DNA from: Flavihumibacter rivuli
GTDB lineage: Bacteria > Bacteroidota > Bacteroidia > Chitinophagales > Chitinophagaceae
Assembly (NCBI RefSeq): GCF_018595685.2
Contig: NZ_CP092334.1
Location: forward strand, 462,001 to 526,000
Length of the DNA: 64,000 nucleotides
Direction of reading: 5' to 3'
Shown piece after piece: positions 1 to 64,000 of this stretch. The translations under genes and the position numbers were made by a program. The stretch's first letter is position 1. Every line of letters starts with the position of its first letter. The notes below the pieces were generated by a model. It was not told where the DNA came from and ran no database searches. It saw only the letters and a program-made list of their open reading frames with translations.

Positions 1-1
1 C

Positions 2-1396
2 AGTTTTGACCTAGTTAAAGCTGCTGCAAAGTCCAAATGGAATGAAGCCTTGTCGAGGATCAGCTTCAACGCAGATGGGCAGACGAAGAAGGTCTTCTAT
101 ACGGCCATGTACCATAGCATGTTCGCTCCCTCCGTTTTCAATGATGTAAATGGTGATTACCTCGGTACAGATAAAAAGGTATATGCCAAAGCCGGATTTA
201 CCAATTACACGACCTTTTCGCTTTGGGATACCTACAGGGCCCTGCATCCATTGTATACCATTACGCAGCCGGAGCGGGTGAATGATATGGTGAAGACCTT
301 CCTGGCCATTTACCAGCAACAGGGCAGGTTGCCGGTTTGGCACCTGATGGGTAATGAGACCAATACCATGAACGGGAATCATTCCATCCCGGTGATGGTA
401 GATGCCTATCTCAAGGGATTCCGGGATTACGATACTGTTTTGGCTTATGAGGCAATAAGGAAAACAGCCATGCAGCAACGTGATGGCATGAACTATATCC
501 AGCAGTTGAAGTATATCCCGGCAGACAGCCTTTTTGAATCCGTAGCGAATGCATTGGAATATGCGATAGACGATTGGTGTGTGGCACAAATGGCCAGGGC
601 CATGGGCAAGGAGGATGACTATGCCTACTTCACTAAAAGGGCTGAATTATACAAGCAATACTTTGATTCAAACAGGCAATTCATGAGGGGAAAGTTGGCG
701 AATGGACAATGGCGCGAACCTTTCGATCCTTTTTCCTCTTCCCATCGTAAGGATGATTATGTGGAAGGCAATGCCTGGCAATACACCTGGCTGGTTCCCC
801 ATGATCCCCATGGCCTGATCGGGTTGTTCGGCGGGGATAAGGCTTTCACGAATAAACTGGACTCCCTATTTGTAGTGAGCGGTCATATGGGTAAGGATGC
901 ATCGCCCGATATCAGTGGCTTGATCGGCCAATATGCCCAAGGTAATGAGCCCAACCACCATATTCCCTATCTCTATGCCTTTGCCGGCGAACAATGGAAG
1001 ACCGCTTCCCTGGTTCGGCAGATCGCGGATACCTTCTATACTGCAAAACCCGACGGGATTTGTGGTAACGAAGACCTTGGGCAGATGTCGGCCTGGTACA
1101 TCTTCTCTTCCATGGGCTTTTACCCGGTTAATCCTGCCAATGGGACCTATGTATTGGGAAGCCCGTTGATGGACAAGGCTACCATCAGGCTGGGAGGCAA
1201 CAAAAGTTTCACCATAATAGCTAAGAACAATAGTAAAGGGAATAAGTACATCCAGAAAGTTGAATATAACGGTAAGGAATATTCGAAAACCTATATTACC
1301 CACGATATGATCAGGAGTGGAGGGGAGTTGACCTTGTATATGGGCCCTGCGCCAAATAAGCAATGGGGCGTAAGGAAAGAGGACCGGCCGGGATGA
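2..1396 (+). CDS. GH92 alpha-mannosidase, 5'-truncated by window edge
   Basis: The reading frame is open from base 2 with no credible start, so the N-terminal beta-sandwich domain lies outside the window; about 465 C-terminal residues remain. They form the (alpha/alpha)6 catalytic part of glycoside hydrolase family 92, calcium-dependent exo-alpha-mannosidases that trim N-glycans or yeast-type mannan. Visible signatures are TFSLWDTYRALHPLY, a WHLMGNETNTMNG stretch and, near the C-terminus, GNEDLGQMSAWYIFSSMGF, which carries the conserved acidic residues of the family. A second GH92 follows 72 bp downstream, then a GH125 and a ROK kinase on the same strand. Linkage specificity (1,2, 1,3, 1,4 or 1,6) cannot be read from sequence. 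The family call is secure. Confidence 0.93.
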   Translation, partial: SFDLVKAAAKSKWNEALSRISFNADGQTKKVFYTAMYHSMFAPSVFNDVNGDYLGTDKKVYAKAGFTNYTTFSLWDTYRALHPLYTITQPERVNDMVKTFLAIYQQQGRLPVWHLMGNETNTMNGNHSIPVMVDAYLKGFRDYDTVLAYEAIRKTAMQQRDGMNYIQQLKYIPADSLFESVANALEYAIDDWCVAQMARAMGKEDDYAYFTKRAELYKQYFDSNRQFMRGKLANGQWREPFDPFSSSHRKDDYVEGNAWQYTWLVPHDPHGLIGLFGGDKAFTNKLDSLFVVSGHMGKDASPDISGLIGQYAQGNEPNHHIPYLYAFAGEQWKTASLVRQIADTFYTAKPDGICGNEDLGQMSAWYIFSSMGFYPVNPANGTYVLGSPLMDKATIRLGGNKSFTIIAKNNSKGNKYIQKVEYNGKEYSKTYITHDMIRSGGELTLYMGPAPNKQWGVRKEDRPG

Positions 1397-1468
1397 TACC
1401 CGGTTGTAATGGTATTGTTTTTTGACTCAATGGATGAAAAATAAAATTGACAATCTGAAAATACGAAT

Positions 1469-3754
1469 ATGAAAAGACCAGGAATTCTATTGGCAGGGTT
1501 GATATCACTGGTGTCGGGAATTAAAGCGCAGGTTAATGGCTTTGATCCTGTTGAGTTGGTCAATCCGCTCATGGGAACGCAATCCCTATTCAGCCTTTCT
1601 AACGGGAATACCTATCCGGCCATCGCAAGGCCATGGGGGATGAATTTCTGGACTCCCCAGACCGGTAAGATGGGCGATGGATGGGCCTACGTATACACTG
1701 CAGAAAAGATCAGGGGTTTCAAACAAACCCACCAGCCTTCCCCCTGGATGAATGATTATGGCCAGTTCTCCATCATGCCCGTTACGGGTAAGCTACAGTT
1801 CAACCAGGACAAACGGGCGAGTTGGTTCAGTCATAAGGCAGAGGTGGTGAAGCCCCATTATTATAGCGTTTACCTGGCCGATCATGATGTGACCACGGAA
1901 CTTACCGCCACAGAAAGGGCCGCACAGTTCAGGATCAGTTTTCCTACAACCGATAGCGCTTTCATAGTGGTGGATGCTTTTGACAATGGATCCTATATAA
2001 AGATCCTTCCTGCGGAAAGGAAGATTGTTGGCTATACCACCCGTAACAGCGGAGGGGTTACCGCCAACTTCAGGAACTATTTTGTTTTGCAATTTGATAA
2101 ATCGTTTTCGCAAGCCCATACCTGGCATGATTCAGTTCTGGTGAAAAGTGGCTTGGAGATGAAGGCCGATCATGCAGGAGCAGTAGTGGCCTTTTCCACC
2201 AGGAAAGGAGAGCCTGTCCATGTGAAAGTAGCTTCTTCCTTCATCAGCCTGGATCAGGCTGAGCGGAACCTGGTGAATGAGGTGGGCAACCAGGGATTTG
2301 ATGCCACTGTCAATGCTTCTAAGAAAGAGTGGAACAAGGTGCTGGGCAGGGTAAAGGCTGAAGGCGGAACTACAGAGCAACTCAGGACCTTCTATTCCTG
2401 CCTTTACCGGACCGTATGTTTTCCGCAGAAGCATTATGAACTGGATGCGGCCGGGAAACCCATGCATTATAGTCCTTATACAGGTGAGGTGTTACCTGGT
2501 TATTTCTATGCCGGCACCGGCTTCTGGGATACCTTCAGGGCCCTGTACCCGTTGCTGAACCTGCTTTATCCATCCATTAATGTGGAGATGCAGGAAGGAT
2601 TGGTGAATGCCTATAAGGAGGGCGGTTACCTTCCTGAATGGTCCAGCCCGGGATTCCGGAATGTGATGGTAGGCAATAACTCTGCATCGGTAGTGGCAGA
2701 TGCCTACCTCAAAGGCCTGCGGGGTTATGATATCCAAACCCTTTATAAGGCATTGCTGCATGGCGCAAATAGTGAAGGCCCGATGGATGCAGTAGGAAGA
2801 AGGGGGGTGAAGTACTATAATGAATTGGGTTATGTTCCATACGACGTCAAGATCAACGAGAACGCGGCACGTACCCTTGAATATGCCTATGATGATTTTA
2901 CCATCTGGCAGTTGGCCAAGGCGCTGAACCGTCCTAAGGAGGAGATCGCGCTTTATGAAAAACGGATGCTCAATTACCGGAACCTATACGATCCTGCATT
3001 CAAGTTGATGCACGGCAGGATGAAGGATGGAAGTTTCTCACCCAATTTCAATCCATTCAAATGGGGGGATGCTTTTACTGAAGGGAATAGCTGGCACTAT
3101 AGCTGGAGTGTATTCCATGATATCCAGGGACTCATTAACCTGATGGGCGGGGAGAAGGAATTCGTTTCCATGCTCGATTCTGTCTTCAGCATGCCACCCG
3201 CTTTTGATGATTCCTATTATGGATTCCCCATCCATGAGATCCGGGAAATGCAGATCATGAACATGGGCCAGTATGCGCATGGCAACCAGCCGATCCAGCA
3301 CATGATCTACCTCTACAATTATGCCGGACAACCCTGGAAGACGCAATACTGGACCAGGGAGGTGATGAACCGCCTGTACAAGCCTGAACCGGATGGCTAT
3401 TGCGGGGATGAGGACAATGGCCAGACCTCTGCCTGGTATATTTTTTCCGCTATGGGTTTTTATCCTGTATGTCCGGGAACCGACCAATACGTGTTGGGTG
3501 CCCCACTTTTCAGGAAACTCACCCTGCAACTAGAGAATGGCAAACAGGTCCTGATCAATGCCGCTGCGAATTCAGCTACTAACAAATATGTACAAACGCT
3601 TTTCTGGAATGGCCGTCAATACGACAAGAACTTTATCAGCCATTTCGACCTGTTAAAGGGTGCCAGCCTTGATTTCAGGATGGCTTCGATTCCCAATAAA
3701 AAACGTGGTGTTGATGCATCCGCTTATCCCTATTCCTATTCAACCAAAAAATAA
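1469..3754 (+). CDS. GH92 alpha-1,2/1,3-type mannosidase, full length
   Basis: 761 residues, the usual size for GH92. A Sec signal peptide (MKRPGILLAGLISLVSGIKA, no lipobox) predicts a periplasmic enzyme. The N-terminal beta-sandwich begins with LVNPLMGTQSLFSLSNGNTYP, a typical GH92 opening; the catalytic helical domain contains FWDTFRALYPLLNLLYPS and GDEDNGQTSAWYIFSAMGF. It is a diverged paralogue of the gene before it, so the two probably act on different linkages of one glycan. It ends 4 bp before the GH125 start, indicating co-transcription. Exact linkage is unknown. Confidence 0.95.
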   Translation: MKRPGILLAGLISLVSGIKAQVNGFDPVELVNPLMGTQSLFSLSNGNTYPAIARPWGMNFWTPQTGKMGDGWAYVYTAEKIRGFKQTHQPSPWMNDYGQFSIMPVTGKLQFNQDKRASWFSHKAEVVKPHYYSVYLADHDVTTELTATERAAQFRISFPTTDSAFIVVDAFDNGSYIKILPAERKIVGYTTRNSGGVTANFRNYFVLQFDKSFSQAHTWHDSVLVKSGLEMKADHAGAVVAFSTRKGEPVHVKVASSFISLDQAERNLVNEVGNQGFDATVNASKKEWNKVLGRVKAEGGTTEQLRTFYSCLYRTVCFPQKHYELDAAGKPMHYSPYTGEVLPGYFYAGTGFWDTFRALYPLLNLLYPSINVEMQEGLVNAYKEGGYLPEWSSPGFRNVMVGNNSASVVADAYLKGLRGYDIQTLYKALLHGANSEGPMDAVGRRGVKYYNELGYVPYDVKINENAARTLEYAYDDFTIWQLAKALNRPKEEIALYEKRMLNYRNLYDPAFKLMHGRMKDGSFSPNFNPFKWGDAFTEGNSWHYSWSVFHDIQGLINLMGGEKEFVSMLDSVFSMPPAFDDSYYGFPIHEIREMQIMNMGQYAHGNQPIQHMIYLYNYAGQPWKTQYWTREVMNRLYKPEPDGYCGDEDNGQTSAWYIFSAMGFYPVCPGTDQYVLGAPLFRKLTLQLENGKQVLINAAANSATNKYVQTLFWNGRQYDKNFISHFDLLKGASLDFRMASIPNKKRGVDASAYPYSYSTKK

Positions 3755-3758
3755 TTCC

Positions 3759-5195
3759 ATGCAATCGAGAAGAAAATTCATTCAGCATACAGGGGCACTG
3801 GCAACCGGTTTGTTCCTGCAACAGTCGGGGGCATTTGCCTTCTCTGCCCAGGGTTATGAGTCGAAGCGCCCTCCGTTGGCAGAAAGGAAATTCACCAGTG
3901 AAGCTGTGGAGGCCACCATTGTACGGTTAAAAAAGCAAATCGCTGATCCTGAACTGGGTTGGTTGTTTGAGAACTGTTTCCCCAACACCCTGGATACAAC
4001 GGTTGAATATGAGGAGCCGAATGGTGTACCGGATACTTACGTGATCACGGGTGATATTGATGCCATGTGGTTGCGCGATAGTACGGCACAGGTATGGCCC
4101 TACCTGCCCCTGGTGAAGGGCGATGCCAAACTCAGGTTACTGATAGAAGGGGTGATCAATCGCCAGAAGCACAGTATTATCCTTGATCCTTACGCTAATG
4201 CTTTTTACAAGGATGTAAAGAAGGAGAGCGAATGGAAGCACGACCTCACCACTATGCAACCCGGTATCCATGAGCGGAAATGGGAGATCGATTCATTATG
4301 TTATCCCATCCGCCTGGCACACCAGTTCTGGAAGACCACGGGGGTTACACGCCCTTTTGATACCGCATGGGTGAAGAGCATTGAACTGACCGTGAAGACA
4401 TTCAAAGAACAACAACGCAAGAACGGCGATGGTCCTTATACCTTCCAGCGCACCACAGCCTGGGCAACAGATGGCGTACCCCTTGCCGGCTATGGCTATC
4501 CTGTGAAGCCGGTGGGCCTGATCTGCTCCATCTTCCGTCCCAGCGATGATGCCACTATTTATCCCTTCCTGGTGCCGGCCAATTTCTTCGCTATAGTTTC
4601 CCTTCGCCAGGCAGCAGAAATGTTGAACTCCATCCACAAGAATACCCAGCTGGCCAATGAGTGTACTGCCCTGGCCAATGAAGTGGAGAAGGCTTTGCAA
4701 CAATTTGCTATCATCAATCACCAGCAGTTCGGTAAAGTGTACGCCTATGAGGTGAATGGATTTGGCAGCTTCAACCTGATGGATGATGCCAATGTGCCCA
4801 GCCTGCTTTCACTGCCTTACCTGAATGCTGTTAAGAACACTGACCCGATCTATCGAAATACCAGGAAACTGTTGCTTTCGGAGAATAATCCATTCTTCTT
4901 CAAAGGGAAGGTAGCTGAAGGCATTGGAGGACCCCATGCTGGTATGTTCATGATCTGGCCCTTGAGCATCACCATGCGTGGATTGACCGCAACAACGGGA
5001 GAAGAAGTCCGCCAGTGTTTGCATTATTTGAAGTCCACCCATGGTGGTACAGGATTCATGCATGAATCCTTCCATAAGGATGATGCCAGTAAATTCACCA
5101 GGAAATGGTTTGCCTGGGCAAATACCTTGTTTGGTGAACTGGTATTGCATACCAGCCAGCAATACCCACAAATCTTAAGCCTTAAATCTATCTGA
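3759..5195 (+). CDS. GH125 exo-alpha-1,6-mannosidase, Tat-exported
   Basis: 478 residues from the ATG at 3759; the frame is open further upstream, but that would overlap the GH92 gene and lose the signal. The N-terminus MQSRRKFIQHTGALATGLF is a twin-arginine signal. The body matches glycoside hydrolase family 125 (Mug157-like), metal-independent exo-alpha-1,6-mannosidases: DAMWLRDSTAQVWPY early, HERKWEIDSLCYP centrally (likely holding the catalytic acid Asp) and GTGFMHESFHKDD late (likely holding the base Glu). It starts 4 bp after a GH92 and its stop overlaps the next ATG by one base. GH92 plus GH125 together can dismantle branched mannan down to mannose. Confidence 0.93.
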   Translation: MQSRRKFIQHTGALATGLFLQQSGAFAFSAQGYESKRPPLAERKFTSEAVEATIVRLKKQIADPELGWLFENCFPNTLDTTVEYEEPNGVPDTYVITGDIDAMWLRDSTAQVWPYLPLVKGDAKLRLLIEGVINRQKHSIILDPYANAFYKDVKKESEWKHDLTTMQPGIHERKWEIDSLCYPIRLAHQFWKTTGVTRPFDTAWVKSIELTVKTFKEQQRKNGDGPYTFQRTTAWATDGVPLAGYGYPVKPVGLICSIFRPSDDATIYPFLVPANFFAIVSLRQAAEMLNSIHKNTQLANECTALANEVEKALQQFAIINHQQFGKVYAYEVNGFGSFNLMDDANVPSLLSLPYLNAVKNTDPIYRNTRKLLLSENNPFFFKGKVAEGIGGPHAGMFMIWPLSITMRGLTATTGEEVRQCLHYLKSTHGGTGFMHESFHKDDASKFTRKWFAWANTLFGELVLHTSQQYPQILSLKSI

Positions 5196-6109
5196 TGAAA
5201 AAACAACTGATCCTGACCATTGATGTTGGGGGAACACATGTAACCACCGCTCTGATTGACCTTGGTGAAAGGTCAGTGGTGGAAGGAAGTTTGGCCAGGG
5301 AATATTTTGATTCCAACCTTCCAAAGGATACTGTCTTACAGCACTGGCTAAACGCCATTAACCATGCCATGGCATGGTCTGGTGATCATGAACTGGAAGG
5401 GGTCGGGATCTGTATGCCAGGTCCATTTGATTACCAGCAGGGGATATGCTGGATAAAGGACCAGGATAAGTATGAACATTTCTACGGGGTGAATATCAGG
5501 GAAGAGCTTAGGAATTTATTAGGGTTCTCCCTTTCCTTTCCCATATTATTTGAAAATGATGCGGCCTGTTTTGGCAAGGGTGAGGTACTTCGGCTTCCCG
5601 CCCTGCAAAGGCAAAGGGTGATCGCCATGACCCTGGGAACGGGACTGGGGGGGTGTTTCATTGAGAATGGACTAGTGCTCACCGATGACCCCAGGGTGAC
5701 CAAGGGAGGGGAGTTGTATTACCTTCCCTATCGGGATGGTATAGCCGAAGATTATATTTCTACCCGTGCCCTGGTGAATGCCTATCACCAGCTGACTGGT
5801 ATACAACTGCCGAATGCAAAGGAAATAGCAGACAGGGCAAGGAGCGGTGACAAGGCCGCATTGGAATGTTTCCACCAAATGGGAATTGCCATTGGGGAAG
5901 TGTTGAGGCCTTGGATCAATAGTTTTCGTCCGGCAAGCCTGGTGCTTGGTGGTAAGATTTCCATTTCGGCCGACCTCTTCCTGTTGTCGCTGCAACAGGA
6001 ATTGAAGAAGGCAGAGGTTGTGCCTGATGTATTGGTTTCAATAGATAATGAGCTGGCTGCCTTGTTTGGGGCTGCTGCCCTATTTGTTGACCTGGAGCGG
6101 GTGGCTTGA
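5195..6109 (+). CDS. ROK-family sugar kinase
   Basis: 304 residues, cytoplasmic. N-terminal ATP-binding phosphate loop LTIDVGGTHVTTALIDLG and the ROK signature region around MTLGTGLGGCFIENG are clear; NDAACFGKGEV precedes it. The HxCx zinc motif of classical ROK regulators is not obvious and there is no DNA-binding domain, so this is an enzyme. Its ATG overlaps the TGA of the GH125 gene, so mannose or a mannose-containing product released by the upstream mannosidases is the likely substrate (inference); glucose or N-acetylmannosamine are alternatives. No terminator was seen in the 193 bp after it. Confidence 0.85.
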   Translation: MKKQLILTIDVGGTHVTTALIDLGERSVVEGSLAREYFDSNLPKDTVLQHWLNAINHAMAWSGDHELEGVGICMPGPFDYQQGICWIKDQDKYEHFYGVNIREELRNLLGFSLSFPILFENDAACFGKGEVLRLPALQRQRVIAMTLGTGLGGCFIENGLVLTDDPRVTKGGELYYLPYRDGIAEDYISTRALVNAYHQLTGIQLPNAKEIADRARSGDKAALECFHQMGIAIGEVLRPWINSFRPASLVLGGKISISADLFLLSLQQELKKAEVVPDVLVSIDNELAALFGAAALFVDLERVA

Positions 6110-6302
6110 AAAGGCCCGGCTACTCATCAATAAAATCAATTGATGCAAAGGAGTTTATAGCGATAAGTTGTTGTTCGGAAGGCGAATGGGTTTTGATCAG
6201 GTCGGAGTTATTAACCCTTTTTAACAAGAACTTGGATCATTTTGCTAAATCGATTTTTCAATAGTGCTAATTCGTAAATTTAGTAACCTAACGTTTGCGC
6301 CA

Positions 6303-8624
6303 ATGAAAGGAAGAATTATCCTGCTGATCGCTGTTGCCATCAGCGGCATGTCTGTGTGGGTGGGCTGCGCCTCCAACAGTTCGGGAAACGAGGCTGCCAT
6401 ACCGGAGACCATCAGCTACAACTACGATATCCGTCCCATCCTTTCCGACAAATGTTTTGCCTGTCATGGACCCGACCAGAAGAAACAGGAGGCCGGACTG
6501 AGGCTGGACCATCCGGAGTTTGCCTATGCGCCGCTGAGGGAAACCAAAGGGGCTTTTGCCATCGTGCCAGGAAAACCGGAACAGTCTGAACTGATCAAAC
6601 GCATCACCTCCACTGATCCGGGTTACGTGATGCCTACACCTGAATCACATCTCGGGGCATTGACGGAGCGTGAGGTGGAATTGTTTACCGAATGGATCCG
6701 CCAGGGGGCTAAGTATGAACCGCATTGGGCATTTACCCGTCCAGAGAAAGCACCCCTTCCAAAGGTGGCCGATAAGGAATGGCCAAGGAATGCCATTGAT
6801 CATTTCATTTATGAGAAGATGGCTGAACAGGGATTGAGTCCCAATGAAGCCGCCGGTAAGGAATACCTGGTGAAGCGGGTGACCCTGGACCTCACAGGCT
6901 TGTTGCCAACACCGGCACAGGTGGATGCCTTCCTGGCAGACAATCGTCCCGACGCTTATGAACGATATGTGGACCAGTTACTGGCCAGTCCGCAGTATGG
7001 TGAGAAGATGGCCGTGCATTGGCTGGATGTCTCCCGGTATGCGGATAGTTATGGCTACCAGGACGATAATATCCGAACCCAGTGGCCTTATCGCGATTGG
7101 GTGATCCATGCCTTCAATAAGAACATGCCTTATGACCAGTTCATCACCTGGCAACTGGCTGGTGATATGTTGCCGGATGCCGATAAGGAAAAGATACTGG
7201 CCACCGCTTTTCTTCGTAACCACAAGTATACGGAAGAGGGTGGGGTGATCGATGAGGAATACCGGGTGGAATACCTGGTAGATAAAGTAAAAACCTATAC
7301 CAAGGGCGTACTGGCCTTAACTGCCGAATGCGCCCAATGCCACGACCACAAGTATGACCCTATCTCCCAAAAGGATTATTTCCAGCTCTTCGCATTTTTT
7401 AATAATACGAAGGAAATAGGCTACGAAGGGGATGTGAATATTTCCAAACCTGCCAAGAATCCCATTCTTACCCTTACAGATGAAGAGGTAAAGAATGTAT
7501 TGGGTTTCATCAATAAGAAGGATACCGGTAGCCTGATGGTTTCGGTTATGGGTGAACGTGATACCCTCCGTCCCACCTATATCCTTAACCGCGGTGTTTA
7601 TGACCAGCGGGGGGAAGTGGTTCAGCCATCCGCCTTGCGTGCGGTACTGCCCTTCGATACCCTCAAGCTGCCGCGCAACAGGCTAGGCCTGGCGCAATGG
7701 ACGGTAAATAGGAACAACCCGATTACTGCAAGGGTATTCGTGAACCAACTCTGGCAGGAGTTCTTTGGCAGGGGTATTGTAAAAACGACGGGCGACTTTG
7801 GTATGCAAGGCAACCTGCCTTCCCATCCCAAACTGCTGGATTGGCTGGCAGTGGATTTTATGGAGCATGACTGGGATATCAAACGTCTGGTGAGACTGAT
7901 CGTCAGTTCGGCAACCTACCAGCAGTCGGCCAGGGTTTCAGAAAAGCAATTGCAGCGCGACCCCGAGAACATCTATCTCTCCCGAGCCCCACGCACCAAG
8001 GTAAAAGCAGAGTTCGTGCGTGATATAGTTTTGGGGAGCAGTGGTTTGCTGAATAAGGAAATTGGTGGCCCAAGTGTGAAGCCCTACCAGCCAAAAGGTT
8101 TGTGGGAAGCGGGAACATCCGGCAGGGGAGTGCTGGCTACCTACAAGCAGGATCATGGGAATGAATTGTACCGGAGAGGCATGTATACCTTCATCAAGCT
8201 GACCCTTCCCCCGCCATCCATGATCATCTTCGATGCCAGCAACCGTGACCAGTGCGAGGTAAAGAGGACCAGTACCAATACCCCTTTACAGGCATTGGTG
8301 ATGATGAATGACCCCACCGTACTGGAAGCATCCCGTGTGTTGGCGCAGCAACTGGTGGTGCAGTCCACTGATGATGCAGCCAATATCACCACTGCCTTCA
8401 GGGCTATCCTCTGCCGTAAGCCTTCAACCAAAGAGATGGATATCCTGGGCAAGTATTTTAAGGAGGAACTGGCTTTGTACAGTTCTGGTAAACTAGCCCC
8501 GGAAAAACTCCTTGGCATAGGGGAGTGGCCACAGGTGAAAGGCGCCGATGCCAATCGTTCCGTGGCACTTATGAAAGTCATCACCACTATTTATAACATG
8601 GAAGAAGCCATCACTAAATCATAG
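6303..8624 (+). CDS. Planctomycete-type c-cytochrome lipoprotein, DUF1549/DUF1553 (PSD1)
   Basis: 773 residues from the ATG at 6303; an in-frame upstream start at 6264 would spoil the signal peptide. Signal peptide with lipobox VWVGC (Cys22). Domains in order: PSCyt1 with haem motif CFACH (Cys51), DUF1549 with a second motif CAQCH followed by DHKYDPISQKDY, then DUF1553. Families of this architecture are abundant in Planctomycetes and recur in Bacteroidota next to DUF1501 genes, as here 5 bp downstream. Two CxxCH motifs imply covalently bound haem and extracytoplasmic electron transfer. The substrate is unknown; sugar or amine oxidation has been speculated for such clusters but nothing here proves it. 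Confidence 0.88.
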   Translation: MKGRIILLIAVAISGMSVWVGCASNSSGNEAAIPETISYNYDIRPILSDKCFACHGPDQKKQEAGLRLDHPEFAYAPLRETKGAFAIVPGKPEQSELIKRITSTDPGYVMPTPESHLGALTEREVELFTEWIRQGAKYEPHWAFTRPEKAPLPKVADKEWPRNAIDHFIYEKMAEQGLSPNEAAGKEYLVKRVTLDLTGLLPTPAQVDAFLADNRPDAYERYVDQLLASPQYGEKMAVHWLDVSRYADSYGYQDDNIRTQWPYRDWVIHAFNKNMPYDQFITWQLAGDMLPDADKEKILATAFLRNHKYTEEGGVIDEEYRVEYLVDKVKTYTKGVLALTAECAQCHDHKYDPISQKDYFQLFAFFNNTKEIGYEGDVNISKPAKNPILTLTDEEVKNVLGFINKKDTGSLMVSVMGERDTLRPTYILNRGVYDQRGEVVQPSALRAVLPFDTLKLPRNRLGLAQWTVNRNNPITARVFVNQLWQEFFGRGIVKTTGDFGMQGNLPSHPKLLDWLAVDFMEHDWDIKRLVRLIVSSATYQQSARVSEKQLQRDPENIYLSRAPRTKVKAEFVRDIVLGSSGLLNKEIGGPSVKPYQPKGLWEAGTSGRGVLATYKQDHGNELYRRGMYTFIKLTLPPPSMIIFDASNRDQCEVKRTSTNTPLQALVMMNDPTVLEASRVLAQQLVVQSTDDAANITTAFRAILCRKPSTKEMDILGKYFKEELALYSSGKLAPEKLLGIGEWPQVKGADANRSVALMKVITTIYNMEEAITKS

Positions 8625-8629
8625 TTATT

Positions 8630-10078
8630 ATGGAAAAGGAATTCCTTGAATACGGCTTAAGCATGAATCGTCGCCGCTTCCTCACCAGCCTGGGAATGGG
8701 GATCGGTGGTGCGGCATTGGGATCTTTGCTGGTTCCTGACCTTTTTGGCAGCAGGGCTGAGGAAGAAATGGTGATGGCCGGTCTTCCCCATTTTGCTCCC
8801 AAGGCCAAGCGGATCATCTACCTGTTCCAGAATGGGGCACCATCACAACTCGATCTGTTCGACTACAAGCCCACGCTGGAAAAGATGTTCGGGGAAGACC
8901 TCCCTGCATCAGTTCGGATGGGCCAACGTTTAACAGGTATGACCGCTGACCAGACCAAATTCCCGCTGGCGGCATCCATGTTCAAGTTCAACCAATATGG
9001 ACAACACCGGGCATGGATAAGCGAGCTGCTTCCCCATACCGCCAAAGTGGTGGATGACCTTTGCATCATCAGGAGCCTTTATACGGAAGCGATCAATCAT
9101 GACCCTGCACTGACCTTCTTCCAGACAGGTGCACAAGTGGGTAACCGTCCCAGTATGGGGGCCTGGCTGAGCTATGGATTGGGCAGTGAGAACAAGAACC
9201 TTCCTGCATTTTGCGTGCTGTTATCGAAAGGAAAAGGCAATGGGCAGGGTGTGTATTCCAAGCTCTGGACCAATGGTTTTCTGGATTCTGTTCACCAGGG
9301 TGTGCAGTTCAGCAGTGGTGAAAATCCTGTATTATACCTGAACAACCCGGATGGTATGGACAAAGCTGACAGGCGTAATATGCTGGATAAACTGGCAGAG
9401 CTGAATGAAAGCAGTTTTGAGACGTTCGGCGATCCAGAGATCAAAGCGAAAGTGCAGCAATATGAAATGGCCTATCGTATGCAAACGGCAGTACCCGAAG
9501 TGACCGACCTAAGCAAGGAACCCGAACATATCGTTAAGTTATATGGTCCCGATTGCCTGGTGCCCGGAACCTATGCAGCCAATTGCCTGCTGGCCAGGAA
9601 ACTGTCTGAGAGCGGGGTCCGTTTTGTACAATTGTACCACCAGGGCTGGGATGGACATAATAACCTTCCCTCCGAGATCAAGGGGCAATGCCTGGATACC
9701 GACCAGGCATCCGCCGCGCTGATCACAGACCTGAAGCAGCGGGGATTGCTGGATGAAACATTGGTGATCTGGGGCGGTGAGTTTGGCCGGACCAATTATT
9801 GCCAGGGGCCGCTCACGAAGGAAAACTATGGCCGCGACCATCACCCGCGTTGTTTCACCATGTGGATGGCCGGTGGCGGCGTTAAGCCCGGCGTTTATGG
9901 CGAAACAGATGAGTTCGGTTACAATATCGTTGCCAACCCCGTGCATATCCACGACTTCCATGCAACAGCCCTGCACCTGATGGGACTCGACCATGAGAAG
10001 CTGGTCTATAAGCACCTTGGCCGCCGCTACCGGTTGACCGATGTAGCCGGTAAGGTTGTAAAGGATATTATCGCATAA
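8630..10078 (+). CDS. DUF1501 exported protein, sulfatase/phosphatase-like fold
   Basis: 482 residues. An N-terminal twin-arginine signal (MNRRRFLTSLGMGIGGAALG, starting at residue 12) follows a short extension; the start could equally be that internal ATG at 8663. The body is DUF1501, distantly related to the alkaline-phosphatase/sulfatase superfamily: RIIYLFQNGAPSQLDLFDYK near the start, LVIWGGEFGRTNY and GRDHHPRCFTMWMAGGGV toward the end, residues that could bind metal. It lies 5 bp after the DUF1549/DUF1553 cytochrome, the partner with which the family almost always occurs. Activity is not established for the family. Confidence 0.9.
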   Translation: MEKEFLEYGLSMNRRRFLTSLGMGIGGAALGSLLVPDLFGSRAEEEMVMAGLPHFAPKAKRIIYLFQNGAPSQLDLFDYKPTLEKMFGEDLPASVRMGQRLTGMTADQTKFPLAASMFKFNQYGQHRAWISELLPHTAKVVDDLCIIRSLYTEAINHDPALTFFQTGAQVGNRPSMGAWLSYGLGSENKNLPAFCVLLSKGKGNGQGVYSKLWTNGFLDSVHQGVQFSSGENPVLYLNNPDGMDKADRRNMLDKLAELNESSFETFGDPEIKAKVQQYEMAYRMQTAVPEVTDLSKEPEHIVKLYGPDCLVPGTYAANCLLARKLSESGVRFVQLYHQGWDGHNNLPSEIKGQCLDTDQASAALITDLKQRGLLDETLVIWGGEFGRTNYCQGPLTKENYGRDHHPRCFTMWMAGGGVKPGVYGETDEFGYNIVANPVHIHDFHATALHLMGLDHEKLVYKHLGRRYRLTDVAGKVVKDIIA

Positions 10079-10109
10079 GCCTCTTCGTTATAACCCTTAA
10101 ACCATCAGG

Positions 10110-11138
10110 ATGCATCGCAAGGACTTTATCAGGAATACCGCACTGGCGGGAATGGGAGCTTTGGTGGTGCCTCACTATCTTTCTGCAGAACAGGTAGTGC
10201 TGGGCCAGAACAACAAGCGCTATAAGATCAATACACATTGGAGTAAGGCAGATATCAGCCGCTACCCGGTGAATGATTGCCATGAAATGGTGCAGGACAG
10301 CAAGGGAAGAATCCTCTTGCTGACCAATGAAACCCGTAACAATGTACTGGTGTATGATAAGCAGGGGAAATTACTGGACAGTTGGGGGAATGAATACCCG
10401 GGGGCACATGGGTTAACATTGTTCAATGAGAATGGGCAGGATGTATTGTTCATCTGTGATAACAACCGTCACCAGGTGATCAAGACCACTATCAATGGCA
10501 AGGTCCTGATGGTATTGGATTATCCCAGGGAAACCGGGATGTATGCCAAGGCCGAAGAGTATGTCCCAACAGAGACCGCCATTGCACCCAACGGTGATAT
10601 CTATGTCGCGGATGGTTATGGCAAGGACCTGGTGATCCAGTATGATGCCAATGGAAAGTATATCCGCCATTTTGGGGGAAGGGGAACAGGGGCCGGGCAT
10701 TTGCTGAATGCACATGGCGTATGCATTGATAACAGGGATCGCTCCAATCCATTGGTGATCGTAAGTTCCCGTCAGCATAATGCCTTTAAACGCTATACGC
10801 TTGAAGGTGTGTATAAGGATACCATAGAACTACCCGGGGCATGGGTATGCCGGCCGGTTATAAAAGGTGATTACCTCTATGCTGCTGTCTTGCAGTCGAA
10901 CAGCCGCCAGGGACAAGGATCCGGGTTCGTGACCATATTGGATAGGAACAATAAAGTTGTTTCCAATCTTGCAGGCAGTGAGCCTTCCTATCAGAATGGC
11001 CGGCCAGAAGAGATGTACCAGACCATCAAGGCCTTTCAGTATCCCCATGATGTTTGCATTGATGATGAGGAAAACCTTTATGTGGCACAGTGGAATTCCG
11101 GCAAAACCTATCCCTATAAACTAGAACCCATCGCATGA
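10110..11138 (+). CDS. Exported NHL-repeat six-bladed beta-propeller protein
   Basis: 342 residues. The N-terminus MHRKDFIRNTALAGMGALVV resembles a Tat signal with Arg-Lys instead of Arg-Arg. Repeated propeller blades are visible, for example DSKGRILLLTNETRNNVLVYD, APNGDIYVADGYGKDLVIQYD and DDEENLYVAQWNSGK, each with the NHL pattern of G-x-hydrophobic-Y-V-A-D. Such propellers usually bind ligands or partner proteins; some are peptidyl-amidating-lyase-like. It starts 31 bp after the DUF1501 gene and its stop overlaps the next start (ATGA), so it belongs to the same transcript. It could be a scaffold or sensor subunit of a cytochrome complex (inference). Confidence 0.85.
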   Translation: MHRKDFIRNTALAGMGALVVPHYLSAEQVVLGQNNKRYKINTHWSKADISRYPVNDCHEMVQDSKGRILLLTNETRNNVLVYDKQGKLLDSWGNEYPGAHGLTLFNENGQDVLFICDNNRHQVIKTTINGKVLMVLDYPRETGMYAKAEEYVPTETAIAPNGDIYVADGYGKDLVIQYDANGKYIRHFGGRGTGAGHLLNAHGVCIDNRDRSNPLVIVSSRQHNAFKRYTLEGVYKDTIELPGAWVCRPVIKGDYLYAAVLQSNSRQGQGSGFVTILDRNNKVVSNLAGSEPSYQNGRPEEMYQTIKAFQYPHDVCIDDEENLYVAQWNSGKTYPYKLEPIA

Positions 11139-11929
11139 AAAAGGAATGGCTCATAGCGTTGTGCTATTGCATGGCAGGAATGGCAGCAATGGCCCAGGAC
11201 CAGTTCCAACTGGCACCACCTTTTATGAAGTATCCTTCTGTCTTTTTTGAGAAGGAAACAAGTGTTGGTTTGTTGTTCGCGCAGAAAGGGACAAGCATCC
11301 ATTATACTACTAACGGTAAAGTGCCCACGCAACAGGACCCTGAATACCGATCCCCGATCAGGATCACCGAACATAATACTACTGTAAAAGCGAAGGTGTT
11401 TGGCAAGGGATACCAGCCTTCGGATGTAGTGGAAGCAACCTTTATCAAAGGAGGGCTGCGAATCGCATCCATTAGCGGTACCGCGCCTTTTGCGCAGTAT
11501 GCCGGGGAAGGTGGGCAGTCCTTGAATGATAACAAAGGCGGTAACACTGCGTATACCAGCAAGACCTGGATGGGCTGGAAAGATGATCGGGTAAGCCTGA
11601 CCGTTAAACTGGCGCAGCCTGAAACAGTTGGTGCCATATTGCTTGACCTTTTGCAGGACCAGGGCAGTTGGATATTCTTTCCGGCAAGGGCAGAAGTGTA
11701 TGCTCTAGATTACGCTACGGAGTCGGAACAAAAAGTCGGGCAAATGGAATGGCAGCCGAGGGAAGGGAAGGATGTTAGTGTATGTAAGCCCTTCCTTTTG
11801 TCCTTTGACCAACCCGTTAAAACCGATATGGTCCGATTGGAATTATTTGTATTGCAGCAGATCCCTGACTGGCATCCCGGAAAAGGGCAGCGCAGCTGGA
11901 TATTCCTGGATGAAATAAAACTGTATTAA
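11135..11929 (+). CDS. Secreted protein with chitobiase C-terminal-like and beta-sandwich modules
   Basis: 264 residues with a signal peptide ending ...MAGMAAMAQ. Residues about 40-110 form a CHB_HEX_C-like module (IHYTTNGKVPTQQDPEYRSP); about 120-264 form a carbohydrate-binding-like beta-sandwich starting GEGGQSLNDNKGG and ending GKGQRSWIFLDEIKLY. The same pair of modules, in the same order, closes the next gene. No catalytic motif or haem site is present, so a binding or structural role is likely. The start overlaps the NHL gene by 4 bases and the next gene starts 2 bases after the stop. Confidence 0.8.
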   Translation: MKKEWLIALCYCMAGMAAMAQDQFQLAPPFMKYPSVFFEKETSVGLLFAQKGTSIHYTTNGKVPTQQDPEYRSPIRITEHNTTVKAKVFGKGYQPSDVVEATFIKGGLRIASISGTAPFAQYAGEGGQSLNDNKGGNTAYTSKTWMGWKDDRVSLTVKLAQPETVGAILLDLLQDQGSWIFFPARAEVYALDYATESEQKVGQMEWQPREGKDVSVCKPFLLSFDQPVKTDMVRLELFVLQQIPDWHPGKGQRSWIFLDEIKLY

Positions 11930-11931
11930 TC

Positions 11932-14073
11932 ATGACAACAGACTGGAAGCGGGTCTTATTCAATACCTGTATTGCCCTCAACTGCCTCTTGATCTTTTTG
12001 GTAGTATTTGGTAGTGAAATGCAATTGCCGTTGTGGTTACAGGTGACCGGAAGGTTTCACCCTTTGGCAGTGCATTTTCCCATTGTTTTAATGCTTGTGG
12101 CTTTTGTCTGGGAATTGTTTTTTACCCGGAAGGATTACGCAATATTAAGGGAAGCCGGTGATTGGTTCTTATTAGGTTCCGCCTTCACAGGAGTGTTGGC
12201 TGCCCTCATGGGGTTATTCCTTTCCAGGGAAGTGGGGTATGATCAGGACGCCATTGTTTACCATAAATGGACCGGTGTAGGAAGTGCTGTCATTAGTTTG
12301 ATCTGGTATGCTTCGAGGTCGTCAATAAGAAAGCGTAAGTTGTCAACGACCTTTGCCGGATTGATTGCAATGGGGGGAGTTGCGGTGGCGGGCCACCTGG
12401 GTGCCAATATCACCCATGGGTCAGATTTTTTGTTTGCGCCTGTAATGGCATCAAACCATCCAAAAGTATTGCTCGAAGATGCTATTGCTTATACCCACCT
12501 GATCAAGCCAATACTTGAAGACAAATGTGTGAGTTGCCATAATAACAGAAAGGCAAAAGGGGAACTGATCATGGAAACGGAGGCCCTGCTTTTGAAAGGT
12601 GGAAAAAACGGGAGGCTATGGGATAGTACAGCAAAGGATTTTGGCCTGATGATGCAACGGATCCATTTGCCGCTCGATGCTAAAGAGCATATGCCCCCCA
12701 AGGGGAAAGCCCAGTTAACGGAGGAGGAAGAGAAAGCGATCTATTACTGGATCAAGGGAGGTGCCAGTTTTACCCAAAGGATCATTGATCTGCCTGAAAC
12801 CGATACCCTGCGCATGATCGCAGCAGGATTCTTCACAACAGCTGAGCAGGATAGTTATTCATTTGAGCCGGCAAAGGAATCGTTGATAAAGGAATTGAAC
12901 ACCGATTACCGGGTAGTGAATCCCCTGGCATTGGGATCGCCGGCATTGAATGTGGAGTTTTTTGGACCGGTATTCTTCAAGCCTGAACAATTGAAGGAGT
13001 TAGAGAAAGTAAAAACACAGGTGGTCAGCCTGAACCTGGCAAAGATGCCGGTGACCGATGCGGACCTGAAATTGATCGGCAATTTCACTAACCTGCGCAA
13101 ACTAAACCTTTCCTTTACAAAGATCACCGGAGCAGGGCTCTCAGCTTTATCTGGCTTGAAAGACCTTCGTCAATTGTCCCTTTCCGGTACAGCAGTCAAG
13201 CCCGCTGATATTGCACAACTGAAGGGCCTTGAAAAATTAGCCACTATATATGCCTGGAATACCGGTGTGCAGGAAAAGGACCTGGATCTGCTGGCAAAGC
13301 AATTCCCTGATACCCGCATTGAAATGGGATTCAAAGGTGATACCATTAAGGTTAAATTGAACCCGCCGATCATTGAAGGGGAGCAGCAGGTCCTTACGGG
13401 CCCTACCACCATTATCCTTAAGCATTATGTGAATGGCGTTCAGTTACGCTATACGCTGGATGGAAAGGAGCCTGATAGTATCAACTCCCCGCTGTATAAA
13501 GACGGTATCCTGATCAATGGTACGGGTGTATTGAAAGCGAAAGCTTTCCTCCCGGGATGGTATAGCAGTGAGGTGGCATCAAAAAATTATTATAAGACAG
13601 GCTTCAGGCCGGATAGTGTTAGCCTGGTGGCCAAACCTGCTGCGTCCTACGCAGGTTCGGGTGGCAAGACCCTTGCTGATGGGGAGAAAGGTGACCTGAA
13701 TTTCCGGACAGAAAAATGGCTGGGCTATAAGGACAATGATATGGTTGCCCTGCTCTATTTCAATCAGCCTGCTGAGCTTTCCGGGATATCCGTCAGTACG
13801 ATCGTGGATATCGGGAATTACATTATGCCTGCGCAACAACTGGAGGTATGGGGAGGTGCCAATGCATCCGGATTGAAGTTATTGGGTAGATTGAATCCCG
13901 TTCAGCCAAAAGAGCAGGTGCCGGGCTATATGGTCGGATTTGATTTTGCTTTCGCAAAACAAAAAATAAGTGTGTTGAAACTGGTGGCAAGGCCGGTAAC
14001 CAAATTACCACCCTGGCATCGCGGCAAGGGTGAAAGGGGATGGGTGTTCATTGACGAAGTATTTATCAACTAA
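11932..14073 (+). CDS. Multidomain membrane cytochrome: DUF2231-like, haem c, LRR, CHB_HEX_C
   Basis: 713 residues. The N-terminal 160 hold about four to five membrane helices with RFHPLAVHFPIVLML and GHLGANITHG, a DUF2231-like module whose histidines could ligate haem b. A PSCyt1-type domain follows with CVSCH at Cys199 and MPPKGKAQLTEEEEKAIYYWI. Residues about 350-470 are leucine-rich repeats (NLRKLNLSFTKITGAGL, LRQLSLSGTAV). The end is a CHB_HEX_C-like module (LRYTLDGKEPDSINSPLYK) plus a beta-sandwich homologous to the preceding protein. It looks like the membrane anchor and electron acceptor of the five-gene run; that role is inferred. Confidence 0.85.
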   Translation: MTTDWKRVLFNTCIALNCLLIFLVVFGSEMQLPLWLQVTGRFHPLAVHFPIVLMLVAFVWELFFTRKDYAILREAGDWFLLGSAFTGVLAALMGLFLSREVGYDQDAIVYHKWTGVGSAVISLIWYASRSSIRKRKLSTTFAGLIAMGGVAVAGHLGANITHGSDFLFAPVMASNHPKVLLEDAIAYTHLIKPILEDKCVSCHNNRKAKGELIMETEALLLKGGKNGRLWDSTAKDFGLMMQRIHLPLDAKEHMPPKGKAQLTEEEEKAIYYWIKGGASFTQRIIDLPETDTLRMIAAGFFTTAEQDSYSFEPAKESLIKELNTDYRVVNPLALGSPALNVEFFGPVFFKPEQLKELEKVKTQVVSLNLAKMPVTDADLKLIGNFTNLRKLNLSFTKITGAGLSALSGLKDLRQLSLSGTAVKPADIAQLKGLEKLATIYAWNTGVQEKDLDLLAKQFPDTRIEMGFKGDTIKVKLNPPIIEGEQQVLTGPTTIILKHYVNGVQLRYTLDGKEPDSINSPLYKDGILINGTGVLKAKAFLPGWYSSEVASKNYYKTGFRPDSVSLVAKPAASYAGSGGKTLADGEKGDLNFRTEKWLGYKDNDMVALLYFNQPAELSGISVSTIVDIGNYIMPAQQLEVWGGANASGLKLLGRLNPVQPKEQVPGYMVGFDFAFAKQKISVLKLVARPVTKLPPWHRGKGERGWVFIDEVFIN

Positions 14074-14106
14074 AATGCAGCGGCATTTGCCGCTGCATTT
14101 TTTTAA
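14073..14106. terminator. Bidirectional intrinsic terminator
   Basis: A perfect 12-bp inverted repeat (14073-14084 with 14089-14100, loop ATTT) is followed by seven further bases of mostly T on the plus strand and preceded by A-rich sequence serving the minus strand. The last base of the upstream TAA stop codon is already in the stem. It separates the cytochrome run from the convergent proA. Confidence 0.9.
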
Positions 14107-14115
14107 ATATATGCT

Positions 14116-15357
14116 TTACCGGGTTTGGCCATTGCCCCTGATCACCCATTTTTCTGTGACCAGTTTTTCAAGTGCAAACGGTCCGCGCGCATGTAGTTTT
14201 TGGGTAGAGATACCGATCTCTGCACCCAAACCAAATACTTCCCCATCGGTGAACCTGGTTGAAGCATTGGCATATACGGCAGCGGCATCCACTGTTTTCA
14301 GGAAACGTTCGCAGGCTTTCTTGTCCTCCGAAACAATGGCCTCAGAATGTTTGGTGGAATATTCCGCAATATGGGCCAGTGCTTCATCCATATTCCTGAC
14401 CAACCTTATCGCGCATTTCAAGCTGAGGAACTCCCTGCCAAAATCCGCAGCCCTGGCTTTCTTCAGGAAGGGATAGCCTTTCATCAATGGGGAAGCGCCG
14501 GCATCTGCAAATATTTCTACCTCGTAGGGGGCAAGTCCGGCCAGTAACATCGGCAGGAAAACCTTTGCAATGGACTGGTCTACCAGTAAGGTGTCCACTG
14601 CATTGCAGACAGAAGGCCTTGATGTTTTGGCGTTCACGGCAATGGCCACTGCCTTTTCCAGGTTGGCTTTCTTCTCTACATATACATGGCAAACACCTGC
14701 GCCGGTCTCAATAACGGGCACGAGGCTGTTCTTCCTGACGTATTCGATCAGGCCGGCTGAGCCGCGCGGAATGATCACATCGATATACTTCGTAGCAGTA
14801 AACAATTGATCGACCACTTCCCTTGCAGAGGGTAAGAGGTTGACCACTTCAGGATCGATGCCCTGTGCTTTCAGTTGCTTTTTGATCAGTTTTACGGAGA
14901 AGCTATTGGTATGCTCGGCTTCACTGCTGCCTTTCAATAAACAGGCATTCCGGCTGCGGAGGCAAAGTCCAGCGATGTCAAAGGTTACATTTGGCCGGGA
15001 TTCATAAATGGCACCCACTACCCCGAGGGGTGTGCTTATCTTTTCAAGTTTAAGCCCCTTCTCGATGGTTCTTTTTTCCAATACCCTTCCCGTTGGATCG
15101 GGTAGCTGTGCCACTTTTCGAAGGCTATTGGCGATGGCCTTGATGCGTTGCTCATTCAACAGCAAACGATCATTGCGAGGGTTATTGGGATCTTGTTTGG
15201 CAAGGTCCATGGCATTGGCCTTTAGCAATCCTTTCGCTTCGGCTTCCATCGCAGTTGCAATGCCTTTCAGTGCCTGCCTGACCTGTTTGTCGGTCAATAA
15301 TTGCAGGCTGGTTGCTGCCTGGTGGGTCTTTTTTATGAGGGGTAATACTGATTTCAT
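14116..15357 (-). CDS. proA: Glutamate-5-semialdehyde dehydrogenase (gamma-glutamyl phosphate reductase)
   Basis: 413 residues, normal length for ProA. It reduces gamma-glutamyl phosphate with NADPH to glutamate-5-semialdehyde, the second step of proline synthesis. Motifs visible: YESRPNVTFDIAGLCLRS, ALKGSSEAEHTN-like region (LLKGSSEAEHTNSF), and TSRPSVCNAVDTLLVD with the catalytic cysteine. It lies 9 bp downstream of proB on the minus strand, giving the order proB-proA. A strong hairpin at 14073-14100 terminates it. Housekeeping gene; no unusual features. Confidence 0.97.
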   Translation of the reverse strand: MKSVLPLIKKTHQAATSLQLLTDKQVRQALKGIATAMEAEAKGLLKANAMDLAKQDPNNPRNDRLLLNEQRIKAIANSLRKVAQLPDPTGRVLEKRTIEKGLKLEKISTPLGVVGAIYESRPNVTFDIAGLCLRSRNACLLKGSSEAEHTNSFSVKLIKKQLKAQGIDPEVVNLLPSAREVVDQLFTATKYIDVIIPRGSAGLIEYVRKNSLVPVIETGAGVCHVYVEKKANLEKAVAIAVNAKTSRPSVCNAVDTLLVDQSIAKVFLPMLLAGLAPYEVEIFADAGASPLMKGYPFLKKARAADFGREFLSLKCAIRLVRNMDEALAHIAEYSTKHSEAIVSEDKKACERFLKTVDAAAVYANASTRFTDGEVFGLGAEIGISTQKLHARGPFALEKLVTEKWVIRGNGQTR

Positions 15358-15366
15358 CTAGGTTGG

Positions 15367-16401
15367 TTAAAACATTACAATATCATCTGCATGTGCCGCG
15401 ATCACATTCCTGAGTGTTAGCTGTTTGTTGATGCCTGGTGCGTCAAGCCTGGTCTTGGCCACACCGAGGATATTGCCTTCTTCATCCATCAACTGCACTA
15501 CTTCGCCGGCAACAAATTTTCCTTCCACCCCCGTGATACCGATGGTCAGCAGGCTTTTCCTGTTGGCCAGTGCTTTGGCTGCGCCTTTGTCAACATGGAT
15601 GGTTCCCAGGGTGATGGATCCGCTGGCCAGCCATTTCTGGCGTGCGCGCAGGTTAGATCGGCTGGGTACGAAATAAGAGCCATTGCGGCCATCCAGGGCA
15701 TTATGGATGGGCTGCTCACCTTTGAGCCCGCAAATCACCACATTGATGCCCAGGGAGGTGGCCAGCCTGGTAAAAGTTAGTTTGGATAACATGCCGCCGA
15801 GTCCCAGGCCGCTCTTCTCCGTGCTGACATATTTCAGTACAGAGCTGTCCACTTTTTCGATCCTGGGGATTACCTTCTTCTGGTCATCGAGGAAGCCGCC
15901 CGCGCTAGTACAGAGGACCAGTGAGCTGGCATCGAAACCAATGGCGATAAGGGTGGCCAGTTCATCGTTATCCGAAAACTTGATCTCCACATTGCTGACC
16001 AGGTCATTCTCGTTCACTACAGGCAGGATATAATTTTCCCAGAAAGTAGCAAAGGTTTGTTTCAACTGCAGGAATTGCTGACGGTTGGAGAAATGCACCC
16101 TTTCGCAAAGCGCCTGTGCCACAGTGATACCGTGTTGCTGGAAATGTTTGTGGTACAGCTGGATGAGGATGGGGTTGCCAACAGCAGCGGCAGCCTTGCG
16201 TTCGGACAGGGTGCCTTTATAATCCTTCAGGAATTTGCGGCCACTGCCAACTGCACCGCTGGAGACGAGCACGATATTGTAACGGGTACTAAGTGCGGCG
16301 ATCTCGGCTGCTACTTTTTTGATGATGCTGCTGTCCACATTACCCTTGCTATCGGTAATGACGGCAGTACCCAGTTTGATCACTAATACTTCCCTCGACA
16401 T
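15367..16401 (-). CDS. proB: Glutamate 5-kinase with C-terminal PUA domain
   Basis: 344 residues. It phosphorylates glutamate at the gamma position to commit it to proline synthesis. The amino-acid-kinase domain shows VLVIKLGTAVIT, VLVSSGAVGSGR and PVVNENDLVSNVEIKFSDNDELA; the region GLGLGGMLSKLTFTRLA corresponds to the usual GTGGMxTK loop with some divergence. The last 90 residues (from about DKGAAKALANRKSLL) are a PUA domain, found in the longer bacterial forms. It is the first gene of a proBA operon. The neighbouring AT-rich island begins just upstream of its start. Confidence 0.95.
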   Translation of the reverse strand: MSREVLVIKLGTAVITDSKGNVDSSIIKKVAAEIAALSTRYNIVLVSSGAVGSGRKFLKDYKGTLSERKAAAAVGNPILIQLYHKHFQQHGITVAQALCERVHFSNRQQFLQLKQTFATFWENYILPVVNENDLVSNVEIKFSDNDELATLIAIGFDASSLVLCTSAGGFLDDQKKVIPRIEKVDSSVLKYVSTEKSGLGLGGMLSKLTFTRLATSLGINVVICGLKGEQPIHNALDGRNGSYFVPSRSNLRARQKWLASGSITLGTIHVDKGAAKALANRKSLLTIGITGVEGKFVAGEVVQLMDEEGNILGVAKTRLDAPGINKQLTLRNVIAAHADDIVMF

Positions 16402-16991
16402 GGGTTGGTTAAATTAAGGTAGGGATAAAGGTAAGAAATGTGGGGATCTGCCTACGCTGAAGCTTCGGCAGACGAGGTGTGGCCTTTAAGCTAACCAGTT
16501 CATTTGGTGACGCAACAAAATAGGGAAATCCTTAACCCCATCAGGGTCTCCCGGAGGTGACCCTGATGAATAGTAGGATAGATATACATCGGGGACTAAC
16601 GAAGGGTACCACAATGGGGTAAGAAGATTTAACATCCCCATCGCCCCCGTTGTGTCTTATGACCAACGGGTAGTTGGAAGATGGGATTAGCTGTTTGCTG
16701 TATAAATCATTTCGCCTTTTATTCATCAGGGTCTCCTGAAGGGACCCTGATGAATAGTAGGAGGGTGGTGCAAGCGTCTGTCCATTGGCGCAGCCAATAC
16801 GTTGCGTTCTTAAAACCGCTCAAAAGCATGCCCGCGTCGTTGCGCTCCTTTGTGTCTTTGCGTGAATGGCTCACCCTAAATAAGTCTTCTGAACCATACA
16901 CAAAACACCGGCACATCACAAGTGTTTAACCGTTAACTGGAAGACCAACAAATAGAATAAGTTATTTTTAAGAAGATGAATAAGCTGCTAA
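16402..16991. repeat. Non-coding composite repeat, copy A
   Basis: No gene was found here. The stretch holds three modules that recur at 19.65-20.3 kb. First are hairpins built on GGGTC/GACCC: 16539-16568 (10-bp arms CATCAGGGTC) and 16721-16755 (about 13-bp arms). Second is a core at about 16642-16720 with a CCCGTTG/CAACGGG hairpin followed by ATTAGCTGTTTGCTG. Third is a segment at about 16774-16873 containing CCATTGGCGCAGCCAATACG and ending TTTGCGTGAATGGCTCAC. Conserved short minus-strand frames run through the core, but the divergence between copies does not look codon-structured. Confidence 0.7.
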
Positions 16992-17436
16992 ATGAACAAT
17001 AAGCGATCACTGAGAGGAATTATAGTGTGCCTGTTGTTGTCATTTCTAAATGTATTTGCAATCAGTGCCCAGGGGATCACAAGTAAAGAGGAATTGGCAG
17101 ATGGGGTGCCGGTTCATCTTTCGTTGTATTGATAATCACCAGGAAATGGTTTTATGGCGGTTTGGTCAATAATGTGTGGTCTGTTGACGAGAATAAAACA
17201 ATGATTTTCTTTTTCTTTCAATACTACATTCACTACAACCTGCCGGATCGTTTATACCTGAGTTCAGCTCCTGTCATCAAGTCTGACTGGAATGCAGAGT
17301 CCGGGGAACAATGGACCATTCCGTTCGGGTTAAGTATGAGTAAAAAATTATAAAGGTTGAAAGGAAGCTCTCGCTCAACCTTCAGGCAGGGGCATACTAT
17401 TATGCCATAAAAACATAGTATGGTTCCGGTTGGTAG
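16992..17436 (+). pseudogene. Decayed outer-membrane transporter-like (neuromedin-U/COG4313-like) gene
   Basis: The ATG at 16992 opens a 46-codon frame with a good signal peptide (LRGIIVCLLLSFLNVFAISA) and mature start EELADGVPVHLSLY, stopped at 17130. A second frame from about 17129 to 17353 encodes WFYGGLVNNVWSVDEN and YYIHYNLPDRLYLSSAP, ending GEQWTIPFGLSMSKKL. After another frame change, 17353-17418 gives LSLNLQAGAYYYAI and then YGSGW. These pieces follow the order of the transporter-like beta-barrel family annotated as neuromedin U or phenol-degradation MetA-like. An internal deletion plus frameshifts make it non-functional. The family assignment is from remembered motif patterns. Confidence 0.6.
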
Positions 17437-17578
17437 TAGCGTGCGCAGGTAGTAGTCTTATTACCCGCGGGTATGATGAAAAAGAAATAGAATATAGCTC
17501 TGTGGATAGTTGCCCTGATTTTTACGTAAATCAAAGAAATCGTTTTGTTTATGTAAAAAAACAGCGGATAAAATTATA

Positions 17579-17707
17579 ATGGCAGAAGATGTAGAAAGAA
17601 CTGTAACAAGACATGTTGAAGAAGATAACTCGGGCGGGAAAATAGAAATTGGTATAAGTGTACTCCCATCCGGAGGGTTCAATTTAGAGTGGTCTGAACA
17701 TCATTAA
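17579..17707 (+). CDS. Possible small hypothetical ORF in decayed region
   Basis: A 42-codon ATG frame, acidic, with no recognised domain, starting MAEDVERTVTRHVEEDN. An open stretch without a start codon (about 17461-17577, containing YDEKEIEYSSVDSCPDFY) lies directly upstream in another frame, so this may be the tail of a broken gene and not a gene by itself. The rest of 17437-17814 shows nothing else recognisable. Confidence 0.25.
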   Translation: MAEDVERTVTRHVEEDNSGGKIEIGISVLPSGGFNLEWSEHH

Positions 17708-17814
17708 GATTGTTGTTAAAAAGATTCGTTGTCATGGCATCTTCCTCTTATACGCAGTAACCTGCAAGCCTAAAATGAGATTGGTAATAATATCACACCT
17801 TTAAAAAAGTGAAC

Positions 17815-19359
17815 ATGAAAAAATACATAAGACCATCGATTTACATTCCTTTATTTTTTGCGTTAATAGGACTGACCATTGGTTGTCAACCTAAATCCCA
17901 AGACGGGAAGGCCGAAACGGGTACTCAAAAATTTAAGATGACAACTAAATTTCCTGATGGGATAGCTATACCGGATAAGGTAGAGTCGCGCATTGGCACC
18001 CTGAATTTTTTCGATGGATTTCCTGACAGTGCGACTGTAGGAAAGCTATATGATAACCTTGATTTTCAAAGGGCAGTTCAGGCCTACCTGCTTGGGTTGG
18101 CACCAGTAAGTCAATATGCCAATAGAAAAGGGATTCTGGAATGTGGCCCGGCAAATGTAACAGTGCCGATTTTTGAGGACATTATGAACGCCCGCTCTCT
18201 TTTCCTTACCCCTAACAATAATACCCCCTATACCTGGTTTTGGCTCAATCTGAAAGATGGACCTCTGGTTTTGGAGATCCCGCCAAGAGTACTTGGTTTG
18301 ATAGATGATATGTGGTACAAATTTGTTACTGATTTGGGATTTATGGGGCCTGATAAAGGAGAAGGTGGCAAGTATCTGCTACTTCCTCCAAATTACAAAG
18401 GTGATATTCCAAAAGGTTACAATGTCGTTCATAGCCCTACTTACAGCATTTGGGTAGCCTGGAGAACCTTCCTGGTGAATGGACAAACAAAACCAGAGGT
18501 GGATAATGTTAAAAAACTCACCAAAATTTATCCGCTTTCCCAAAAGAGCAACCCGCCTTCCCTGAATTTCGTTAATGTTTCTAACAGGGATTTTAATACC
18601 ATTGCACCGGCTGATTATTCCTTTTGGGAATATCTTGATAAGGTTGTGCAGGAAGAGCCAACCGAGACGGTTAATCCAATTACTTTGGGCTTATGGGCAT
18701 CAGTTGGTATACGCAAAGGGCAGCAATTTAATCCTGATGAAAGGATGAAGAAAATTCTAACAGAAGCTGCCTTGGTTGGTGACGCTACCGCGCGTGCTGT
18801 TTCATATCGATCAAGGGAAAAGGACGCCTATTTCTATCCCAATAGTGCATGGTGTAATCCAATGAATGCAAGTGGGTACACATTTGAGAAAGATGGAGTC
18901 AGCCTGCTGGACATGAATACATTCTTCTTCTTTTACGCAACAGGCGTTACACCTGCCATGGATTCTAAGGTTGTTGGGCAAGGTTCTCAGTATATGGCTG
19001 CCTTTGTTGATTCTAAAGGGAGGCCACTTGATGGGGGCAAGAACTACAAATTGCACCTCCCTCCAAATATCCCAGTAGCTAATTTCTGGTCTGTTATCTT
19101 ATACGATAATCAAACCCGTTCAATGCTTCAAAACGACCAGAAATGGCCAGCCGTTACTAGTCAGGCTAAAGAAACCCTTATCAATCCTGATGGTTCTGTA
19201 GATATTTATTTCGGTCCCAAAGCTCCTCAGGGCAAAGAGAACAATTGGGTTCAGACAATACCGGGAAAGGGTTGGAATACGCTTTTACGAATTTACGGTC
19301 CATTGCAACCTTGGTTTGATAAGACCTGGAGGCCAGGTGAGATTGAAGAAGTAAAGTAA
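17815..19359 (+). CDS. DUF1254/DUF1214 lipoprotein
   Basis: 514 residues from the ATG at 17815. The N-terminus ends its hydrophobic stretch with LIGLTIGC, a lipobox. The N-terminal half is DUF1254-like (LDFQRAVQAYLLGLAPVSQY, then LTPNNNTPYTWFWLNLKDGPLVLEIPP) and the C-terminal part DUF1214-like (NFWSVILYDNQTRSMLQND, IYFGPKAPQGKENNWVQT). The biochemical role of the family is not established. The gene is visibly more AT-rich in third codon positions than its neighbours and sits alone between two sets of related repeats and a decayed barrel gene, which fits acquisition as an island. Confidence 0.88.
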   Translation: MKKYIRPSIYIPLFFALIGLTIGCQPKSQDGKAETGTQKFKMTTKFPDGIAIPDKVESRIGTLNFFDGFPDSATVGKLYDNLDFQRAVQAYLLGLAPVSQYANRKGILECGPANVTVPIFEDIMNARSLFLTPNNNTPYTWFWLNLKDGPLVLEIPPRVLGLIDDMWYKFVTDLGFMGPDKGEGGKYLLLPPNYKGDIPKGYNVVHSPTYSIWVAWRTFLVNGQTKPEVDNVKKLTKIYPLSQKSNPPSLNFVNVSNRDFNTIAPADYSFWEYLDKVVQEEPTETVNPITLGLWASVGIRKGQQFNPDERMKKILTEAALVGDATARAVSYRSREKDAYFYPNSAWCNPMNASGYTFEKDGVSLLDMNTFFFFYATGVTPAMDSKVVGQGSQYMAAFVDSKGRPLDGGKNYKLHLPPNIPVANFWSVILYDNQTRSMLQNDQKWPAVTSQAKETLINPDGSVDIYFGPKAPQGKENNWVQTIPGKGWNTLLRIYGPLQPWFDKTWRPGEIEEVK

Positions 19360-20406
19360 TAAATGTTGATTATTAAATGACATGAATGCCTGCCGGCAAC
19401 TATTGGTAAAGCCAATAAGGGTTCAGTGATGTGTAAAGGTTATTTGTATGTATCAAGCTGTGTTGATCTTATTAGGGAATCACCAGCATCTGTGAATATG
19501 TGGAACTCTCGCAATCCAGCGAGGAAGGATATTATGTGTGTTGTGTCAAAAATTAAAGGGTAACGAAAAGGGCGCCCATATCAATACTGTTGAGGCAGGC
19601 ATAGGATCGCTAAGAACGCGAAGAAGTGTCATTCCTTCTTACCCCCCCCCCATCTGGGTCTCCCGCAGGGGACCCTAATGCAAGTAGGATAGATATGCAT
19701 CGGGGACTCTCGAAGAGTACCACTATGGGGTGAAAAGATTTAACACTCCCATTGCCCCCGTTGTGTCTTATGACCAACGGGTAGTTGGAAGATGGAATTA
19801 GCTGTTTGCTGCATAAATCAATTCGCCTTTTATACATCAGGGTCCCCTACGGGAGACCCTGCTTGGGTTAGATATTTCACGTTAACAGCTAACATTGATG
19901 GCTGTATACGTATAGGAGCTGTTGGTGATAACACGCAACAGCGGCGCAGCATGGAATTGCATCGTTACCAACAACGGTGCAGATTACGTATACCCGCCCC
20001 CGTTGTGTCTTATGACCAACGGGCAGTTGGAGGATGGGATTAGCTGATTGCTGCATAAATCATTTCGCCTTATTTACAGCAGGGTCCCCTTTGGGAGACC
20101 CTGCTGGGGTTAGAACGTATATCCATTGGCGCAGCCAATACGTTGCGTTTTTACAAACCTCTCAAAAGCACGCCCGCGTCGTTGCGTTCCTTTTTGTCTT
20201 TGCGTGAATGACTCACGTCAATAAAGACTCCTGAAAGGGATCCTGATGAATAATAGGAAGGAGGTTCATCGGGGTCCTCTTCGAGAGACCCCGCTGGGGG
20301 AAAGCAACCCGCCCTTTGCGTTCTTCGCGCATCCTTCGCGTGCTTTGCGTTACAAAAATGAAAACGTCAACGCTATGACGCAGCAAATTCATTTATCACA
20401 TGGCAT
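19360..20406. repeat. Non-coding composite repeat, copies B and C
   Basis: No gene was found. From about 19655 the sequence repeats the modules of 16.5-16.9 kb. The CCCGTTG/CAACGGG core occurs twice more (about 19754-19836 and 19995-20076). GGGTC/GACCC hairpins sit at about 19665-19676, 19838-19861, 20077-20106 (arms CAGCAGGGTC) and near 20268-20290. The CCATTGGCGCAGCCAATACG segment recurs at about 20117-20218. A run of nine C lies near 19642-19651. The part 19360-19650 holds nothing recognisable. Confidence 0.7.
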
Positions 20407-20439
20407 CAAAAAAATGACCCCGCCAGGATTGGCGAGGTC
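20407..20439 (-). terminator. Intrinsic terminator of small membrane protein gene
   Basis: Read on the minus strand, GACCTCGCCA, loop ATCC, TGGCGGGGTC forms a 10-bp stem with one G-U pair, followed by A and a run of T. It is 33 bp after the stop of the minus-strand gene at 20472-20672 and supports that gene being transcribed. Confidence 0.75.
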
Positions 20440-20471
20440 TATCATCATTTCTATTAAAGCTAGTCCAAAAC

Positions 20472-20672
20472 TCAGGAGGCAAACTTGCGGTGCCAGATCC
20501 TGTCGCGCACCACAAAGTGTATGCATACTAAAGCCAATCCAAAAATGTAGAGATAAAATTGCCGGTCAACGGAAAGGTCGCCGGAAAAGAATACCAGGGC
20601 AATGATGAACAGGCCCCAGATCAGCAGCACATTCCTGATGGCTGCCAAAAGTACGGTACGTAGGGTAGGCAT
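20472..20672 (-). CDS. Small two-helix membrane protein, unknown function
   Basis: 66 residues with two predicted membrane helices (VLLIWGLFIIALVFFSG and FYLYIFGLALVCIHFVV) and a basic C-terminus (RDRIWHRKFAS). No family is recognised. A good intrinsic terminator follows on the same strand, and it is divergently oriented to the MFS gene that starts 115 bp away, so the two share a promoter region. Real gene status is likely but not certain. Confidence 0.6.
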   Translation of the reverse strand: MPTLRTVLLAAIRNVLLIWGLFIIALVFFSGDLSVDRQFYLYIFGLALVCIHFVVRDRIWHRKFAS

Positions 20673-20787
20673 AGGGTATTATTTTCTACCCTTTAAAACT
20701 GAAAATTCACCCTTTTATTGTGCCGGTTCATTCGGATATGGGAAGGTCCTTAGCTCCCCGGATGCTAATTTTGGCCCAAATCAATAC

Positions 20788-21981
20788 ATGGATCGCCCAT
20801 CCCATCCAATATATAATGTCCCTTTTGGACTGCTCTGCCTGAGTTCCCTGTTGTTCTCGGCCAGCTTCAATATGCTGATTCCTGAATTGCCGGCCTATCT
20901 CAGCAGCCTGGGTGGCGCGGAATACAAAGGGCTGATCATTGCCCTGTTCACGCTGACTGCGGGATTCTCGCGCCCCTTCAGCGGTAAACTGACCGATACC
21001 ATTGGTCGCGTACCGGTGATGGCAGTGGGATCCATAGTCTGTTTTATTTGCGGGTTCCTCTACCCGGTTTTGAACACGGTGGCAGGCTTCCTCTTCATCC
21101 GTCTGGTGCATGGATTCTCAACAGGGTTCAAGCCCACCGCCACCGCCGCCTATGTGGCAGATATTGTTCCCTCCCAGCGCTGGGGTGAGGCCCTGGGGAT
21201 CCATGGTCTGGCCTTCAGTACCGGTATGGCCATTGGGCCAGCCATCGGCAGTACCATAGTCTTACGATATGGCATAAACGCACTTTTCTACAGTTCTTCC
21301 GTGTTCGCCCTGTTGTCGATCCTGATCCTTGTCAACATGAAGGAGACCAAGCAGGATAAGCAATCCTTTATGGCCAGCCACCTGAATATCTCCCGCCAGG
21401 ATATCCTCGATCCAAGGGCCCTGCCGGCAGGGATCGTTACCCTGTTGACCTATGTTCCCTATGGGGTGGTGCTGACCCTGATACCCGACTGGAGCGGCCA
21501 TATAGGGGTAAGGAACAAGGGCCTGTTCTTTGTGGTCTTCACACTGGCTTCGCTGCTGGTGCGGTTTGTGGCAGGCAGGCTTTCTGATAAGAAGGGAAGG
21601 GTGGCAGTGATCATAGCCGGTACCATTGCTTTGGGTATTTCCCTGTTGTTGCTGGCCTGGTCATCTTCCACTGCCGGATTGATCATAGGTTCACTGGCCT
21701 ATGGGGTGGCTTCGGGGATATTATCGCCGGCCATCAATGCCTGGACCATCGACCTCAGCCTTCCGGAACAAAGGGGCAGGGCCATGGCCACCATGTATAT
21801 TTCCCTGGAGGCAGGGATCGGTCTGGGTGCCTTATTGGCGGGCTGGTTCTTTGCAGATCATATTGAAAGGATACCTTCCATTTTGCTGGGCGCATCAGTA
21901 TTTGCTTTGCTGGGGCTTGTCTATGTGCTGGCCTGGAGGCATCGCCATAAGCCGGCCGGGGAAGTAAATGCTAAGAATTGA
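20788..21981 (+). CDS. MFS transporter, drug-efflux-like
   Basis: 398 residues from the ATG at 20788; the frame is open from 20602, but that part overlaps the divergent small gene and lacks membrane character. Twelve membrane helices are expected; the loop 2-3 signature GKLTDTIGRVPVM and a second copy GRLSDKKGRVAVI at loop 8-9 mark the major facilitator superfamily. The first helix follows MDRPSHPIYNVPFGLLCL. It resembles the multidrug/sugar efflux type with no catabolic neighbours. The substrate is unknown. A strong terminator follows at 22101. Confidence 0.88.
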   Translation: MDRPSHPIYNVPFGLLCLSSLLFSASFNMLIPELPAYLSSLGGAEYKGLIIALFTLTAGFSRPFSGKLTDTIGRVPVMAVGSIVCFICGFLYPVLNTVAGFLFIRLVHGFSTGFKPTATAAYVADIVPSQRWGEALGIHGLAFSTGMAIGPAIGSTIVLRYGINALFYSSSVFALLSILILVNMKETKQDKQSFMASHLNISRQDILDPRALPAGIVTLLTYVPYGVVLTLIPDWSGHIGVRNKGLFFVVFTLASLLVRFVAGRLSDKKGRVAVIIAGTIALGISLLLLAWSSSTAGLIIGSLAYGVASGILSPAINAWTIDLSLPEQRGRAMATMYISLEAGIGLGALLAGWFFADHIERIPSILLGASVFALLGLVYVLAWRHRHKPAGEVNAKN

Positions 21982-22100
21982 TCAGAACAGGATAAGAACG
22001 GCAAAAAAAGAATGGGATCTTCTTAGGAACTTGTGGAGGCAGTCGTTTTGATTATCTCATATTGGAGCATTAGTACAACAACCCAATTTTGGTTTTCTAT

Positions 22101-22129
22101 GGCATCGCTAAGTAGGCGATGCCTTTTTT
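22101..22129 (+). terminator. Intrinsic terminator after MFS gene
   Basis: Stem GGCATCGC with GCGATGCC, loop of seven bases, followed by six T. It lies 120 bp downstream of the MFS stop codon. Confidence 0.85.
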
Positions 22130-22587
22130 ATGTAAAAGAATGACTTATTGTATTCCTGCATTATTACCCCTGTTACTTTTGACGCCTACCTTTTATCTGC
22201 CTTCTTTCATTTCTTGAGGTAAACAGTTTCATGCCAGGATAAAAAGGGCAATTGTAGCCAAATTTGGTGTCCTTGTCATTGCGGCGGTAATGTATGGGGA
22301 GGGGATTACTAGGACTTACTGGGGTAATAGTCCCAATGCATTTTTATCCTTGATTAACCAGGGATTACCTTTTTGCTAATAAAGTTTTAGAAAAGGGTAA
22401 AAAAATGACTGCTGGCCAATAGCGATACCTGTAATTTTAATAGACGTTGATGGCCGGTTTGGTGAACTCCTGGATAATGGCCTGGAAGGCTTTGATGGCC
22501 ATTCCTGGTTTGCCAGTTCAAATGGTTGGGAATTTAATTGGGTCGGAGTTTCGTCAATGTTGTTTCCGGAATAATCTATCCTCAAAT
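22130..22587. other. Long leader upstream of the fucose/glucuronate run
   Basis: 458 bp without a convincing gene. An in-frame upstream extension of the dehydratase from 22447 is open but has no coding character. The region presumably holds the promoter of the long downstream run. No copy of the 18-bp palindrome at 29204 was found here by eye, and no clear TAnnTTTG element. Confidence 0.4.
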
Positions 22588-24231
22588 ATGAGTCAAAAAG
22601 TATTGAAGGTCCATCCTTCAGATAATGTTTTGGTTGCATTGGTTGACCTTAAGAAAGGAGAATCGGTTCAATGGTCCAATGAAAGCTTTGTACTCGTGGA
22701 TGACATCCCGGCAAAGCATAAATTTTTCACCGTGTCGCTAAAGAAGGGCGAGAAGGTGACCATGTATGGTGTAACTGTCGGAACCGTTCAATCAGCTGTA
22801 GACAGCGGTTCTTGCATGACAGTAGAGAATACCAGGCATGCTGCAGATTCCTTTGACTACCGGGCTAAAAAGTACCAGTGGTCTCCACCCGATACCAGCC
22901 ATTTCAAGGATAGGACATTCAAAGGATATAGAAGAAGCGATGGCAGGGTCGGGACAGCCAACTATTGGCTGTTCCTGCCTACTGTTTTTTGTGAGAACAG
23001 GAACCTTGATGTGATCAGGGAGGCCATGCATAATGAACTGGGGTATACTGTTACTGAACAATACAAGTCGTTTACCCGGCACCTTGCAGATGCTTACAGG
23101 AACGGAGAGGATGTATCCTCTTTTAATGAAGCAACTAGCCTGGCTCCTGTACAAAGCACCCGTTTGTTCAGGAATATTGATGGGATCAAGTTCCTGAATC
23201 ATGCCGGTGGCTGTGGGGGAACACGACAGGATGCAGAAACACTTGGCAGGCTATTGGCCGCTTATGCTGATCACCCCAATGTGGCTGGGATAACCGTTTT
23301 GAGTTTAGGTTGCCAGCACTTGCAGGTGAATGATTTTGTTAAGTATCTTAAGGAACGTAATCCCTCCTTTGACAAACCCTTGTTGATCTTTGAACAGCAG
23401 CAAAGCAAGAGCGAGCCGGAACTGATAAAGGAGGCCATCCAGCAAACATTCATCCATCTTATTGAAGCCAATAAGATCGAAAGGGAAGATGCGCCATTGA
23501 GTGAATTGTGCGTTGGTATGAAATGCGGTGGCAGCGACGGTTTCAGTGGTATTTCTGCTAACCCGGCAGTAGGGCACTGCGCTGACCTGATCGTGGCATT
23601 GGGAGGTAAGGTCTTATTGGCTGAATTCCCTGAATTGTGCGGTGCGGAACAGGACCTTATCGACCGTTCGGTAGATGAACCAACCGCCAGGAAGTTCATG
23701 AAACTGATGAATGCGTATAATGACCTGGCGCATATGGTGGGATCTGGTTTCCATATGAATCCATCGCCAGGGAATATCAAGGACGGATTGATAACAGATG
23801 CCATCAAGAGTGCCGGGGCCTGCAAGAAAGGCGGCACCTCACCTGTGGCTGATGTTTTGGATTATACAGAGCCTGCTACTAAACCTGGCCTGAGCCTGGT
23901 TTGTACGCCAGGTAATGATGTGGAAGCGACAACCGGTAAGGCAGCCAGCGGGGCTACGCTGATCCTTTTTACCACCGGCCTGGGAACGCCAACCGGTAAT
24001 CCCGTTTGCCCGGTGATCAAATTGTCCACCAACAGCAAACTGGCCAGGAGGATGGGTGATATCATTGATATCGATACTGGATCTATTATTGAAGGGACAA
24101 AAAGTATTGAAGAAGTTGGTGAAGAGATACTTGATTATGTGATCAGGGCCGCGAGTGGAGAAGTGATACCAAAGGCGGTGCTCCTGAACCAGGATGATTT
24201 CATACCCTGGAAACGGGGTGTTTCATTATAG
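22588..24231 (+). CDS. UxaA/GarD-family sugar-acid dehydratase, probable L-fuconate dehydratase
   Basis: 547 residues from the ATG at 22588 (MSQKVLKVHPSDNVLVALVD), the usual N-terminus. Residues 1-95 are the SAF domain; the rest is the altronate/galactarate dehydratase body with LNHAGGCGGTRQDAETLGRLLAAY, MKCGGSDGFSGISANPAVG and AEFPELCGAEQDL. The family dehydrates hexonates in a metal-dependent way (D-altronate to KDG). Here it leads a set of L-fucose genes and no tagaturonate reductase is present, so dehydration of L-fuconate to 2-keto-3-deoxy-L-fuconate is likely. Campylobacter jejuni fucose clusters also carry uxaA-like genes. Altronate remains an alternative. Confidence 0.88.
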   Translation: MSQKVLKVHPSDNVLVALVDLKKGESVQWSNESFVLVDDIPAKHKFFTVSLKKGEKVTMYGVTVGTVQSAVDSGSCMTVENTRHAADSFDYRAKKYQWSPPDTSHFKDRTFKGYRRSDGRVGTANYWLFLPTVFCENRNLDVIREAMHNELGYTVTEQYKSFTRHLADAYRNGEDVSSFNEATSLAPVQSTRLFRNIDGIKFLNHAGGCGGTRQDAETLGRLLAAYADHPNVAGITVLSLGCQHLQVNDFVKYLKERNPSFDKPLLIFEQQQSKSEPELIKEAIQQTFIHLIEANKIEREDAPLSELCVGMKCGGSDGFSGISANPAVGHCADLIVALGGKVLLAEFPELCGAEQDLIDRSVDEPTARKFMKLMNAYNDLAHMVGSGFHMNPSPGNIKDGLITDAIKSAGACKKGGTSPVADVLDYTEPATKPGLSLVCTPGNDVEATTGKAASGATLILFTTGLGTPTGNPVCPVIKLSTNSKLARRMGDIIDIDTGSIIEGTKSIEEVGEEILDYVIRAASGEVIPKAVLLNQDDFIPWKRGVSL

Positions 24232-24262
24232 CATTCGCGATTAATTCAAGAATAAACAAACT

Positions 24263-25036
24263 ATGTTCAGATTAGAAAATAAAGTGGCGATCATTACGGG
24301 CGGTGCCAGTGGTATTGGCAAGGCCATGTCCCTCCTGTTTGCAAGGCAGGGGGCCAGGGTCTATGTAGTGGATATCGATCCTGTAAGTGCTTCCGGACTT
24401 GCCGATGAGATCAGGACTGGCGGTGGTTTTGGGGCATTCCAGACCTGTAATGTGGCCGACCAGGCAGATGTACAAAAAGTGGTGGCAGCCATCAGTGAAC
24501 TGGAGGGACGGATAGATATATTGGTGAACAATGCGGGTGTAGCCCATATTGGTAATGCTGAAAATACTTCCGAGGCAGATTTTGACAGGATCTATTCTAT
24601 CAACGTAAAGGGCGTATATAATTTCCTGCATGCGGCCTTGCCGGTAATGAAGCAAACTGGTGGCGTTATATTGAATACCTGCTCCATCGCCGCTACGGTA
24701 GGATTGAGTGACCGTTTTGCCTACAGTATGAGTAAGGGAGCCGTCCTGAGTATGACCTTGTCAGTGGCCAAGGATTATTTGTCCCACAAGATCCGCTGCA
24801 ATTGCATGTCGCCGGCCCGCGTGTACACTCCCTTTGTGGAAGGGTTTATTGCCAAGAACTATCCGGGAAAGGAGCAGGAGATATTTGAGAAATTATCGAA
24901 AAGCCAACCGATAGGGCGTATGGGGACAACTGAAGAAGTGGCGGCCCTGGCATTATACCTCTGCAGTGACGAAGCGGGCTTCCTCACTGGTTGCGACTAT
25001 CCTATTGATGGCGGATTTACAAGATTAAACAGCTAA
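24263..25036 (+). CDS. SDR, probable 2-keto-3-deoxy-L-fuconate dehydrogenase
   Basis: 257 residues, classical short-chain dehydrogenase. Cofactor motif TGGASGIGKAM, NNAGVAH, catalytic Ser in NTCSIAA and YSMSK, C-terminal CDYPIDGGFTRLN. Asp in VVDIDP after strand 2 favours NAD over NADP. It lies between the dehydratase and the diketo-acid hydrolase, which suits oxidation of 2-keto-3-deoxy-L-fuconate at C4 to 2,4-diketo-3-deoxy-L-fuconate. A second SDR in this run (28398) is the better candidate for L-fucose itself, but the two roles could be exchanged. Confidence 0.85.
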   Translation: MFRLENKVAIITGGASGIGKAMSLLFARQGARVYVVDIDPVSASGLADEIRTGGGFGAFQTCNVADQADVQKVVAAISELEGRIDILVNNAGVAHIGNAENTSEADFDRIYSINVKGVYNFLHAALPVMKQTGGVILNTCSIAATVGLSDRFAYSMSKGAVLSMTLSVAKDYLSHKIRCNCMSPARVYTPFVEGFIAKNYPGKEQEIFEKLSKSQPIGRMGTTEEVAALALYLCSDEAGFLTGCDYPIDGGFTRLNS

Positions 25037-25046
25037 AAAGGAAATA

Positions 25047-25889
25047 ATGAAACTGATTCGATTTGGGGCGCCCGGCAAGGAAAAGCCCGGAGTGCTGATC
25101 AATGATAAATGTTATGATGTTTCCGGTTTTGTGCCGGATTATGATGAAGCCTTCTTTGAAGAGGGTGGCCTTGCCAGGTTGCAGCAGGTGATCGCAGCAG
25201 GAAGCCTTCCTGAAGTAAAGGTGGAACGCTTTGGTTGCCCTGTGAAAAGGCCATCCAAGATCGTTTGCATCGGCCTTAATTATATTGACCATGCCAGGGA
25301 AACCGGTGCCACACCACCTGCAGAACCGGTGATCTTCCTGAAGTCGACAACGGCCATTATTGGTCCAAACGATACCATTGTGATCCCTAAAGGTTCTGAG
25401 AAAACGGATTGGGAAGTGGAACTGGCTGTGGTGATCGGTAAGAAGGCCAGTTATGTTGAGGAAGCGAATGCAATGGACCATGTTGCCGGTTACTGCCTGC
25501 ACAATGATGTGAGTGAAAGGGCATTCCAGTTGGAACGTGGGGGTACCTGGGACAAGGGTAAGGGCTGTGATACCTTCGCGCCGATCGGGCCCTTCCTGGC
25601 AACGAAAGAGGAGATCGCCGATGTGCATAATCTTCGGTTATGGCTTACCGTGAACGGACAGAAGATGCAGGATGGCACCACTGCAGACCTGATCTTTACT
25701 ATTCCGCACATTATTGCTTATGTGAGCCAGTTCATGACCCTGTTGCCGGGGGATATCATTTCAACCGGTACCCCGGCAGGTGTGGGTTTAGGCATGAACC
25801 CGCAGGTGTACCTGAAACCGGGAGATGTAGTGGAGTTGGGTATCGATGGCCTGGGAAGTTCCAGGCAGGTTGTTAAGGCCTTTCAATAA
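25047..25889 (+). CDS. FAH-family 2,4-diketo-3-deoxy-L-fuconate hydrolase (probable)
   Basis: 280 residues, fumarylacetoacetate-hydrolase family. The fold core begins KIVCIGLNYIDHARETG; metal ligands are visible as the Glu pair in WEVELAVVIG and Asp in HNDVSERAFQ; the end has STGTPAGVGLGM. Members hydrolyse C-C bonds of diketo acids. In the fucose pathway the products would be pyruvate and L-lactate. It starts 10 bp after the SDR and precedes the permease. Confidence 0.88.
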   Translation: MKLIRFGAPGKEKPGVLINDKCYDVSGFVPDYDEAFFEEGGLARLQQVIAAGSLPEVKVERFGCPVKRPSKIVCIGLNYIDHARETGATPPAEPVIFLKSTTAIIGPNDTIVIPKGSEKTDWEVELAVVIGKKASYVEEANAMDHVAGYCLHNDVSERAFQLERGGTWDKGKGCDTFAPIGPFLATKEEIADVHNLRLWLTVNGQKMQDGTTADLIFTIPHIIAYVSQFMTLLPGDIISTGTPAGVGLGMNPQVYLKPGDVVELGIDGLGSSRQVVKAFQ

Positions 25890-25913
25890 ACAAGTAATAC
25901 CAACGATCGTCAT

Positions 25914-27185
25914 ATGAAAAACAAGCAGTCTTACCTGGTTGCCTTCATCATGGTTACCAGTCTCTTCTTCCTGTGGGCTTTCCTGCATAATATCAACCCC
26001 ATCCTGATCCCTCACCTGAAGAAGGCTTGTACCCTTACAGATACGGAAAGTGCGTTCATCGACTCTTCCGTTTACCTGAGTTATTTCCTGGTGGCCTTGC
26101 CGGCAGGATGGTTCATGCACAAGTATGGCTATAAGAATGGCATCCTGGTGGGTTTGCTATTGTATTGTATCGGGGCCTTTCTTTTTGTACCGGCAGCATC
26201 AGCGCGCAGTTATAATTTTTTCCTGGTGGCCCTGTTCATCATGGCAGGTGGTGCAACCTTCCTGGAGACCATTGCCAATCCCTATATCACCAAGTTGGGA
26301 GATCCGGAAGGGGCAGCGAAGCGATTGAACCTTGCCCAGTCATTCAACGGAGTAGGCTCAGTGATCCCGCCATTGATAGGCGGACAATTCATCCTTTCGG
26401 GTATTGAACATTCACCGCAAGAGTTAAGCAGGATGAGTGCTGCCGACCTGGATGCCTACCTGAGTTTTGAAGCCAATGCCATCAAGATGCCCTATATGGT
26501 GATCGGTGGTGTGGTCGCCCTGATTTTGATCCTGTTTGCATTGGTTAAACTTCCCGAGATCAAGGAAGCGCCAGAGGAAGGAGGTGAGTCCAGTTTCTCC
26601 CTCAGGGTATTCAGGCACCGGCATTTTCGTTGGGCTTTACTGGCGCAATTCTTCTATATAGGGGCACAGGTGGGTATTGGCAGCTTCTTTATCCGTTATG
26701 CACGCTATGTGCAGGATATCCCCGAGAAGCAGGCCGCATTCCTTTGGGGATCTATTGCCATGGTGGGTTTTATGGCGGGACGTTTTGTAGGTACCTTCCT
26801 GATGAAATATTTCAAACCTGCCGTGTTATTGTGCGCCTTTGCCCTGACCAATGTTGCCTTATTGGCCATAGCCATATTTGCATCCGGTAACCTTGCAGTC
26901 TATGCCTTGATAGCTACCCCATTCTTTATGTCCATCATGTTCCCCACCATCTTTGCCCTGGGTATTGATGGACTGGGCGAAGAAAGTAAGATCGCGTCCT
27001 CCTTCATCGTGATGTCAATTGTAGGCGGGGCCTTCTTCCCCATCTTGATGGGACAGGTGAGTGATGCCAATAGCGGTAATATCCAGCTTTCTTACCTGGT
27101 GCCGGTAGTTTGCTTCCTTGTGGTCTTCTGGTTTGGCCTTACCCAGTTAAAGAAAGCCGCAGTAAAAGTTTCTGTAGCGCATTAA
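25914..27185 (+). CDS. fucP: L-fucose:H+ symporter-type MFS permease
   Basis: 423 residues, twelve membrane helices. It matches the FucP family: FIMVTSLFFLWAFLHNINPILIPHLKKA at the start of the first helix region, then LPAGWFMHKYGYKNGI, FLETIANPYITKLGDPEGAAKRLNLAQSFNGVG and the closing helices. The latter motif is characteristic of FucP/GluP sugar permeases. Placement inside a complete fucose gene set makes L-fucose the most likely substrate; glucose or galactose permeases share the family. It acts in the inner membrane. Confidence 0.9.
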   Translation: MKNKQSYLVAFIMVTSLFFLWAFLHNINPILIPHLKKACTLTDTESAFIDSSVYLSYFLVALPAGWFMHKYGYKNGILVGLLLYCIGAFLFVPAASARSYNFFLVALFIMAGGATFLETIANPYITKLGDPEGAAKRLNLAQSFNGVGSVIPPLIGGQFILSGIEHSPQELSRMSAADLDAYLSFEANAIKMPYMVIGGVVALILILFALVKLPEIKEAPEEGGESSFSLRVFRHRHFRWALLAQFFYIGAQVGIGSFFIRYARYVQDIPEKQAAFLWGSIAMVGFMAGRFVGTFLMKYFKPAVLLCAFALTNVALLAIAIFASGNLAVYALIATPFFMSIMFPTIFALGIDGLGEESKIASSFIVMSIVGGAFFPILMGQVSDANSGNIQLSYLVPVVCFLVVFWFGLTQLKKAAVKVSVAH

Positions 27186-27195
27186 ACAGGAAATC

Positions 27196-27531
27196 ATGAA
27201 AAGGTATTGTTTGTCAGTTGACCTGAAGAATGATGAGCAGCTCATTGCGGAGTATGAACAGTATCATGTGAAGATCTGGCCGGAGATCGAACAAAGCATC
27301 CGGGATGCGGGAATTACGAGTATGGAGATCTACCGTATTGAAAACCGCTTGTTCATGATCATGGAGACCAGTGATGATTTCTCTTTCGAAAGGAAAGCTG
27401 CCATGGATGCGGGTAATGCCAGGGTGCAGGAATGGGAGGAGTTGATGTGGCAATACCAGCAGTCATTGCCTTCAGCAAAGAAGGGGGAAAAGTGGGTGTT
27501 GATGAAAAAGATATTTGACCTCAATTCATAA
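27196..27531 (+). CDS. RhaM-family (DUF718) sugar mutarotase, probably for L-fucose
   Basis: 111 residues. A small ferredoxin-like dimeric family that interconverts sugar anomers: YHVKIWPEIEQSIRDAGI carries the conserved His, followed by IYRIENRLFMIMET and EWEELMWQYQQSLP. It is named after L-rhamnose mutarotase, but homologues in fucose clusters (for example Campylobacter) work in fucose use. It starts 10 bp after the permease and 3 bp before the next gene, and would supply the anomer the dehydrogenase prefers. Confidence 0.9.
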   Translation: MKRYCLSVDLKNDEQLIAEYEQYHVKIWPEIEQSIRDAGITSMEIYRIENRLFMIMETSDDFSFERKAAMDAGNARVQEWEELMWQYQQSLPSAKKGEKWVLMKKIFDLNS

Positions 27532-27534
27532 GTT

Positions 27535-28362
27535 ATGCAGGTGATCGATACACATCAGCATTTCTGGGAGTATGATCCGTCCAGGCATGAATGGATCTCA
27601 GATGAGATGTCAGTGATCCGCAGGGATTTCCTACCAAAGGACCTGCAGTCCTTGCTTTCCCGTAATGGAGTATCGGGATGTGTGAATGTTCAGGTGGACC
27701 AGTCGGAAGCAGAAACCTTGTGGATGCTGGATCATGCGGCAAAGCATGATTTCATCCTTGGGGTAGTGGGTTGGGTGGACCTTAAGGGAAAAGATATCAG
27801 GGACCGCCTCGCTTATTTTACCCAGTTCCCCAAGCTGAAAGGCTTCCGTCATATCCTACAGGCAGAAGCGCCGGCGTTCATGCTGGATAATGCCTTCCTC
27901 AATGGTATTTCAGCCTTGAAGGATTTTGGCTTTACCTACGACATATTGGTTTTTCCCCGGCACTTGCCGGCTGTTTTGGATATGGTGATCACGAATCCAG
28001 ACCAGCCTTTCGTGATCGATCACCTGGCCAAGCCTTATATCAAGGATAATATGCTTGAGTTGTGGAAGAAGGATATGGAGCGACTTTCGGCTTTCCCTAA
28101 TGTGTATTGTAAAGTGAGCGGAATGGTCACGGAGGCTGATTGGTCCCGGTGGACCAGTGATGACCTGCATCCCTACCTGGATGCTGTAGTGGAATTATTT
28201 GGCATAGACCGGCTGATGTTCGGGAGTGATTGGCCGGTATGCCTGGTAGCTGCCAATTATGACCAGTGGCTGTCTACGGTGAAAGCCTATTTTTCAGGGT
28301 TTTCAGAGGATGATCAGCATAAAGTCTTCTATGGGAATGCGAAAAGGTTTTATCGGTTATAG
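27535..28362 (+). CDS. COG3618 amidohydrolase, probable L-fuconolactonase
   Basis: 275 residues, amidohydrolase superfamily TIM barrel. Metal site DTHQHFWEYDP at the N-terminus (His-x-His), FVIDHLAKPYI centrally and MFGSDWPVCL near the end with the conserved Asp. COG3618 members from Burkholderia have been shown to open L-fucono-1,4-lactone. Location directly between the mutarotase and the fucose-dehydrogenase-like SDR fits hydrolysis of L-fuconolactone to L-fuconate in the cytoplasm. Confidence 0.9.
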   Translation: MQVIDTHQHFWEYDPSRHEWISDEMSVIRRDFLPKDLQSLLSRNGVSGCVNVQVDQSEAETLWMLDHAAKHDFILGVVGWVDLKGKDIRDRLAYFTQFPKLKGFRHILQAEAPAFMLDNAFLNGISALKDFGFTYDILVFPRHLPAVLDMVITNPDQPFVIDHLAKPYIKDNMLELWKKDMERLSAFPNVYCKVSGMVTEADWSRWTSDDLHPYLDAVVELFGIDRLMFGSDWPVCLVAANYDQWLSTVKAYFSGFSEDDQHKVFYGNAKRFYRL

Positions 28363-28397
28363 GTTAACGTTATTAATTGATCAAAAGTATTAATGGT

Positions 28398-29186
28398 ATG
28401 AATCTGCAATTACAGGATAAGGTAATCATCGTAACAGGTGGTGCTAAGGGCATTGGCTGGGGAATAGTAGAAGTGTTGGCCAGGGAAGGAGCCGTGCCGG
28501 TGATCCTGGGCCGCAATGAAGCGGATAATCTTAGGGCCATGGAGACAATAGTCGCCAATGGGGGTAAAGCCTGGCAGGTGGTGGCCGAATTGTCGAAGCC
28601 GGAAGAATGTGCTAAGGCAGTCCAGCAGGTGATCGCACAGTTTGGCCAGATCGATGGGCTGGTCAATAATGCAGGGGTGAATGATGGGGTAGGGCTGGAG
28701 CATGGAGATTATGTGCGTTTCATGGAGAGCCTGCACAAGAACCTGGTACACTATTACCTGATGGCCCATCATGCCCTTCCTGAACTGAAAAAGACAAAAG
28801 GCAGTATTGTTAATATTACTTCCAAGACAGCCGATACTGGTCAGGGCAATACCTCTGCCTATGCGGCTTCCAATGGTGGCCGGAATGCCCTGACCAGGGA
28901 ATGGGCCGTTGAGCTGGCCAAGTATTCCATCCGGGTGAATGCGGTGGTGGTGGCAGAATGCTTTACGCCATTGTATGAGAACTGGATCAAGACCCTGCCT
29001 GATCCTGAAGGGAAACTGAAGGAGATCACTTCCAAGATTCCCTTTGAACACCGTTTTACTACGGCGGAAGAGATCGCCAACATGACCGTATTCCTATTAT
29101 CTCCACTTTCCAGCCATACCACCGGACAGCTGATCCATGTGGATGGGGGCTATGTCCATCTCGACCGGGCTATGGCCAATGCCTGA
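28398..29186 (+). CDS. SDR, probable L-fucose dehydrogenase
   Basis: 262 residues from the ATG at 28398 (MNLQLQDKVIIVTGG); the ATG-less extension to 28377 is less likely. Motifs: TGGAKGIGWGIVEV, NNAGVNDGVGLEHGD, Ser in VNITSKTADTGQ, YAASNGG in which the catalytic Lys of YxxxK is replaced by Gly, and HVDGGYVHLDRA. The missing Lys is unusual but recurs, as I recall, in the fucose-dehydrogenase-like subgroup with the YxASNGG pattern. Predicted reaction: L-fucose to L-fucono-lactone. It ends the fucose gene set; 72 bp later the LacI gene begins. Confidence 0.82.
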   Translation: MNLQLQDKVIIVTGGAKGIGWGIVEVLAREGAVPVILGRNEADNLRAMETIVANGGKAWQVVAELSKPEECAKAVQQVIAQFGQIDGLVNNAGVNDGVGLEHGDYVRFMESLHKNLVHYYLMAHHALPELKKTKGSIVNITSKTADTGQGNTSAYAASNGGRNALTREWAVELAKYSIRVNAVVVAECFTPLYENWIKTLPDPEGKLKEITSKIPFEHRFTTAEEIANMTVFLLSPLSSHTTGQLIHVDGGYVHLDRAMANA

Positions 29187-29203
29187 TTGCCTGGGATATT
29201 TAT

Positions 29204-29221
29204 TACGTAAACGTTTACGTA
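29204..29221. promoter_or_regulatory. Perfect 18-bp palindrome, LacI-type operator
   Basis: TACGTAAACGTTTACGTA is its own reverse complement and has the central CG with flanking AAA/TTT expected for LacI/GalR-family operators. It sits 37 bp before the start of the LacI-family gene and 17 bp after the fucose dehydrogenase stop, so autoregulation and control of the genes downstream are the simplest reading. Confidence 0.75.
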
Positions 29222-29258
29222 GTTCTTTTTGAATAACTTGGGTTGTTGATCGAAATTT

Positions 29259-30263
29259 ATGGAACCGGTTACCATCAAGACCATTGCGAAGCAATTAGGA
29301 TTGTCCATTGCCACTGTTTCCAGGGCGCTGAACGATAGATATGGTATTGGCGAAGCCACAAGGGCTAAGGTGAAGGCAGTGGCCGAAAGCCTGGGTTACC
29401 AACCCAATGCCTATGCTAGTGGATTGAAGCGGAAGGGCAGTAAGACCATCGCGGTGGTATTGCCCGGGCTTGACAATAACTTCTTTACGCAGGTGATCAG
29501 TGGGATCGAGTCTGTGGCCCACCAGAAAGGCTTCCATGTGCTGGTTTACCTTACCCATGAAGACCAGCAAAGGGAAAAGGAGATCCTGCAGATAGTAAGG
29601 AATGGGAGGGCTGACGGTATCCTGATCTCGGTTGCCAATAGTTCAGGGGGATATGCCCATATAGAGCAATTGGTGGAAGCGGGGATGCCGGTCGTGTTTG
29701 TTGACCGGATCTGTGAGCATATTGATGTGCCGGGGGTGGTGACGAATAATGAGGAATCCGCATTTGAAGCCACAAAATTATTGCTGGCTAAGGGTTGCAG
29801 GAAGATCGCCTTCCTGGGGATGGCTCCACAGTTGTTCATTACGGGCTCAAGGAAGAACGGCTACCTGAAAGCACTCAGGAGTGTAGCGAGTGAGCAGGAG
29901 CCCATTATCCAGGAATTTGAGAAAGACCATGAAAAGAACATCCGCTTATTGACGGATCTGTTGAAGCACCAACAGCCGGATGGATTGTTTGCTGTTTCAG
30001 AAAAAGTAGCCTTGCTGGTATATGAGGTTTGCGGGGCCCTGAAACTGAGGATACCGGAAGACATTAAACTGGTTGGGTTTACCAATATGCCGGCTGCGGC
30101 CTTCCTGGAACCTTCGATGAGTGCCATTGTTCAACCGGCTGTTGAAATGGGCGAACGTGCAGCAGAGCTGTTGTTCAAAGTGATCGGGAAAAAGAAAATA
30201 TTCGAAATAGAAAAGAAACAGGTATTGCCTTCTGTGTTAAGGATCAGGCGTTCGGCAGGATAG
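29259..30263 (+). CDS. LacI-family transcriptional regulator
   Basis: 334 residues. N-terminal helix-turn-helix TIKTIAKQLGLSIATVSRALN and hinge-helix region YQPNAYASGLKRKGS, then a periplasmic-binding-protein-like effector domain (IAVVLPGLDNNFFTQVISGIE, DGILISVANSS, VVFVDRI, LVGFTNMPAAAFLEPSMSAI). It lies between the fucose and the glucuronate genes on the same strand, just after the 18-bp palindrome. Ligand candidates are fucose, fuconate, glucuronate or KDG; sequence alone does not decide. Confidence 0.93.
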   Translation: MEPVTIKTIAKQLGLSIATVSRALNDRYGIGEATRAKVKAVAESLGYQPNAYASGLKRKGSKTIAVVLPGLDNNFFTQVISGIESVAHQKGFHVLVYLTHEDQQREKEILQIVRNGRADGILISVANSSGGYAHIEQLVEAGMPVVFVDRICEHIDVPGVVTNNEESAFEATKLLLAKGCRKIAFLGMAPQLFITGSRKNGYLKALRSVASEQEPIIQEFEKDHEKNIRLLTDLLKHQQPDGLFAVSEKVALLVYEVCGALKLRIPEDIKLVGFTNMPAAAFLEPSMSAIVQPAVEMGERAAELLFKVIGKKKIFEIEKKQVLPSVLRIRRSAG

Positions 30264-30314
30264 GACTGCCAAAAGGGGCATACGGTTTTCTTTCTCACCC
30301 ATAAAAATTGACGT

Positions 30315-31637
30315 ATGCTTGACCGAAGAAAATTCCTTCTCCAGTCTGCCCTGGCAGGCACCGGCCTCCTGGTAGGCCCCACCCTCGCAAGTTTTGCAGG
30401 TTCCCCCAATGAAAAGGTGGTGATTGGTGCTGTTGGTACCAATAGCCGTGGTTTTTACCTGGCCAAAATGCTGGCCCTACTCCCGAATGTGGAGATTGGC
30501 TATGTCTGCGACGTGGATGCCAATGTGCTGGCCAAAACCATCGCTGAGATCGAGAAGGTTTCCGGGAAGAAACCCAAAGGGTATAATGATGTGCGCAAGC
30601 TGCTGGCTGAAAAGGACCTCGATGCCATTGTGATCGCTACTCCCGACCATTGGCATGCACCGGCAGCCTTGATGGCGGTGCAGGCTGGCAAACATGTGTA
30701 CGTAGAGAAGCCCTGTTCGCATAATCCCGCCGAAGGTGAGCTGTTGATAGCTGCACAACAGCGTTATGGGAAGCTGATCCAGATGGGTAACCAGCGACGT
30801 TCTTTCCCCAATGTACAGCAGGCAATGAAGGAATTGCAGGAAGGCTTGATCGGTCGGGTATATTTTGCCAAAGGTTGGTATGCCAATAGCCGAAAGTCCA
30901 TTGGCTTTGGGAAAGCGGCACCGGTTCCTTCCCACCTTGATTTTGACTTATGGCAGGGACCTGCTCCGCGCAGGCCTTTCAAGGATAACCTCGTTCATTA
31001 TAACTGGCATTGGTTCTGGCATTGGGGCACTGGTGAAGCCCTCAATAATGGCACCCATGAGATCGATGTGATGCGCTGGGGGTTGGGCGTTGACTTTCCA
31101 ATCCGGGTGGTATCGGCCGGGGGACGCTATGCCTTCAATGATGATTGGGAAACACCCGATACGCAAACCATCACCCTTGAGTTCCCCAATAAGACCGCCA
31201 TGCTGTGGGAATCCAGGAGCTGCAATCCACATGAGGTAGAAGGCAGTGGCAGGGGAGTGGTCTTCTATGGGGAGAAAGGCACCATGGTCATCCCGGGTGG
31301 TGATGATTACAAAATTTTCGGCATGGATAACAAACTGGTCAGGGAGGTAAAGACCAATCTGCAAAAAGCGGATGCGACCAATACCATGGGCATGGGCGAG
31401 CGTTTGGACAGCATGCACCTGCTGAATTTTGTGGATGCCATCCGGGGCAAGGCTAAACTCACTTCGCCCATTACTGAAGGCCACCGGTCAACTTTGCTTG
31501 CACAATTAGGAAATATATCCTGGCGGACCGGAAGGGCCTTGCAATGTGACCCTTCGAATGGGCATATCCTGAATGACAAGGAGGCCATGCAATACTGGAC
31601 GCGTGAGTATGCGCCCGGTTGGGAAATGAAACTCTGA
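30315..31637 (+). CDS. Tat-exported Gfo/Idh/MocA oxidoreductase
   Basis: 440 residues. Twin-arginine signal MLDRRKFLLQSALAGTGLL, then a Rossmann fold starting VVIGAVGTNSRGFYLAKM and the family motif YVEKPCSHNPAEG with the catalytic Lys; EALNNGTHEIDVMRWGL follows, with the conserved His-Asp-Met-Arg. Exported members of this family carry tightly bound NAD and oxidise glycoside hydroxyls, notably at C3. The next gene, 18 bp downstream, has two DUF1080 domains, the 3-keto-glycoside hydrolase type. Together they may cut a glycoside by an oxidation-elimination route in the periplasm ahead of glucuronate catabolism (inference). Confidence 0.9.
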   Translation: MLDRRKFLLQSALAGTGLLVGPTLASFAGSPNEKVVIGAVGTNSRGFYLAKMLALLPNVEIGYVCDVDANVLAKTIAEIEKVSGKKPKGYNDVRKLLAEKDLDAIVIATPDHWHAPAALMAVQAGKHVYVEKPCSHNPAEGELLIAAQQRYGKLIQMGNQRRSFPNVQQAMKELQEGLIGRVYFAKGWYANSRKSIGFGKAAPVPSHLDFDLWQGPAPRRPFKDNLVHYNWHWFWHWGTGEALNNGTHEIDVMRWGLGVDFPIRVVSAGGRYAFNDDWETPDTQTITLEFPNKTAMLWESRSCNPHEVEGSGRGVVFYGEKGTMVIPGGDDYKIFGMDNKLVREVKTNLQKADATNTMGMGERLDSMHLLNFVDAIRGKAKLTSPITEGHRSTLLAQLGNISWRTGRALQCDPSNGHILNDKEAMQYWTREYAPGWEMKL

Positions 31638-31655
31638 TCAACATAATGTAGCAAC

Positions 31656-33017
31656 ATGAAGAAACTAGTATTGATGGGGATGGTATTCCTGGCCAGCTGG
31701 CAACTGCAGGCACAGGGCAGTTCCCAAAAGGGACAATGGGTGAGTCTTTTCAATGGGAAGGACCTCAAAGGATGGAAACAATTGAATGGTAAGGCTAAGT
31801 ACGAGGTGAAGGATGGGGCAATAGTGGGCACCACCGTTCTGAATGAACCCAATTCCTTCCTGGCGACTGAAAAGGATTACCAGGACTTCATCCTTGAGCT
31901 GGAGTTCAAGGTGGATTCCAATATGAATTCCGGCATCCAGTTCAGGAGTGAGAGCCGCCCTGATTACCAGAATGGAAAGGTGCATGGCTACCAGATGGAG
32001 ATCGATCCATCCAGGCGTGCCTGGAGTGGTGGTATATATGATGAAGGCAGAAGGGGATGGTTGTACACCCTTGATTATAATGAAGGGGCAAAGAAAGCCT
32101 TTCATAACGGGGAGTGGAACCACTATCGCATTGAATGTATCGGTAATACGGTTCGCACCTATGTTAACGGCATCGCTGCTGCTTACCTCATCGATAGCCT
32201 GCCGACCAGGGGCTTTATTGCCCTGCAGGTACATTCCATCGGCAAGCCTGAAGAAGCCGGCCGGCAGATCAAGTGGCGCAATATCCGGATCCAAACCGCT
32301 AACCTTAAGCCCAGGCCGTCCTCAACGATTTTCGTTGTCAACTTACTACCCAACCAGTTATCAGAACAAGAGAAGGCCAATGGCGTGAGGTTATTATGGG
32401 ATGGCCAAACCACCAAGGGCTGGAGGGGCGCTTATAAAACCCAGTTCCCTGAAAAAGGCTGGAAGATAGAGGACGGTATGTTGAGGGTGATGAAATCTGG
32501 TGGTGGCGAATCCGTGAATGGCGGGGATATCGTGACCGAAGAATTATTCGGGGCTTTTGAACTGCAGTTTGATTTCCGCCTGACGCCAGGGGCCAATAGC
32601 GGGGTAAAATATTTTGTTACGGAAAAAGAGAACAATGCCGGTTCTGCCATAGGACTGGAATACCAGGTACTGGATGACGACCAGCATCCTGATGCCAAAC
32701 TGGGAGCCGTCGGCAATCGTACCATGGCTTCCCTCTATGACCTGATCCCTTCCCTGAAACCCTGGATGTCCCGCAAACCCATCGGGGAATGGAACAAGGG
32801 AATGATCAGGGTGTATCCTGACAATAGGATAGAACATTACCTGAATGGTTGCAAGGTAGTGGAATACCAACGCGGCACCCCGATCTTCTATGCCCTGGTG
32901 GCACGCAGTAAATATGCCGGCTGGAAGGATTTCGGGATGGCGGAAAAAGGCAGGATCCTGTTGCAGGACCATGGTGATGCGGTGGATTTCCGCAGTATCA
33001 AGGTCAGGGCTTTGTAA
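31656..33017 (+). CDS. Exported double DUF1080 (3-keto-disaccharide hydrolase-like) protein
   Basis: 453 residues with a signal peptide MKKLVLMGMVFLASWQLQAQ. Two DUF1080 concanavalin-like domains: about residues 28-215 (WVSLFNGKDLKGWKQLNGKA, DSNMNSGIQFRSE) and about 240-453 (RLLWDGQTTKGWRGAYKTQF, TPGANSGVKYFVTE). A two-domain form is less common than a single one. The family hydrolyses or eliminates 3-keto-glycosides produced by Gfo/Idh partners such as the upstream gene. Substrate unproven; proximity to glucuronate genes suggests a glucuronide. Confidence 0.9.
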   Translation: MKKLVLMGMVFLASWQLQAQGSSQKGQWVSLFNGKDLKGWKQLNGKAKYEVKDGAIVGTTVLNEPNSFLATEKDYQDFILELEFKVDSNMNSGIQFRSESRPDYQNGKVHGYQMEIDPSRRAWSGGIYDEGRRGWLYTLDYNEGAKKAFHNGEWNHYRIECIGNTVRTYVNGIAAAYLIDSLPTRGFIALQVHSIGKPEEAGRQIKWRNIRIQTANLKPRPSSTIFVVNLLPNQLSEQEKANGVRLLWDGQTTKGWRGAYKTQFPEKGWKIEDGMLRVMKSGGGESVNGGDIVTEELFGAFELQFDFRLTPGANSGVKYFVTEKENNAGSAIGLEYQVLDDDQHPDAKLGAVGNRTMASLYDLIPSLKPWMSRKPIGEWNKGMIRVYPDNRIEHYLNGCKVVEYQRGTPIFYALVARSKYAGWKDFGMAEKGRILLQDHGDAVDFRSIKVRAL

Positions 33018-33037
33018 AAGAATAAAATCGAGTATGC

Positions 33038-33859
33038 ATGGATGTTAGTAAGATGTTTTCCCTGGAGGGGAAAGTGGTGGTCGTAACCGGTGGGACGGGT
33101 ATCCTTGGCGAGTCATTTGTGAAAGCCATTGCAGCAGCAGGTGCGGCAGTTGGGGTGCTGGGAAGGAATGAGGGGATTGCCGAGGAAAGGGCTGCAGCCA
33201 TCAATGCCGAAGGCGGCAAGGCCATTGCGCTGGTAGCGGATGTAATGGATGAAGGGCACCTGCGGCAGGCGAAGCAACAAATGCTGGATCGCTTTGGAAA
33301 GATCGATGGCCTGGTGAATGCAGCCGGGGGTAATATGCCTGAAGGCGTGGTACAGCCGGAAGCAGACCTGTTCAGGATGAACCTGGACGGGTTGAGAAAA
33401 GTGATGGACCTGAACCTATGGGGAACCATCCTGCCTACACAGGTTTTTGGGGATGCCCTTGCTGCCAATGAAACGGCAAGCATTGTGAACATCTCCAGCA
33501 TGAACTCCAAAAGGGCAGTTACAAAAGTATTGGGTTACAATATGGGCAAGGCTGCGGTGGACTGCTATAACCAATGGTTTGCAGTGGAGCTGGCGAAGCG
33601 CTATGGCGACAGGATCAGGATGAATGCATTGACACCGGGCTTTTTCCTGACAGAGCAAAACAGGGCCCTGCTGACCAACCCTGATGGTACCTACACGGCA
33701 AGGGGACAGGCGGTGATCAATAACACCCCTTTCAACAGGTTCGGTCGTCCGGAGGAGCTTACGGGCGCATTGGTGTGGCTGCTGAGTGACGCATCCCGAT
33801 TCGTGACAGGGTCGCAGGTAGTGGTGGATGGAGGCTTTTCCATATTCAGTGGCGTTTAA
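33038..33859 (+). CDS. SDR-type D-mannonate oxidoreductase (fructuronate reductase)
   Basis: 273 residues, short-chain dehydrogenase with VTGGTGILGESFVKA, VNAAGGNMP, ISSMNSKRA, YNMGKAAVD and VVDGGFSIFSGV. It belongs to the type that replaces the long-chain UxuB, as in the Bacillus subtilis uxuB (yjmF) locus. The MDVSKMFSLEGKVVVVTGG start is typical. It lies 9 bp before uxuA, so it should reduce D-fructuronate to D-mannonate with NAD(P)H. Confidence 0.88.
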   Translation: MDVSKMFSLEGKVVVVTGGTGILGESFVKAIAAAGAAVGVLGRNEGIAEERAAAINAEGGKAIALVADVMDEGHLRQAKQQMLDRFGKIDGLVNAAGGNMPEGVVQPEADLFRMNLDGLRKVMDLNLWGTILPTQVFGDALAANETASIVNISSMNSKRAVTKVLGYNMGKAAVDCYNQWFAVELAKRYGDRIRMNALTPGFFLTEQNRALLTNPDGTYTARGQAVINNTPFNRFGRPEELTGALVWLLSDASRFVTGSQVVVDGGFSIFSGV

Positions 33860-33868
33860 AACAGTATT

Positions 33869-35077
33869 ATGAGTACACCAGTTTCTTATCAGCATATTGA
33901 ATACCGCATGGAACAAACCATGCGTTGGTTCGGACCCAATGACCCGGTCAGCCTTAGTGATATCCGGCAGGCAGGTTGCACGGGGGTGGTTACGGCCCTG
34001 CATCATATTCCTAACGGTGAGGTATGGCCGATAGATGCCATCATGGAAAGAAAGCGGGAGATAGAAGCGGCAGGAATGAGGTGGTCGGTGGTGGAGAGTG
34101 TGCCCGTTCATGAACAGATCAAGACGGCATCCGGGAATTACCGATCCTATATCGTCAACTACCAGCAGACACTGCGCAACCTGGCGTCCTGCGATATCAG
34201 GACAGTTACCTACAATTTCATGCCGGTGCTGGATTGGACCAGGACAGACCTGTCTTTCACAGTGGAGGATGGCAGTAAGGCCCTGCGTTTTGAGAAGGCT
34301 GCTTTCATGGCCTTTGACCTTTTCATGCTGCAAAGGGAAGGCGCTATGCAGGAATATGATGAAGAGGAGATCAGCCGGGCAAGGGAGCGTTTCGACAAGA
34401 TGTCAGAAGCAGAGAAGCTGCTGCTGCAAAGGAATATCATCGCGGGCTTACCGGGTAGCGAAGAGTCTTTCACGCTGGACCAGTTTCGTGAAGCGCTTGC
34501 CGCTTATCAGCATATTGATGCCCATCAACTCAGGGCTAACCTTATCCATTTTTTACAACAGGTGGTCCCGGTGGCCGCTGAGGTTGGGGTGAACCTGGTG
34601 ATCCATCCCGATGACCCGCCCTATCCCATATTGGGATTGCCCCGTGTGGTGAGCACCGCAGCAGATATTGAAGCACTGGTCAATGCCATTCCTGACCTTC
34701 ACAATGGGCTTTGTTTTTGCACCGGCTCCTTTGGTGTCCGCGCAGATAATGACCTGCCAGCCATGTTCAGGCAATTCGGTGACCGGATCAATTTTATTCA
34801 TTTGAGGAGTACGCGGCGCAACCAATGGGGGGATTTTTATGAAGACAACCACCTCGATGGTGATGTGGATATGGCTGCGGTGATGAAAGTGATCATTGAA
34901 ACCATGCGTCGCAGGAAATGCGGCATAGCCATGCGTCCGGACCACGGTCACCAAATGCTGGATGATCTCCGAAAGACCACTAATCCCGGTTATGCTGCGA
35001 TAGGCAGGTTAAGGGGGCTGGCGGAATTACGGGGCCTTGAACTGGGTCTGCAAAGGGCCATGAACGGCAATCTTTGA
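33869..35077 (+). CDS. uxuA: Mannonate dehydratase
   Basis: 402 residues, normal for UxuA. It removes water from D-mannonate to give 2-keto-3-deoxygluconate, using Fe2+ or Mn2+ in a xylose-isomerase-like TIM barrel. Signatures: [81 protein letters not shown] and [11 protein letters not shown]. It sits between the SDR fructuronate reductase and uxaC. Confidence 0.97.
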
Positions 35078-35102
35078 GGTTGAAAACTTTTAATTAGCGG
35101 GA

Positions 35103-36524
35103 ATGAAAAAGAAGAAAAGACAAAAGGCATTCATCAACGAAAACTTCCTCTTATCTAATAAGCAGGCAAGGCAACTCTATTTCGACCATGCTGCCAACCT
35201 GCCCATTATCGATTACCATTGCCACTTGTCACCAGAGGCCATTGCCAAGGACTACCGTTTCGCTAACATGACGGAACTATGGTTAAAGGGTGACCATTAC
35301 AAATGGAGGGCGATGCGGGCTGTTGGGATACCGGAAGAACTGATCACAGGGAATGCCAGCGACCAGGATAAATTCATGGCCTGGGCCAGGGTGGTTCCAC
35401 ATACATTGCGTAATCCCCTGTTCCATTGGACACAAATGGAGTTGAAATGGCCCTTTGGTATTGATGACTACCTCAATGAATCAACGGCCGGAACAATTTA
35501 TGAGGCCTGCAATGCAATGCTTCAGGACCCGGATTACAGTTGCCGCTCACTTATAGCAATGAATAATGTTGAGTTGGTTGGGACAACCGATGATCCTTGT
35601 GATGACCTTCGTTTTCATAGGGAGGCAATAGCAGATGGCTTGTCTTTTGAATTGCGGCCATCCTTTCGCCCGGACCCGGTATTGGATATCCGTAACAAGG
35701 AAGGGTTCCTGCGATACATAGAAAGATTGGAACTGGCGAGTGGTGTGGTGATCAATGATTTCAGCAGCCTGTTACAGGCCCTCTGGCAGCGGGTGGAATA
35801 TTTCCATGCCAATGGATGCAGGATAGCTGACCATGGACTGTCTGCCATGCCACTGCTTCCGGTTGATGAGCAAATAGTAGAAGAAGGGTTAAGGAAAGTA
35901 TTGGAGGATAGGACATTTATGCACCCCGATCCGGAAGGATTTGCGGGATTGGTTTTATTGCACCTCTGCAGTATGTACCATGCTAAGGGATGGGCGCAGC
36001 AATTCCACCTGGGTGCTTTAAGGAATGTGAGTTCAAGGCTGAGGGAAAGATTAGGGGCAGACAGTGGGGGCGATACGATCGGTGATTATCCGCAGGCAGA
36101 GCGATTGGCGGCTTTCCTTGATGCTCTGGACCGGCAGGACCGGCTGGCGCCTACCATCATCTATAACCTTAATCCGGGTTGGAACGAGGTCTTCGCTGCC
36201 ATGGCCGGCACTTTTAATGATGGTTCCATAGCCGGTAAGGTCCAGTTTGGATCGGCATGGTGGTACCTCGACCAGAAGGATGGAATAGAAAAACAATTGA
36301 ATGCCTTGTCGAACCTGGGGGTGTTGAGTAACTTCATCGGGATGACGACGGATAGCCGGAGTTTCCTTTCCTATTCCCGCCACGATTATTTCAGGAGGGT
36401 CTTGTGCAACCTGTTGGGACAGGAAATGGAAGCGGGCCTCTTGCCCAATGACCGTGAATGGATCGGCGCATTGGTGCGGCAATTGTGTTATGATAATGCG
36501 AAAAACTTTTTCAAGGTAGGCTGA
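35103..36524 (+). CDS. uxaC: Glucuronate isomerase
   Basis: 473 residues. It isomerises D-glucuronate to D-fructuronate (and galacturonate to tagaturonate) in the cytoplasm. FINENFLLSNKQARQLYFDHA and PIIDYHCHLSPEAIAKD at the start carry the His-x-His metal site; VELVGTTDDPCDDLRFH, GTFNDGSIAGKVQFGSAWW and MTTDSRSFLSYSRHDYFRR are UxaC signatures. The stop codon overlaps the kdgK start by one base. Since no tagaturonate reductase is present, glucuronate is the likelier substrate. Confidence 0.97.
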   Translation: MKKKKRQKAFINENFLLSNKQARQLYFDHAANLPIIDYHCHLSPEAIAKDYRFANMTELWLKGDHYKWRAMRAVGIPEELITGNASDQDKFMAWARVVPHTLRNPLFHWTQMELKWPFGIDDYLNESTAGTIYEACNAMLQDPDYSCRSLIAMNNVELVGTTDDPCDDLRFHREAIADGLSFELRPSFRPDPVLDIRNKEGFLRYIERLELASGVVINDFSSLLQALWQRVEYFHANGCRIADHGLSAMPLLPVDEQIVEEGLRKVLEDRTFMHPDPEGFAGLVLLHLCSMYHAKGWAQQFHLGALRNVSSRLRERLGADSGGDTIGDYPQAERLAAFLDALDRQDRLAPTIIYNLNPGWNEVFAAMAGTFNDGSIAGKVQFGSAWWYLDQKDGIEKQLNALSNLGVLSNFIGMTTDSRSFLSYSRHDYFRRVLCNLLGQEMEAGLLPNDREWIGALVRQLCYDNAKNFFKVG

Positions 36525-37528
36525 TGGATCAAGTATTGTGTTTTGGGGAACTCTTGCTTCGGTATGCACCGGACAATGAAGGCAACTGGTTGCGACAGGG
36601 CGCTATGCCTGTTTACATTGGTGGTGCTGAATACAATGTAGCAGCAGCGCTGGCCCAATGGGGAGTGCCGGTATCCTATTGTACGGCCCTGCCGCAAAAT
36701 TATTTATCCAACCACCTGTTAAGCCAGTTGCAGCGGCAGAAAATTGATGCCAGTCCCATTGTTTATAGTGGCGAAAGGATAGGTGCCTATTTCTTGCCAT
36801 TTGGAAAGGACCTGAAGCATACTGGTGTGATCTATGACCGATCTGGTTCTTCCTTTTCACAACTCGAACCTGGCAGTATCAATTGGGTGAAGTTGCTGAA
36901 GGATAAGAAATGGTTTCATTTCTCCGCCATCAGTGCCTCCCTCACGCCTAATGCGGCCGCAGTTTGCCTTGAGGCGGTGAAAGTGGCCAGGGCGCTGGAT
37001 ATCCCGGTGTCACTCGACCTGAATTACCGGCCAAGGTTGTGGAAGTATGGAAAGGAGCCGGTTGAGGTAATGCCTGAACTGGCCAGTTATTGCACGGTGC
37101 TGATGGGGAATATCTGGAGTGCCCATACCATGCTCGGTGTACCGCTCCAGGAAGAGATGATCTCATCAGGTTATTATTATCGCCATGCGGAGATCAGTGC
37201 TACGCATATACTTGAACGTTATCCCTCCTGCCAGTGGGTCGCCAATACCTTCCGGTTTGAGGATGGACCGGGTATTGCCTATTCTGCAACGCTGTTCTCC
37301 AGGGGCGAAGGAAGTTTGGTTTCGCGGGAATATGCTGCAGGCAGTGTGGCCGATAAGGTGGGTTCGGGGGATTGTTTCATGGCGGGGTTGATCTATGGGA
37401 AATTTTCCGGCCTTTCTACCAGGGATACCCTGGAATATGCAACAGCCGCAGCTTTCAGGAAGCTGCAGGTGATGGGGGATATAACAACAGATACCATCCA
37501 GGATATCAAAAAACAAATAAAAGCATGA
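36524..37528 (+). CDS. kdgK: 2-keto-3-deoxygluconate kinase (PfkB family)
   Basis: 334 residues, ribokinase/PfkB fold. FGELLLRYAPDNEGNWLRQG and GGAEYNVAAALAQWG at the N-terminus, VSLDLNYRPRLW in the middle, and the ATP/anion-hole motif DKVGSGDCFMAGLIYG with catalytic Asp near the end. It phosphorylates KDG to KDPG. Its first base overlaps the uxaC stop and its last four overlap the eda start (ATGA), so translation is probably coupled across the three genes. Confidence 0.93.
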   Translation: MDQVLCFGELLLRYAPDNEGNWLRQGAMPVYIGGAEYNVAAALAQWGVPVSYCTALPQNYLSNHLLSQLQRQKIDASPIVYSGERIGAYFLPFGKDLKHTGVIYDRSGSSFSQLEPGSINWVKLLKDKKWFHFSAISASLTPNAAAVCLEAVKVARALDIPVSLDLNYRPRLWKYGKEPVEVMPELASYCTVLMGNIWSAHTMLGVPLQEEMISSGYYYRHAEISATHILERYPSCQWVANTFRFEDGPGIAYSATLFSRGEGSLVSREYAAGSVADKVGSGDCFMAGLIYGKFSGLSTRDTLEYATAAAFRKLQVMGDITTDTIQDIKKQIKA

Positions 37529-38187
37529 GTAGTTCCGGAAAGATCCTTGATGCAATAAAAGAACAACTGGTATTGCCCTTGTTTTACCATGATTCACCTG
37601 AGCTCTCCTTATCGGTGATCAAGGCGCTGTACAATGCCGGGGTGCGGGTGGTCGAGTACACTAACCGTGGGGACCATGCTTTGGAAAATTTCAGGCTCCT
37701 GAAGTCGACCTTACTGGTTGAAGCGCCGGGTATTTTCCTGGGCGCAGGAACCGTAAAGACTGCAGGGGAGGCGAGGGCCTTCATGGATGCCGGTGCGGAC
37801 TTCCTGGTGAGCCCGGTGGTGGATCCGGAAGTGGGAGAGCTGGCGCGGCACAATGGATTGTTGTGGGTGCCCGGCTGTATGACCCCAACAGAGATACAGT
37901 CAGCTGTAAAGGCAGGCGCTTCATTGGTGAAAATGTTCCCGGGTAATGTGTTGGGACCAGGCTTCATTGCTGCAATAAAAGACTTGTTCCCGGGAACCAG
38001 CTTCATGCCTACAGGAGGGGTGGAACTGGAAGAAGAGAATATGCGGGGGTGGTTCCGTGCCGGCGCAGTTGCCGTGGGCATGGGCTCGCGACTCATCAGT
38101 AAGGAGATCCTGACCAATAAGAACCTTTCCCAACTGGAAACAGATACTCAAATAGCCTTAAGAATAGCACGTTCAGCAAAAGCCTAA
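37525..38187 (+). CDS. eda: KDPG/KHG aldolase
   Basis: 220 residues from the ATG at 37525, which overlaps the kdgK stop; a longer open frame upstream is just read-through of kdgK. Class I aldolase TIM barrel: VVEYTNRGDHALENF carries the acid-base Glu, GAGTVKTAGEARAFMDAGA, FLVSPVVDPEV, WVPGCMTPTEIQSAVKAGA and VKMFPGNVLGPGFI with the Schiff-base Lys. It splits KDPG into pyruvate and glyceraldehyde-3-phosphate, completing glucuronate breakdown. Confidence 0.95.
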   Translation: MSSSGKILDAIKEQLVLPLFYHDSPELSLSVIKALYNAGVRVVEYTNRGDHALENFRLLKSTLLVEAPGIFLGAGTVKTAGEARAFMDAGADFLVSPVVDPEVGELARHNGLLWVPGCMTPTEIQSAVKAGASLVKMFPGNVLGPGFIAAIKDLFPGTSFMPTGGVELEEENMRGWFRAGAVAVGMGSRLISKEILTNKNLSQLETDTQIALRIARSAKA

Positions 38188-38197
38188 TCAGAACTGT

Positions 38198-39478
38198 ATG
38201 CCTGCACCAAAAGGAAATACCCGCTGGGTGGTGGTAGCCCTCTTGTTCTTTGCGACCACTGGCAACTATCTCGACCGCCAGGTGATCGGTTTGTTAAAAC
38301 CTACGCTGGAAAAAGAATTCGGTTGGTCGGAAACGGATTACAGCAATATCGTGATGGCCTTTTCCGCAGCCTATGCCATTGGTTTATTGGGTTTTGGTCG
38401 TTGGATAGACAAGATCGGTACCCGCCTTGGCTATGCCCTTTCGGTGTTGTTCTGGAGCATTGCTGCCATGGCGCATGCCCTGGCTAAATCAACATTTGGT
38501 TTTGGGATGGCAAGGGCTGCCCTGGGTGTTGCCGAAGCAGGGAATTTCCCGGCGGCCATTAAAACTGTGGCGGAATGGTTTCCCAAGAAAGAAAGGGCCC
38601 TGGCAACCGGGATCTTTAACTCTGGATCCAATGTTGGGGCTGTGGTAGCGCCGATCATGGTGCCGGCCTTATTGGGCGCTTTTGGATGGCAGGAGGCCTT
38701 CCTCGTAACGGGAGCGATCGGATTCATATGGCTCATCTTTTGGTGGCGATGGTTTGACCTTCCCCAAAAACATTCGTCTGTATCCAAAGTAGAGTTGGCG
38801 CATATCGAGAGTGATGGCGAGGAACAGGAGGAAAGCGGGGAGAAGGTAAAGTGGTCATCCCTTTTTATGAAGAAACAAACCTGGGCATTCATCTTCGGGA
38901 AATTCTTTGCCGACCCGATCTGGTATTTCTTCCTCTTCTGGTTGCCTTCTTATTTTTCCTCGGTGTTCCAATTGGATCTGAAGAAGCCTAGCCTTCCTTT
39001 GGTGATTGTTTATACGGCAACGACCATCGGGAGTGTTATGGGAGGTTATCTGTCCTCCTGGTTGATCAGGAAGGGTTGGCCTGTTTTCAAGGCAAGGAAA
39101 ACATCAATGCTGGCCTTTGCCATTTGTGTATTGCCCATCATCAGTGCACGTTATGCTACCAATGTCTGGCAGGCTGTGGCATTGATCAGCCTTGCTGCTG
39201 CAGCCCACCAGGCCTGGAGCGCCAATATCTTTACCACTGCATCTGATATGTTCCCCAGGAAGGCGGTAAGTTCTGTGGTAGGGATCGGCAGCATGGCAGG
39301 TTCCGTAGGGGGCATTCTATTTCCCTTGTTCATCGGCTGGATCCTCGACCAATACAAGGCCATTGGTAATATTTCTGCCGGCTACAATATTATTTTCCTG
39401 ATTTGTGGCACCAGTTACCTCGTGGGCTGGGTATTGATGCATTTGTGTGCGCCGAGGATGGAGCGGGTTGAGCTTTAG
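38198..39478 (+). CDS. exuT: Hexuronate MFS transporter (ExuT type)
   Basis: 426 residues, twelve membrane helices, anion:cation symporter branch of the MFS. RWVVVALLFFATTGNYLDRQVIGLLKPTLEKEFGWSE region at the start, GFGRWIDKIGTRLGYAL, EAGNFPAAIKTVAEWFPKKERALATGIFNSG and the C-terminal SSVVGIGSMAGSVGGILFP are typical for ExuT. It closes the glucuronate run 10 bp after eda and would import free glucuronate or galacturonate through the inner membrane. No terminator was recognised in the following 169 bp. Confidence 0.93.
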   Translation: MPAPKGNTRWVVVALLFFATTGNYLDRQVIGLLKPTLEKEFGWSETDYSNIVMAFSAAYAIGLLGFGRWIDKIGTRLGYALSVLFWSIAAMAHALAKSTFGFGMARAALGVAEAGNFPAAIKTVAEWFPKKERALATGIFNSGSNVGAVVAPIMVPALLGAFGWQEAFLVTGAIGFIWLIFWWRWFDLPQKHSSVSKVELAHIESDGEEQEESGEKVKWSSLFMKKQTWAFIFGKFFADPIWYFFLFWLPSYFSSVFQLDLKKPSLPLVIVYTATTIGSVMGGYLSSWLIRKGWPVFKARKTSMLAFAICVLPIISARYATNVWQAVALISLAAAAHQAWSANIFTTASDMFPRKAVSSVVGIGSMAGSVGGILFPLFIGWILDQYKAIGNISAGYNIIFLICGTSYLVGWVLMHLCAPRMERVEL

Positions 39479-39647
39479 CGATACAGCATAAGGTCAATAC
39501 TGAATTTAGAATGGTATAATTTTTAGAAGTTGTTTAATAGGCCTGTTTTGTAAGTTGGGTAATTATGAAAAGATAGGGTTTTGGATGATTGAAGTGTTGC
39601 AAAATAGAAAATCGGAAACTATTTTGGGCGCAAACAAAACCTATCAA

Positions 39648-40187
39648 ATGAAACGTATCCTATTTCCCTTGCTGTGTGCATTGATTTTCCTGGCCTCCTG
39701 TTCAAAAGGCAAAGACGAGCCATCCTATTTCATCACTTGTAAAATAGATGGTGTTGAGAAATCCTTCAACACTGAATGCTCGGCAATCCATAGTATAATC
39801 GACGTTAGTGAGTTAATAAATATCAGAGGCGCTGACACTAAAGGAAGCCATCCCTCTTCTTTTGGGATCATTCTTTCCAATGGCCCTGCCGCAAAGCCGA
39901 TCGGAAAATCAGGGGTTTTTACCAGTACCACAAAGGATTTCGAGATCAATACCCAGTATTTAGATCTGGTTTCCGGAGCAAGCTATGGCGCCGGTACCAT
40001 GGTTAGTAATAGTGCTAACGAATGGGGGGTAGAAATCGAGAATCAATTTGTATTAACCATTACCAGCAATGATGGCAATATCATCGAGGGAACTTTTTCT
40101 GGGGATTATTACTACTATTCCGGTCCCTTAGGGGATTTCATCAGGATTACTGACGGAAAGTTCAGGCTGAAGGTCTATCCGGAATGA
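39648..40187 (+). CDS. Small lipoprotein, DEPSYFxTCKxDG family, copy 1
   Basis: 179 residues from the ATG at 39648; the open frame from 39555 has no signal. Signal peptide with lipobox FLASC. No known domain; it is a diverged paralogue of 43196-43735, sharing DEPSYFITCKIDGVEKSFN, a central FGIILSNGPAAKPIGKSGVF and a C-terminal LTITSNDGNIIEGTFSGDYY...GKFRLKV block. The fold is probably a beta-barrel or sandwich anchored in a membrane. Function unknown. Confidence 0.75.
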   Translation: MKRILFPLLCALIFLASCSKGKDEPSYFITCKIDGVEKSFNTECSAIHSIIDVSELINIRGADTKGSHPSSFGIILSNGPAAKPIGKSGVFTSTTKDFEINTQYLDLVSGASYGAGTMVSNSANEWGVEIENQFVLTITSNDGNIIEGTFSGDYYYYSGPLGDFIRITDGKFRLKVYPE

Positions 40188-40326
40188 TCTTAAATGGTTG
40201 AAATTACAGGAAGCAGGTATCAGGTAAACTAGTGTTTAAGTTGGTTGGTTCTCAGAATAATGATGATAGGGAAAAAAGTGAGCGGATTTAATTTTCTTCT
40301 TTTTTGAAGACCAAACATCGTTTTCT

Positions 40327-40865
40327 ATGAGAAATATCTTTACCTGTTCCCTGCTTTCCTTGTTCTTTTTTCAACCTGTACCAAGGTCAATGATGAGCCT
40401 TCTTATTTCATGACCTGTAAAAATGGATGGGTGGAGGAAAACTTCAATGTTGGGGCTTATGCCTCCTATTTGAAGGTTGAGAATATTGAATTCTTGGGTA
40501 TGGGAGGCTTTGAGAACTGTAATGATGACTCGCCCACCATGGGGCTATTCTTGTCAAACCAGCCAAGTGAGAAGCCTTTAGGGTCAACCGGGACATTCAA
40601 CAGTACCAATACAGACTGGGAATTGCTGACTACCTATATGGCCAGGGAGATGAAGGAAGAATTTCATCCAGGGTCTGCTGTTAACGCGATTGCAGAAGTC
40701 CAGGGTGTGACCATTCAGGACCTATTGGTACTGACCATAACCGCCAACGATGGCAAGATCCTGGAAGGAACCTTTTCTGGGGATCATTACCTCGATTCAG
40801 ATCTGAATGTTACCAGAAGGAGGATCATGGAAGGGAATTTCAGGTTAAGGATCATTAAGGAATAA
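40327..40865 (+). pseudogene. Frameshifted copy 2 of the small lipoprotein family
   Basis: The ATG at 40327 gives MRNIFTCSLLSLFFF and then leaves the frame, hitting TGA within 29 codons. Compared with 43196-43735 a single T is missing in the signal-peptide T-run near 40364-40372. Restoring it yields a full lipoprotein with a TCTK cysteine site, DEPSYFMTCKNGW and an intact C-terminus (EGTFSGDHYLDSD...GNFRLRIIKE). About 80% of residues match copy 3. This is a recent duplicate that has lost expression, unless the T-run is a sequencing error. Confidence 0.8.
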
Positions 40866-40884
40866 AATGGACAATCAATTGCAT

Positions 40885-40910
40885 AAGGGCACCTCAAGGG
40901 TGCCTTTTTT
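40885..40910 (+). terminator. Intrinsic terminator after lipoprotein copy 2
   Basis: AAGGGCACC and GGTGCCTTTTTT form a stem of about nine pairs with a five-base loop and a T run. An almost identical hairpin follows copy 3 at 43755-43780, showing that the duplication included the terminator. Confidence 0.8.
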
Positions 40911-40979
40911 ATTGGAGCTGTAACTTTCCTTTAACCTGGTTGGTATGATTAGGTATCATCCACTACAACCTTAACTACT

Positions 40980-41093
40980 ATAGCAATTGAAAGAAAGTAC
41001 ATTGTCAGCTGGGTAAGGGTCCTTGCCTTCTTTAACCTTATCTTCAGGAATATTAAAATAAAAATCGTAGCTTACTGTATTAGGGAGCAATAA
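40980..41093 (+). pseudogene. 5' fragment of a duplicated acyltransferase gene, start codon lost
   Basis: This stretch aligns base for base with the beginning of the acyltransferase gene at 43850: the fragment reads ERKYIVSWVRVLAFFNLIF where the intact gene reads ERKHYIDWVRVLAFFILIF. The ATG has become ATA and similarity ends after about 25 codons; the frame stays open to a TAA at 41091. It is the tail of the duplicated block that also holds the lipoprotein copy. Confidence 0.8.
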
Positions 41094-41206
41094 AAATCCT
41101 TCTTCATTTTATTGATCCATCCGTCATTAGTTCTTCCCCATTATGAAAGCACTGGATTAAGGTTTAGTTGACTAGGTATTTTTTGTTAACCTTATCCTTT
41201 TGCTGT

Positions 41207-41932
41207 ATGGAAGTGTACCTGAGCAAAACAATTCTTCTTATCAAGGAAAAACAGCAACGCTGGAACCAGGAATTGCGGCATAAAGGCTGGTATAGGATCT
41301 TCTGCGAAAAATACTATGATATCAGTAATGCATGGTTTTACAGGCGCTGGGGTATCCGTCATGCTAATACCCCCCAAAATCTTGCTGCTACCATTGACAG
41401 GTCTGCCGGCAAGGACAGTTGGCAGAATGATGCTTCTTCCTTCTATTATATTTTTAAAGGTTTCAGGCATGTCCCCCTGGCGCCCGTGGCCATCAATTTA
41501 CTCGACCTGGGTTGCGGGTCGGGAAGGGTATTGTCCGTTGGGATGAAGCTGGGATTTAACCAGGTTACAGGCGTAGACCTTGATGAAGAGTCACTGGAAT
41601 TTGCTGAAATGAATTGCCGGATCATGCAGGCGCATGGCAGCAGGACCAGGTTTTCCATCCATTGCCACGATGCCGGTGATTTCGCCATCCCTGAAGGGAC
41701 CAACCTCATCTACCTGTTCAACCCTTTTGGGGAAAGGACCTTGCGGCAGGTCGTTCATAATATCCTTCACTATCTCTCTAAAGGTGGGAGGGAAGTATAC
41801 CTGGTTTACTATTTCCCTTATTACCGGGATGTCATAGAAAGTTACCGGGAATTCAAAACCTGGTTCCGCAGTAACTATAAGGATGGCGCCCCTGATCTGA
41901 TCGTATATAAAATTGAAGCCAATACAGTTTGA
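41207..41932 (+). CDS. SAM-dependent methyltransferase
   Basis: 241 residues from the ATG at 41207; a TTG 39 bases upstream is possible but unneeded. The class I methyltransferase core shows LLDLGCGSGRVLSVGMKLG (SAM-binding), VTGVDLDEESLEFAEMNC and NLIYLFNPFGERTLRQVV. The N-terminal 90 residues are basic and helical (YRIFCEKYYDISNAWFYRRW) and could bind the acceptor or a membrane. The acceptor is unknown. It lies inserted between the two halves of the local duplication. Confidence 0.85.
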   Translation: MEVYLSKTILLIKEKQQRWNQELRHKGWYRIFCEKYYDISNAWFYRRWGIRHANTPQNLAATIDRSAGKDSWQNDASSFYYIFKGFRHVPLAPVAINLLDLGCGSGRVLSVGMKLGFNQVTGVDLDEESLEFAEMNCRIMQAHGSRTRFSIHCHDAGDFAIPEGTNLIYLFNPFGERTLRQVVHNILHYLSKGGREVYLVYYFPYYRDVIESYREFKTWFRSNYKDGAPDLIVYKIEANTV

Positions 41933-41938
41933 CCAGTA

Positions 41939-42109
41939 ATGCCAGAGTTTGTTCCTGCTTACGGACAGTTCATCAGTCATTTTGCCCAATTGGCCACTAA
42001 TAAGGATTCCTTAACCATGCCCTTCCGAATTTTACTGTACAGTCCAGGAGATTCGATAGGAAGCCTTGTGTATACCTTCCCCTGGGATCTTTGTGATTAT
42101 TCATCGTAA
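41939..42109 (+). CDS. Possible small ORF between methyltransferase and dehydrogenase
   Basis: A 56-codon ATG frame, MPEFVPAYGQFISHFAQLAT..., starting 6 bp after the methyltransferase stop and ending 14 bp before the next gene. No domain or signal is recognised. Its spacing fits an operon member, but chance could also leave this length open. Confidence 0.25.
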   Translation: MPEFVPAYGQFISHFAQLATNKDSLTMPFRILLYSPGDSIGSLVYTFPWDLCDYSS

Positions 42110-42123
42110 AAGGTAAAATTGGT

Positions 42124-43122
42124 ATGAAAGCATTGTTGTTTCGATCCAAGGATGAGCCCTTGCGGATCGCAGTAATAGAAACCCCGCAACCCGCTGCCGG
42201 CGAGGTGTTGATCAGGCTGCATTATGCAGCCATCAACCACCGCGACCTTTTCCTGTGGAAGGAAAAGATCCTGGAGAAGGATATTATTCCCGGTTCGGAT
42301 GGAAGTGGGGTGGTGGCTGGCGTTGGTGCCGGAGTGGATGCGGGGTGGATCGGTAAGGAGGTCCTGGTTAATCCCAGCTTGTATTGGGGCGGGAATGCTG
42401 CCATTCCCTCTGAAAAATATGAAATACTTGGTGTGCCTACCAATGGCACCTTTGCGGAGTATATGGTTATTCCCCAAAATTACGTGTACCCGATTCCCCA
42501 ACACCTTGAGCTGAAAGAAGCTGCTGCCATTCCGTTGGCATCGCTTACTGCTTACCGCGCACTGTTCACCAAAGCAAGATTGGCTAAAGGGGAGAAAGTA
42601 TTGGTCACGGGCATAGGAGGTGGCGTGGCGATCTTCCTGTTGCAAATGGCCGTCGCTTCCGGTGCTGAAGTATATGTCAGCTCATCTTCTGATGATAAGC
42701 TCAGTAGGGCGGTCAGCATGGGGGCCAGGGCAGGTTTCAATTACCGTGACCCGGACTGGGTAGATAAAGCAAGGGCTGTTGTTACGGGATTTGATGTGAT
42801 CATAGATAGTGCAGGTGGCAGTGGTTTTGAGGCGCTTACCGAACTCGCTAACCCCGGGGCAAGGATCGTGAACTTTGGTCGCACAGCCGGTAATGAGGTC
42901 AGGATTAAGCCTTCGGTCTTATTCAACAAGCAGTTGACCATTATGGGCACCCTGATGGGGAACGACCAGGAGTTTGCCGATATGCTGGCTTTTTATGAAA
43001 GGCATCAGTTACAACCGGCGATCGAGGCGGAGTATAGATTGGAGGAGTATGAGGCTGCTATAGCACTGTTGGAGGAAGGACGTCACTTTGGAAAACTGGT
43101 GTTTAACCTGGCCAGTTCCTGA
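42124..43122 (+). CDS. Zinc-binding-dehydrogenase-family (MDR) oxidoreductase, zinc-free type
   Basis: 332 residues, medium-chain dehydrogenase/reductase. N-terminal GroES-like domain (NHRDLFLWKEKILEKDIIPGSDGSGVVAGVG), then a Rossmann domain with VLVTGIGGGVAIFLLQMAV, a GGxGGVA-like loop slightly altered. Ligand residues of the catalytic and structural zinc sites of alcohol dehydrogenases are missing, as in quinone-oxidoreductase and YogA-like members. Substrate unknown; probably NADP-dependent reduction of a quinone or enone. Confidence 0.87.
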   Translation: MKALLFRSKDEPLRIAVIETPQPAAGEVLIRLHYAAINHRDLFLWKEKILEKDIIPGSDGSGVVAGVGAGVDAGWIGKEVLVNPSLYWGGNAAIPSEKYEILGVPTNGTFAEYMVIPQNYVYPIPQHLELKEAAAIPLASLTAYRALFTKARLAKGEKVLVTGIGGGVAIFLLQMAVASGAEVYVSSSSDDKLSRAVSMGARAGFNYRDPDWVDKARAVVTGFDVIIDSAGGSGFEALTELANPGARIVNFGRTAGNEVRIKPSVLFNKQLTIMGTLMGNDQEFADMLAFYERHQLQPAIEAEYRLEEYEAAIALLEEGRHFGKLVFNLASS

Positions 43123-43195
43123 AGGGATGAATTATAGTATAAGGGTGTGAAAAATTGAAATTCTTTTCTATTTTTCCCGTCAAACATTCTTTTCT

Positions 43196-43735
43196 ATGAG
43201 AAATATCTTTATCTGTTCCCTGCTTGCCTTGTTTCTTTTTTCATCCTGTTCCAAGGACAATGACGAACCTTCCTATTTCCTGACCTGTAAAATAGATGGG
43301 GTGGAGAAAAGCTTCAATGTTGGGGCCTATGCCTCCTATGTGAAGGTTGAGAATATTGAATTGTGGGGAATGGGAGGCTTTGAGAACCGTAATGACGACT
43401 CGCCTACCATGGGGCTATACTTGTCGAACCAGCCAAGTGAGAAGCCTTTAGGGTCAACAGGTACATTCAACAGTACCAATACAGACTGGGAAGTGCTGAG
43501 TACCTATATGGCGAAGGAGATGACGGAAGAATATAGTGCGGGGTCTTCTGTTAACGCGGATGCCGAGTTCTATGGCGTGACGATCCAGGACCCATTGGTG
43601 CTGACCATTACTTCCAATGATGGTAAAACACTGGAAGGGACCTTTTCGGGTGATCATTACCTCGATTCAGATCCGAAAGCCACCAGGAGGAAGATCACGG
43701 AAGGTAAGTTCAGGTTAAAGATCATTAAGGAATAA
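43196..43735 (+). CDS. Small lipoprotein, DEPSYFxTCKxDG family, copy 3 (intact)
   Basis: 179 residues, same length as copy 1. Signal MRNIFICSLLALFLFSSC with lipobox, then DEPSYFLTCKIDGVEKSFNVG, a central LYLSNQPSEKPLGSTGTFNSTNTD and the C-terminal VLTITSNDGKTLEGTFSGDHY block. Unknown function. It is the intact partner of the frameshifted copy at 40327, much closer to it than to copy 1, and is followed by the same terminator and by the intact acyltransferase. Confidence 0.78.
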   Translation: MRNIFICSLLALFLFSSCSKDNDEPSYFLTCKIDGVEKSFNVGAYASYVKVENIELWGMGGFENRNDDSPTMGLYLSNQPSEKPLGSTGTFNSTNTDWEVLSTYMAKEMTEEYSAGSSVNADAEFYGVTIQDPLVLTITSNDGKTLEGTFSGDHYLDSDPKATRRKITEGKFRLKIIKE

Positions 43736-43754
43736 CAGGCAAAATCAAATGCAT

Positions 43755-43780
43755 AAGGGCACCTCAAGGGTGCCTTTTTT
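43755..43780 (+). terminator. Intrinsic terminator after lipoprotein copy 3
   Basis: Same stem, loop and T run as at 40885-40910, 20 bp after the lipoprotein stop. Confidence 0.82.
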
Positions 43781-43849
43781 GTTGGAACTGTAACATTCCT
43801 TTAACCTGGTTCGTATGATTAGGTATCATCCACTTCAACCTTAACTACT

Positions 43850-45040
43850 ATGACAAATGAAAGAAAGCACTATATCGACTGGGTAAGGGTGCTTGCCTTC
43901 TTTATCCTAATCTTTTTCCATTGTGCCATGCCATTCGTGACATTCGGCTGGGAGATCAAGAACAGCGAAACTTCCGTCGGTCTGAGCCGTTTGGTCTGGT
44001 GGCTACACCAGTGGCGTTTGCCCCTGCTGTTCTTCATTTCAGGGGTGGGGATCCATTTTTCCCTGAAGCGAAGGTCAGTCTTTGCTTTTGCCGGTGAACG
44101 GATTGTCAGGTTGTTCATCCCGCTCTTTTTTGCCATGTTCTTCACCATTCCCCTCCAGGTATATTTTGAGTATACCCAAAAAGGGAGGATATCGGGATCC
44201 TATGCAGATTTCTACCCTACCGTTTGGGAGATGGTCCCCTATCCGGAAGGGAGCCTCACCTGGAGCCATATGTGGTTCGTAGTTTACCTGTTTGTGTTTT
44301 GTATGCTCTTGCTACCGGTGTTTGGGATCTTCAGGATCAAAGCACTGGAACGCTTGAAGACAAGGATCGCCAATGCTGCACATCATCCATTGCTCATGAT
44401 GATCCCGGTGCTGCCATTGCTGTATTATTACCTTACCCTTTTCATTCGTTATCCCGAGCAGCAAAGCCTGTTGGATGATTGGTTCCTGTTCCTGTCCTCG
44501 CTTACCCTCTTGTTCTATGGCTATTTTCTTGCCGGCAGCCAGCCATTTTGGGATGCCTGCCAGAAATACCGGAAGTGGTTCCTGGGTACCGCCCTGGTAT
44601 GTTCCATTTTCCTGTTTGCCCGGTATTGGTGGAATATGACTATTCCCAAAGAAGATGGATCTGAACTTTTCCTTTACGGCCTGGCCAATTCCCTGCACAT
44701 CTGGTGCATTATCCTTGCGGCCCTGGGGTTCGCCAAGCAGTACCTGAATTTTTCCAATCCCTTCCTGGTTTACGCCAATGAAGCAGTCTATCCCTTCTAC
44801 ATCCTGCACCAGACCCTGATCGTAGCCTTTGGTTACTATGTTACCCAATGGAATCTGCCTATCCTTGTCAAAATGATCCTATTGATCCTCGCTACTTTTA
44901 TTGGATTGGCTTTAGTATACAGGTGGCTGATCAGGCCGTTTATCCTGACAAGGGTGTTGTTTGGGATGAAACCCAGGAGGAAAGAATTATCAGGGACCAT
45001 TACAGAATCCACTGAATTGATCTTACAAAGGGCTGATTAA
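43850..45040 (+). CDS. Acyltransferase family 3 membrane protein
   Basis: 396 residues with about ten membrane helices. YIDWVRVLAFFILIFFHCAMPF at the N-terminus contains the conserved His of the acyltransferase-3 (OPGC/OafA) family; RRSVFAFAGERIVRLFIPLFFAM and VYPFYILHQTLIVAFGYYV are further signatures. Such proteins move acyl groups onto surface glycans or lipids at the inner membrane. The target is unknown. The first 25 codons are duplicated at 40980. Confidence 0.88.
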   Translation: MTNERKHYIDWVRVLAFFILIFFHCAMPFVTFGWEIKNSETSVGLSRLVWWLHQWRLPLLFFISGVGIHFSLKRRSVFAFAGERIVRLFIPLFFAMFFTIPLQVYFEYTQKGRISGSYADFYPTVWEMVPYPEGSLTWSHMWFVVYLFVFCMLLLPVFGIFRIKALERLKTRIANAAHHPLLMMIPVLPLLYYYLTLFIRYPEQQSLLDDWFLFLSSLTLLFYGYFLAGSQPFWDACQKYRKWFLGTALVCSIFLFARYWWNMTIPKEDGSELFLYGLANSLHIWCIILAALGFAKQYLNFSNPFLVYANEAVYPFYILHQTLIVAFGYYVTQWNLPILVKMILLILATFIGLALVYRWLIRPFILTRVLFGMKPRRKELSGTITESTELILQRAD

Positions 45041-45066
45041 AGTTGGGTAGTTAGTGAGTCAACAGT

Positions 45067-45107
45067 ACAATGAACTAGTGCTTAATAATTAGGGTTCATT
45101 GTTTTTT
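45067..45107. terminator. Candidate terminator between convergent genes
   Basis: ACAATGAAC and GTTCATTGT form a perfect 9-bp stem with an 18-base loop, followed by TTTTTT on the plus strand. It overlaps the last codons of the minus-strand amidohydrolase. The long loop lowers confidence. Confidence 0.45.
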
Positions 45108-46774
45108 GCGGTGATCTGGTCATGGACAATTTTTCCATCGATGATGGTCATTACTGCTGTTGTTCTGGGCAGGGCCTGGGTGGGTATGGTAAAGATGTCC
45201 TGGCTGAGCACGGCCAGGTCGGCGAGATAACCCTTCCTGATCATTCCCTTTTCGTTTTCCATGAATTCTGCATAGGCTGAGCCATAGGTATAAGCGATCA
45301 CTGCCTGTTCCCGGGTTACAGCTTCGCCAGGGTTGTTGGCATGGATGGTGGCAAACATGATATTGAGGTAAGGATTGTTGGGGCCATCAGAACCTATGGC
45401 CACTGGGATGCCGGCTGCAAGGAGTGACCTGAACGGCTGGTAGGATGCAGCCCTTTCCGGTCCTATCCTTTGTTGTATGATGTCCGCCAACATGAAATGG
45501 GAGGGGTTGACCACAGGGACAATCCCCATTGATCTGGCCCTCGTTACAGCCTTCCCCGGAAAGCCATCGGCATGTTCAAACCTTAGTCGTTTTTTTAGCC
45601 AGTCTGCTTCGCTTCCCATACTTTCCATTTTATCCATCACCAATTCCGGCAAGGCGTCTCCCGTGATATGTAGCATAAGTTGCTCCTTGCTTCGCCAGCC
45701 TTCTGCAATAATGGTACTGATCGTATCAGGATGGAAATTCAAGGCCCCTTTCCATCCCGGTTTGTCCTTGTAGGCTTCCAGCATATAAGAGCCTCTTTCT
45801 ACAGGGGTGCCATCCAGGATCCATTTCATGCCTGAAACATAGAGAAATGAGCTAGATGGATAATTGGTGGTCCATGGGTAAATTTCCCTTGCTTTTGGGG
45901 AAGTTTCCGGGAACCTTATGATACGTATGCGCTGCGGTAGCCTGGCTTGCTCCAGTAACCGGTACATTTGGTCGAGGTTTAGGGAGGTTGCCATATTCTG
46001 TACCGAAGTAATGCCCAATTGAAGGGCTGTTGCACCATATTCCTTCGCGCCTGCGATTTGTTCCGCCTCTGATAATTGGGAGTATAGGAATTTGGAGGTG
46101 AAGAATTCTGCGTATTCGATCAATGCTCCTGTTAGCTTACCTGTTGCCGGATCCCTTTCATAATGCCCTCCCATTGGGTCCGCGCTGCTCTCGCTAATGC
46201 CCATCCATTGCATGGCCTGGCTGTTGAGTAAGGTGCCGTGGCCCCATGGTGCCTGTAGGATAAGCGGGTGGTCTGGGGATACTTGATCAAATGCTTCCCT
46301 TCTTGCCTTAGGATCTTCCAATAAATCCACTCCAAGCGATCCGGTAATCAATGTTCCTTTGGGTAGATCCCTGGTGATCAGGGAAAGGGAATCAAGGACG
46401 GTTTGAAGTGATGGGCCATGCATCATATCGGCCCTGAATTGGATATGCCTCGCCCTTGGGGTGCCAAAGCCAATATGGTCATGGGCATCATTGATGCCCG
46501 GGATAACAGTCCTGCCTCCAAGGTCAATTATTTTGGTTGCGGGTCCTGCCATTGCCTTGATCGCAGCATTGTTTCCAATTGCCGTTATCCTATCCTTGCT
46601 TATGGCCACGGCTTCTGTATACCAATTGGAGGGGTCACTGGTAAAGACCTTCCCATTCAACAGCAAGAAGTCTGGAGCTGCTGCTTCCTTCTTCATGCCA
46701 ACGACAAGGAATGCCATCAGGCCAGGCAGTACTGTGGATTTAAGGATGGTAGCTATTCTTCCCATATTGGTCAT
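45089..46774 (-). CDS. Exported amidohydrolase (YtcJ-like, amidohydrolase family 3)
   Basis: 561 residues. A hydrophobic N-terminal segment (VLPGLMAFLVVGM) suggests export or membrane anchoring; the start could be the fourth codon. Metal-dependent hydrolase motifs: GGRTVIPGINDAHDHIGFG with His-x-His, HEADGF-like FEHADGFPGKAV, and VAIGSDGPNNPYLNIMF near the C-terminus with the conserved Asp. Family members cleave amide or related C-N bonds; no specific substrate is suggested by the neighbours. It is convergent with the acyltransferase and divergent from the GH9 gene. Confidence 0.88.
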   Translation of the reverse strand: MTNMGRIATILKSTVLPGLMAFLVVGMKKEAAAPDFLLLNGKVFTSDPSNWYTEAVAISKDRITAIGNNAAIKAMAGPATKIIDLGGRTVIPGINDAHDHIGFGTPRARHIQFRADMMHGPSLQTVLDSLSLITRDLPKGTLITGSLGVDLLEDPKARREAFDQVSPDHPLILQAPWGHGTLLNSQAMQWMGISESSADPMGGHYERDPATGKLTGALIEYAEFFTSKFLYSQLSEAEQIAGAKEYGATALQLGITSVQNMATSLNLDQMYRLLEQARLPQRIRIIRFPETSPKAREIYPWTTNYPSSSFLYVSGMKWILDGTPVERGSYMLEAYKDKPGWKGALNFHPDTISTIIAEGWRSKEQLMLHITGDALPELVMDKMESMGSEADWLKKRLRFEHADGFPGKAVTRARSMGIVPVVNPSHFMLADIIQQRIGPERAASYQPFRSLLAAGIPVAIGSDGPNNPYLNIMFATIHANNPGEAVTREQAVIAYTYGSAYAEFMENEKGMIRKGYLADLAVLSQDIFTIPTQALPRTTAVMTIIDGKIVHDQITAKNNEP

Positions 46775-47060
46775 TTTTTGCGGCGAATGATTTTCCAGGG
46801 TAATGCAGGATTTTTCTAGCCCACCTTGTTACCTGGGCCAGGAACACTTGTTTAACGGAATAGGGGACCTGAGATCGTTCAGAAGGATAGGTGATCTCCA
46901 GGGGAGCACCTTTGTAATTCGTTAAATAAGATACAACATTTTCAATTAGCCTCGAAGTGCTGGCGGGAAGATGGGTCCCTATCCACGCAAAGGGTTGGAA
47001 ATGCTGCCGCTATTTGTTTACTTTTAGAAACGGATTGGTGTTAACCTATTAACATAGAAC

Positions 47061-48827
47061 ATGAGCCGAATTCTTCTTGCTGCCTATTCGATACTTTTAT
47101 TGTTCGCAACCATTTCCTGTGGCGGACAGGATAATGGCGGCCAGGTTTTACTGAACCAATTGGGTTTCTATTCTTATGCCCCCAAGATCGCCATTGTAAA
47201 AGAGCGGTCAGGAAGTGAAATTTTCTGGGTGGTGAATAATGGGAATGGCGATACCGTATTTAGCGGTAAGCTTGGCCCGGCTATTCAGTCTGCCTATTCT
47301 TCGATGGTTACCCGAAAAGCTGATTTCAGTGGCTTGACGCAATCCGGGCAATTCAGGGTGGTACTGAAAGGAGGTGCCAGTTCCCCCGCATTCAGGATTG
47401 GTAGCGGTATCGCTAATGACCTGGTGAAGGTTTCCATGAAAGGGTATTATTACCAGCGCTCCGATATCCCCTTGCTTCCTGAACATGCAGGGAAATGGGC
47501 GAGGCCCCTGGGGCATCCCGATGACAAGGTATTGATTCATGCTTCCGCAGCATCCGCTCAGCGGCCGGAAGGGACCATTGTGGCTTCCAGGGGTGGCTGG
47601 TACGATGCCGGTGATTATAATAAGTATGTAGTGAATTCTGGCATAACCATGGGCACGCTACTATCTGCCTATGAGGATTTCCCCGCTTACTTCGATTCAC
47701 TCCAATGGAATATCCCTGAATCCGGCAATAAAGTTCCTGATATCCTGGATGAGGTGATCTATAACCTGCGGTGGTTGTTTACCATGCAGGACCCCAATGA
47801 TGGTGGGGTATACCATAAATGTACCAATCCGAAGTTCGATGGCATGATCATGCCGGATAAGGCTAAGGAAACCCGTTACCTTGTACAGAAGGGTACAGGT
47901 GCTACCCTTGATTTTGTGGCAGTGATGGCACAGGCATCACGCGTGCTGAAAAAGTTTGACCATGCATTGCCCGGTCTTTCCGACAGTTGCCTGAAAGCGG
48001 CCCTATATGCCTGGCAATGGGCTGAACAGCATCCGGCTGTTGAGTATGACCAGGAAAAGAACAATAAGTCTTTTAAGCCGGAGGTCGTAACCGGCAGGTA
48101 TGGCGATACTAATTTTTCCGGGGAGTGGTTCTGGGCTTCCAGTGAATTGCTGATCACTACCGGTAATCAAGCATACCTGGATGTGCTGATGAAATGGAGA
48201 CGTGCCCCTATCCTTGTTCCCTGCTGGTATGATGTTGCCCCTATGGGTTATTTTTCACTTTTGAGAAATGCCAGGACCCAGGGTGCCAGACAATTGGTTG
48301 ATGCGAAACCCTTTTCCGACGAACTGCTGAAACTAGCTGACCTCCTGATCGCCAATGGGGGTAATAAAGCCTTTGGTACCATCATGGGACAGTCTGCTGA
48401 AGATTTTGTTTGGGGCTCCAATTCTGTAGCAGCCAACCAGGGGCTGGTTTTGGTGAATGCCTACCTGTACAGCGGAAACCCGAAATACCTTGACGCCGCC
48501 TTATCCAACCTGGATTACCTTACAGGCAGGAATGCCACTGGTTATTGCTTTATAACGGGAATGGGTAGCCGACCGCCGGTCAATGCCCACCACCGGCCAT
48601 CTGTTGCCGATAATAATCCTTTGCCTGTTCCAGGCCTCCTGGTGGGTGGTCCCAATAAATACAAACAGGATGGTTGTAAATATCCCCATGAAGGTGCAGA
48701 GCTTGCTTACCTCGATGAGGTTTGTTCCTACGCCAGTAATGAGATTGCCATCAACTGGAACGCCCCCCTGGTATATGTTGCAGTTGCCATGGAGGCTTTA
48801 CAATACAGGGCAGGCTGGATCAGGTAA
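47061..48827 (+). CDS. GH9 endoglucanase-type lipoprotein
   Basis: 588 residues. Signal with lipobox FATISC, so surface- or periplasm-anchored. Residues about 28-110 form the Ig-like N-terminal domain of GH9 (LLNQLGFYSYAPKIAIV); the (alpha/alpha)6 catalytic domain follows with GGWYDAGDYNKYVVNSG (Asp182/Asp185, nucleophilic-water site), YLTGRNATGYCFITGMGSR and ASNEIAINWNAPLVY (catalytic acid Glu561). HHRPS is conserved. Expected substrates are beta-1,4-glucans, mixed-linkage glucan or glucomannan. It precedes the SusC/SusD pair by 119 bp with a stem-loop between. Confidence 0.95.
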   Translation: MSRILLAAYSILLLFATISCGGQDNGGQVLLNQLGFYSYAPKIAIVKERSGSEIFWVVNNGNGDTVFSGKLGPAIQSAYSSMVTRKADFSGLTQSGQFRVVLKGGASSPAFRIGSGIANDLVKVSMKGYYYQRSDIPLLPEHAGKWARPLGHPDDKVLIHASAASAQRPEGTIVASRGGWYDAGDYNKYVVNSGITMGTLLSAYEDFPAYFDSLQWNIPESGNKVPDILDEVIYNLRWLFTMQDPNDGGVYHKCTNPKFDGMIMPDKAKETRYLVQKGTGATLDFVAVMAQASRVLKKFDHALPGLSDSCLKAALYAWQWAEQHPAVEYDQEKNNKSFKPEVVTGRYGDTNFSGEWFWASSELLITTGNQAYLDVLMKWRRAPILVPCWYDVAPMGYFSLLRNARTQGARQLVDAKPFSDELLKLADLLIANGGNKAFGTIMGQSAEDFVWGSNSVAANQGLVLVNAYLYSGNPKYLDAALSNLDYLTGRNATGYCFITGMGSRPPVNAHHRPSVADNNPLPVPGLLVGGPNKYKQDGCKYPHEGAELAYLDEVCSYASNEIAINWNAPLVYVAVAMEALQYRAGWIR

Positions 48828-48846
48828 CCCGATAGTCTTAACATTG

Positions 48847-48880
48847 GCTTCTTTAACAGTTCATATATTGTTAAAGAAGC
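48847..48880. promoter_or_regulatory. Perfect inverted repeat between GH9 and susC-like gene
   Basis: GCTTCTTTAACA pairs with TGTTAAAGAAGC over 12 bp, with a ten-base loop. There is no T run after it, so it may be a weak terminator of the GH9 gene, an operator, or a processing or stabilising hairpin. A TAGTTTTG sequence at 48908-48915 resembles the Bacteroidota -7 element (TAnnTTTG) for susC, without an obvious -33 partner. Confidence 0.5.
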
Positions 48881-48946
48881 TCTAACATTACCATCATGTA
48901 GCCCGGATAGTTTTGCGCTTGTTCTAATAAATCAAACCATCTATTT

Positions 48947-51900
48947 ATGAGCAAGCCCAAGCGCATGCGGGCCTTAACCCTCGCGGCCCTGCTGGCAGTG
49001 GTATGTCCATCTGTAACCATTGCACAGCAACCTGTAACCGGACAGGTACTTTCAGCAAAAGACCAATCGCCGGTCCCCGGAGTAAGCATCATGCTAAAAG
49101 GTGATAAGAAAGGAACTTCCACTGGTACTGATGGAAAGTTCTCCCTTACTGCCAAACCCGGTGATGTGTTGATAGTGAGTGGTGTTGGTGTGACCACCCA
49201 GGAGTTCACTGTTGGAGATGAAGCTAAGGTCACTATCAATGTCCAACAATCAGCCAATTCACTCAATGAGGTTGTGGTGACTGCATTAGGGGTAAAGAAA
49301 GAAAAGAAAAAGATTGGTTATGCGGTCCAGGAAGTAAAGGGCGAAGACCTGGTGAAAGCACGCGAACCGAATCCTATCAATGGTTTGGTAGGAAAGGTAG
49401 CCGGCCTTACAGTAGGACTGAATTCCGAATTATTGTCCGCGCCCAATGTGTACCTCCGCGGCCGTAGCATCAACCTGTATGTAGTGGATGGTGTGCCCAT
49501 TAATTCCGATACCTGGAATATTTCACCTGATGATATTGAAAGCTACACCGTACTCAAAGGCGCCACCGCCTCTGCACTCTATGGTTCACGCGGCGTGAAT
49601 GGTGCGATCATGATCACCACCAAACGTGGTTCAAGGGACAAGCGTGGTTTCTCCATCGAATTCAATAGTTCCACCATGGTGGAGAATGGTTTCAATGCCA
49701 TTCCAAAGGTGCAGGATGAATATGGTCCTGGTGACCACGGTAAGTACGCTTTTGTAGATGGTAAAGGTGGCGGTACCAATGATGGCGACTATGATGTTTG
49801 GGGGCCGAAGTTTGAAGGCCAGTTGATCCCCCAGTATGATTCGCCCATTGATCCTGTGACCGGGGAGCGAATCCCAACCCCATGGGTGGCGCGCGGTAAG
49901 GATAACCTGAAGCGTTTCCTCGAGCCCGGATTGTTATCTACCAACAGTATTGCCGTTTCATCCAGAACAGAGAAATCTGACCTGCGCTTCGCAGTTTCGC
50001 ACAGTTACCAGAAGGGGATTGTTCCCAATACCCAATTGAATATTACCAATTTCAATATTTCCGGTGGCTATAATTTCACTGACAAACTCAGGCTGGAGTC
50101 CTATATCAATTACAACAGGCAGTATTCTGATAATTTCCCTGATGTGACCTATGGTCCCAACAGTATCATCTATAACATCATCCTCTGGGCAGGAGCAGAC
50201 TGGAGCATGGATGACATGCGCAATTACTGGCAGCCTGGAAAGGAAGGCGTACAATCCATCTATGCAGAATACCAGCGCTACCACAACCCCTATTTCATGT
50301 CTTATGAGTGGTTGCGCGGCCATAATAAGAACGACCTGAACGGTAATATCAAGATGACCTATAAGTTGAACAAGAACCTTGATTTCCTGGTGCGCACGCA
50401 GGTGACTACCTATGACCTGTTCCGCAACGAGAAGATGCCCTACAGCGCCCATCCCTACGGCAGGGAAGAAGGAAAGGGTGATTACAGGGAAGACAGGAGG
50501 GCCATGTTTGAGAACAATACCGATTTCCTGGTAACCTACCAGAATAGCAACCTTTTGAAGGATATCAGTATCAAGGCATCTGTTGGTGGTAATGCCCGCA
50601 ACTTCAGTTACAATTCCAACTTCACCACTACCGATTACCTGAACGTTCCCGGACTTTATGCCTTCTCCAATAGCCGTAACCCCATCAAGGCAAGCAGTTT
50701 CAGGTCCAATATGCTGGCACTAAGCGCCTATGGTTACCTCGACCTGGGATTCAGTAAATATGCCAACCTCTCCCTCACGGGAAGGGTGGATAAACTCTCT
50801 ACCCTGCCGCAAGGAAACAATACCTATTTCTATCCATCCGCCTCTTTGAGTACAGTGGTGAGTGATTACCTGGACCTGCCCAATGCGATATCCATGCTGA
50901 AGTTCAGGGGATCCTATGCCAATGTAAAGGGCGGATTGACACAGGCCTATATTGGCGCTACCCCCCAAGCCAGCTATCCGCTGAGCTACGGTGCAGAATA
51001 TTATTCTTCCTATGATGGACCGACATTTGAAAACTCGGCTTCCTATTCCACCCCGCTGGTTTACGACAATAAGGCCGGTGCTTACTTTACCAATACCATC
51101 AACAACCCGAATATCAAACCATTCAGCTCAGAAGTGGTGGAAGCCGGTGCTGATATCCGCTTCCTGAATAATCGCTTAGGCCTCGACGTTACCTATTTTA
51201 CCACCAAGGATGGTCCCGGCATCTTCAAGCTTCCCATTTCCCAGACCACCGGGTTTACCGAAGCCCTGGTGAACGGTATTACTACACGCAAGACAGGATG
51301 GGAACTTACCCTCACCGGTTCGCCACTGCGCAATCCCAAGGGGTTGAACTGGGACGTGTTGGTAAACTGGAGTACGTTCAAGGAAAAGTATGTGAGCTTC
51401 TATCCGGGTGTAGAAGCCTTGAATACCTTCTTTAAGGTGGGCGACAGGGTAGATAAACTGTATGGCAGTGCCTTCGTTCGTACCCCAGATGGACAGCTGA
51501 TCAATGATGCAGGTGGACGTCCCTTGCGCGCACCGGTGGCCCAGTACCTGGGTAACAGGAACTCGGATTGGGTTTGGGCGATCAACAACAGTTTCCGTTA
51601 CAAGAACTTCAACCTGAGTTTCCAGTTCGATGGCCGTGTGGGTGGCAAGGTGATCAATTATATCCAGCAACAGACCTATCGCGGTGGCCGCCACATCAAT
51701 ACCGTGCAGGGTGAAATGGGTGAAGCCCGTTACCAGGATTACCTGGGCAATAAATCGTGGGTAGGGGATGGCGTGGTAGTAAGTAATGGTGTGCCCATCA
51801 AATATGATGTGGATGGAAGGGTGACCAATTACAAGGAGCTGCAGTATGCGCCCAATACCACCAAGACCTTCCTGCAGGATTATATCAGCTTCTATTATGC

Positions 51901-52156
51901 CACCAATGAGGCCAACCTGATCAGCAGGACCTTTGCCAAGCTGAGGGAAGTGGTGATCGGTTATACCTTCCCGCCATCCATGCTGGGCAAGTCATTCATC
52001 CGCCAGGCGAGCATCTCTTTTGTTGGCCGTAACCTGCTGTACTTCTCCCAATACAAGGACCTTGACCTTGACCAGTACGCTGGTACAGAAAGCAGCTCCA
52101 GCCTTCAAACACCCACGACCAGGCGTTATGGCGTCAACCTGAACCTTACATTCTAA
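48947..52156 (+). CDS. SusC/RagA-type TonB-dependent outer-membrane transporter
   Basis: 1069 residues. Signal peptide ending PSVTIAQ; residues about 26-100 a carboxypeptidase-regulatory-like domain (VTGQVLSAKDQSPVPGVSIM); a TonB-box-like segment NEVVVTALGVKKEKK; plug domain with YVVDGVPINSDTWN and TVLKGATASALYGSRGVNGAIMI; then a 22-strand barrel ending RRYGVNLNLTF with terminal Phe. It forms a pedestal-bin complex with the SusD-like lipoprotein 20 bp downstream and imports ligand using TonB energy. Neighbours suggest either a GH9 product or a phosphonate-bearing compound as ligand. Confidence 0.96.
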   Translation: MSKPKRMRALTLAALLAVVCPSVTIAQQPVTGQVLSAKDQSPVPGVSIMLKGDKKGTSTGTDGKFSLTAKPGDVLIVSGVGVTTQEFTVGDEAKVTINVQQSANSLNEVVVTALGVKKEKKKIGYAVQEVKGEDLVKAREPNPINGLVGKVAGLTVGLNSELLSAPNVYLRGRSINLYVVDGVPINSDTWNISPDDIESYTVLKGATASALYGSRGVNGAIMITTKRGSRDKRGFSIEFNSSTMVENGFNAIPKVQDEYGPGDHGKYAFVDGKGGGTNDGDYDVWGPKFEGQLIPQYDSPIDPVTGERIPTPWVARGKDNLKRFLEPGLLSTNSIAVSSRTEKSDLRFAVSHSYQKGIVPNTQLNITNFNISGGYNFTDKLRLESYINYNRQYSDNFPDVTYGPNSIIYNIILWAGADWSMDDMRNYWQPGKEGVQSIYAEYQRYHNPYFMSYEWLRGHNKNDLNGNIKMTYKLNKNLDFLVRTQVTTYDLFRNEKMPYSAHPYGREEGKGDYREDRRAMFENNTDFLVTYQNSNLLKDISIKASVGGNARNFSYNSNFTTTDYLNVPGLYAFSNSRNPIKASSFRSNMLALSAYGYLDLGFSKYANLSLTGRVDKLSTLPQGNNTYFYPSASLSTVVSDYLDLPNAISMLKFRGSYANVKGGLTQAYIGATPQASYPLSYGAEYYSSYDGPTFENSASYSTPLVYDNKAGAYFTNTINNPNIKPFSSEVVEAGADIRFLNNRLGLDVTYFTTKDGPGIFKLPISQTTGFTEALVNGITTRKTGWELTLTGSPLRNPKGLNWDVLVNWSTFKEKYVSFYPGVEALNTFFKVGDRVDKLYGSAFVRTPDGQLINDAGGRPLRAPVAQYLGNRNSDWVWAINNSFRYKNFNLSFQFDGRVGGKVINYIQQQTYRGGRHINTVQGEMGEARYQDYLGNKSWVGDGVVVSNGVPIKYDVDGRVTNYKELQYAPNTTKTFLQDYISFYYATNEANLISRTFAKLREVVIGYTFPPSMLGKSFIRQASISFVGRNLLYFSQYKDLDLDQYAGTESSSSLQTPTTRRYGVNLNLTF

Positions 52157-52176
52157 TCGAACAAAAAAACTATATC

Positions 52177-53739
52177 ATGAAACTTAAGCAAATCATATTC
52201 CCTGCTGCTATCGCCTTCACCATGGTGTTGGGAGGCTGCTCAGATAAATTTGAGGAGTACGAGCGGAACCCTAACCGGGCGGAAAGTGTGAGTCCTGACC
52301 TGGTATTCCGTGGGGTTGTATCCGACATGAATATCGACAGGCCCTGGAGCAATATCACCCGTTGGAACCAGTTCGATTGCTGCAACTATAATTACTACGG
52401 CGACCAGCGCTATGACTGGACCGGCGCCAGCCTTAACTACACTACCCTGAAGAATGTAGTGAAGATGGAGGAAGAAGCGATCAAACGTGGCCAGCCTGAG
52501 GTGAATCCCTATAGCGCCCTTGGAAAATTTGCCCGTGCCTTCTTTTATTATCGCATGAGCAGCCTGGTGGGTGACCTCCCCATGAACGAAGCACTCAAGG
52601 GATTGGAGGTTACCACCCCTAAGTATGATGCACAGAAGGATATCTTTCTACAGATCCTGGATTGGCTGGAAAAGTCCAATACCGAACTAACCCAGTTGAT
52701 CGCATCCGGTGACCGGAGCCTGGATGGTGATATCTATTTTGCCAACGACCTTCGGAAATGGCAGAAAGTTGTCAATACTTTCCGCTTGCGGGTATTGATC
52801 TCCATGAGCAGGAGGGAAGGTGAAGCTGGTTTGAACCTCAAGGCCCAGTTTGCTGAGTTATTCAATAACAAGGCTAAATATCCCATGATGGAAAGTATGC
52901 AGGATAACCTCCAGTATGCTTACAGCCAGTTCAATAAATACCCGAGTAATCCTGACAATCTCGGTTTCGACGCAACCCGTTACAACCTTTCCGCAACCCA
53001 CCTGGATAACCTGGTGACCATTAATGATCCCAGGGCTTATATAGTTGCCGAACCAGCCACCAAACAGTTGAATACTAATGGCAAGACTCCTGCGGATATT
53101 ACTGCCTATGTTGGCGCGCCCGCAGGGGAAGACCTGGCAAATATGTCGAGCAAGATGGCCAATGCTGAGCAGGCGGAGTATTCAGTAAGGAGCAGGAGCC
53201 GTTATTACAACAATTATGTTGGTGAGCCCGGTATTATCATCGGCTATCCGGAAATGTGCTTCAATATCGCTGAAGCCATCAACAGGGGCTGGTTGACTGG
53301 GGATGCGGAAGAATGGTACAAGAACGGAATCAAGGCCTCCTGGAGATTTTATGGCATCCCTGTTGAAATGGCAGGTAGCATTACCAAGATCTACAATAAC
53401 CAGAGCTATGTGATCCCGGTTGATTTCGAAGGTGTGTATTACAAGCAGGCTGCTGTAAAGTATTCCGGGAACAATACGGATGGATTGAAGCAAATCCTTA
53501 TCCAAAAATACCTTGCCTTTTTCCAGAACTCCGGTTGGGAAGCTTATTTCAACTGGCGCAGGACAGGACTCCCCGATTTCTCTGTAGGCACAGGTACAGG
53601 CAATAGCGGAGCCATTCCAATGCGCTTCCAATATCCTTCTTCTGAAAGAACTACCAACAGTGCGAATTGGACCAGCGCCCTCCAATCCCAATATGGCGGG
53701 GAGGATAATATTAATGCAAGGATGTGGTTGGTGAAATAG
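52177..53739 (+). CDS. SusD/RagB-like lipoprotein
   Basis: 520 residues. Lipobox LGGC with Cys21. It resembles the SusD-like_2 group (DLVFRGVVSDMNIDRPWSNITRWNQ at the N-terminus, GKFARAFFYYRMSSLVGDLPM, EMCFNIAEAINRGWL, WEAYFNWRRTGLPDF at the C-terminus with the conserved helical repeats). It caps the SusC-like barrel and binds the ligand at the cell surface. No signal of carbohydrate specificity can be read. Confidence 0.94.
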   Translation: MKLKQIIFPAAIAFTMVLGGCSDKFEEYERNPNRAESVSPDLVFRGVVSDMNIDRPWSNITRWNQFDCCNYNYYGDQRYDWTGASLNYTTLKNVVKMEEEAIKRGQPEVNPYSALGKFARAFFYYRMSSLVGDLPMNEALKGLEVTTPKYDAQKDIFLQILDWLEKSNTELTQLIASGDRSLDGDIYFANDLRKWQKVVNTFRLRVLISMSRREGEAGLNLKAQFAELFNNKAKYPMMESMQDNLQYAYSQFNKYPSNPDNLGFDATRYNLSATHLDNLVTINDPRAYIVAEPATKQLNTNGKTPADITAYVGAPAGEDLANMSSKMANAEQAEYSVRSRSRYYNNYVGEPGIIIGYPEMCFNIAEAINRGWLTGDAEEWYKNGIKASWRFYGIPVEMAGSITKIYNNQSYVIPVDFEGVYYKQAAVKYSGNNTDGLKQILIQKYLAFFQNSGWEAYFNWRRTGLPDFSVGTGTGNSGAIPMRFQYPSSERTTNSANWTSALQSQYGGEDNINARMWLVK

Positions 53740-53751
53740 GGAAACCAGAAT

Positions 53752-53799
53752 ATGTGGACATGTGGACATGTGAATATGTGAATATGTGAATATGTGCAT
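53752..53799. repeat. Six-unit 8-bp tandem repeat with inverted counterpart
   Basis: Units ATGTGGAC x2, ATGTGAAT x3, ATGTGCAT x1 in perfect 8-bp register directly after the SusD-like gene. The same octamer recurs inverted at about 53939-53961 (ATCCACATGTCCACATCC), just before the HD gene. Between them is no recognisable gene. It could be a slippage-prone tract or a binding array. Confidence 0.7.
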
Positions 53800-53975
53800 T
53801 TTTGCCTACCAATGAATGTCCTTATTGGGTTCAATGAGTATTTATTGAGGGAATAGTTAAAAGCAGGATCAAACCATAAAAAGGACTCTTCATAAACTTA
53901 CCCAGCCTTCTGGTACAATGGTTAGTGTAAAACACTCATATCCACATGTCCACATCCACATAAAAAATGATAATC

Positions 53976-54551
53976 ATGACTTCCTCCCAACTAATCGCAC
54001 AAAAGATCATCCGGTTATTTAACGCGCAAGGGGCTGCCGAATATGCCGGCGAAAGGGTTTCGCAGTTGGAGCATATGGTGCAGGCTGCGTCGTTGGCAAA
54101 GGCTGAAGGCTATGATGATGAAGTGGTGCTGGCGGCCTTCCTCCATGATATCGGCCACCTGCTTCATCCCGAAGGGAATGCAGGCATGGATGGATATGGG
54201 ACGATGGACCATGAGAAGGTAGGTGCAGAATATCTCCTTTCACTGGGCTTCGGTAAACGCATGTGCCGGCTGATCGCTTCCCATGTTGATGCCAAGCGAT
54301 ACCTTACCTATGCTGACCCGGCCTATTATGATCAGCTGTCTGAAGCCAGTAAGAGAACCCTGGAATTCCAGGGTGGCAGGATGGGGCCGGAAGAGGCTAA
54401 TGTTTTTGAAAGCGATCCGTACTTTGACCTATATATCTGTATGCGGAAATGGGATGAAGCGGCCAAGGTGGAGAACCTGCCAATGCCCGACTGGCTGGAG
54501 TATGAAACAATGATCGAGAACTACCTGGATAAAAGAAATGGTGCCTATTGA
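53976..54551 (+). CDS. PhnZ-like HD-domain phosphonate oxygenase
   Basis: 191 residues from the ATG at 53976 (MTSSQLIAQK); an ATG three codons earlier is possible. HD-domain mixed-valence diiron oxygenase type, as named for phosphonate-operon HDIG proteins. Residues visible: Tyr23, Glu26, His33, His57-Asp58, His79, His103, Lys107, Asp160, each one less than the PhnZ residues as I recall them (Tyr24, Glu27, His34, His58-Asp59, His80, His104, Lys108, Asp161). PhnZ cleaves 2-amino-1-hydroxyethylphosphonate into glycine and phosphate. No PhnY hydroxylase is nearby. It converges on the HAD gene with a 7-bp overlap. Confidence 0.88.
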   Translation: MTSSQLIAQKIIRLFNAQGAAEYAGERVSQLEHMVQAASLAKAEGYDDEVVLAAFLHDIGHLLHPEGNAGMDGYGTMDHEKVGAEYLLSLGFGKRMCRLIASHVDAKRYLTYADPAYYDQLSEASKRTLEFQGGRMGPEEANVFESDPYFDLYICMRKWDEAAKVENLPMPDWLEYETMIENYLDKRNGAY

Positions 54552-54570
54552 GCAGGCACCATTTCTTTTT
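54531..54570. terminator. Bidirectional terminator built from both gene ends
   Basis: AAAAGAAATGGTGCC (54531-54545) pairs perfectly over 15 bp with 54555-54569, loop TATTGAGCA, flanked by T-rich ends on both strands. The stops of the HD gene (54549-54551) and of the convergent HAD gene (54545-54547) lie in or at the edge of the loop, so the hairpin arms also code for the C-termini of both proteins. Confidence 0.88.
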
Positions 54571-55279
54571 TAAGGAATGCCATTAATCCCCTTAAGGAAT
54601 CAAATGCCTGGTCTGGGTTATGGGGCAGGAGTTGTTGAGCAGTATGGGTCCCATTGCTAACGCAACAGGAATAAAGGCAGTTGGCGCGTTTGCCTGACTC
54701 AATATCAGATGGCGTGTCACCGATATTGATGACAGTTTTCGGATCATTGATGCCCAATGTGTTCATGGCTTTCAGGATCATGTCAGGTGCGGGTCTGCCT
54801 TTCGCCACTTCATCACTCGCGATGGAAGCCTGGATGATAGTGTTAGCATTACCAAGGTGCTGGCTATCCAGTCCTTCCAGCCAGCCCAGTTTGCCCAGGA
54901 TAATATTCGTCACCTTACGGTAGAAACCGGTTGTAAGGGCTATGGCGATACCCTGATCCTTCAGCCAGGTAAATAGTTCGGTGCAGCCTTCGGTTGGCAG
55001 GACCTGGTTTTGGTGGTAATGGGCTTCCAGTACCTCGGTAAATCGTTGATAGGACTGGGCTACCCTTAGCACCCATTCTTCATTCCTTTGTCCCAATTGC
55101 CTTTCCCAGAAGGTTTCGAAAACATGGCGCTTTCCCCAACCCTGGACTGCCAATATTTCCTCATCGGTCATTTCCAGCCCTGTTTCCCTGGCGGCAAGGG
55201 CAAAACAATACTCCACTTCATGCTTATCTGTTACTGTTGTGCCGGCCATATCAAAGACCACTAGTTGTATGCTATTCAT
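54545..55279 (-). CDS. PhnX-like phosphonatase-family HAD hydrolase
   Basis: 244 residues. HAD motif I is FDMAGTTVTD: nucleophile Asp10 but Ala at position 12 where most HAD phosphatases have Asp, as in phosphonoacetaldehyde hydrolase (DWAGTT). The cap has Lys50 in QGWGKRHVFETF, near the place of the PhnX Schiff-base Lys53. Motif II TTGF, motif III Lys in KGRPAPDMIL, motif IV INIGDTPSDIESG. This supports C-P bond hydrolysis of phosphonoacetaldehyde or an analogue. It is the last gene of a three-gene minus-strand operon with the FAD oxidoreductase 11 bp upstream. Confidence 0.87.
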   Translation of the reverse strand: MNSIQLVVFDMAGTTVTDKHEVEYCFALAARETGLEMTDEEILAVQGWGKRHVFETFWERQLGQRNEEWVLRVAQSYQRFTEVLEAHYHQNQVLPTEGCTELFTWLKDQGIAIALTTGFYRKVTNIILGKLGWLEGLDSQHLGNANTIIQASIASDEVAKGRPAPDMILKAMNTLGINDPKTVINIGDTPSDIESGKRANCLYSCCVSNGTHTAQQLLPHNPDQAFDSLRGLMAFLKKEMVPAQ

Positions 55280-55290
55280 GTATCCATGGT

Positions 55291-56448
55291 TTAATCAAAA
55301 AGTTGGTGAATATGTTCCTCTGCTAATGCGGCACTTGCAGTCATACCTTTTCCGCCTATGGCGGTAACGATATGGACGTTGGGTTCAACGGTTTCCAGAA
55401 AAACATCGTGATGTTTTCTTTGTGCATAGTACCCGTTCCATTGCCTGGTCACCCTCCATTCAGGGAAGGCAAACATTCTTTGGGCTTCTGAAAGCATGAT
55501 ATCGGTGATCTCCTGGTTACAATGGAAGCCCAGTTCATCTGAATTCCTTGCATCTGCATACTCGTGTGAATCACCAATGATGATGCTGCCGTCAATGGCC
55601 TGCTTGAACAATAAGTGGATGCCCCATTTCCTGAAGGATGATGGAATATTGGCAGCATCCAGTTTTTTGTAGGATGGGCATTCTGTAAAGCTTTCATAGC
55701 GCCTGATGCTTAAGCCACTGAGGATGGAACCGGGTAGGTCAAGTCCATCCATCGGGGCAATGGAGAGCATCTGTAATTTGGACACTTCGATATCACTGGA
55801 ATAGAATGTTTCCGGGTAAAGATGCCTGAAGTCGCGCCCATTGCAGATCACCGCCTTTTTGCTTTTGTAGGTATTGCCATGGTTATCCCTGACCTTGATA
55901 TGGTCGCTGCCCTGTTCAATCGACTGCACAAGGGTAAGGGGCTTATAAGTAATACTGTATTGTTCCTTCAGGCAAGCAATGAGTTGGTGGATCATCAGGT
56001 GTGGCTCAATGGTGATCTCTCCAGGGAAGAAGAGGCCGCCCATGCAATAAGATGCCCTTAGTCCCGGGAACCTTGCCAGGCATTCTTCCTTGCTGAGGAT
56101 CGTGGAGTGGTAATGTTGCTGTTGATTGATGGCGGTGAGTTCTTCAATCAGGGTCAGCTCTGTATTGTCGGATGCCAGGTAAACTGTTCCATTTTCGCGT
56201 ATACTGATATCAAATGATCTTTGGATCTCCCGGTAGATCTCCATGCTCCTGCGTCCATATTCCTGCCACTTGCCTTGCGGCATACCCGATGGCACAACCT
56301 GGCCAAAATTGCGAACGGTTGCTTCGTTGGGTTGGTGGTCCTTCTCCAGTAGGAGCACATTCAAGCCTTTCCTGGCTGCATGGTAGGCATGGAAACTTCC
56401 TAATACACCGGCGCCAATAACCATAAGGTCATAATGTTGATTCAACAT
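55291..56448 (-). CDS. HpnW-type (TIGR03364) FAD-dependent oxidoreductase
   Basis: 385 residues from the ATG at 56448; the frame is open further but that region codes for the end of the MFS protein. DAO-superfamily fold: VIGAGVLGSFHAYHAARKG binds FAD, EATVRNFGQVVPSGMPQGK is the subfamily signature, VTAIGGKGMTASAALAEE closes the FAD site. The subfamily occurs in phosphonate operons and related enzymes have been reported to oxidise aminoethylphosphonate or its N-methyl form to phosphonoacetaldehyde, which the next gene could hydrolyse. Start overlaps the MFS stop by 20 bases. Confidence 0.9.
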   Translation of the reverse strand: MLNQHYDLMVIGAGVLGSFHAYHAARKGLNVLLLEKDHQPNEATVRNFGQVVPSGMPQGKWQEYGRRSMEIYREIQRSFDISIRENGTVYLASDNTELTLIEELTAINQQQHYHSTILSKEECLARFPGLRASYCMGGLFFPGEITIEPHLMIHQLIACLKEQYSITYKPLTLVQSIEQGSDHIKVRDNHGNTYKSKKAVICNGRDFRHLYPETFYSSDIEVSKLQMLSIAPMDGLDLPGSILSGLSIRRYESFTECPSYKKLDAANIPSSFRKWGIHLLFKQAIDGSIIIGDSHEYADARNSDELGFHCNQEITDIMLSEAQRMFAFPEWRVTRQWNGYYAQRKHHDVFLETVEPNVHIVTAIGGKGMTASAALAEEHIHQLFD

Positions 56449-57733
56449 GTTGTGGGTTTGTGGGTTGATGTTTTTTGTATAGTTGGTAAATGAATATTGC
56501 TCCGGTGGTAAGTGTGGCCATGCCAACCAATGGCATCCAAAGGCTGAGTTGGACAAAGTAATGGTACCAGTCTGCCTTGGCTGACCCGGTTTCATTCATG
56601 ATGATGATGATACAACTGCCAAGGTAGGCCATGGCATCCATGATATAGAACAGGTAGCCGGTGTTTCCCCTGATCCGAAAGCAGGAGAGCAGCCTGTCGA
56701 TGAGCAGGCATTGAAGCGTGTTGTAGGCCGAATATAGGCAGATGGTGTAGGTCACCATACAGCCCAGGGCTTGTCCCGGATGGGTGATCATCAGGCCTGT
56801 ACTGATCCAAAGTCCTGAAATGCCGGCAAGGATCACAATAGCCTGTCTTTTCAGGCTGGTGTAATGATTGCGTATATTGGTCAGCGTTAGTAGTCCCAGG
56901 AATACCACTATGGCTGCCAGGGTCTCCATCCTGGCAAAAATGGAAGGCGGATAATCGGGATGGATGCTCCTGATGATCTCTACTGCATAATTGTCTTTAA
57001 GGTCCCTTAGGATGGTGAAAATGATATTGAGCACTACCAGGCTGAACACCATGGGAAAGAATGCCTTGACCAGGTTTGAACGCTGCCGGGCATCCATGGG
57101 AAGCCGATCGCCCCTGTCCAGGCGCTCTGCTGCATTAGGGGGTGGGATCTTTGCCAGCAACCAGGTGGAGGCTAGTAGAAGTGGGATAAAAAGGCAGCCG
57201 AGGTAAAAGGGCATCCTGGCTTCCTCCACTCCCCAATCAGTGATGACCATTCTGCCAAGGCTTTTCACCATGCCTGAACTGAAAATGAAATTGGTGCTGA
57301 GGATCAGGGCCAGGAGGTCGGTATATTTTCGGCCTTCTATATAACTGAAGACCAATCCCCAGATCAGGCCAAGGGAAAGGCCATTGAGAAATAACCATAC
57401 TGGTCCTAAGACCATTGGAGTGAAGGCCAGGCCGGCCAGGCAAACTAGTGCCGTGCCGATCAATCCCAACAGGTAATAGGGCCTACGCTTCATGTTGAGG
57501 GTGGCCATGAACCTGATCCCGATGAATTTGGACAGCATATAGCCAAAGACCTGGGCGATAATGAGGGATGATTTGAAGGAAATCCCCCAATTGTCAAGCC
57601 CGTCAAAAGTGGCGGCGCTGATGGATTTCCGGTAAACGTACATACAGAAATAGGTAGCAAAACTTGCCGTGGCCGCAAGGCCTACCATTGTCCATTTTGG
57701 GGAGGCAGCATCATTTGTAAGCATGCCGTGCAA
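56429..57733 (-). CDS. DUF5690 MFS transporter, candidate phosphonate importer
   Basis: 434 residues (the fourth codon, ATG at 57724, is an alternative start); about twelve membrane helices. LAATASFATYFCMYVYRKSISAATF and VFGYMLSKFIGIRFMA are typical of the glycerol-3-phosphate/phosphonate-like MFS branch called DUF5690 in Bacteroidota. First gene of the operon with the FAD oxidoreductase and HAD hydrolase, so inner-membrane import of an organophosphonate is the best guess. The gene has GH20 divergently upstream; 232 bp between them. Confidence 0.87.
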   Translation of the reverse strand: MHGMLTNDAASPKWTMVGLAATASFATYFCMYVYRKSISAATFDGLDNWGISFKSSLIIAQVFGYMLSKFIGIRFMATLNMKRRPYYLLGLIGTALVCLAGLAFTPMVLGPVWLFLNGLSLGLIWGLVFSYIEGRKYTDLLALILSTNFIFSSGMVKSLGRMVITDWGVEEARMPFYLGCLFIPLLLASTWLLAKIPPPNAAERLDRGDRLPMDARQRSNLVKAFFPMVFSLVVLNIIFTILRDLKDNYAVEIIRSIHPDYPPSIFARMETLAAIVVFLGLLTLTNIRNHYTSLKRQAIVILAGISGLWISTGLMITHPGQALGCMVTYTICLYSAYNTLQCLLIDRLLSCFRIRGNTGYLFYIMDAMAYLGSCIIIIMNETGSAKADWYHYFVQLSLWMPLVGMATLTTGAIFIYQLYKKHQPTNPQHVESTL

Positions 57734-57965
57734 ACTAGACGCCCATTGTAAAGCCAGGATTATGGATCTATTATGAAATTGAGAAACATGGATTGGATAT
57801 AGGTGATGACATTTTACAGCCGCCTCTTATGAAATGAAGAAGAAGGGTAGAGGGCTCCTTTTGGTAGGATAGGCCTCTCTTTTTTAATTTTTTTAAAATC
57901 CTTGCCCCAAAGCGAAGTATTGAATGGTGGAATGCCTAATTTTATTGACTACGAAAACATCAACG

Positions 57966-60509
57966 ATGAACAGGAAAAGATTGCTTCCCCTTCTGGGCTT
58001 CTTGCTAACGGCAACGGTCATGGCCCAGCGACCCAAAAGTCCTGCATTCCCCCAGTTGGAGGCGGAATGGGCATTTGTAGAGAACAACTTCCAGGGCAAG
58101 GCCGATTGCAGGGCCGATCTCGTTTTGACCAATAAGTCGAAGTCCACCCTCGGTGCTGCCGGATGGGAGATCTATTTTACCAGTCCGCGTGCCTTGAGGG
58201 TTATTGGCGATGATGCACCTGTTGCCATATCGCATGTGAATGGCGATGTGTTCAAGATCACCCCAAACAGCAGGTTCAAGGGTTTGGCACAGGGAGCTTC
58301 CCTGACCATTCCCCATACGGCCGATGGGAAGGTATTGAACAATTCTTCCGGCCCCGATGGCTTTTTTATCCTCTCCACAACAGACCGCACCAAAAAGCAG
58401 TCCATCAAATTGAGCTTTAAACCATTTGGTCCAGAAGCAATTGGTGGGGTGACCAATGAAGTGGTCTACCAGCGTAATATGGGCATCACCGAGTTACCCG
58501 ATAACCAACTGGTGCCTGTATTCCCCAGCCCAAGGAGTTATTCTGCAGGACAAGGCGTATTTGCTGCCGATGCTTCAACCGTCATTCATACTGACCCTGC
58601 TTTTGCCAATGAGGCCGACCAGCTGGCTGAGGCAATTGGTAAGTTTACTGGCAGGAAACTACAGGTAATTAGTGGGATTGGCCAGGCTGCCAATGCCATC
58701 CGGTTGACCAAACAACCGATGCCTGCTGAAGCTTACCAGCTGTCGATCAGCCCCAATGGTATCCTGGTGAAAGCCGGTGATGCAGCAGGCGCCTTTTATG
58801 CGGTACAAACGCTGAGAAGCCTGGTCCCTTCACCGGCTGCGGCAAAGATCGCGGCCCAGTTTTCCTTTCCTGCCATGGAGGTGAGCGACCAGCCCAGGTT
58901 TGGCTACAGGAGTTTTATGCTGGATGTTTCCCGTAATTTCCAGACACCCACCAAGCTCCTGAAGGTGATCGACCTCATGGCTTTCCTGAAATTGAATGTG
59001 TTGCACCTGCACTTCATTGATGACGAAGCCTGGCGCCTGGAGATCCCCGGCCTGCCTGAGCTGACAAATATTGGCTCACAGCGTGGTATCCTCAAGGATA
59101 GTAACGCTTCTTTATTGCCTTCCTACGCTTCTGGTCCGGATGCCGGAAAACTACCCGGCAGCGGTTACTATACGCGTGCTGAATTCATCAATATCCTCAA
59201 GTATGCCCGTGACCGTCATGTGCAGATCATACCGGAATTTGAGTCTCCCGGTCATAGCCGTGCTGCCATCAAGTCCATGGAAGAAAGGTACAAGCGATTG
59301 ATCGCCGAGGATGAGATGGAAGCCGCTGAAGAGTTTCTCCTGAATGACCTGGATGATAAGTCAGTGTACAGTTCCGCCCAGGCATGGAATGACAATGTCA
59401 TGTGTCCTGCCCTGCCTTCCACTTACCGGTTTATCGGTAAGGTGGTGGACGAGATCGTTAAGATGTATAAGGAGGCCGGGGCACCGCTTACAACCATCCA
59501 TATGGGTGGCGATGAAGTGCCAGCCGGTGTTTGGGAAGGCTCTCCCATTTGCCAGAAGATGGTGGGGAAACTCCCGGGTGTAAAGGAGATCGATGACTAT
59601 TGGTATTATTTCTACGGAAAAGTGGACAGCATCCTTAAGGGTCATGGTTTGTTCACTTCCGGTTGGGAAGAAATGGCCATGCGCAAGACCAAACTTGACG
59701 GCAACAAATTCTTCATCCCCAATCCCGGCTTTGCCAATAATGGCATGCAGGTGCATGTATGGAACAATATGGTGGGTTGGGGTGCAGAGGACCTTCCTTA
59801 CAAATTGGCTAACGCCGGCTATAAAGTGGTATTGTCGCCGGTTAGCAACAACTATCTCGATATGGCCTACATGAAGCATCCTGATGAGCCAGGGTATTAT
59901 TGGGGAGGATTCGTGGATATTGACAAGCCCTTCCGCTTCAATCCCTTTGATTACTATAAGACCACCAGGGAAGATGCGGCGGGCAGCCCATTTGATCCGG
60001 TTAACCTGAAGGGTAAGGAAAGGCTGACGGAATATGGCCAATCCAATATCGTGGGTGTGCAAGGCTTGCTCTGGGCAGAGAACCTGCGTACGCCGGATCG
60101 CCTGGAATACCTCATGCTGCCCAAATTGATCGGTATCGCTGAAAGGGCATGGGCGCCAACCCCGGCATGGGCACTGGAGGCCGATAAGGTGAAAATGGAA
60201 GAGCAGTACAGCAGCAGTTGGAACCAGTTCGTGAATGTGGTGGGCAAGAAAGTGCTGCCAGCCCTGGATCACCTGAACGGCGGCTATGGTTACCGCATCC
60301 CTACAGCCGGACTGAAGGTTGAAGGCGGTGCTATCCATGCCAATGTGCAATTCCCGGGAATGCCAATCCGGTATACAAAGGATGGTTCAGAACCTTCTGC
60401 TAACAGTCCCGCCTATACGAAGCCGATCACTGAAAAAGGTAATTATCGCTTCAGGGTCTTTAATGCGCTAGGAAGGGGAGGAAGAACGGTGGCTGCTGAA
60501 CTGCAATAA
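57966..60509 (+). CDS. GH20 beta-N-acetylhexosaminidase, four-domain
   Basis: 847 residues from the ATG at 57966 (MNRKRLLPLLGFLLTATVMAQ, a signal peptide); the earlier start is poor. Domains: N-terminal chitobiase-type CHB_HEX (about 25-165), GH20b (about 185-300), TIM-barrel GH20 (about 310-760) with IHMGGDEVPAGVWE (Asp516-Glu517 catalytic pair), and C-terminal CHB_HEX_C (IRYTKDGSEPSANSPAYTKP). It removes terminal GlcNAc or GalNAc from chitooligosaccharides or N-glycans. Convergent with the lipoprotein gene; a terminator follows at 60518. Confidence 0.95.
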   Translation: MNRKRLLPLLGFLLTATVMAQRPKSPAFPQLEAEWAFVENNFQGKADCRADLVLTNKSKSTLGAAGWEIYFTSPRALRVIGDDAPVAISHVNGDVFKITPNSRFKGLAQGASLTIPHTADGKVLNNSSGPDGFFILSTTDRTKKQSIKLSFKPFGPEAIGGVTNEVVYQRNMGITELPDNQLVPVFPSPRSYSAGQGVFAADASTVIHTDPAFANEADQLAEAIGKFTGRKLQVISGIGQAANAIRLTKQPMPAEAYQLSISPNGILVKAGDAAGAFYAVQTLRSLVPSPAAAKIAAQFSFPAMEVSDQPRFGYRSFMLDVSRNFQTPTKLLKVIDLMAFLKLNVLHLHFIDDEAWRLEIPGLPELTNIGSQRGILKDSNASLLPSYASGPDAGKLPGSGYYTRAEFINILKYARDRHVQIIPEFESPGHSRAAIKSMEERYKRLIAEDEMEAAEEFLLNDLDDKSVYSSAQAWNDNVMCPALPSTYRFIGKVVDEIVKMYKEAGAPLTTIHMGGDEVPAGVWEGSPICQKMVGKLPGVKEIDDYWYYFYGKVDSILKGHGLFTSGWEEMAMRKTKLDGNKFFIPNPGFANNGMQVHVWNNMVGWGAEDLPYKLANAGYKVVLSPVSNNYLDMAYMKHPDEPGYYWGGFVDIDKPFRFNPFDYYKTTREDAAGSPFDPVNLKGKERLTEYGQSNIVGVQGLLWAENLRTPDRLEYLMLPKLIGIAERAWAPTPAWALEADKVKMEEQYSSSWNQFVNVVGKKVLPALDHLNGGYGYRIPTAGLKVEGGAIHANVQFPGMPIRYTKDGSEPSANSPAYTKPITEKGNYRFRVFNALGRGGRTVAAELQ

Positions 60510-60517
60510 TTAAACAG

Positions 60518-60547
60518 AACTGCCTGGCAAAACTGCCGGGCAGTTTT
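60518..60547. terminator. Bidirectional terminator after GH20
   Basis: AACTGCCTGGCA pairs with TGCCGGGCAGTT (12 bp, one G-U), loop AAAC, followed by T residues. It lies between the GH20 stop and the stop of the convergent minus-strand gene, which ends within 2 bp of it. Confidence 0.85.
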
Positions 60548-60548
60548 T

Positions 60549-61838
60549 TTATTTGTCGAACTCCACGATATAGGTGGAGAAATATTTTCCCAGGTCCGAG
60601 TATTTGAAGAATAGCCTGGCCTTTTTGCCCAGCTTCAGGCTGGTGCGTCTGGCCTTGATGTCCTCCTCTGTATTCATGGGTTGCAGGGAAGGATACCATA
60701 ACACATGGCCCGGCTTCTTGAGCAATAGCTGTGGCTTCGTCCATGCCTGGGAGTTAGTACCCGATCCAAGGTCCTTGTTCTGATTGAAGGAAATATATAG
60801 TTCATCACCGACCCATGATTGGCCTTCAACCCTTCCCATCATCATGACCCAGCATTCCAGGTGTTCATTCCAGCTAACGGATGGACCCCAATGAAAACCA
60901 CCAGTTGGGGAAGATGCCGGTCCGCCGCCTTCTGCAATGGGTATCTGCAGCGAGCTAATGGGTTGGCCTACCCCATCCCAGGGCGCATTGAAGCCCTTGC
61001 CGTCCCAGCGTTTGGCCTTTCCTTGCGGATCATCGAGGTCGGATAAGGCGATCCTTGCTACACTGATGCATTGGCCGCCCCATTCCTTTGCCGGGTCATA
61101 GGTGGCCGGTTCATACTTCCCTGGATAACCATATTCGCCATAAAAAAGATAAAGGTGGTCGCCAACGGCCACTGCTGATGGGTCTCCAACGCCTCCTGCA
61201 AAGGTCTTGGAAGTATTGTGTGGTTTCAGGATCATACGTGCCTGCTTGTCTTCCAGGAAAAGCCCGCGGTTCTCCCAGTTCCATCCGCCATCAACTGACT
61301 TCATGATCCCTATACGGCAAACGGCAGCAGGGGTAATGCGTTCCGTGAGGCCAAGGGGCCAGTCCTTGTCAATATAACCCTCACCTGTAACCGAATCATG
61401 GGGCAATGTTTGCGGGTAGTTCTCATTATGGTAAATGGCATACAGGGTCTTGCCGCTGCTATCCCCTTTGTCCTGGTAAACGGTTTCAAACCAGATGGCG
61501 CCATGCAAGCCCTTTTGGCCAACCGGGGCATTGAGAGGGAGATGAGGTGCTATATAGGCGCTTGCGGGATTGCTGAATGCCTCATCCGCATTGGCGCCAC
61601 TGGAGAATTTGAGGTCATGGGCTTCCCCCCATACCGGGTCCTCACCATATTTGCCGGGAAATATCCGGAACGTATCGCCGACCCAGGTCTCTGCCATATT
61701 GCAGTCCACGAAATTGTTGAAATGGAAACTGTCTGTTTCAACCAGCCTGAAGCTGGGTTGTTTTTCGTTCTTGCAGGCCAGCAATGCTCCCAGGAGGCAT
61801 AGGGAACTGCCTGCTTTTAATGCTTGTAGTCGGTTCAT
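60549..61838 (-). CDS. Lipoprotein with beta-propeller-like glycosidase fold (DUF4185/GH43-like)
   Basis: 429 residues, lipobox LLGALLAC. The body has repeated blade-like segments with aromatic and acidic residues (GVGDPSAVAVGDHLYLFYGEYG, GGFHWGPSVSWNEHLECWVMMMG, HVLWYPSLQPMN), reminiscent of five-bladed beta-propeller enzymes. No family could be assigned with certainty. It is convergent with GH20 and followed upstream by the kinase-like gene on the same strand, so a role in glycan use is plausible. Confidence 0.6.
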   Translation of the reverse strand: MNRLQALKAGSSLCLLGALLACKNEKQPSFRLVETDSFHFNNFVDCNMAETWVGDTFRIFPGKYGEDPVWGEAHDLKFSSGANADEAFSNPASAYIAPHLPLNAPVGQKGLHGAIWFETVYQDKGDSSGKTLYAIYHNENYPQTLPHDSVTGEGYIDKDWPLGLTERITPAAVCRIGIMKSVDGGWNWENRGLFLEDKQARMILKPHNTSKTFAGGVGDPSAVAVGDHLYLFYGEYGYPGKYEPATYDPAKEWGGQCISVARIALSDLDDPQGKAKRWDGKGFNAPWDGVGQPISSLQIPIAEGGGPASSPTGGFHWGPSVSWNEHLECWVMMMGRVEGQSWVGDELYISFNQNKDLGSGTNSQAWTKPQLLLKKPGHVLWYPSLQPMNTEEDIKARRTSLKLGKKARLFFKYSDLGKYFSTYIVEFDK

Positions 61839-61961
61839 GGTGAAGGCTCAATGGGAAATAAATTACGATATAATTCCCTTTCTTCCATTGACTCCCCAAT
61901 AATGGTTCCCTAATGGCCCGGATCCATTCTCCCTAAAAGAAGGGAGTGGTCAAATTCTGGA

Positions 61962-63047
61962 TCACTGTATGTCTTCCAGGATCTGCTTCAGTTGGGGCTC
62001 CCTGGCACATAGTTTATCCAGCAGGTCCAACTGGTTCAATGCCCGGTTGTAATTGTGGCCGGGATACCTGGTGCCGTAATAACTGTCGTTATTGAAATGA
62101 TCGGTTAGGAATCGCAATGCCTGCATATAGATCATGAACTTCCCGGCATAGAGGATCGCTTCCCTTTCCTGCGCTGTCAATAGTTCACCCATTTCTTCCA
62201 GGTAGCCCTTAACGATGGCCCTGAATATTTCATCCCTCACTTCATTCTTGCTGAGGTCGGTCTCTTCTTCGGTTGCGGGTGACAGGTAGGTGCGCATCAT
62301 GTCGCCTACATCACTGATGAAATATCCCGGCATCACCGTGTCCAGGTCTATCACACAAAGTCCCTTGTTGTCCTTGTCCAGCAATACATTGCTGATCTTA
62401 GTATCATGATGGATGACCCTGGTCCGGAATGCAGGGTCATGCAGGATCTTTTCATATTGGTCTACCAGGTTGGAATAGGCCATTATTTGGTCGATAGCTT
62501 GCCGGGCTGCTGTAACCCTTTCCTGGTTGCCATTTGTGATGGATTCCCTGAACTGACGGAATCGCAGTGCAAGGTTGTGGAAGTCAGGGATGGTTTCGTG
62601 CAACTGGCTGGCATCAAACCCTGCCAACAATGCAGTAAACCGGCCGAATTGCCGGGCGGCATGGTAGGCCTCACTGGCATCGCCCACCACATCTGTGGTG
62701 TGGGACCCTTTTACAAAATGGAATAGCCTGAAATAGCCATCGGTTGCCGAGAAAGCCAGTTCCTGCTTGTTCCTGGTGCGGATAGGGGTTACAAAAAGGT
62801 AACCGGGACTATGCTGTTCGAGATAGTCGGCGATCTTGCGGATATTCTCAGCGATCTCGAATGGCTTTTTGAAGACCAGGTGATTGATGCGTTGAAGGAT
62901 ATATTCTTCCCTTCCATGGTTGATCTTCCATGTTGTATTGATCAGTCCAGAGCCATAGGGTATTAATTCCAGACTTTCGGTCTCCAGGTTAAATTCCGGT
63001 AGTATCGATTGTACCATTGCCGCGTTGCTGTTTTCGGTATTCGGCAA
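61962..63047 (-). CDS. APH-fold sugar kinase, N-acetylhexosamine 1-kinase-like
   Basis: 361 residues, aminoglycoside-phosphotransferase fold. PYGSGLINTTWKINHGREEYILQRIN forms the nucleotide-binding N-lobe; VIHHDTKISNVLLDKDN is the catalytic loop with Asp, and VIDLDTVMPGYFISDVGD holds the metal-binding Asp. This pattern matches the NahK group that phosphorylates N-acetylhexosamines at C1. A GH20 hexosaminidase is next but one, which fits salvage of GlcNAc or GalNAc. It is not an antibiotic-resistance gene by its context. Confidence 0.8.
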   Translation of the reverse strand: MPNTENSNAAMVQSILPEFNLETESLELIPYGSGLINTTWKINHGREEYILQRINHLVFKKPFEIAENIRKIADYLEQHSPGYLFVTPIRTRNKQELAFSATDGYFRLFHFVKGSHTTDVVGDASEAYHAARQFGRFTALLAGFDASQLHETIPDFHNLALRFRQFRESITNGNQERVTAARQAIDQIMAYSNLVDQYEKILHDPAFRTRVIHHDTKISNVLLDKDNKGLCVIDLDTVMPGYFISDVGDMMRTYLSPATEEETDLSKNEVRDEIFRAIVKGYLEEMGELLTAQEREAILYAGKFMIYMQALRFLTDHFNNDSYYGTRYPGHNYNRALNQLDLLDKLCAREPQLKQILEDIQ

Positions 63048-63120
63048 CTAACTTAGTACATTGCCCCCGGCTATCAATATGCAACCGTTTGTTCAAGTTT
63101 TCGGTAATAAAAATAGCTGC

Positions 63121-64000
63121 TTACCGGCCTGATTGCTGTTTTACCCTGTTCAGTCCTGCAAGTGAATACCTGTTACCCGGGTTGATCGCAAGGTCATCCC
63201 TGAATGTCTTTTCTGCTACTTTCCATTGCTGTTGCCGGATATAGGCATCTGCCAGGAAATGCCTTGCCGGTAACAGCCAATCCTTGGGTTCGGTATAGAT
63301 CATGGCATCTTCCCGGGTTACGGCCTCCTTGTAAGATGCTATTGCTCCCGCAAGGTTGCCCCTACTTTCCTCAATACAGCCCTTGAGCAATGCCTGGGCC
63401 ACACTGGCGCCGGAGAGGGGCGCATTCATGGGACCAATGGGAATGGCCAGGTCGGGGACCTTCATCATCCTTTCCAAATGTTCAAGTGATGCCGCTGCTG
63501 AAGACAGTTCGCCTTTTTTGGCATAGGAAATACCCTTGGCAAAATGCTGGAGCAGGTTGGCGTAATGATAAGCAGTATCCACATCCGGCTGGCGGATGAT
63601 CTCATCCCATTGCTGGAAGGCGATCATGATGATCTCCGGTGACATGTACATGTATTGGATATAATAGGCGAAACCTGGGAAGAGCAGCCAGTCGGCTGAA
63701 AAACTATTCCTGGTCTGGAAGGCGATCTCCCTTGCCTTCGCATAATCATCCTGGTTGATGGCACAGGCTGATTGCATATGTCGATTATGGATATCATAGA
63801 GATCTGCCTTGGTCTCTACCAATGGATAGAGTTTCTTGTATTGTTCATAGGCTTCCAGCGCCATGGTATTGACCGTAATGCCCTTGCTGTAATTGCCGGT
63901 CCTGATATAGATATGGGATGGCATGTGTACCATATGCGATAGCCCTGGGGCAAGGCCCACCAGCCGGTCCGCGGTTTGGGTGGCCCTGCCCGGGTTGGGT
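63121..64000 (-). CDS. TPR-repeat protein, N-terminus beyond window
   Basis: About 293 C-terminal residues; the frame stays open to the right window edge, and a GTG at 63960 lies inside the conserved part, so the true start is outside. RLVGLAPGLSHMVHMPSHIYIRTGNY is the hallmark of a widespread TPR-containing family in Bacteroidota and Proteobacteria, followed by tetratricopeptide helices such as AALEAYEQYKKLYPLV and DWLLPARHFLADAYIRQQQW. Many members have a signal peptide and haem-like motifs upstream, which cannot be checked. Function unknown. Confidence 0.85.
   Translation of the reverse strand, partial: PNPGRATQTADRLVGLAPGLSHMVHMPSHIYIRTGNYSKGITVNTMALEAYEQYKKLYPLVETKADLYDIHNRHMQSACAINQDDYAKAREIAFQTRNSFSADWLLFPGFAYYIQYMYMSPEIIMIAFQQWDEIIRQPDVDTAYHYANLLQHFAKGISYAKKGELSSAAASLEHLERMMKVPDLAIPIGPMNAPLSGASVAQALLKGCIEESRGNLAGAIASYKEAVTREDAMIYTEPKDWLLPARHFLADAYIRQQQWKVAEKTFRDDLAINPGNRYSLAGLNRVKQQSGR

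Follow-up and report, generated by a model that had tools for sequence, protein, structure and literature searches.

Layout of the locus in Flavihumibacter rivuli

The window that we analysed is a stretch of 64,000 nt of Flavihumibacter rivuli (assembly GCF_018595685.2, contig NZ_CP092334.1, positions 462,001-526,000, forward strand), and all coordinates are window-based. It carries an adjacent SusC and SusD pair followed by a PhnZ-like HD oxygenase gene, which is met from the opposite strand by genes for a PhnX-like HAD hydrolase, a FAD amine oxidoreductase, and a DUF5690 permease (Table 1). These families, their order, and their overlaps had been described in an earlier note drawn from the sequence, and both profile scores and coordinates bore them out.

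Table 1. Genes of the locus and its flank, with window coordinates and profile matches
Feature	Position	Strand	Profile match
GH9 glycoside hydrolase (flanking, judged outside the locus)	47061..48827	+	PF00759, 286.5 bits
SusC-type TonB-dependent outer-membrane transporter	48947..52156	+	TIGR04056, 470.5 bits (cut-off 368.25)
SusD-like surface lipoprotein	52177..53739	+	PF12771, 222.9 bits; lipobox LGGC in sequence
PhnZ-like HD diiron oxygenase	53967..54551	+	TIGR03276, 213.4 bits (cut-off 214.6)
PhnX-like HAD hydrolase	54545..55279	-	TIGR03351, 171.8 bits (cut-off 218.9)
PbfD/HpnW-type FAD amine oxidoreductase	55291..56448	-	TIGR03364, 397.7 bits (cut-off 285.1)
DUF5690 MFS-fold permease, candidate aminophosphonate importer	56429..57733	-	PF18943, 390.5 bits

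The HD and HAD genes are convergent, with an overlap of 7 bp. An open frame for the FAD gene starts at 56595; the ATG at 56448 was the preferred start, giving 385 aa as in the relative L032, and the TIGR03364 match begins 5 residues past it. The window SusC is 71% identical to that of another relative (G085, locus L036), where the gene context matches. The SusC/SusD pair may or may not be co-regulated with the HAD, FAD, and DUF5690 genes, given that a gap of 227 bp with no called gene separates SusD from HD, that the three genes lie on the opposite strand and represent a diverged subtype (the FAD protein is ~30% identical to most relatives), and that both the alkaline-phosphatase-type (AP-type) hydrolase gene and the HTH-cupin regulator are absent from the window locus.

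Conservation of the locus and the ties of the SusC/SusD pair

The gene-order comparison proposed in the earlier note showed further copies of the locus in Chitinophagaceae and also, with SusC/SusD or with a plain TonB receptor, in other Bacteroidota. Among 36 relative loci carrying HD, we found SusC plus SusD in 30, SusD in 33, an AP-type hydrolase in 31, DUF5690 in 34, FAD or FAD2 in 34, and HAD in 27; the HMMs were trained on those same loci, so the figures apply to clusters that had been gathered by their mutual similarity. Counting was done without overlap filtering, as the filtered ORF choice hides HD in L046, L049, and L052. Four of the six loci lacking SusC end at a contig or stretch boundary beside the cluster (L033, L044, L055, and L065), and the other two lack the gene (L064 and L067). 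The most frequent order was SusC-SusD-AP-type hydrolase-HD-HAD-DUF5690-FAD. DUF5690 was present in all 38 HD-bearing genomes vs 29 of 109 others (Fisher 3e-17, ignoring the shared ancestry of the genomes). Adjacent SusC and SusD genes with catabolic genes conserved alongside are the mark of a PUL/PUS-type locus, and this is the arrangement found here.

SusC/SusD pairs usually serve glycans, and the GH9 gene lies ~120 bp upstream of SusC on the same strand, so the pair could belong to a glycan locus with the phosphonate genes as chance neighbours. No GH9 homologue was found in any of the 36 relative loci (any frame, E 1e-5), whereas SusD lies upstream of HD, in the same direction, in 33. This explanation is therefore largely refuted, and the pattern named in the earlier note as fatal to its own reading, namely SusC/SusD conserved with GH9 rather than with the phosphonate genes, is the reverse of what SusD and DUF5690 display.

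A second alternative is general organophosphate scavenging. SusC/SusD and the AP-type hydrolase would then form a PUS-like system for phosphate diesters and the head groups of lipids, having no more in common with the phosphonate enzymes than the Pi-starvation regulon and the neighbourhood. There is a precedent in Flavobacterium, where PusCD complexes are induced by Pi starvation and co-localised with phosphodiesterases and phosphonate-degrading enzymes, according to the part of the source available (PMC8115612). The earlier note's expectation that a phosphonate-dedicated SusC/SusD would be new had thus been anticipated, at least in part. The likeness lies in SusC/SusD beside phosphoesterases; the available text of PMC8115612 is without PhnX, PhnA, and PhnW, with no HD, FAD, or DUF5690 noted, and its figures and supplements may overlap more with our locus.

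In addition to this precedent, there are 25 related SusC loci whose fetched stretch contains neither DUF5690 nor phosphonate enzymes, and in 12 of them SusD is followed by a gene of phosphoesterase or phosphatase type. Five of the 12 were assigned by weak similarity to the AP model (one confirmed by Pfam as PF01663), and the rest are AP, GDPD, PLC, PF04185-like, tyrosine phosphatase, and HAD genes; the other 13 loci either carry different genes, show nothing there, or are cut off. Conversely, the SusC class nearest to that of the window is tied to DUF5690: 29 of the 38 SusC copies scoring ≥1000 bits against it lie within 15 kb of a DUF5690 gene, and none of the 23 copies at 600-1000 bits does. 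Four of the nine unlinked copies in the upper band sit in intact stretches without phosphonate genes (L152, L154, L155, and L156), and the remaining five are at contig ends or unread. Related pairs with phosphoesterase genes and no phosphonate enzymes occur in L152 (SusCD-AP), L154 (SusCD-GDPD), L177, and L178, which suggests that the porin class may exceed phosphonates. Together with the co-directional SusD-HD arrangement, the DUF5690 tie makes organophosphate scavenging rather unlikely as the main role of the locus, even if it is the strongest of the competing explanations.

The enzymes and their variants

The window HD protein shares 76 of 178 aligned residues (43%) with PhnZ (4MLM). It keeps the YxxE loop (Y26 and E29), H36, H60, D61, H82, H106, and D163, all invariant across a 32-row alignment, as well as a fifth invariant His (H64). 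The H...HD...H...H...D diiron motif and the YxxE loop are hallmarks of PhnZ-type HD oxygenases, as stated in the part of PMC8177086 available. We name the protein PhnZ-like because it misses the curated TIGR03276 cut-off by 1.2 bits; cleavage of the C-P bond of a 1-hydroxyphosphonate is assigned by family.

The HAD protein has a DxAGT motif (DMAGTT at D10) and a lysine, K50, aligned with Lys53 of PhnX, and both D10 and K50 are invariant in 27/27 rows. We take the Asp of this motif to be the nucleophile and Lys53 to be the cap lysine. The name PhnX-like, rather than PhnX, reflects a score below the TIGR03351 cut-off.

The FAD protein falls in TIGR03364, the family of PbfD1, and the replacement of PhnW by PbfD has already been published (PMC10590968). 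By family, it would oxidise M1AEP/AEP to phosphonoacetaldehyde, an activity of PbfD shown elsewhere. The earlier note had described the locus as being without PhnW, and no PhnW match above cut-off exists anywhere in the F. rivuli genome; the note's proposal that a flavoenzyme takes the place of PhnW fits the published enzymology. The hydrolytic PbfD-PhnX pathway for AEP/M1AEP resembles our locus in combining a TIGR03364 FAD oxidase with PhnX in the absence of PhnW, the FCB group included; however, PhnZ figures in that paper only as an unrelated oxidative route, and SusC and Bacteroidetes are absent from its main text (PMC10590968).

Clusters of PhnHD (a TIGR03276 HD protein), HpnW, and PhnX without PhnY* have also been published, in the available part of PMC11203657, where the Achromobacter genes sit in glyphosate-induced phosphonatase clusters. 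Unlike the locus described here, that operon is hpnWphnSXUT with a LysR regulator and phnW elsewhere in the genome, and no SusC/SusD, AP, or DUF5690 is noted there. Since the same trio occurs in these glyphosate degraders, the locus could serve the use of glyphosate or other man-made aminophosphonates. We regard this as very improbable: marine genera (Zobellia, Leeuwenhoekiella, and Muricauda) are among the named DUF5690 loci (the best 80 of 570 confirmed), and the AP-type esterases within the loci point to natural esters.

The HD oxygenase, with its YxxE loop and diiron ligands, recalls the PhnY*-PhnZ oxidative pathway (PhnZ 4MLM; TmpA/TmpB), but it has no PhyH-family partner within 30 kb in the 33 HD genomes searched. 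Searches for PhyH, PhnD, and PhnJ covered these 33 of the 38 HD genomes, excluding G025, G043, G048, G095, and G122. Unlinked PhyH genes occur in 31 of the 33; F. rivuli has four, all outside the locus and the nearest 128 kb from HD, so that HD may, but need not, receive its hydroxyphosphonate ready-made, as the earlier note had inferred from the lack of a PhnY hydroxylase. As PhnW does not score above cut-off in the F. rivuli genome and PhnY* is not beside HD, the locus is neither of the PhnWX nor of the PhnY*Z kind.

The inner enzymes vary among relatives. In L057 and L058, PhnA-PhnY-PhnW replaces HAD and the FAD enzyme is different, while SusC/SusD, HD, and DUF5690 are kept; PhnA (496 bits), PhnY dehydrogenase (665 bits), and PhnW (485 bits) are each above cut-off in L057, and L058 has their homologues at the equivalent place. 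Six genomes have an HD locus with neither HAD nor PhnA. Five of them carry a PhnX-like HAD over cut-off elsewhere, in one case only ~9 kb away and paired with PhnW, and the sixth, from the genus of the window, has a PhnA over cut-off 1.6 kb from a second DUF5690. The C-P lyase gene PhnJ was found in none of the 33 genomes, including F. rivuli (the E. coli positive control was detected), which would make the locus their means of obtaining phosphorus from C-P compounds.

DUF5690 and the proposed route

A phosphonate enzyme gene was present in 66 of the named DUF5690 loci and in none of the other 14 (the best 80 of 570 confirmed), at least two of the 80 (L128 = G009 and L147 = G096) being apparently also training genomes. 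The five best Foldseek matches of the DUF5690 AlphaFold model (pLDDT 90) were G6PT1/SLC37A4, although NorA ties with G6PT in Z (33.4 vs 33.8). The invariant R35, K36, and K69 aligned with R45, K46, and K80 of GlpT. Any likeness to OPA antiporters (GlpT, G6PT/SLC37A4) would lie in fold and in these residues; by sequence, hhalign gave no significant relation to GlpT (E 0.061, probability 0.9%). We propose DUF5690 as a candidate aminophosphonate permease resembling organophosphate antiporters. No published role for DUF5690 was found in the literature.

The phosphonate importers characterised to date, most of them proteobacterial, are chiefly ABC systems, with a few transporters of other types. 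A PhnD-like binding protein exceeds cut-off in three of the 33 HD genomes, F. rivuli included, and matches in nine at E 1e-3; at this threshold, 24 have none. The F. rivuli protein (121.3 bits, C1:3663505) is unlinked to the locus, and this strain could therefore rely on an ABC importer.

We conclude that the locus probably serves phosphonate utilisation, with SusC/SusD and DUF5690 taking part. More specifically, we put at about 75% the probability that its role is to scavenge phosphorus from aminophosphonates and, probably, from esters of these (head groups of phosphonolipids or glycans). The substrate, a free phosphonate or a phosphonate ester or lipid head group, would be captured at the surface by SusC/SusD and imported through the TonB-driven SusC. 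An exported alkaline-phosphatase-superfamily hydrolase, sometimes a GDPD, would then release the free aminophosphonate; it is encoded within the locus in most relatives and would be unlinked in F. rivuli. DUF5690, as an MFS permease of organophosphate:phosphate antiporter type, may provide entry to the cytoplasm. There, by family, the PbfD-type flavoenzyme would convert N-methyl-AEP and/or AEP to phosphonoacetaldehyde, and the PhnX-like HAD would split this into acetaldehyde and phosphate. In parallel, the PhnZ-like HD protein would turn (R)-1-hydroxy-AEP, possibly taken up as such, into glycine and phosphate.

The enzymes are of known kinds, and the new aspect would be the outer-membrane gate with an unstudied inner-membrane transporter; we found no description of the locus as a conserved unit in the published literature. 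A broader proposal, which we hold tentatively and at somewhat less than even odds, is that DUF5690 founds a mainly-Bacteroidota family of dedicated aminophosphonate permeases of the organophosphate-antiporter type. With SusC/SusD and an exported phosphonate esterase, it would complete a route from the outer membrane to the cytoplasm for phosphonate esters (e.g., the head groups of phosphonolipids), one in which no ABC importer is required, and PbfD-PhnX, PhnW-PhnY-PhnA, and PhnZ would be interchangeable modules inside. If the route recurs, it would explain phosphonate access in Bacteroidota without C-P lyase and mostly without PhnD-like proteins, assign a function to the DUF5690 family, and add C-P compounds to the glycans and phosphate esters that SusC/SusD loci serve; laboratory Bacteroidota would allow a direct test. 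The earlier note had not mentioned the AP-type hydrolase conserved in the relatives, the PhnWYA variant, or the link between DUF5690 and phosphonate genes.

Conserved linkage of SusCD and phosphonate genes

The earlier note had proposed a SusC/SusD-fed phosphonate utilisation locus of six genes, and all were found where it had placed them: SusC, SusD and the PhnZ-like oxygenase gene (HD) on the plus strand and, converging on HD, a tight minus-strand set of PhnX-like hydrolase (HAD), PbfD/HpnW-type flavoenzyme (FAD) and DUF5690 permease genes. The HAD protein is 47 bits short of its curated cut-off, and presents the DMAGTT motif and a cap lysine that aligns with Lys53 of PhnX. The FAD protein well exceeds the TIGR03364 cut-off. 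The HD protein, 1.2 bits short of the TIGR03276 cut-off, retains both the YxxE loop and the six motif residues that mark PhnZ-type oxygenases (accessible text of PMC8177086) and resembles the TIGR03276 clade in its five invariant histidines (accessible text of PMC11203657). This enzyme would act on imported hydroxy-2-aminoethylphosphonate. By sequence PhnW is absent from the genome (no match over the cut-off), and C-P lyase (PhnJ) was found in 0/33 genomes searched.

Then, we searched 147 genomes of the family for the HD protein, which is present in 38, including our own. Neighbourhoods were fetched for 36 of the other 37 (G025, in pieces, was later read as L162). Most often the genes run [HTH-cupin regulator]-SusC-SusD-AP-HD-HAD-DUF5690-FAD, where AP is an alkaline-phosphatase-superfamily hydrolase. 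Among the 36 loci we found SusD (33), SusC with SusD (30), AP (31), DUF5690 (34), FAD or a different FAD enzyme (34), HAD (27) and HTH-cupin (15). The proposed tie of SusCD to the phosphonate genes is supported: SusD lies upstream of HD, in the same direction, in 33/36 loci, and a homologue of the window's GH9 gene in 0/36, in any frame. L032 and L033 share with the window the opposite orientation of DUF5690 relative to HD. Four of the six SusC-free loci stop at a contig or stretch end, and L064 and L067 truly lack SusC; L064 is HD alone, and the SusC-SusD-AP-HAD-DUF5690-FAD genes of that genome sit elsewhere (L157). DUF5690 occurs in 38/38 HD genomes vs 29/109 others. SusCD and DUF5690 would be the transporters, possibly of an ester, and the locus may be under Pi control.

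Scored against the window SusC, 29/38 copies of at least 1000 bits lie within 15 kb of DUF5690, as do 0/23 at 600-1000 bits and 7/29 at 430-600 bits, a band including a second SusCD type seen in the same-genus relative L032. Nine copies above 1000 bits are unlinked: four (L152, L154, L155, L156) in intact stretches with no phosphonate genes, one cut at a contig end (L153), two split between contigs (G025, G122) and two unread there (G076, G112).

Enzyme replacement and prior knowledge

In two loci, L057 and L058, SusC, SusD, AP, HD and DUF5690 are retained alongside PhnA, PhnW, the phosphonoacetaldehyde dehydrogenase PhnY and another type of FAD enzyme (in L057 three curated cut-offs are exceeded; in L058 the identities are by similarity). 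In six further genomes the HD locus has neither HAD nor PhnA. Five encode, outside that locus, a PhnX-like HAD that exceeds its cut-off: beside PhnW at a distance of about 9 kb (G019), 1.3 kb from a second DUF5690 (G013), or at other sites (three). The sixth, G008, has no such HAD; a PhnA that passes its cut-off lies 1.6 kb from the second DUF5690 of that genome. Thus, all six keep an enzyme that, judged by its family, could complete the breakdown of phosphonoacetaldehyde or phosphonoacetate.

The enzyme logic is already known, since, in the accessible texts, PbfD enzymes oxidise N-methyl-2-aminoethylphosphonate (PbfD2 also 2-aminoethylphosphonate) and can replace PhnW (PMC10590968), and Achromobacter has PhnHD, HpnW and PhnX together without PhnY* (PMC11203657). 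The accessible text of PMC8115612 mentions, without working it out, that PusCD complexes of Pi starvation are co-localised with phosphodiesterases and with enzymes that degrade phosphonates. In the open literature searched we found no mention of DUF5690 and no description of the conserved locus containing it.

A putative exported hydrolase and related SusC loci

Judged from its sequence, the N terminus of the AP-family protein is signal-like, and the predicted fold is that of alkaline phosphatase (pLDDT 82); its nearest structure is PafA by VIA-align, and sulfatases come first by Foldseek. The gene is missing from the window's locus, and the sole homologue found in the genome (49%) stands alone. 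Other HD loci have added hydrolases, GDPD in 3/36 and a PF04185-like protein in 7/36.

We also compared 25 related SusC loci whose fetched stretches contain neither DUF5690 nor phosphonate enzymes. In 12/25, SusD is followed by a gene of phosphoesterase or phosphatase type (in the other 13 there is none, or the locus is cut), which suggests that the SusCD lineage is partly organophosphorus. This is the main support for the alternative of general organophosphate scavenging by SusCD and AP.

Among these relatives, L178 is a candidate phospholipid head-group locus, its phospholipase gene being directly 3' of SusCD. In L088 (Saprospiraceae) a DUF3419 gene, presumably for a BtaA-like betaine-lipid synthase, lies between AP and a DUF5690-FAD-SusCD cluster; L093 (uncultured Bacteroidetes) looks alike, judged from gene size only. 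Lipid remodelling under phosphorus starvation would fit.

Coordinates of individual features
Feature	Location	Position	Strand
Predicted 429-aa protein adjoining GH20 gene, no Pfam match at 1e-3	Window	60549-61838	-
Lone AP homologue	G000 (own genome), C1	3010758	
Phospholipase C (PF04185 + C-terminal domain)	L178	12887-15304	
DUF3419 gene	L088	6541-7737	
Plain TonB receptor; PF01663 phosphodiesterase with type IX sorting tail	L086	7118-9976 and 13442-15295	
Zinc alcohol-dehydrogenase-type gene	L110	11229-12401	

DUF5690 beyond the family

In the best 80 of 570 DUF5690 loci from named genomes, the fetched stretch includes a gene for a phosphonate enzyme in 66 cases, no more than 300 bp from DUF5690 in 62, and no such gene in 14; 27 loci have SusCD as well. 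L072, a Flavobacteriaceae representative, has DUF5690-FAD-HAD, HTH-cupin, SusC-SusD and a PF01663 phosphodiesterase. In the representative of Chryseobacterium, C. rhizosphaerae (L086), a plain TonB receptor replaces SusCD and stands, with a PF01663 enzyme, beside DUF5690-FAD-HAD.

Outside Bacteroidota, DUF5690 was seen in Xanthomonadales genera (L080, L098, L116, L120, L132, L133, L139, L144) and Planctomycetota (L110, L111, L131), in some cases adjoining FAD, HAD or HD genes; lateral transfer is possible. In L110 (Rhodopirellula) the alcohol-dehydrogenase-type gene lies between DUF5690 and HD, and its product could be a further entry enzyme.
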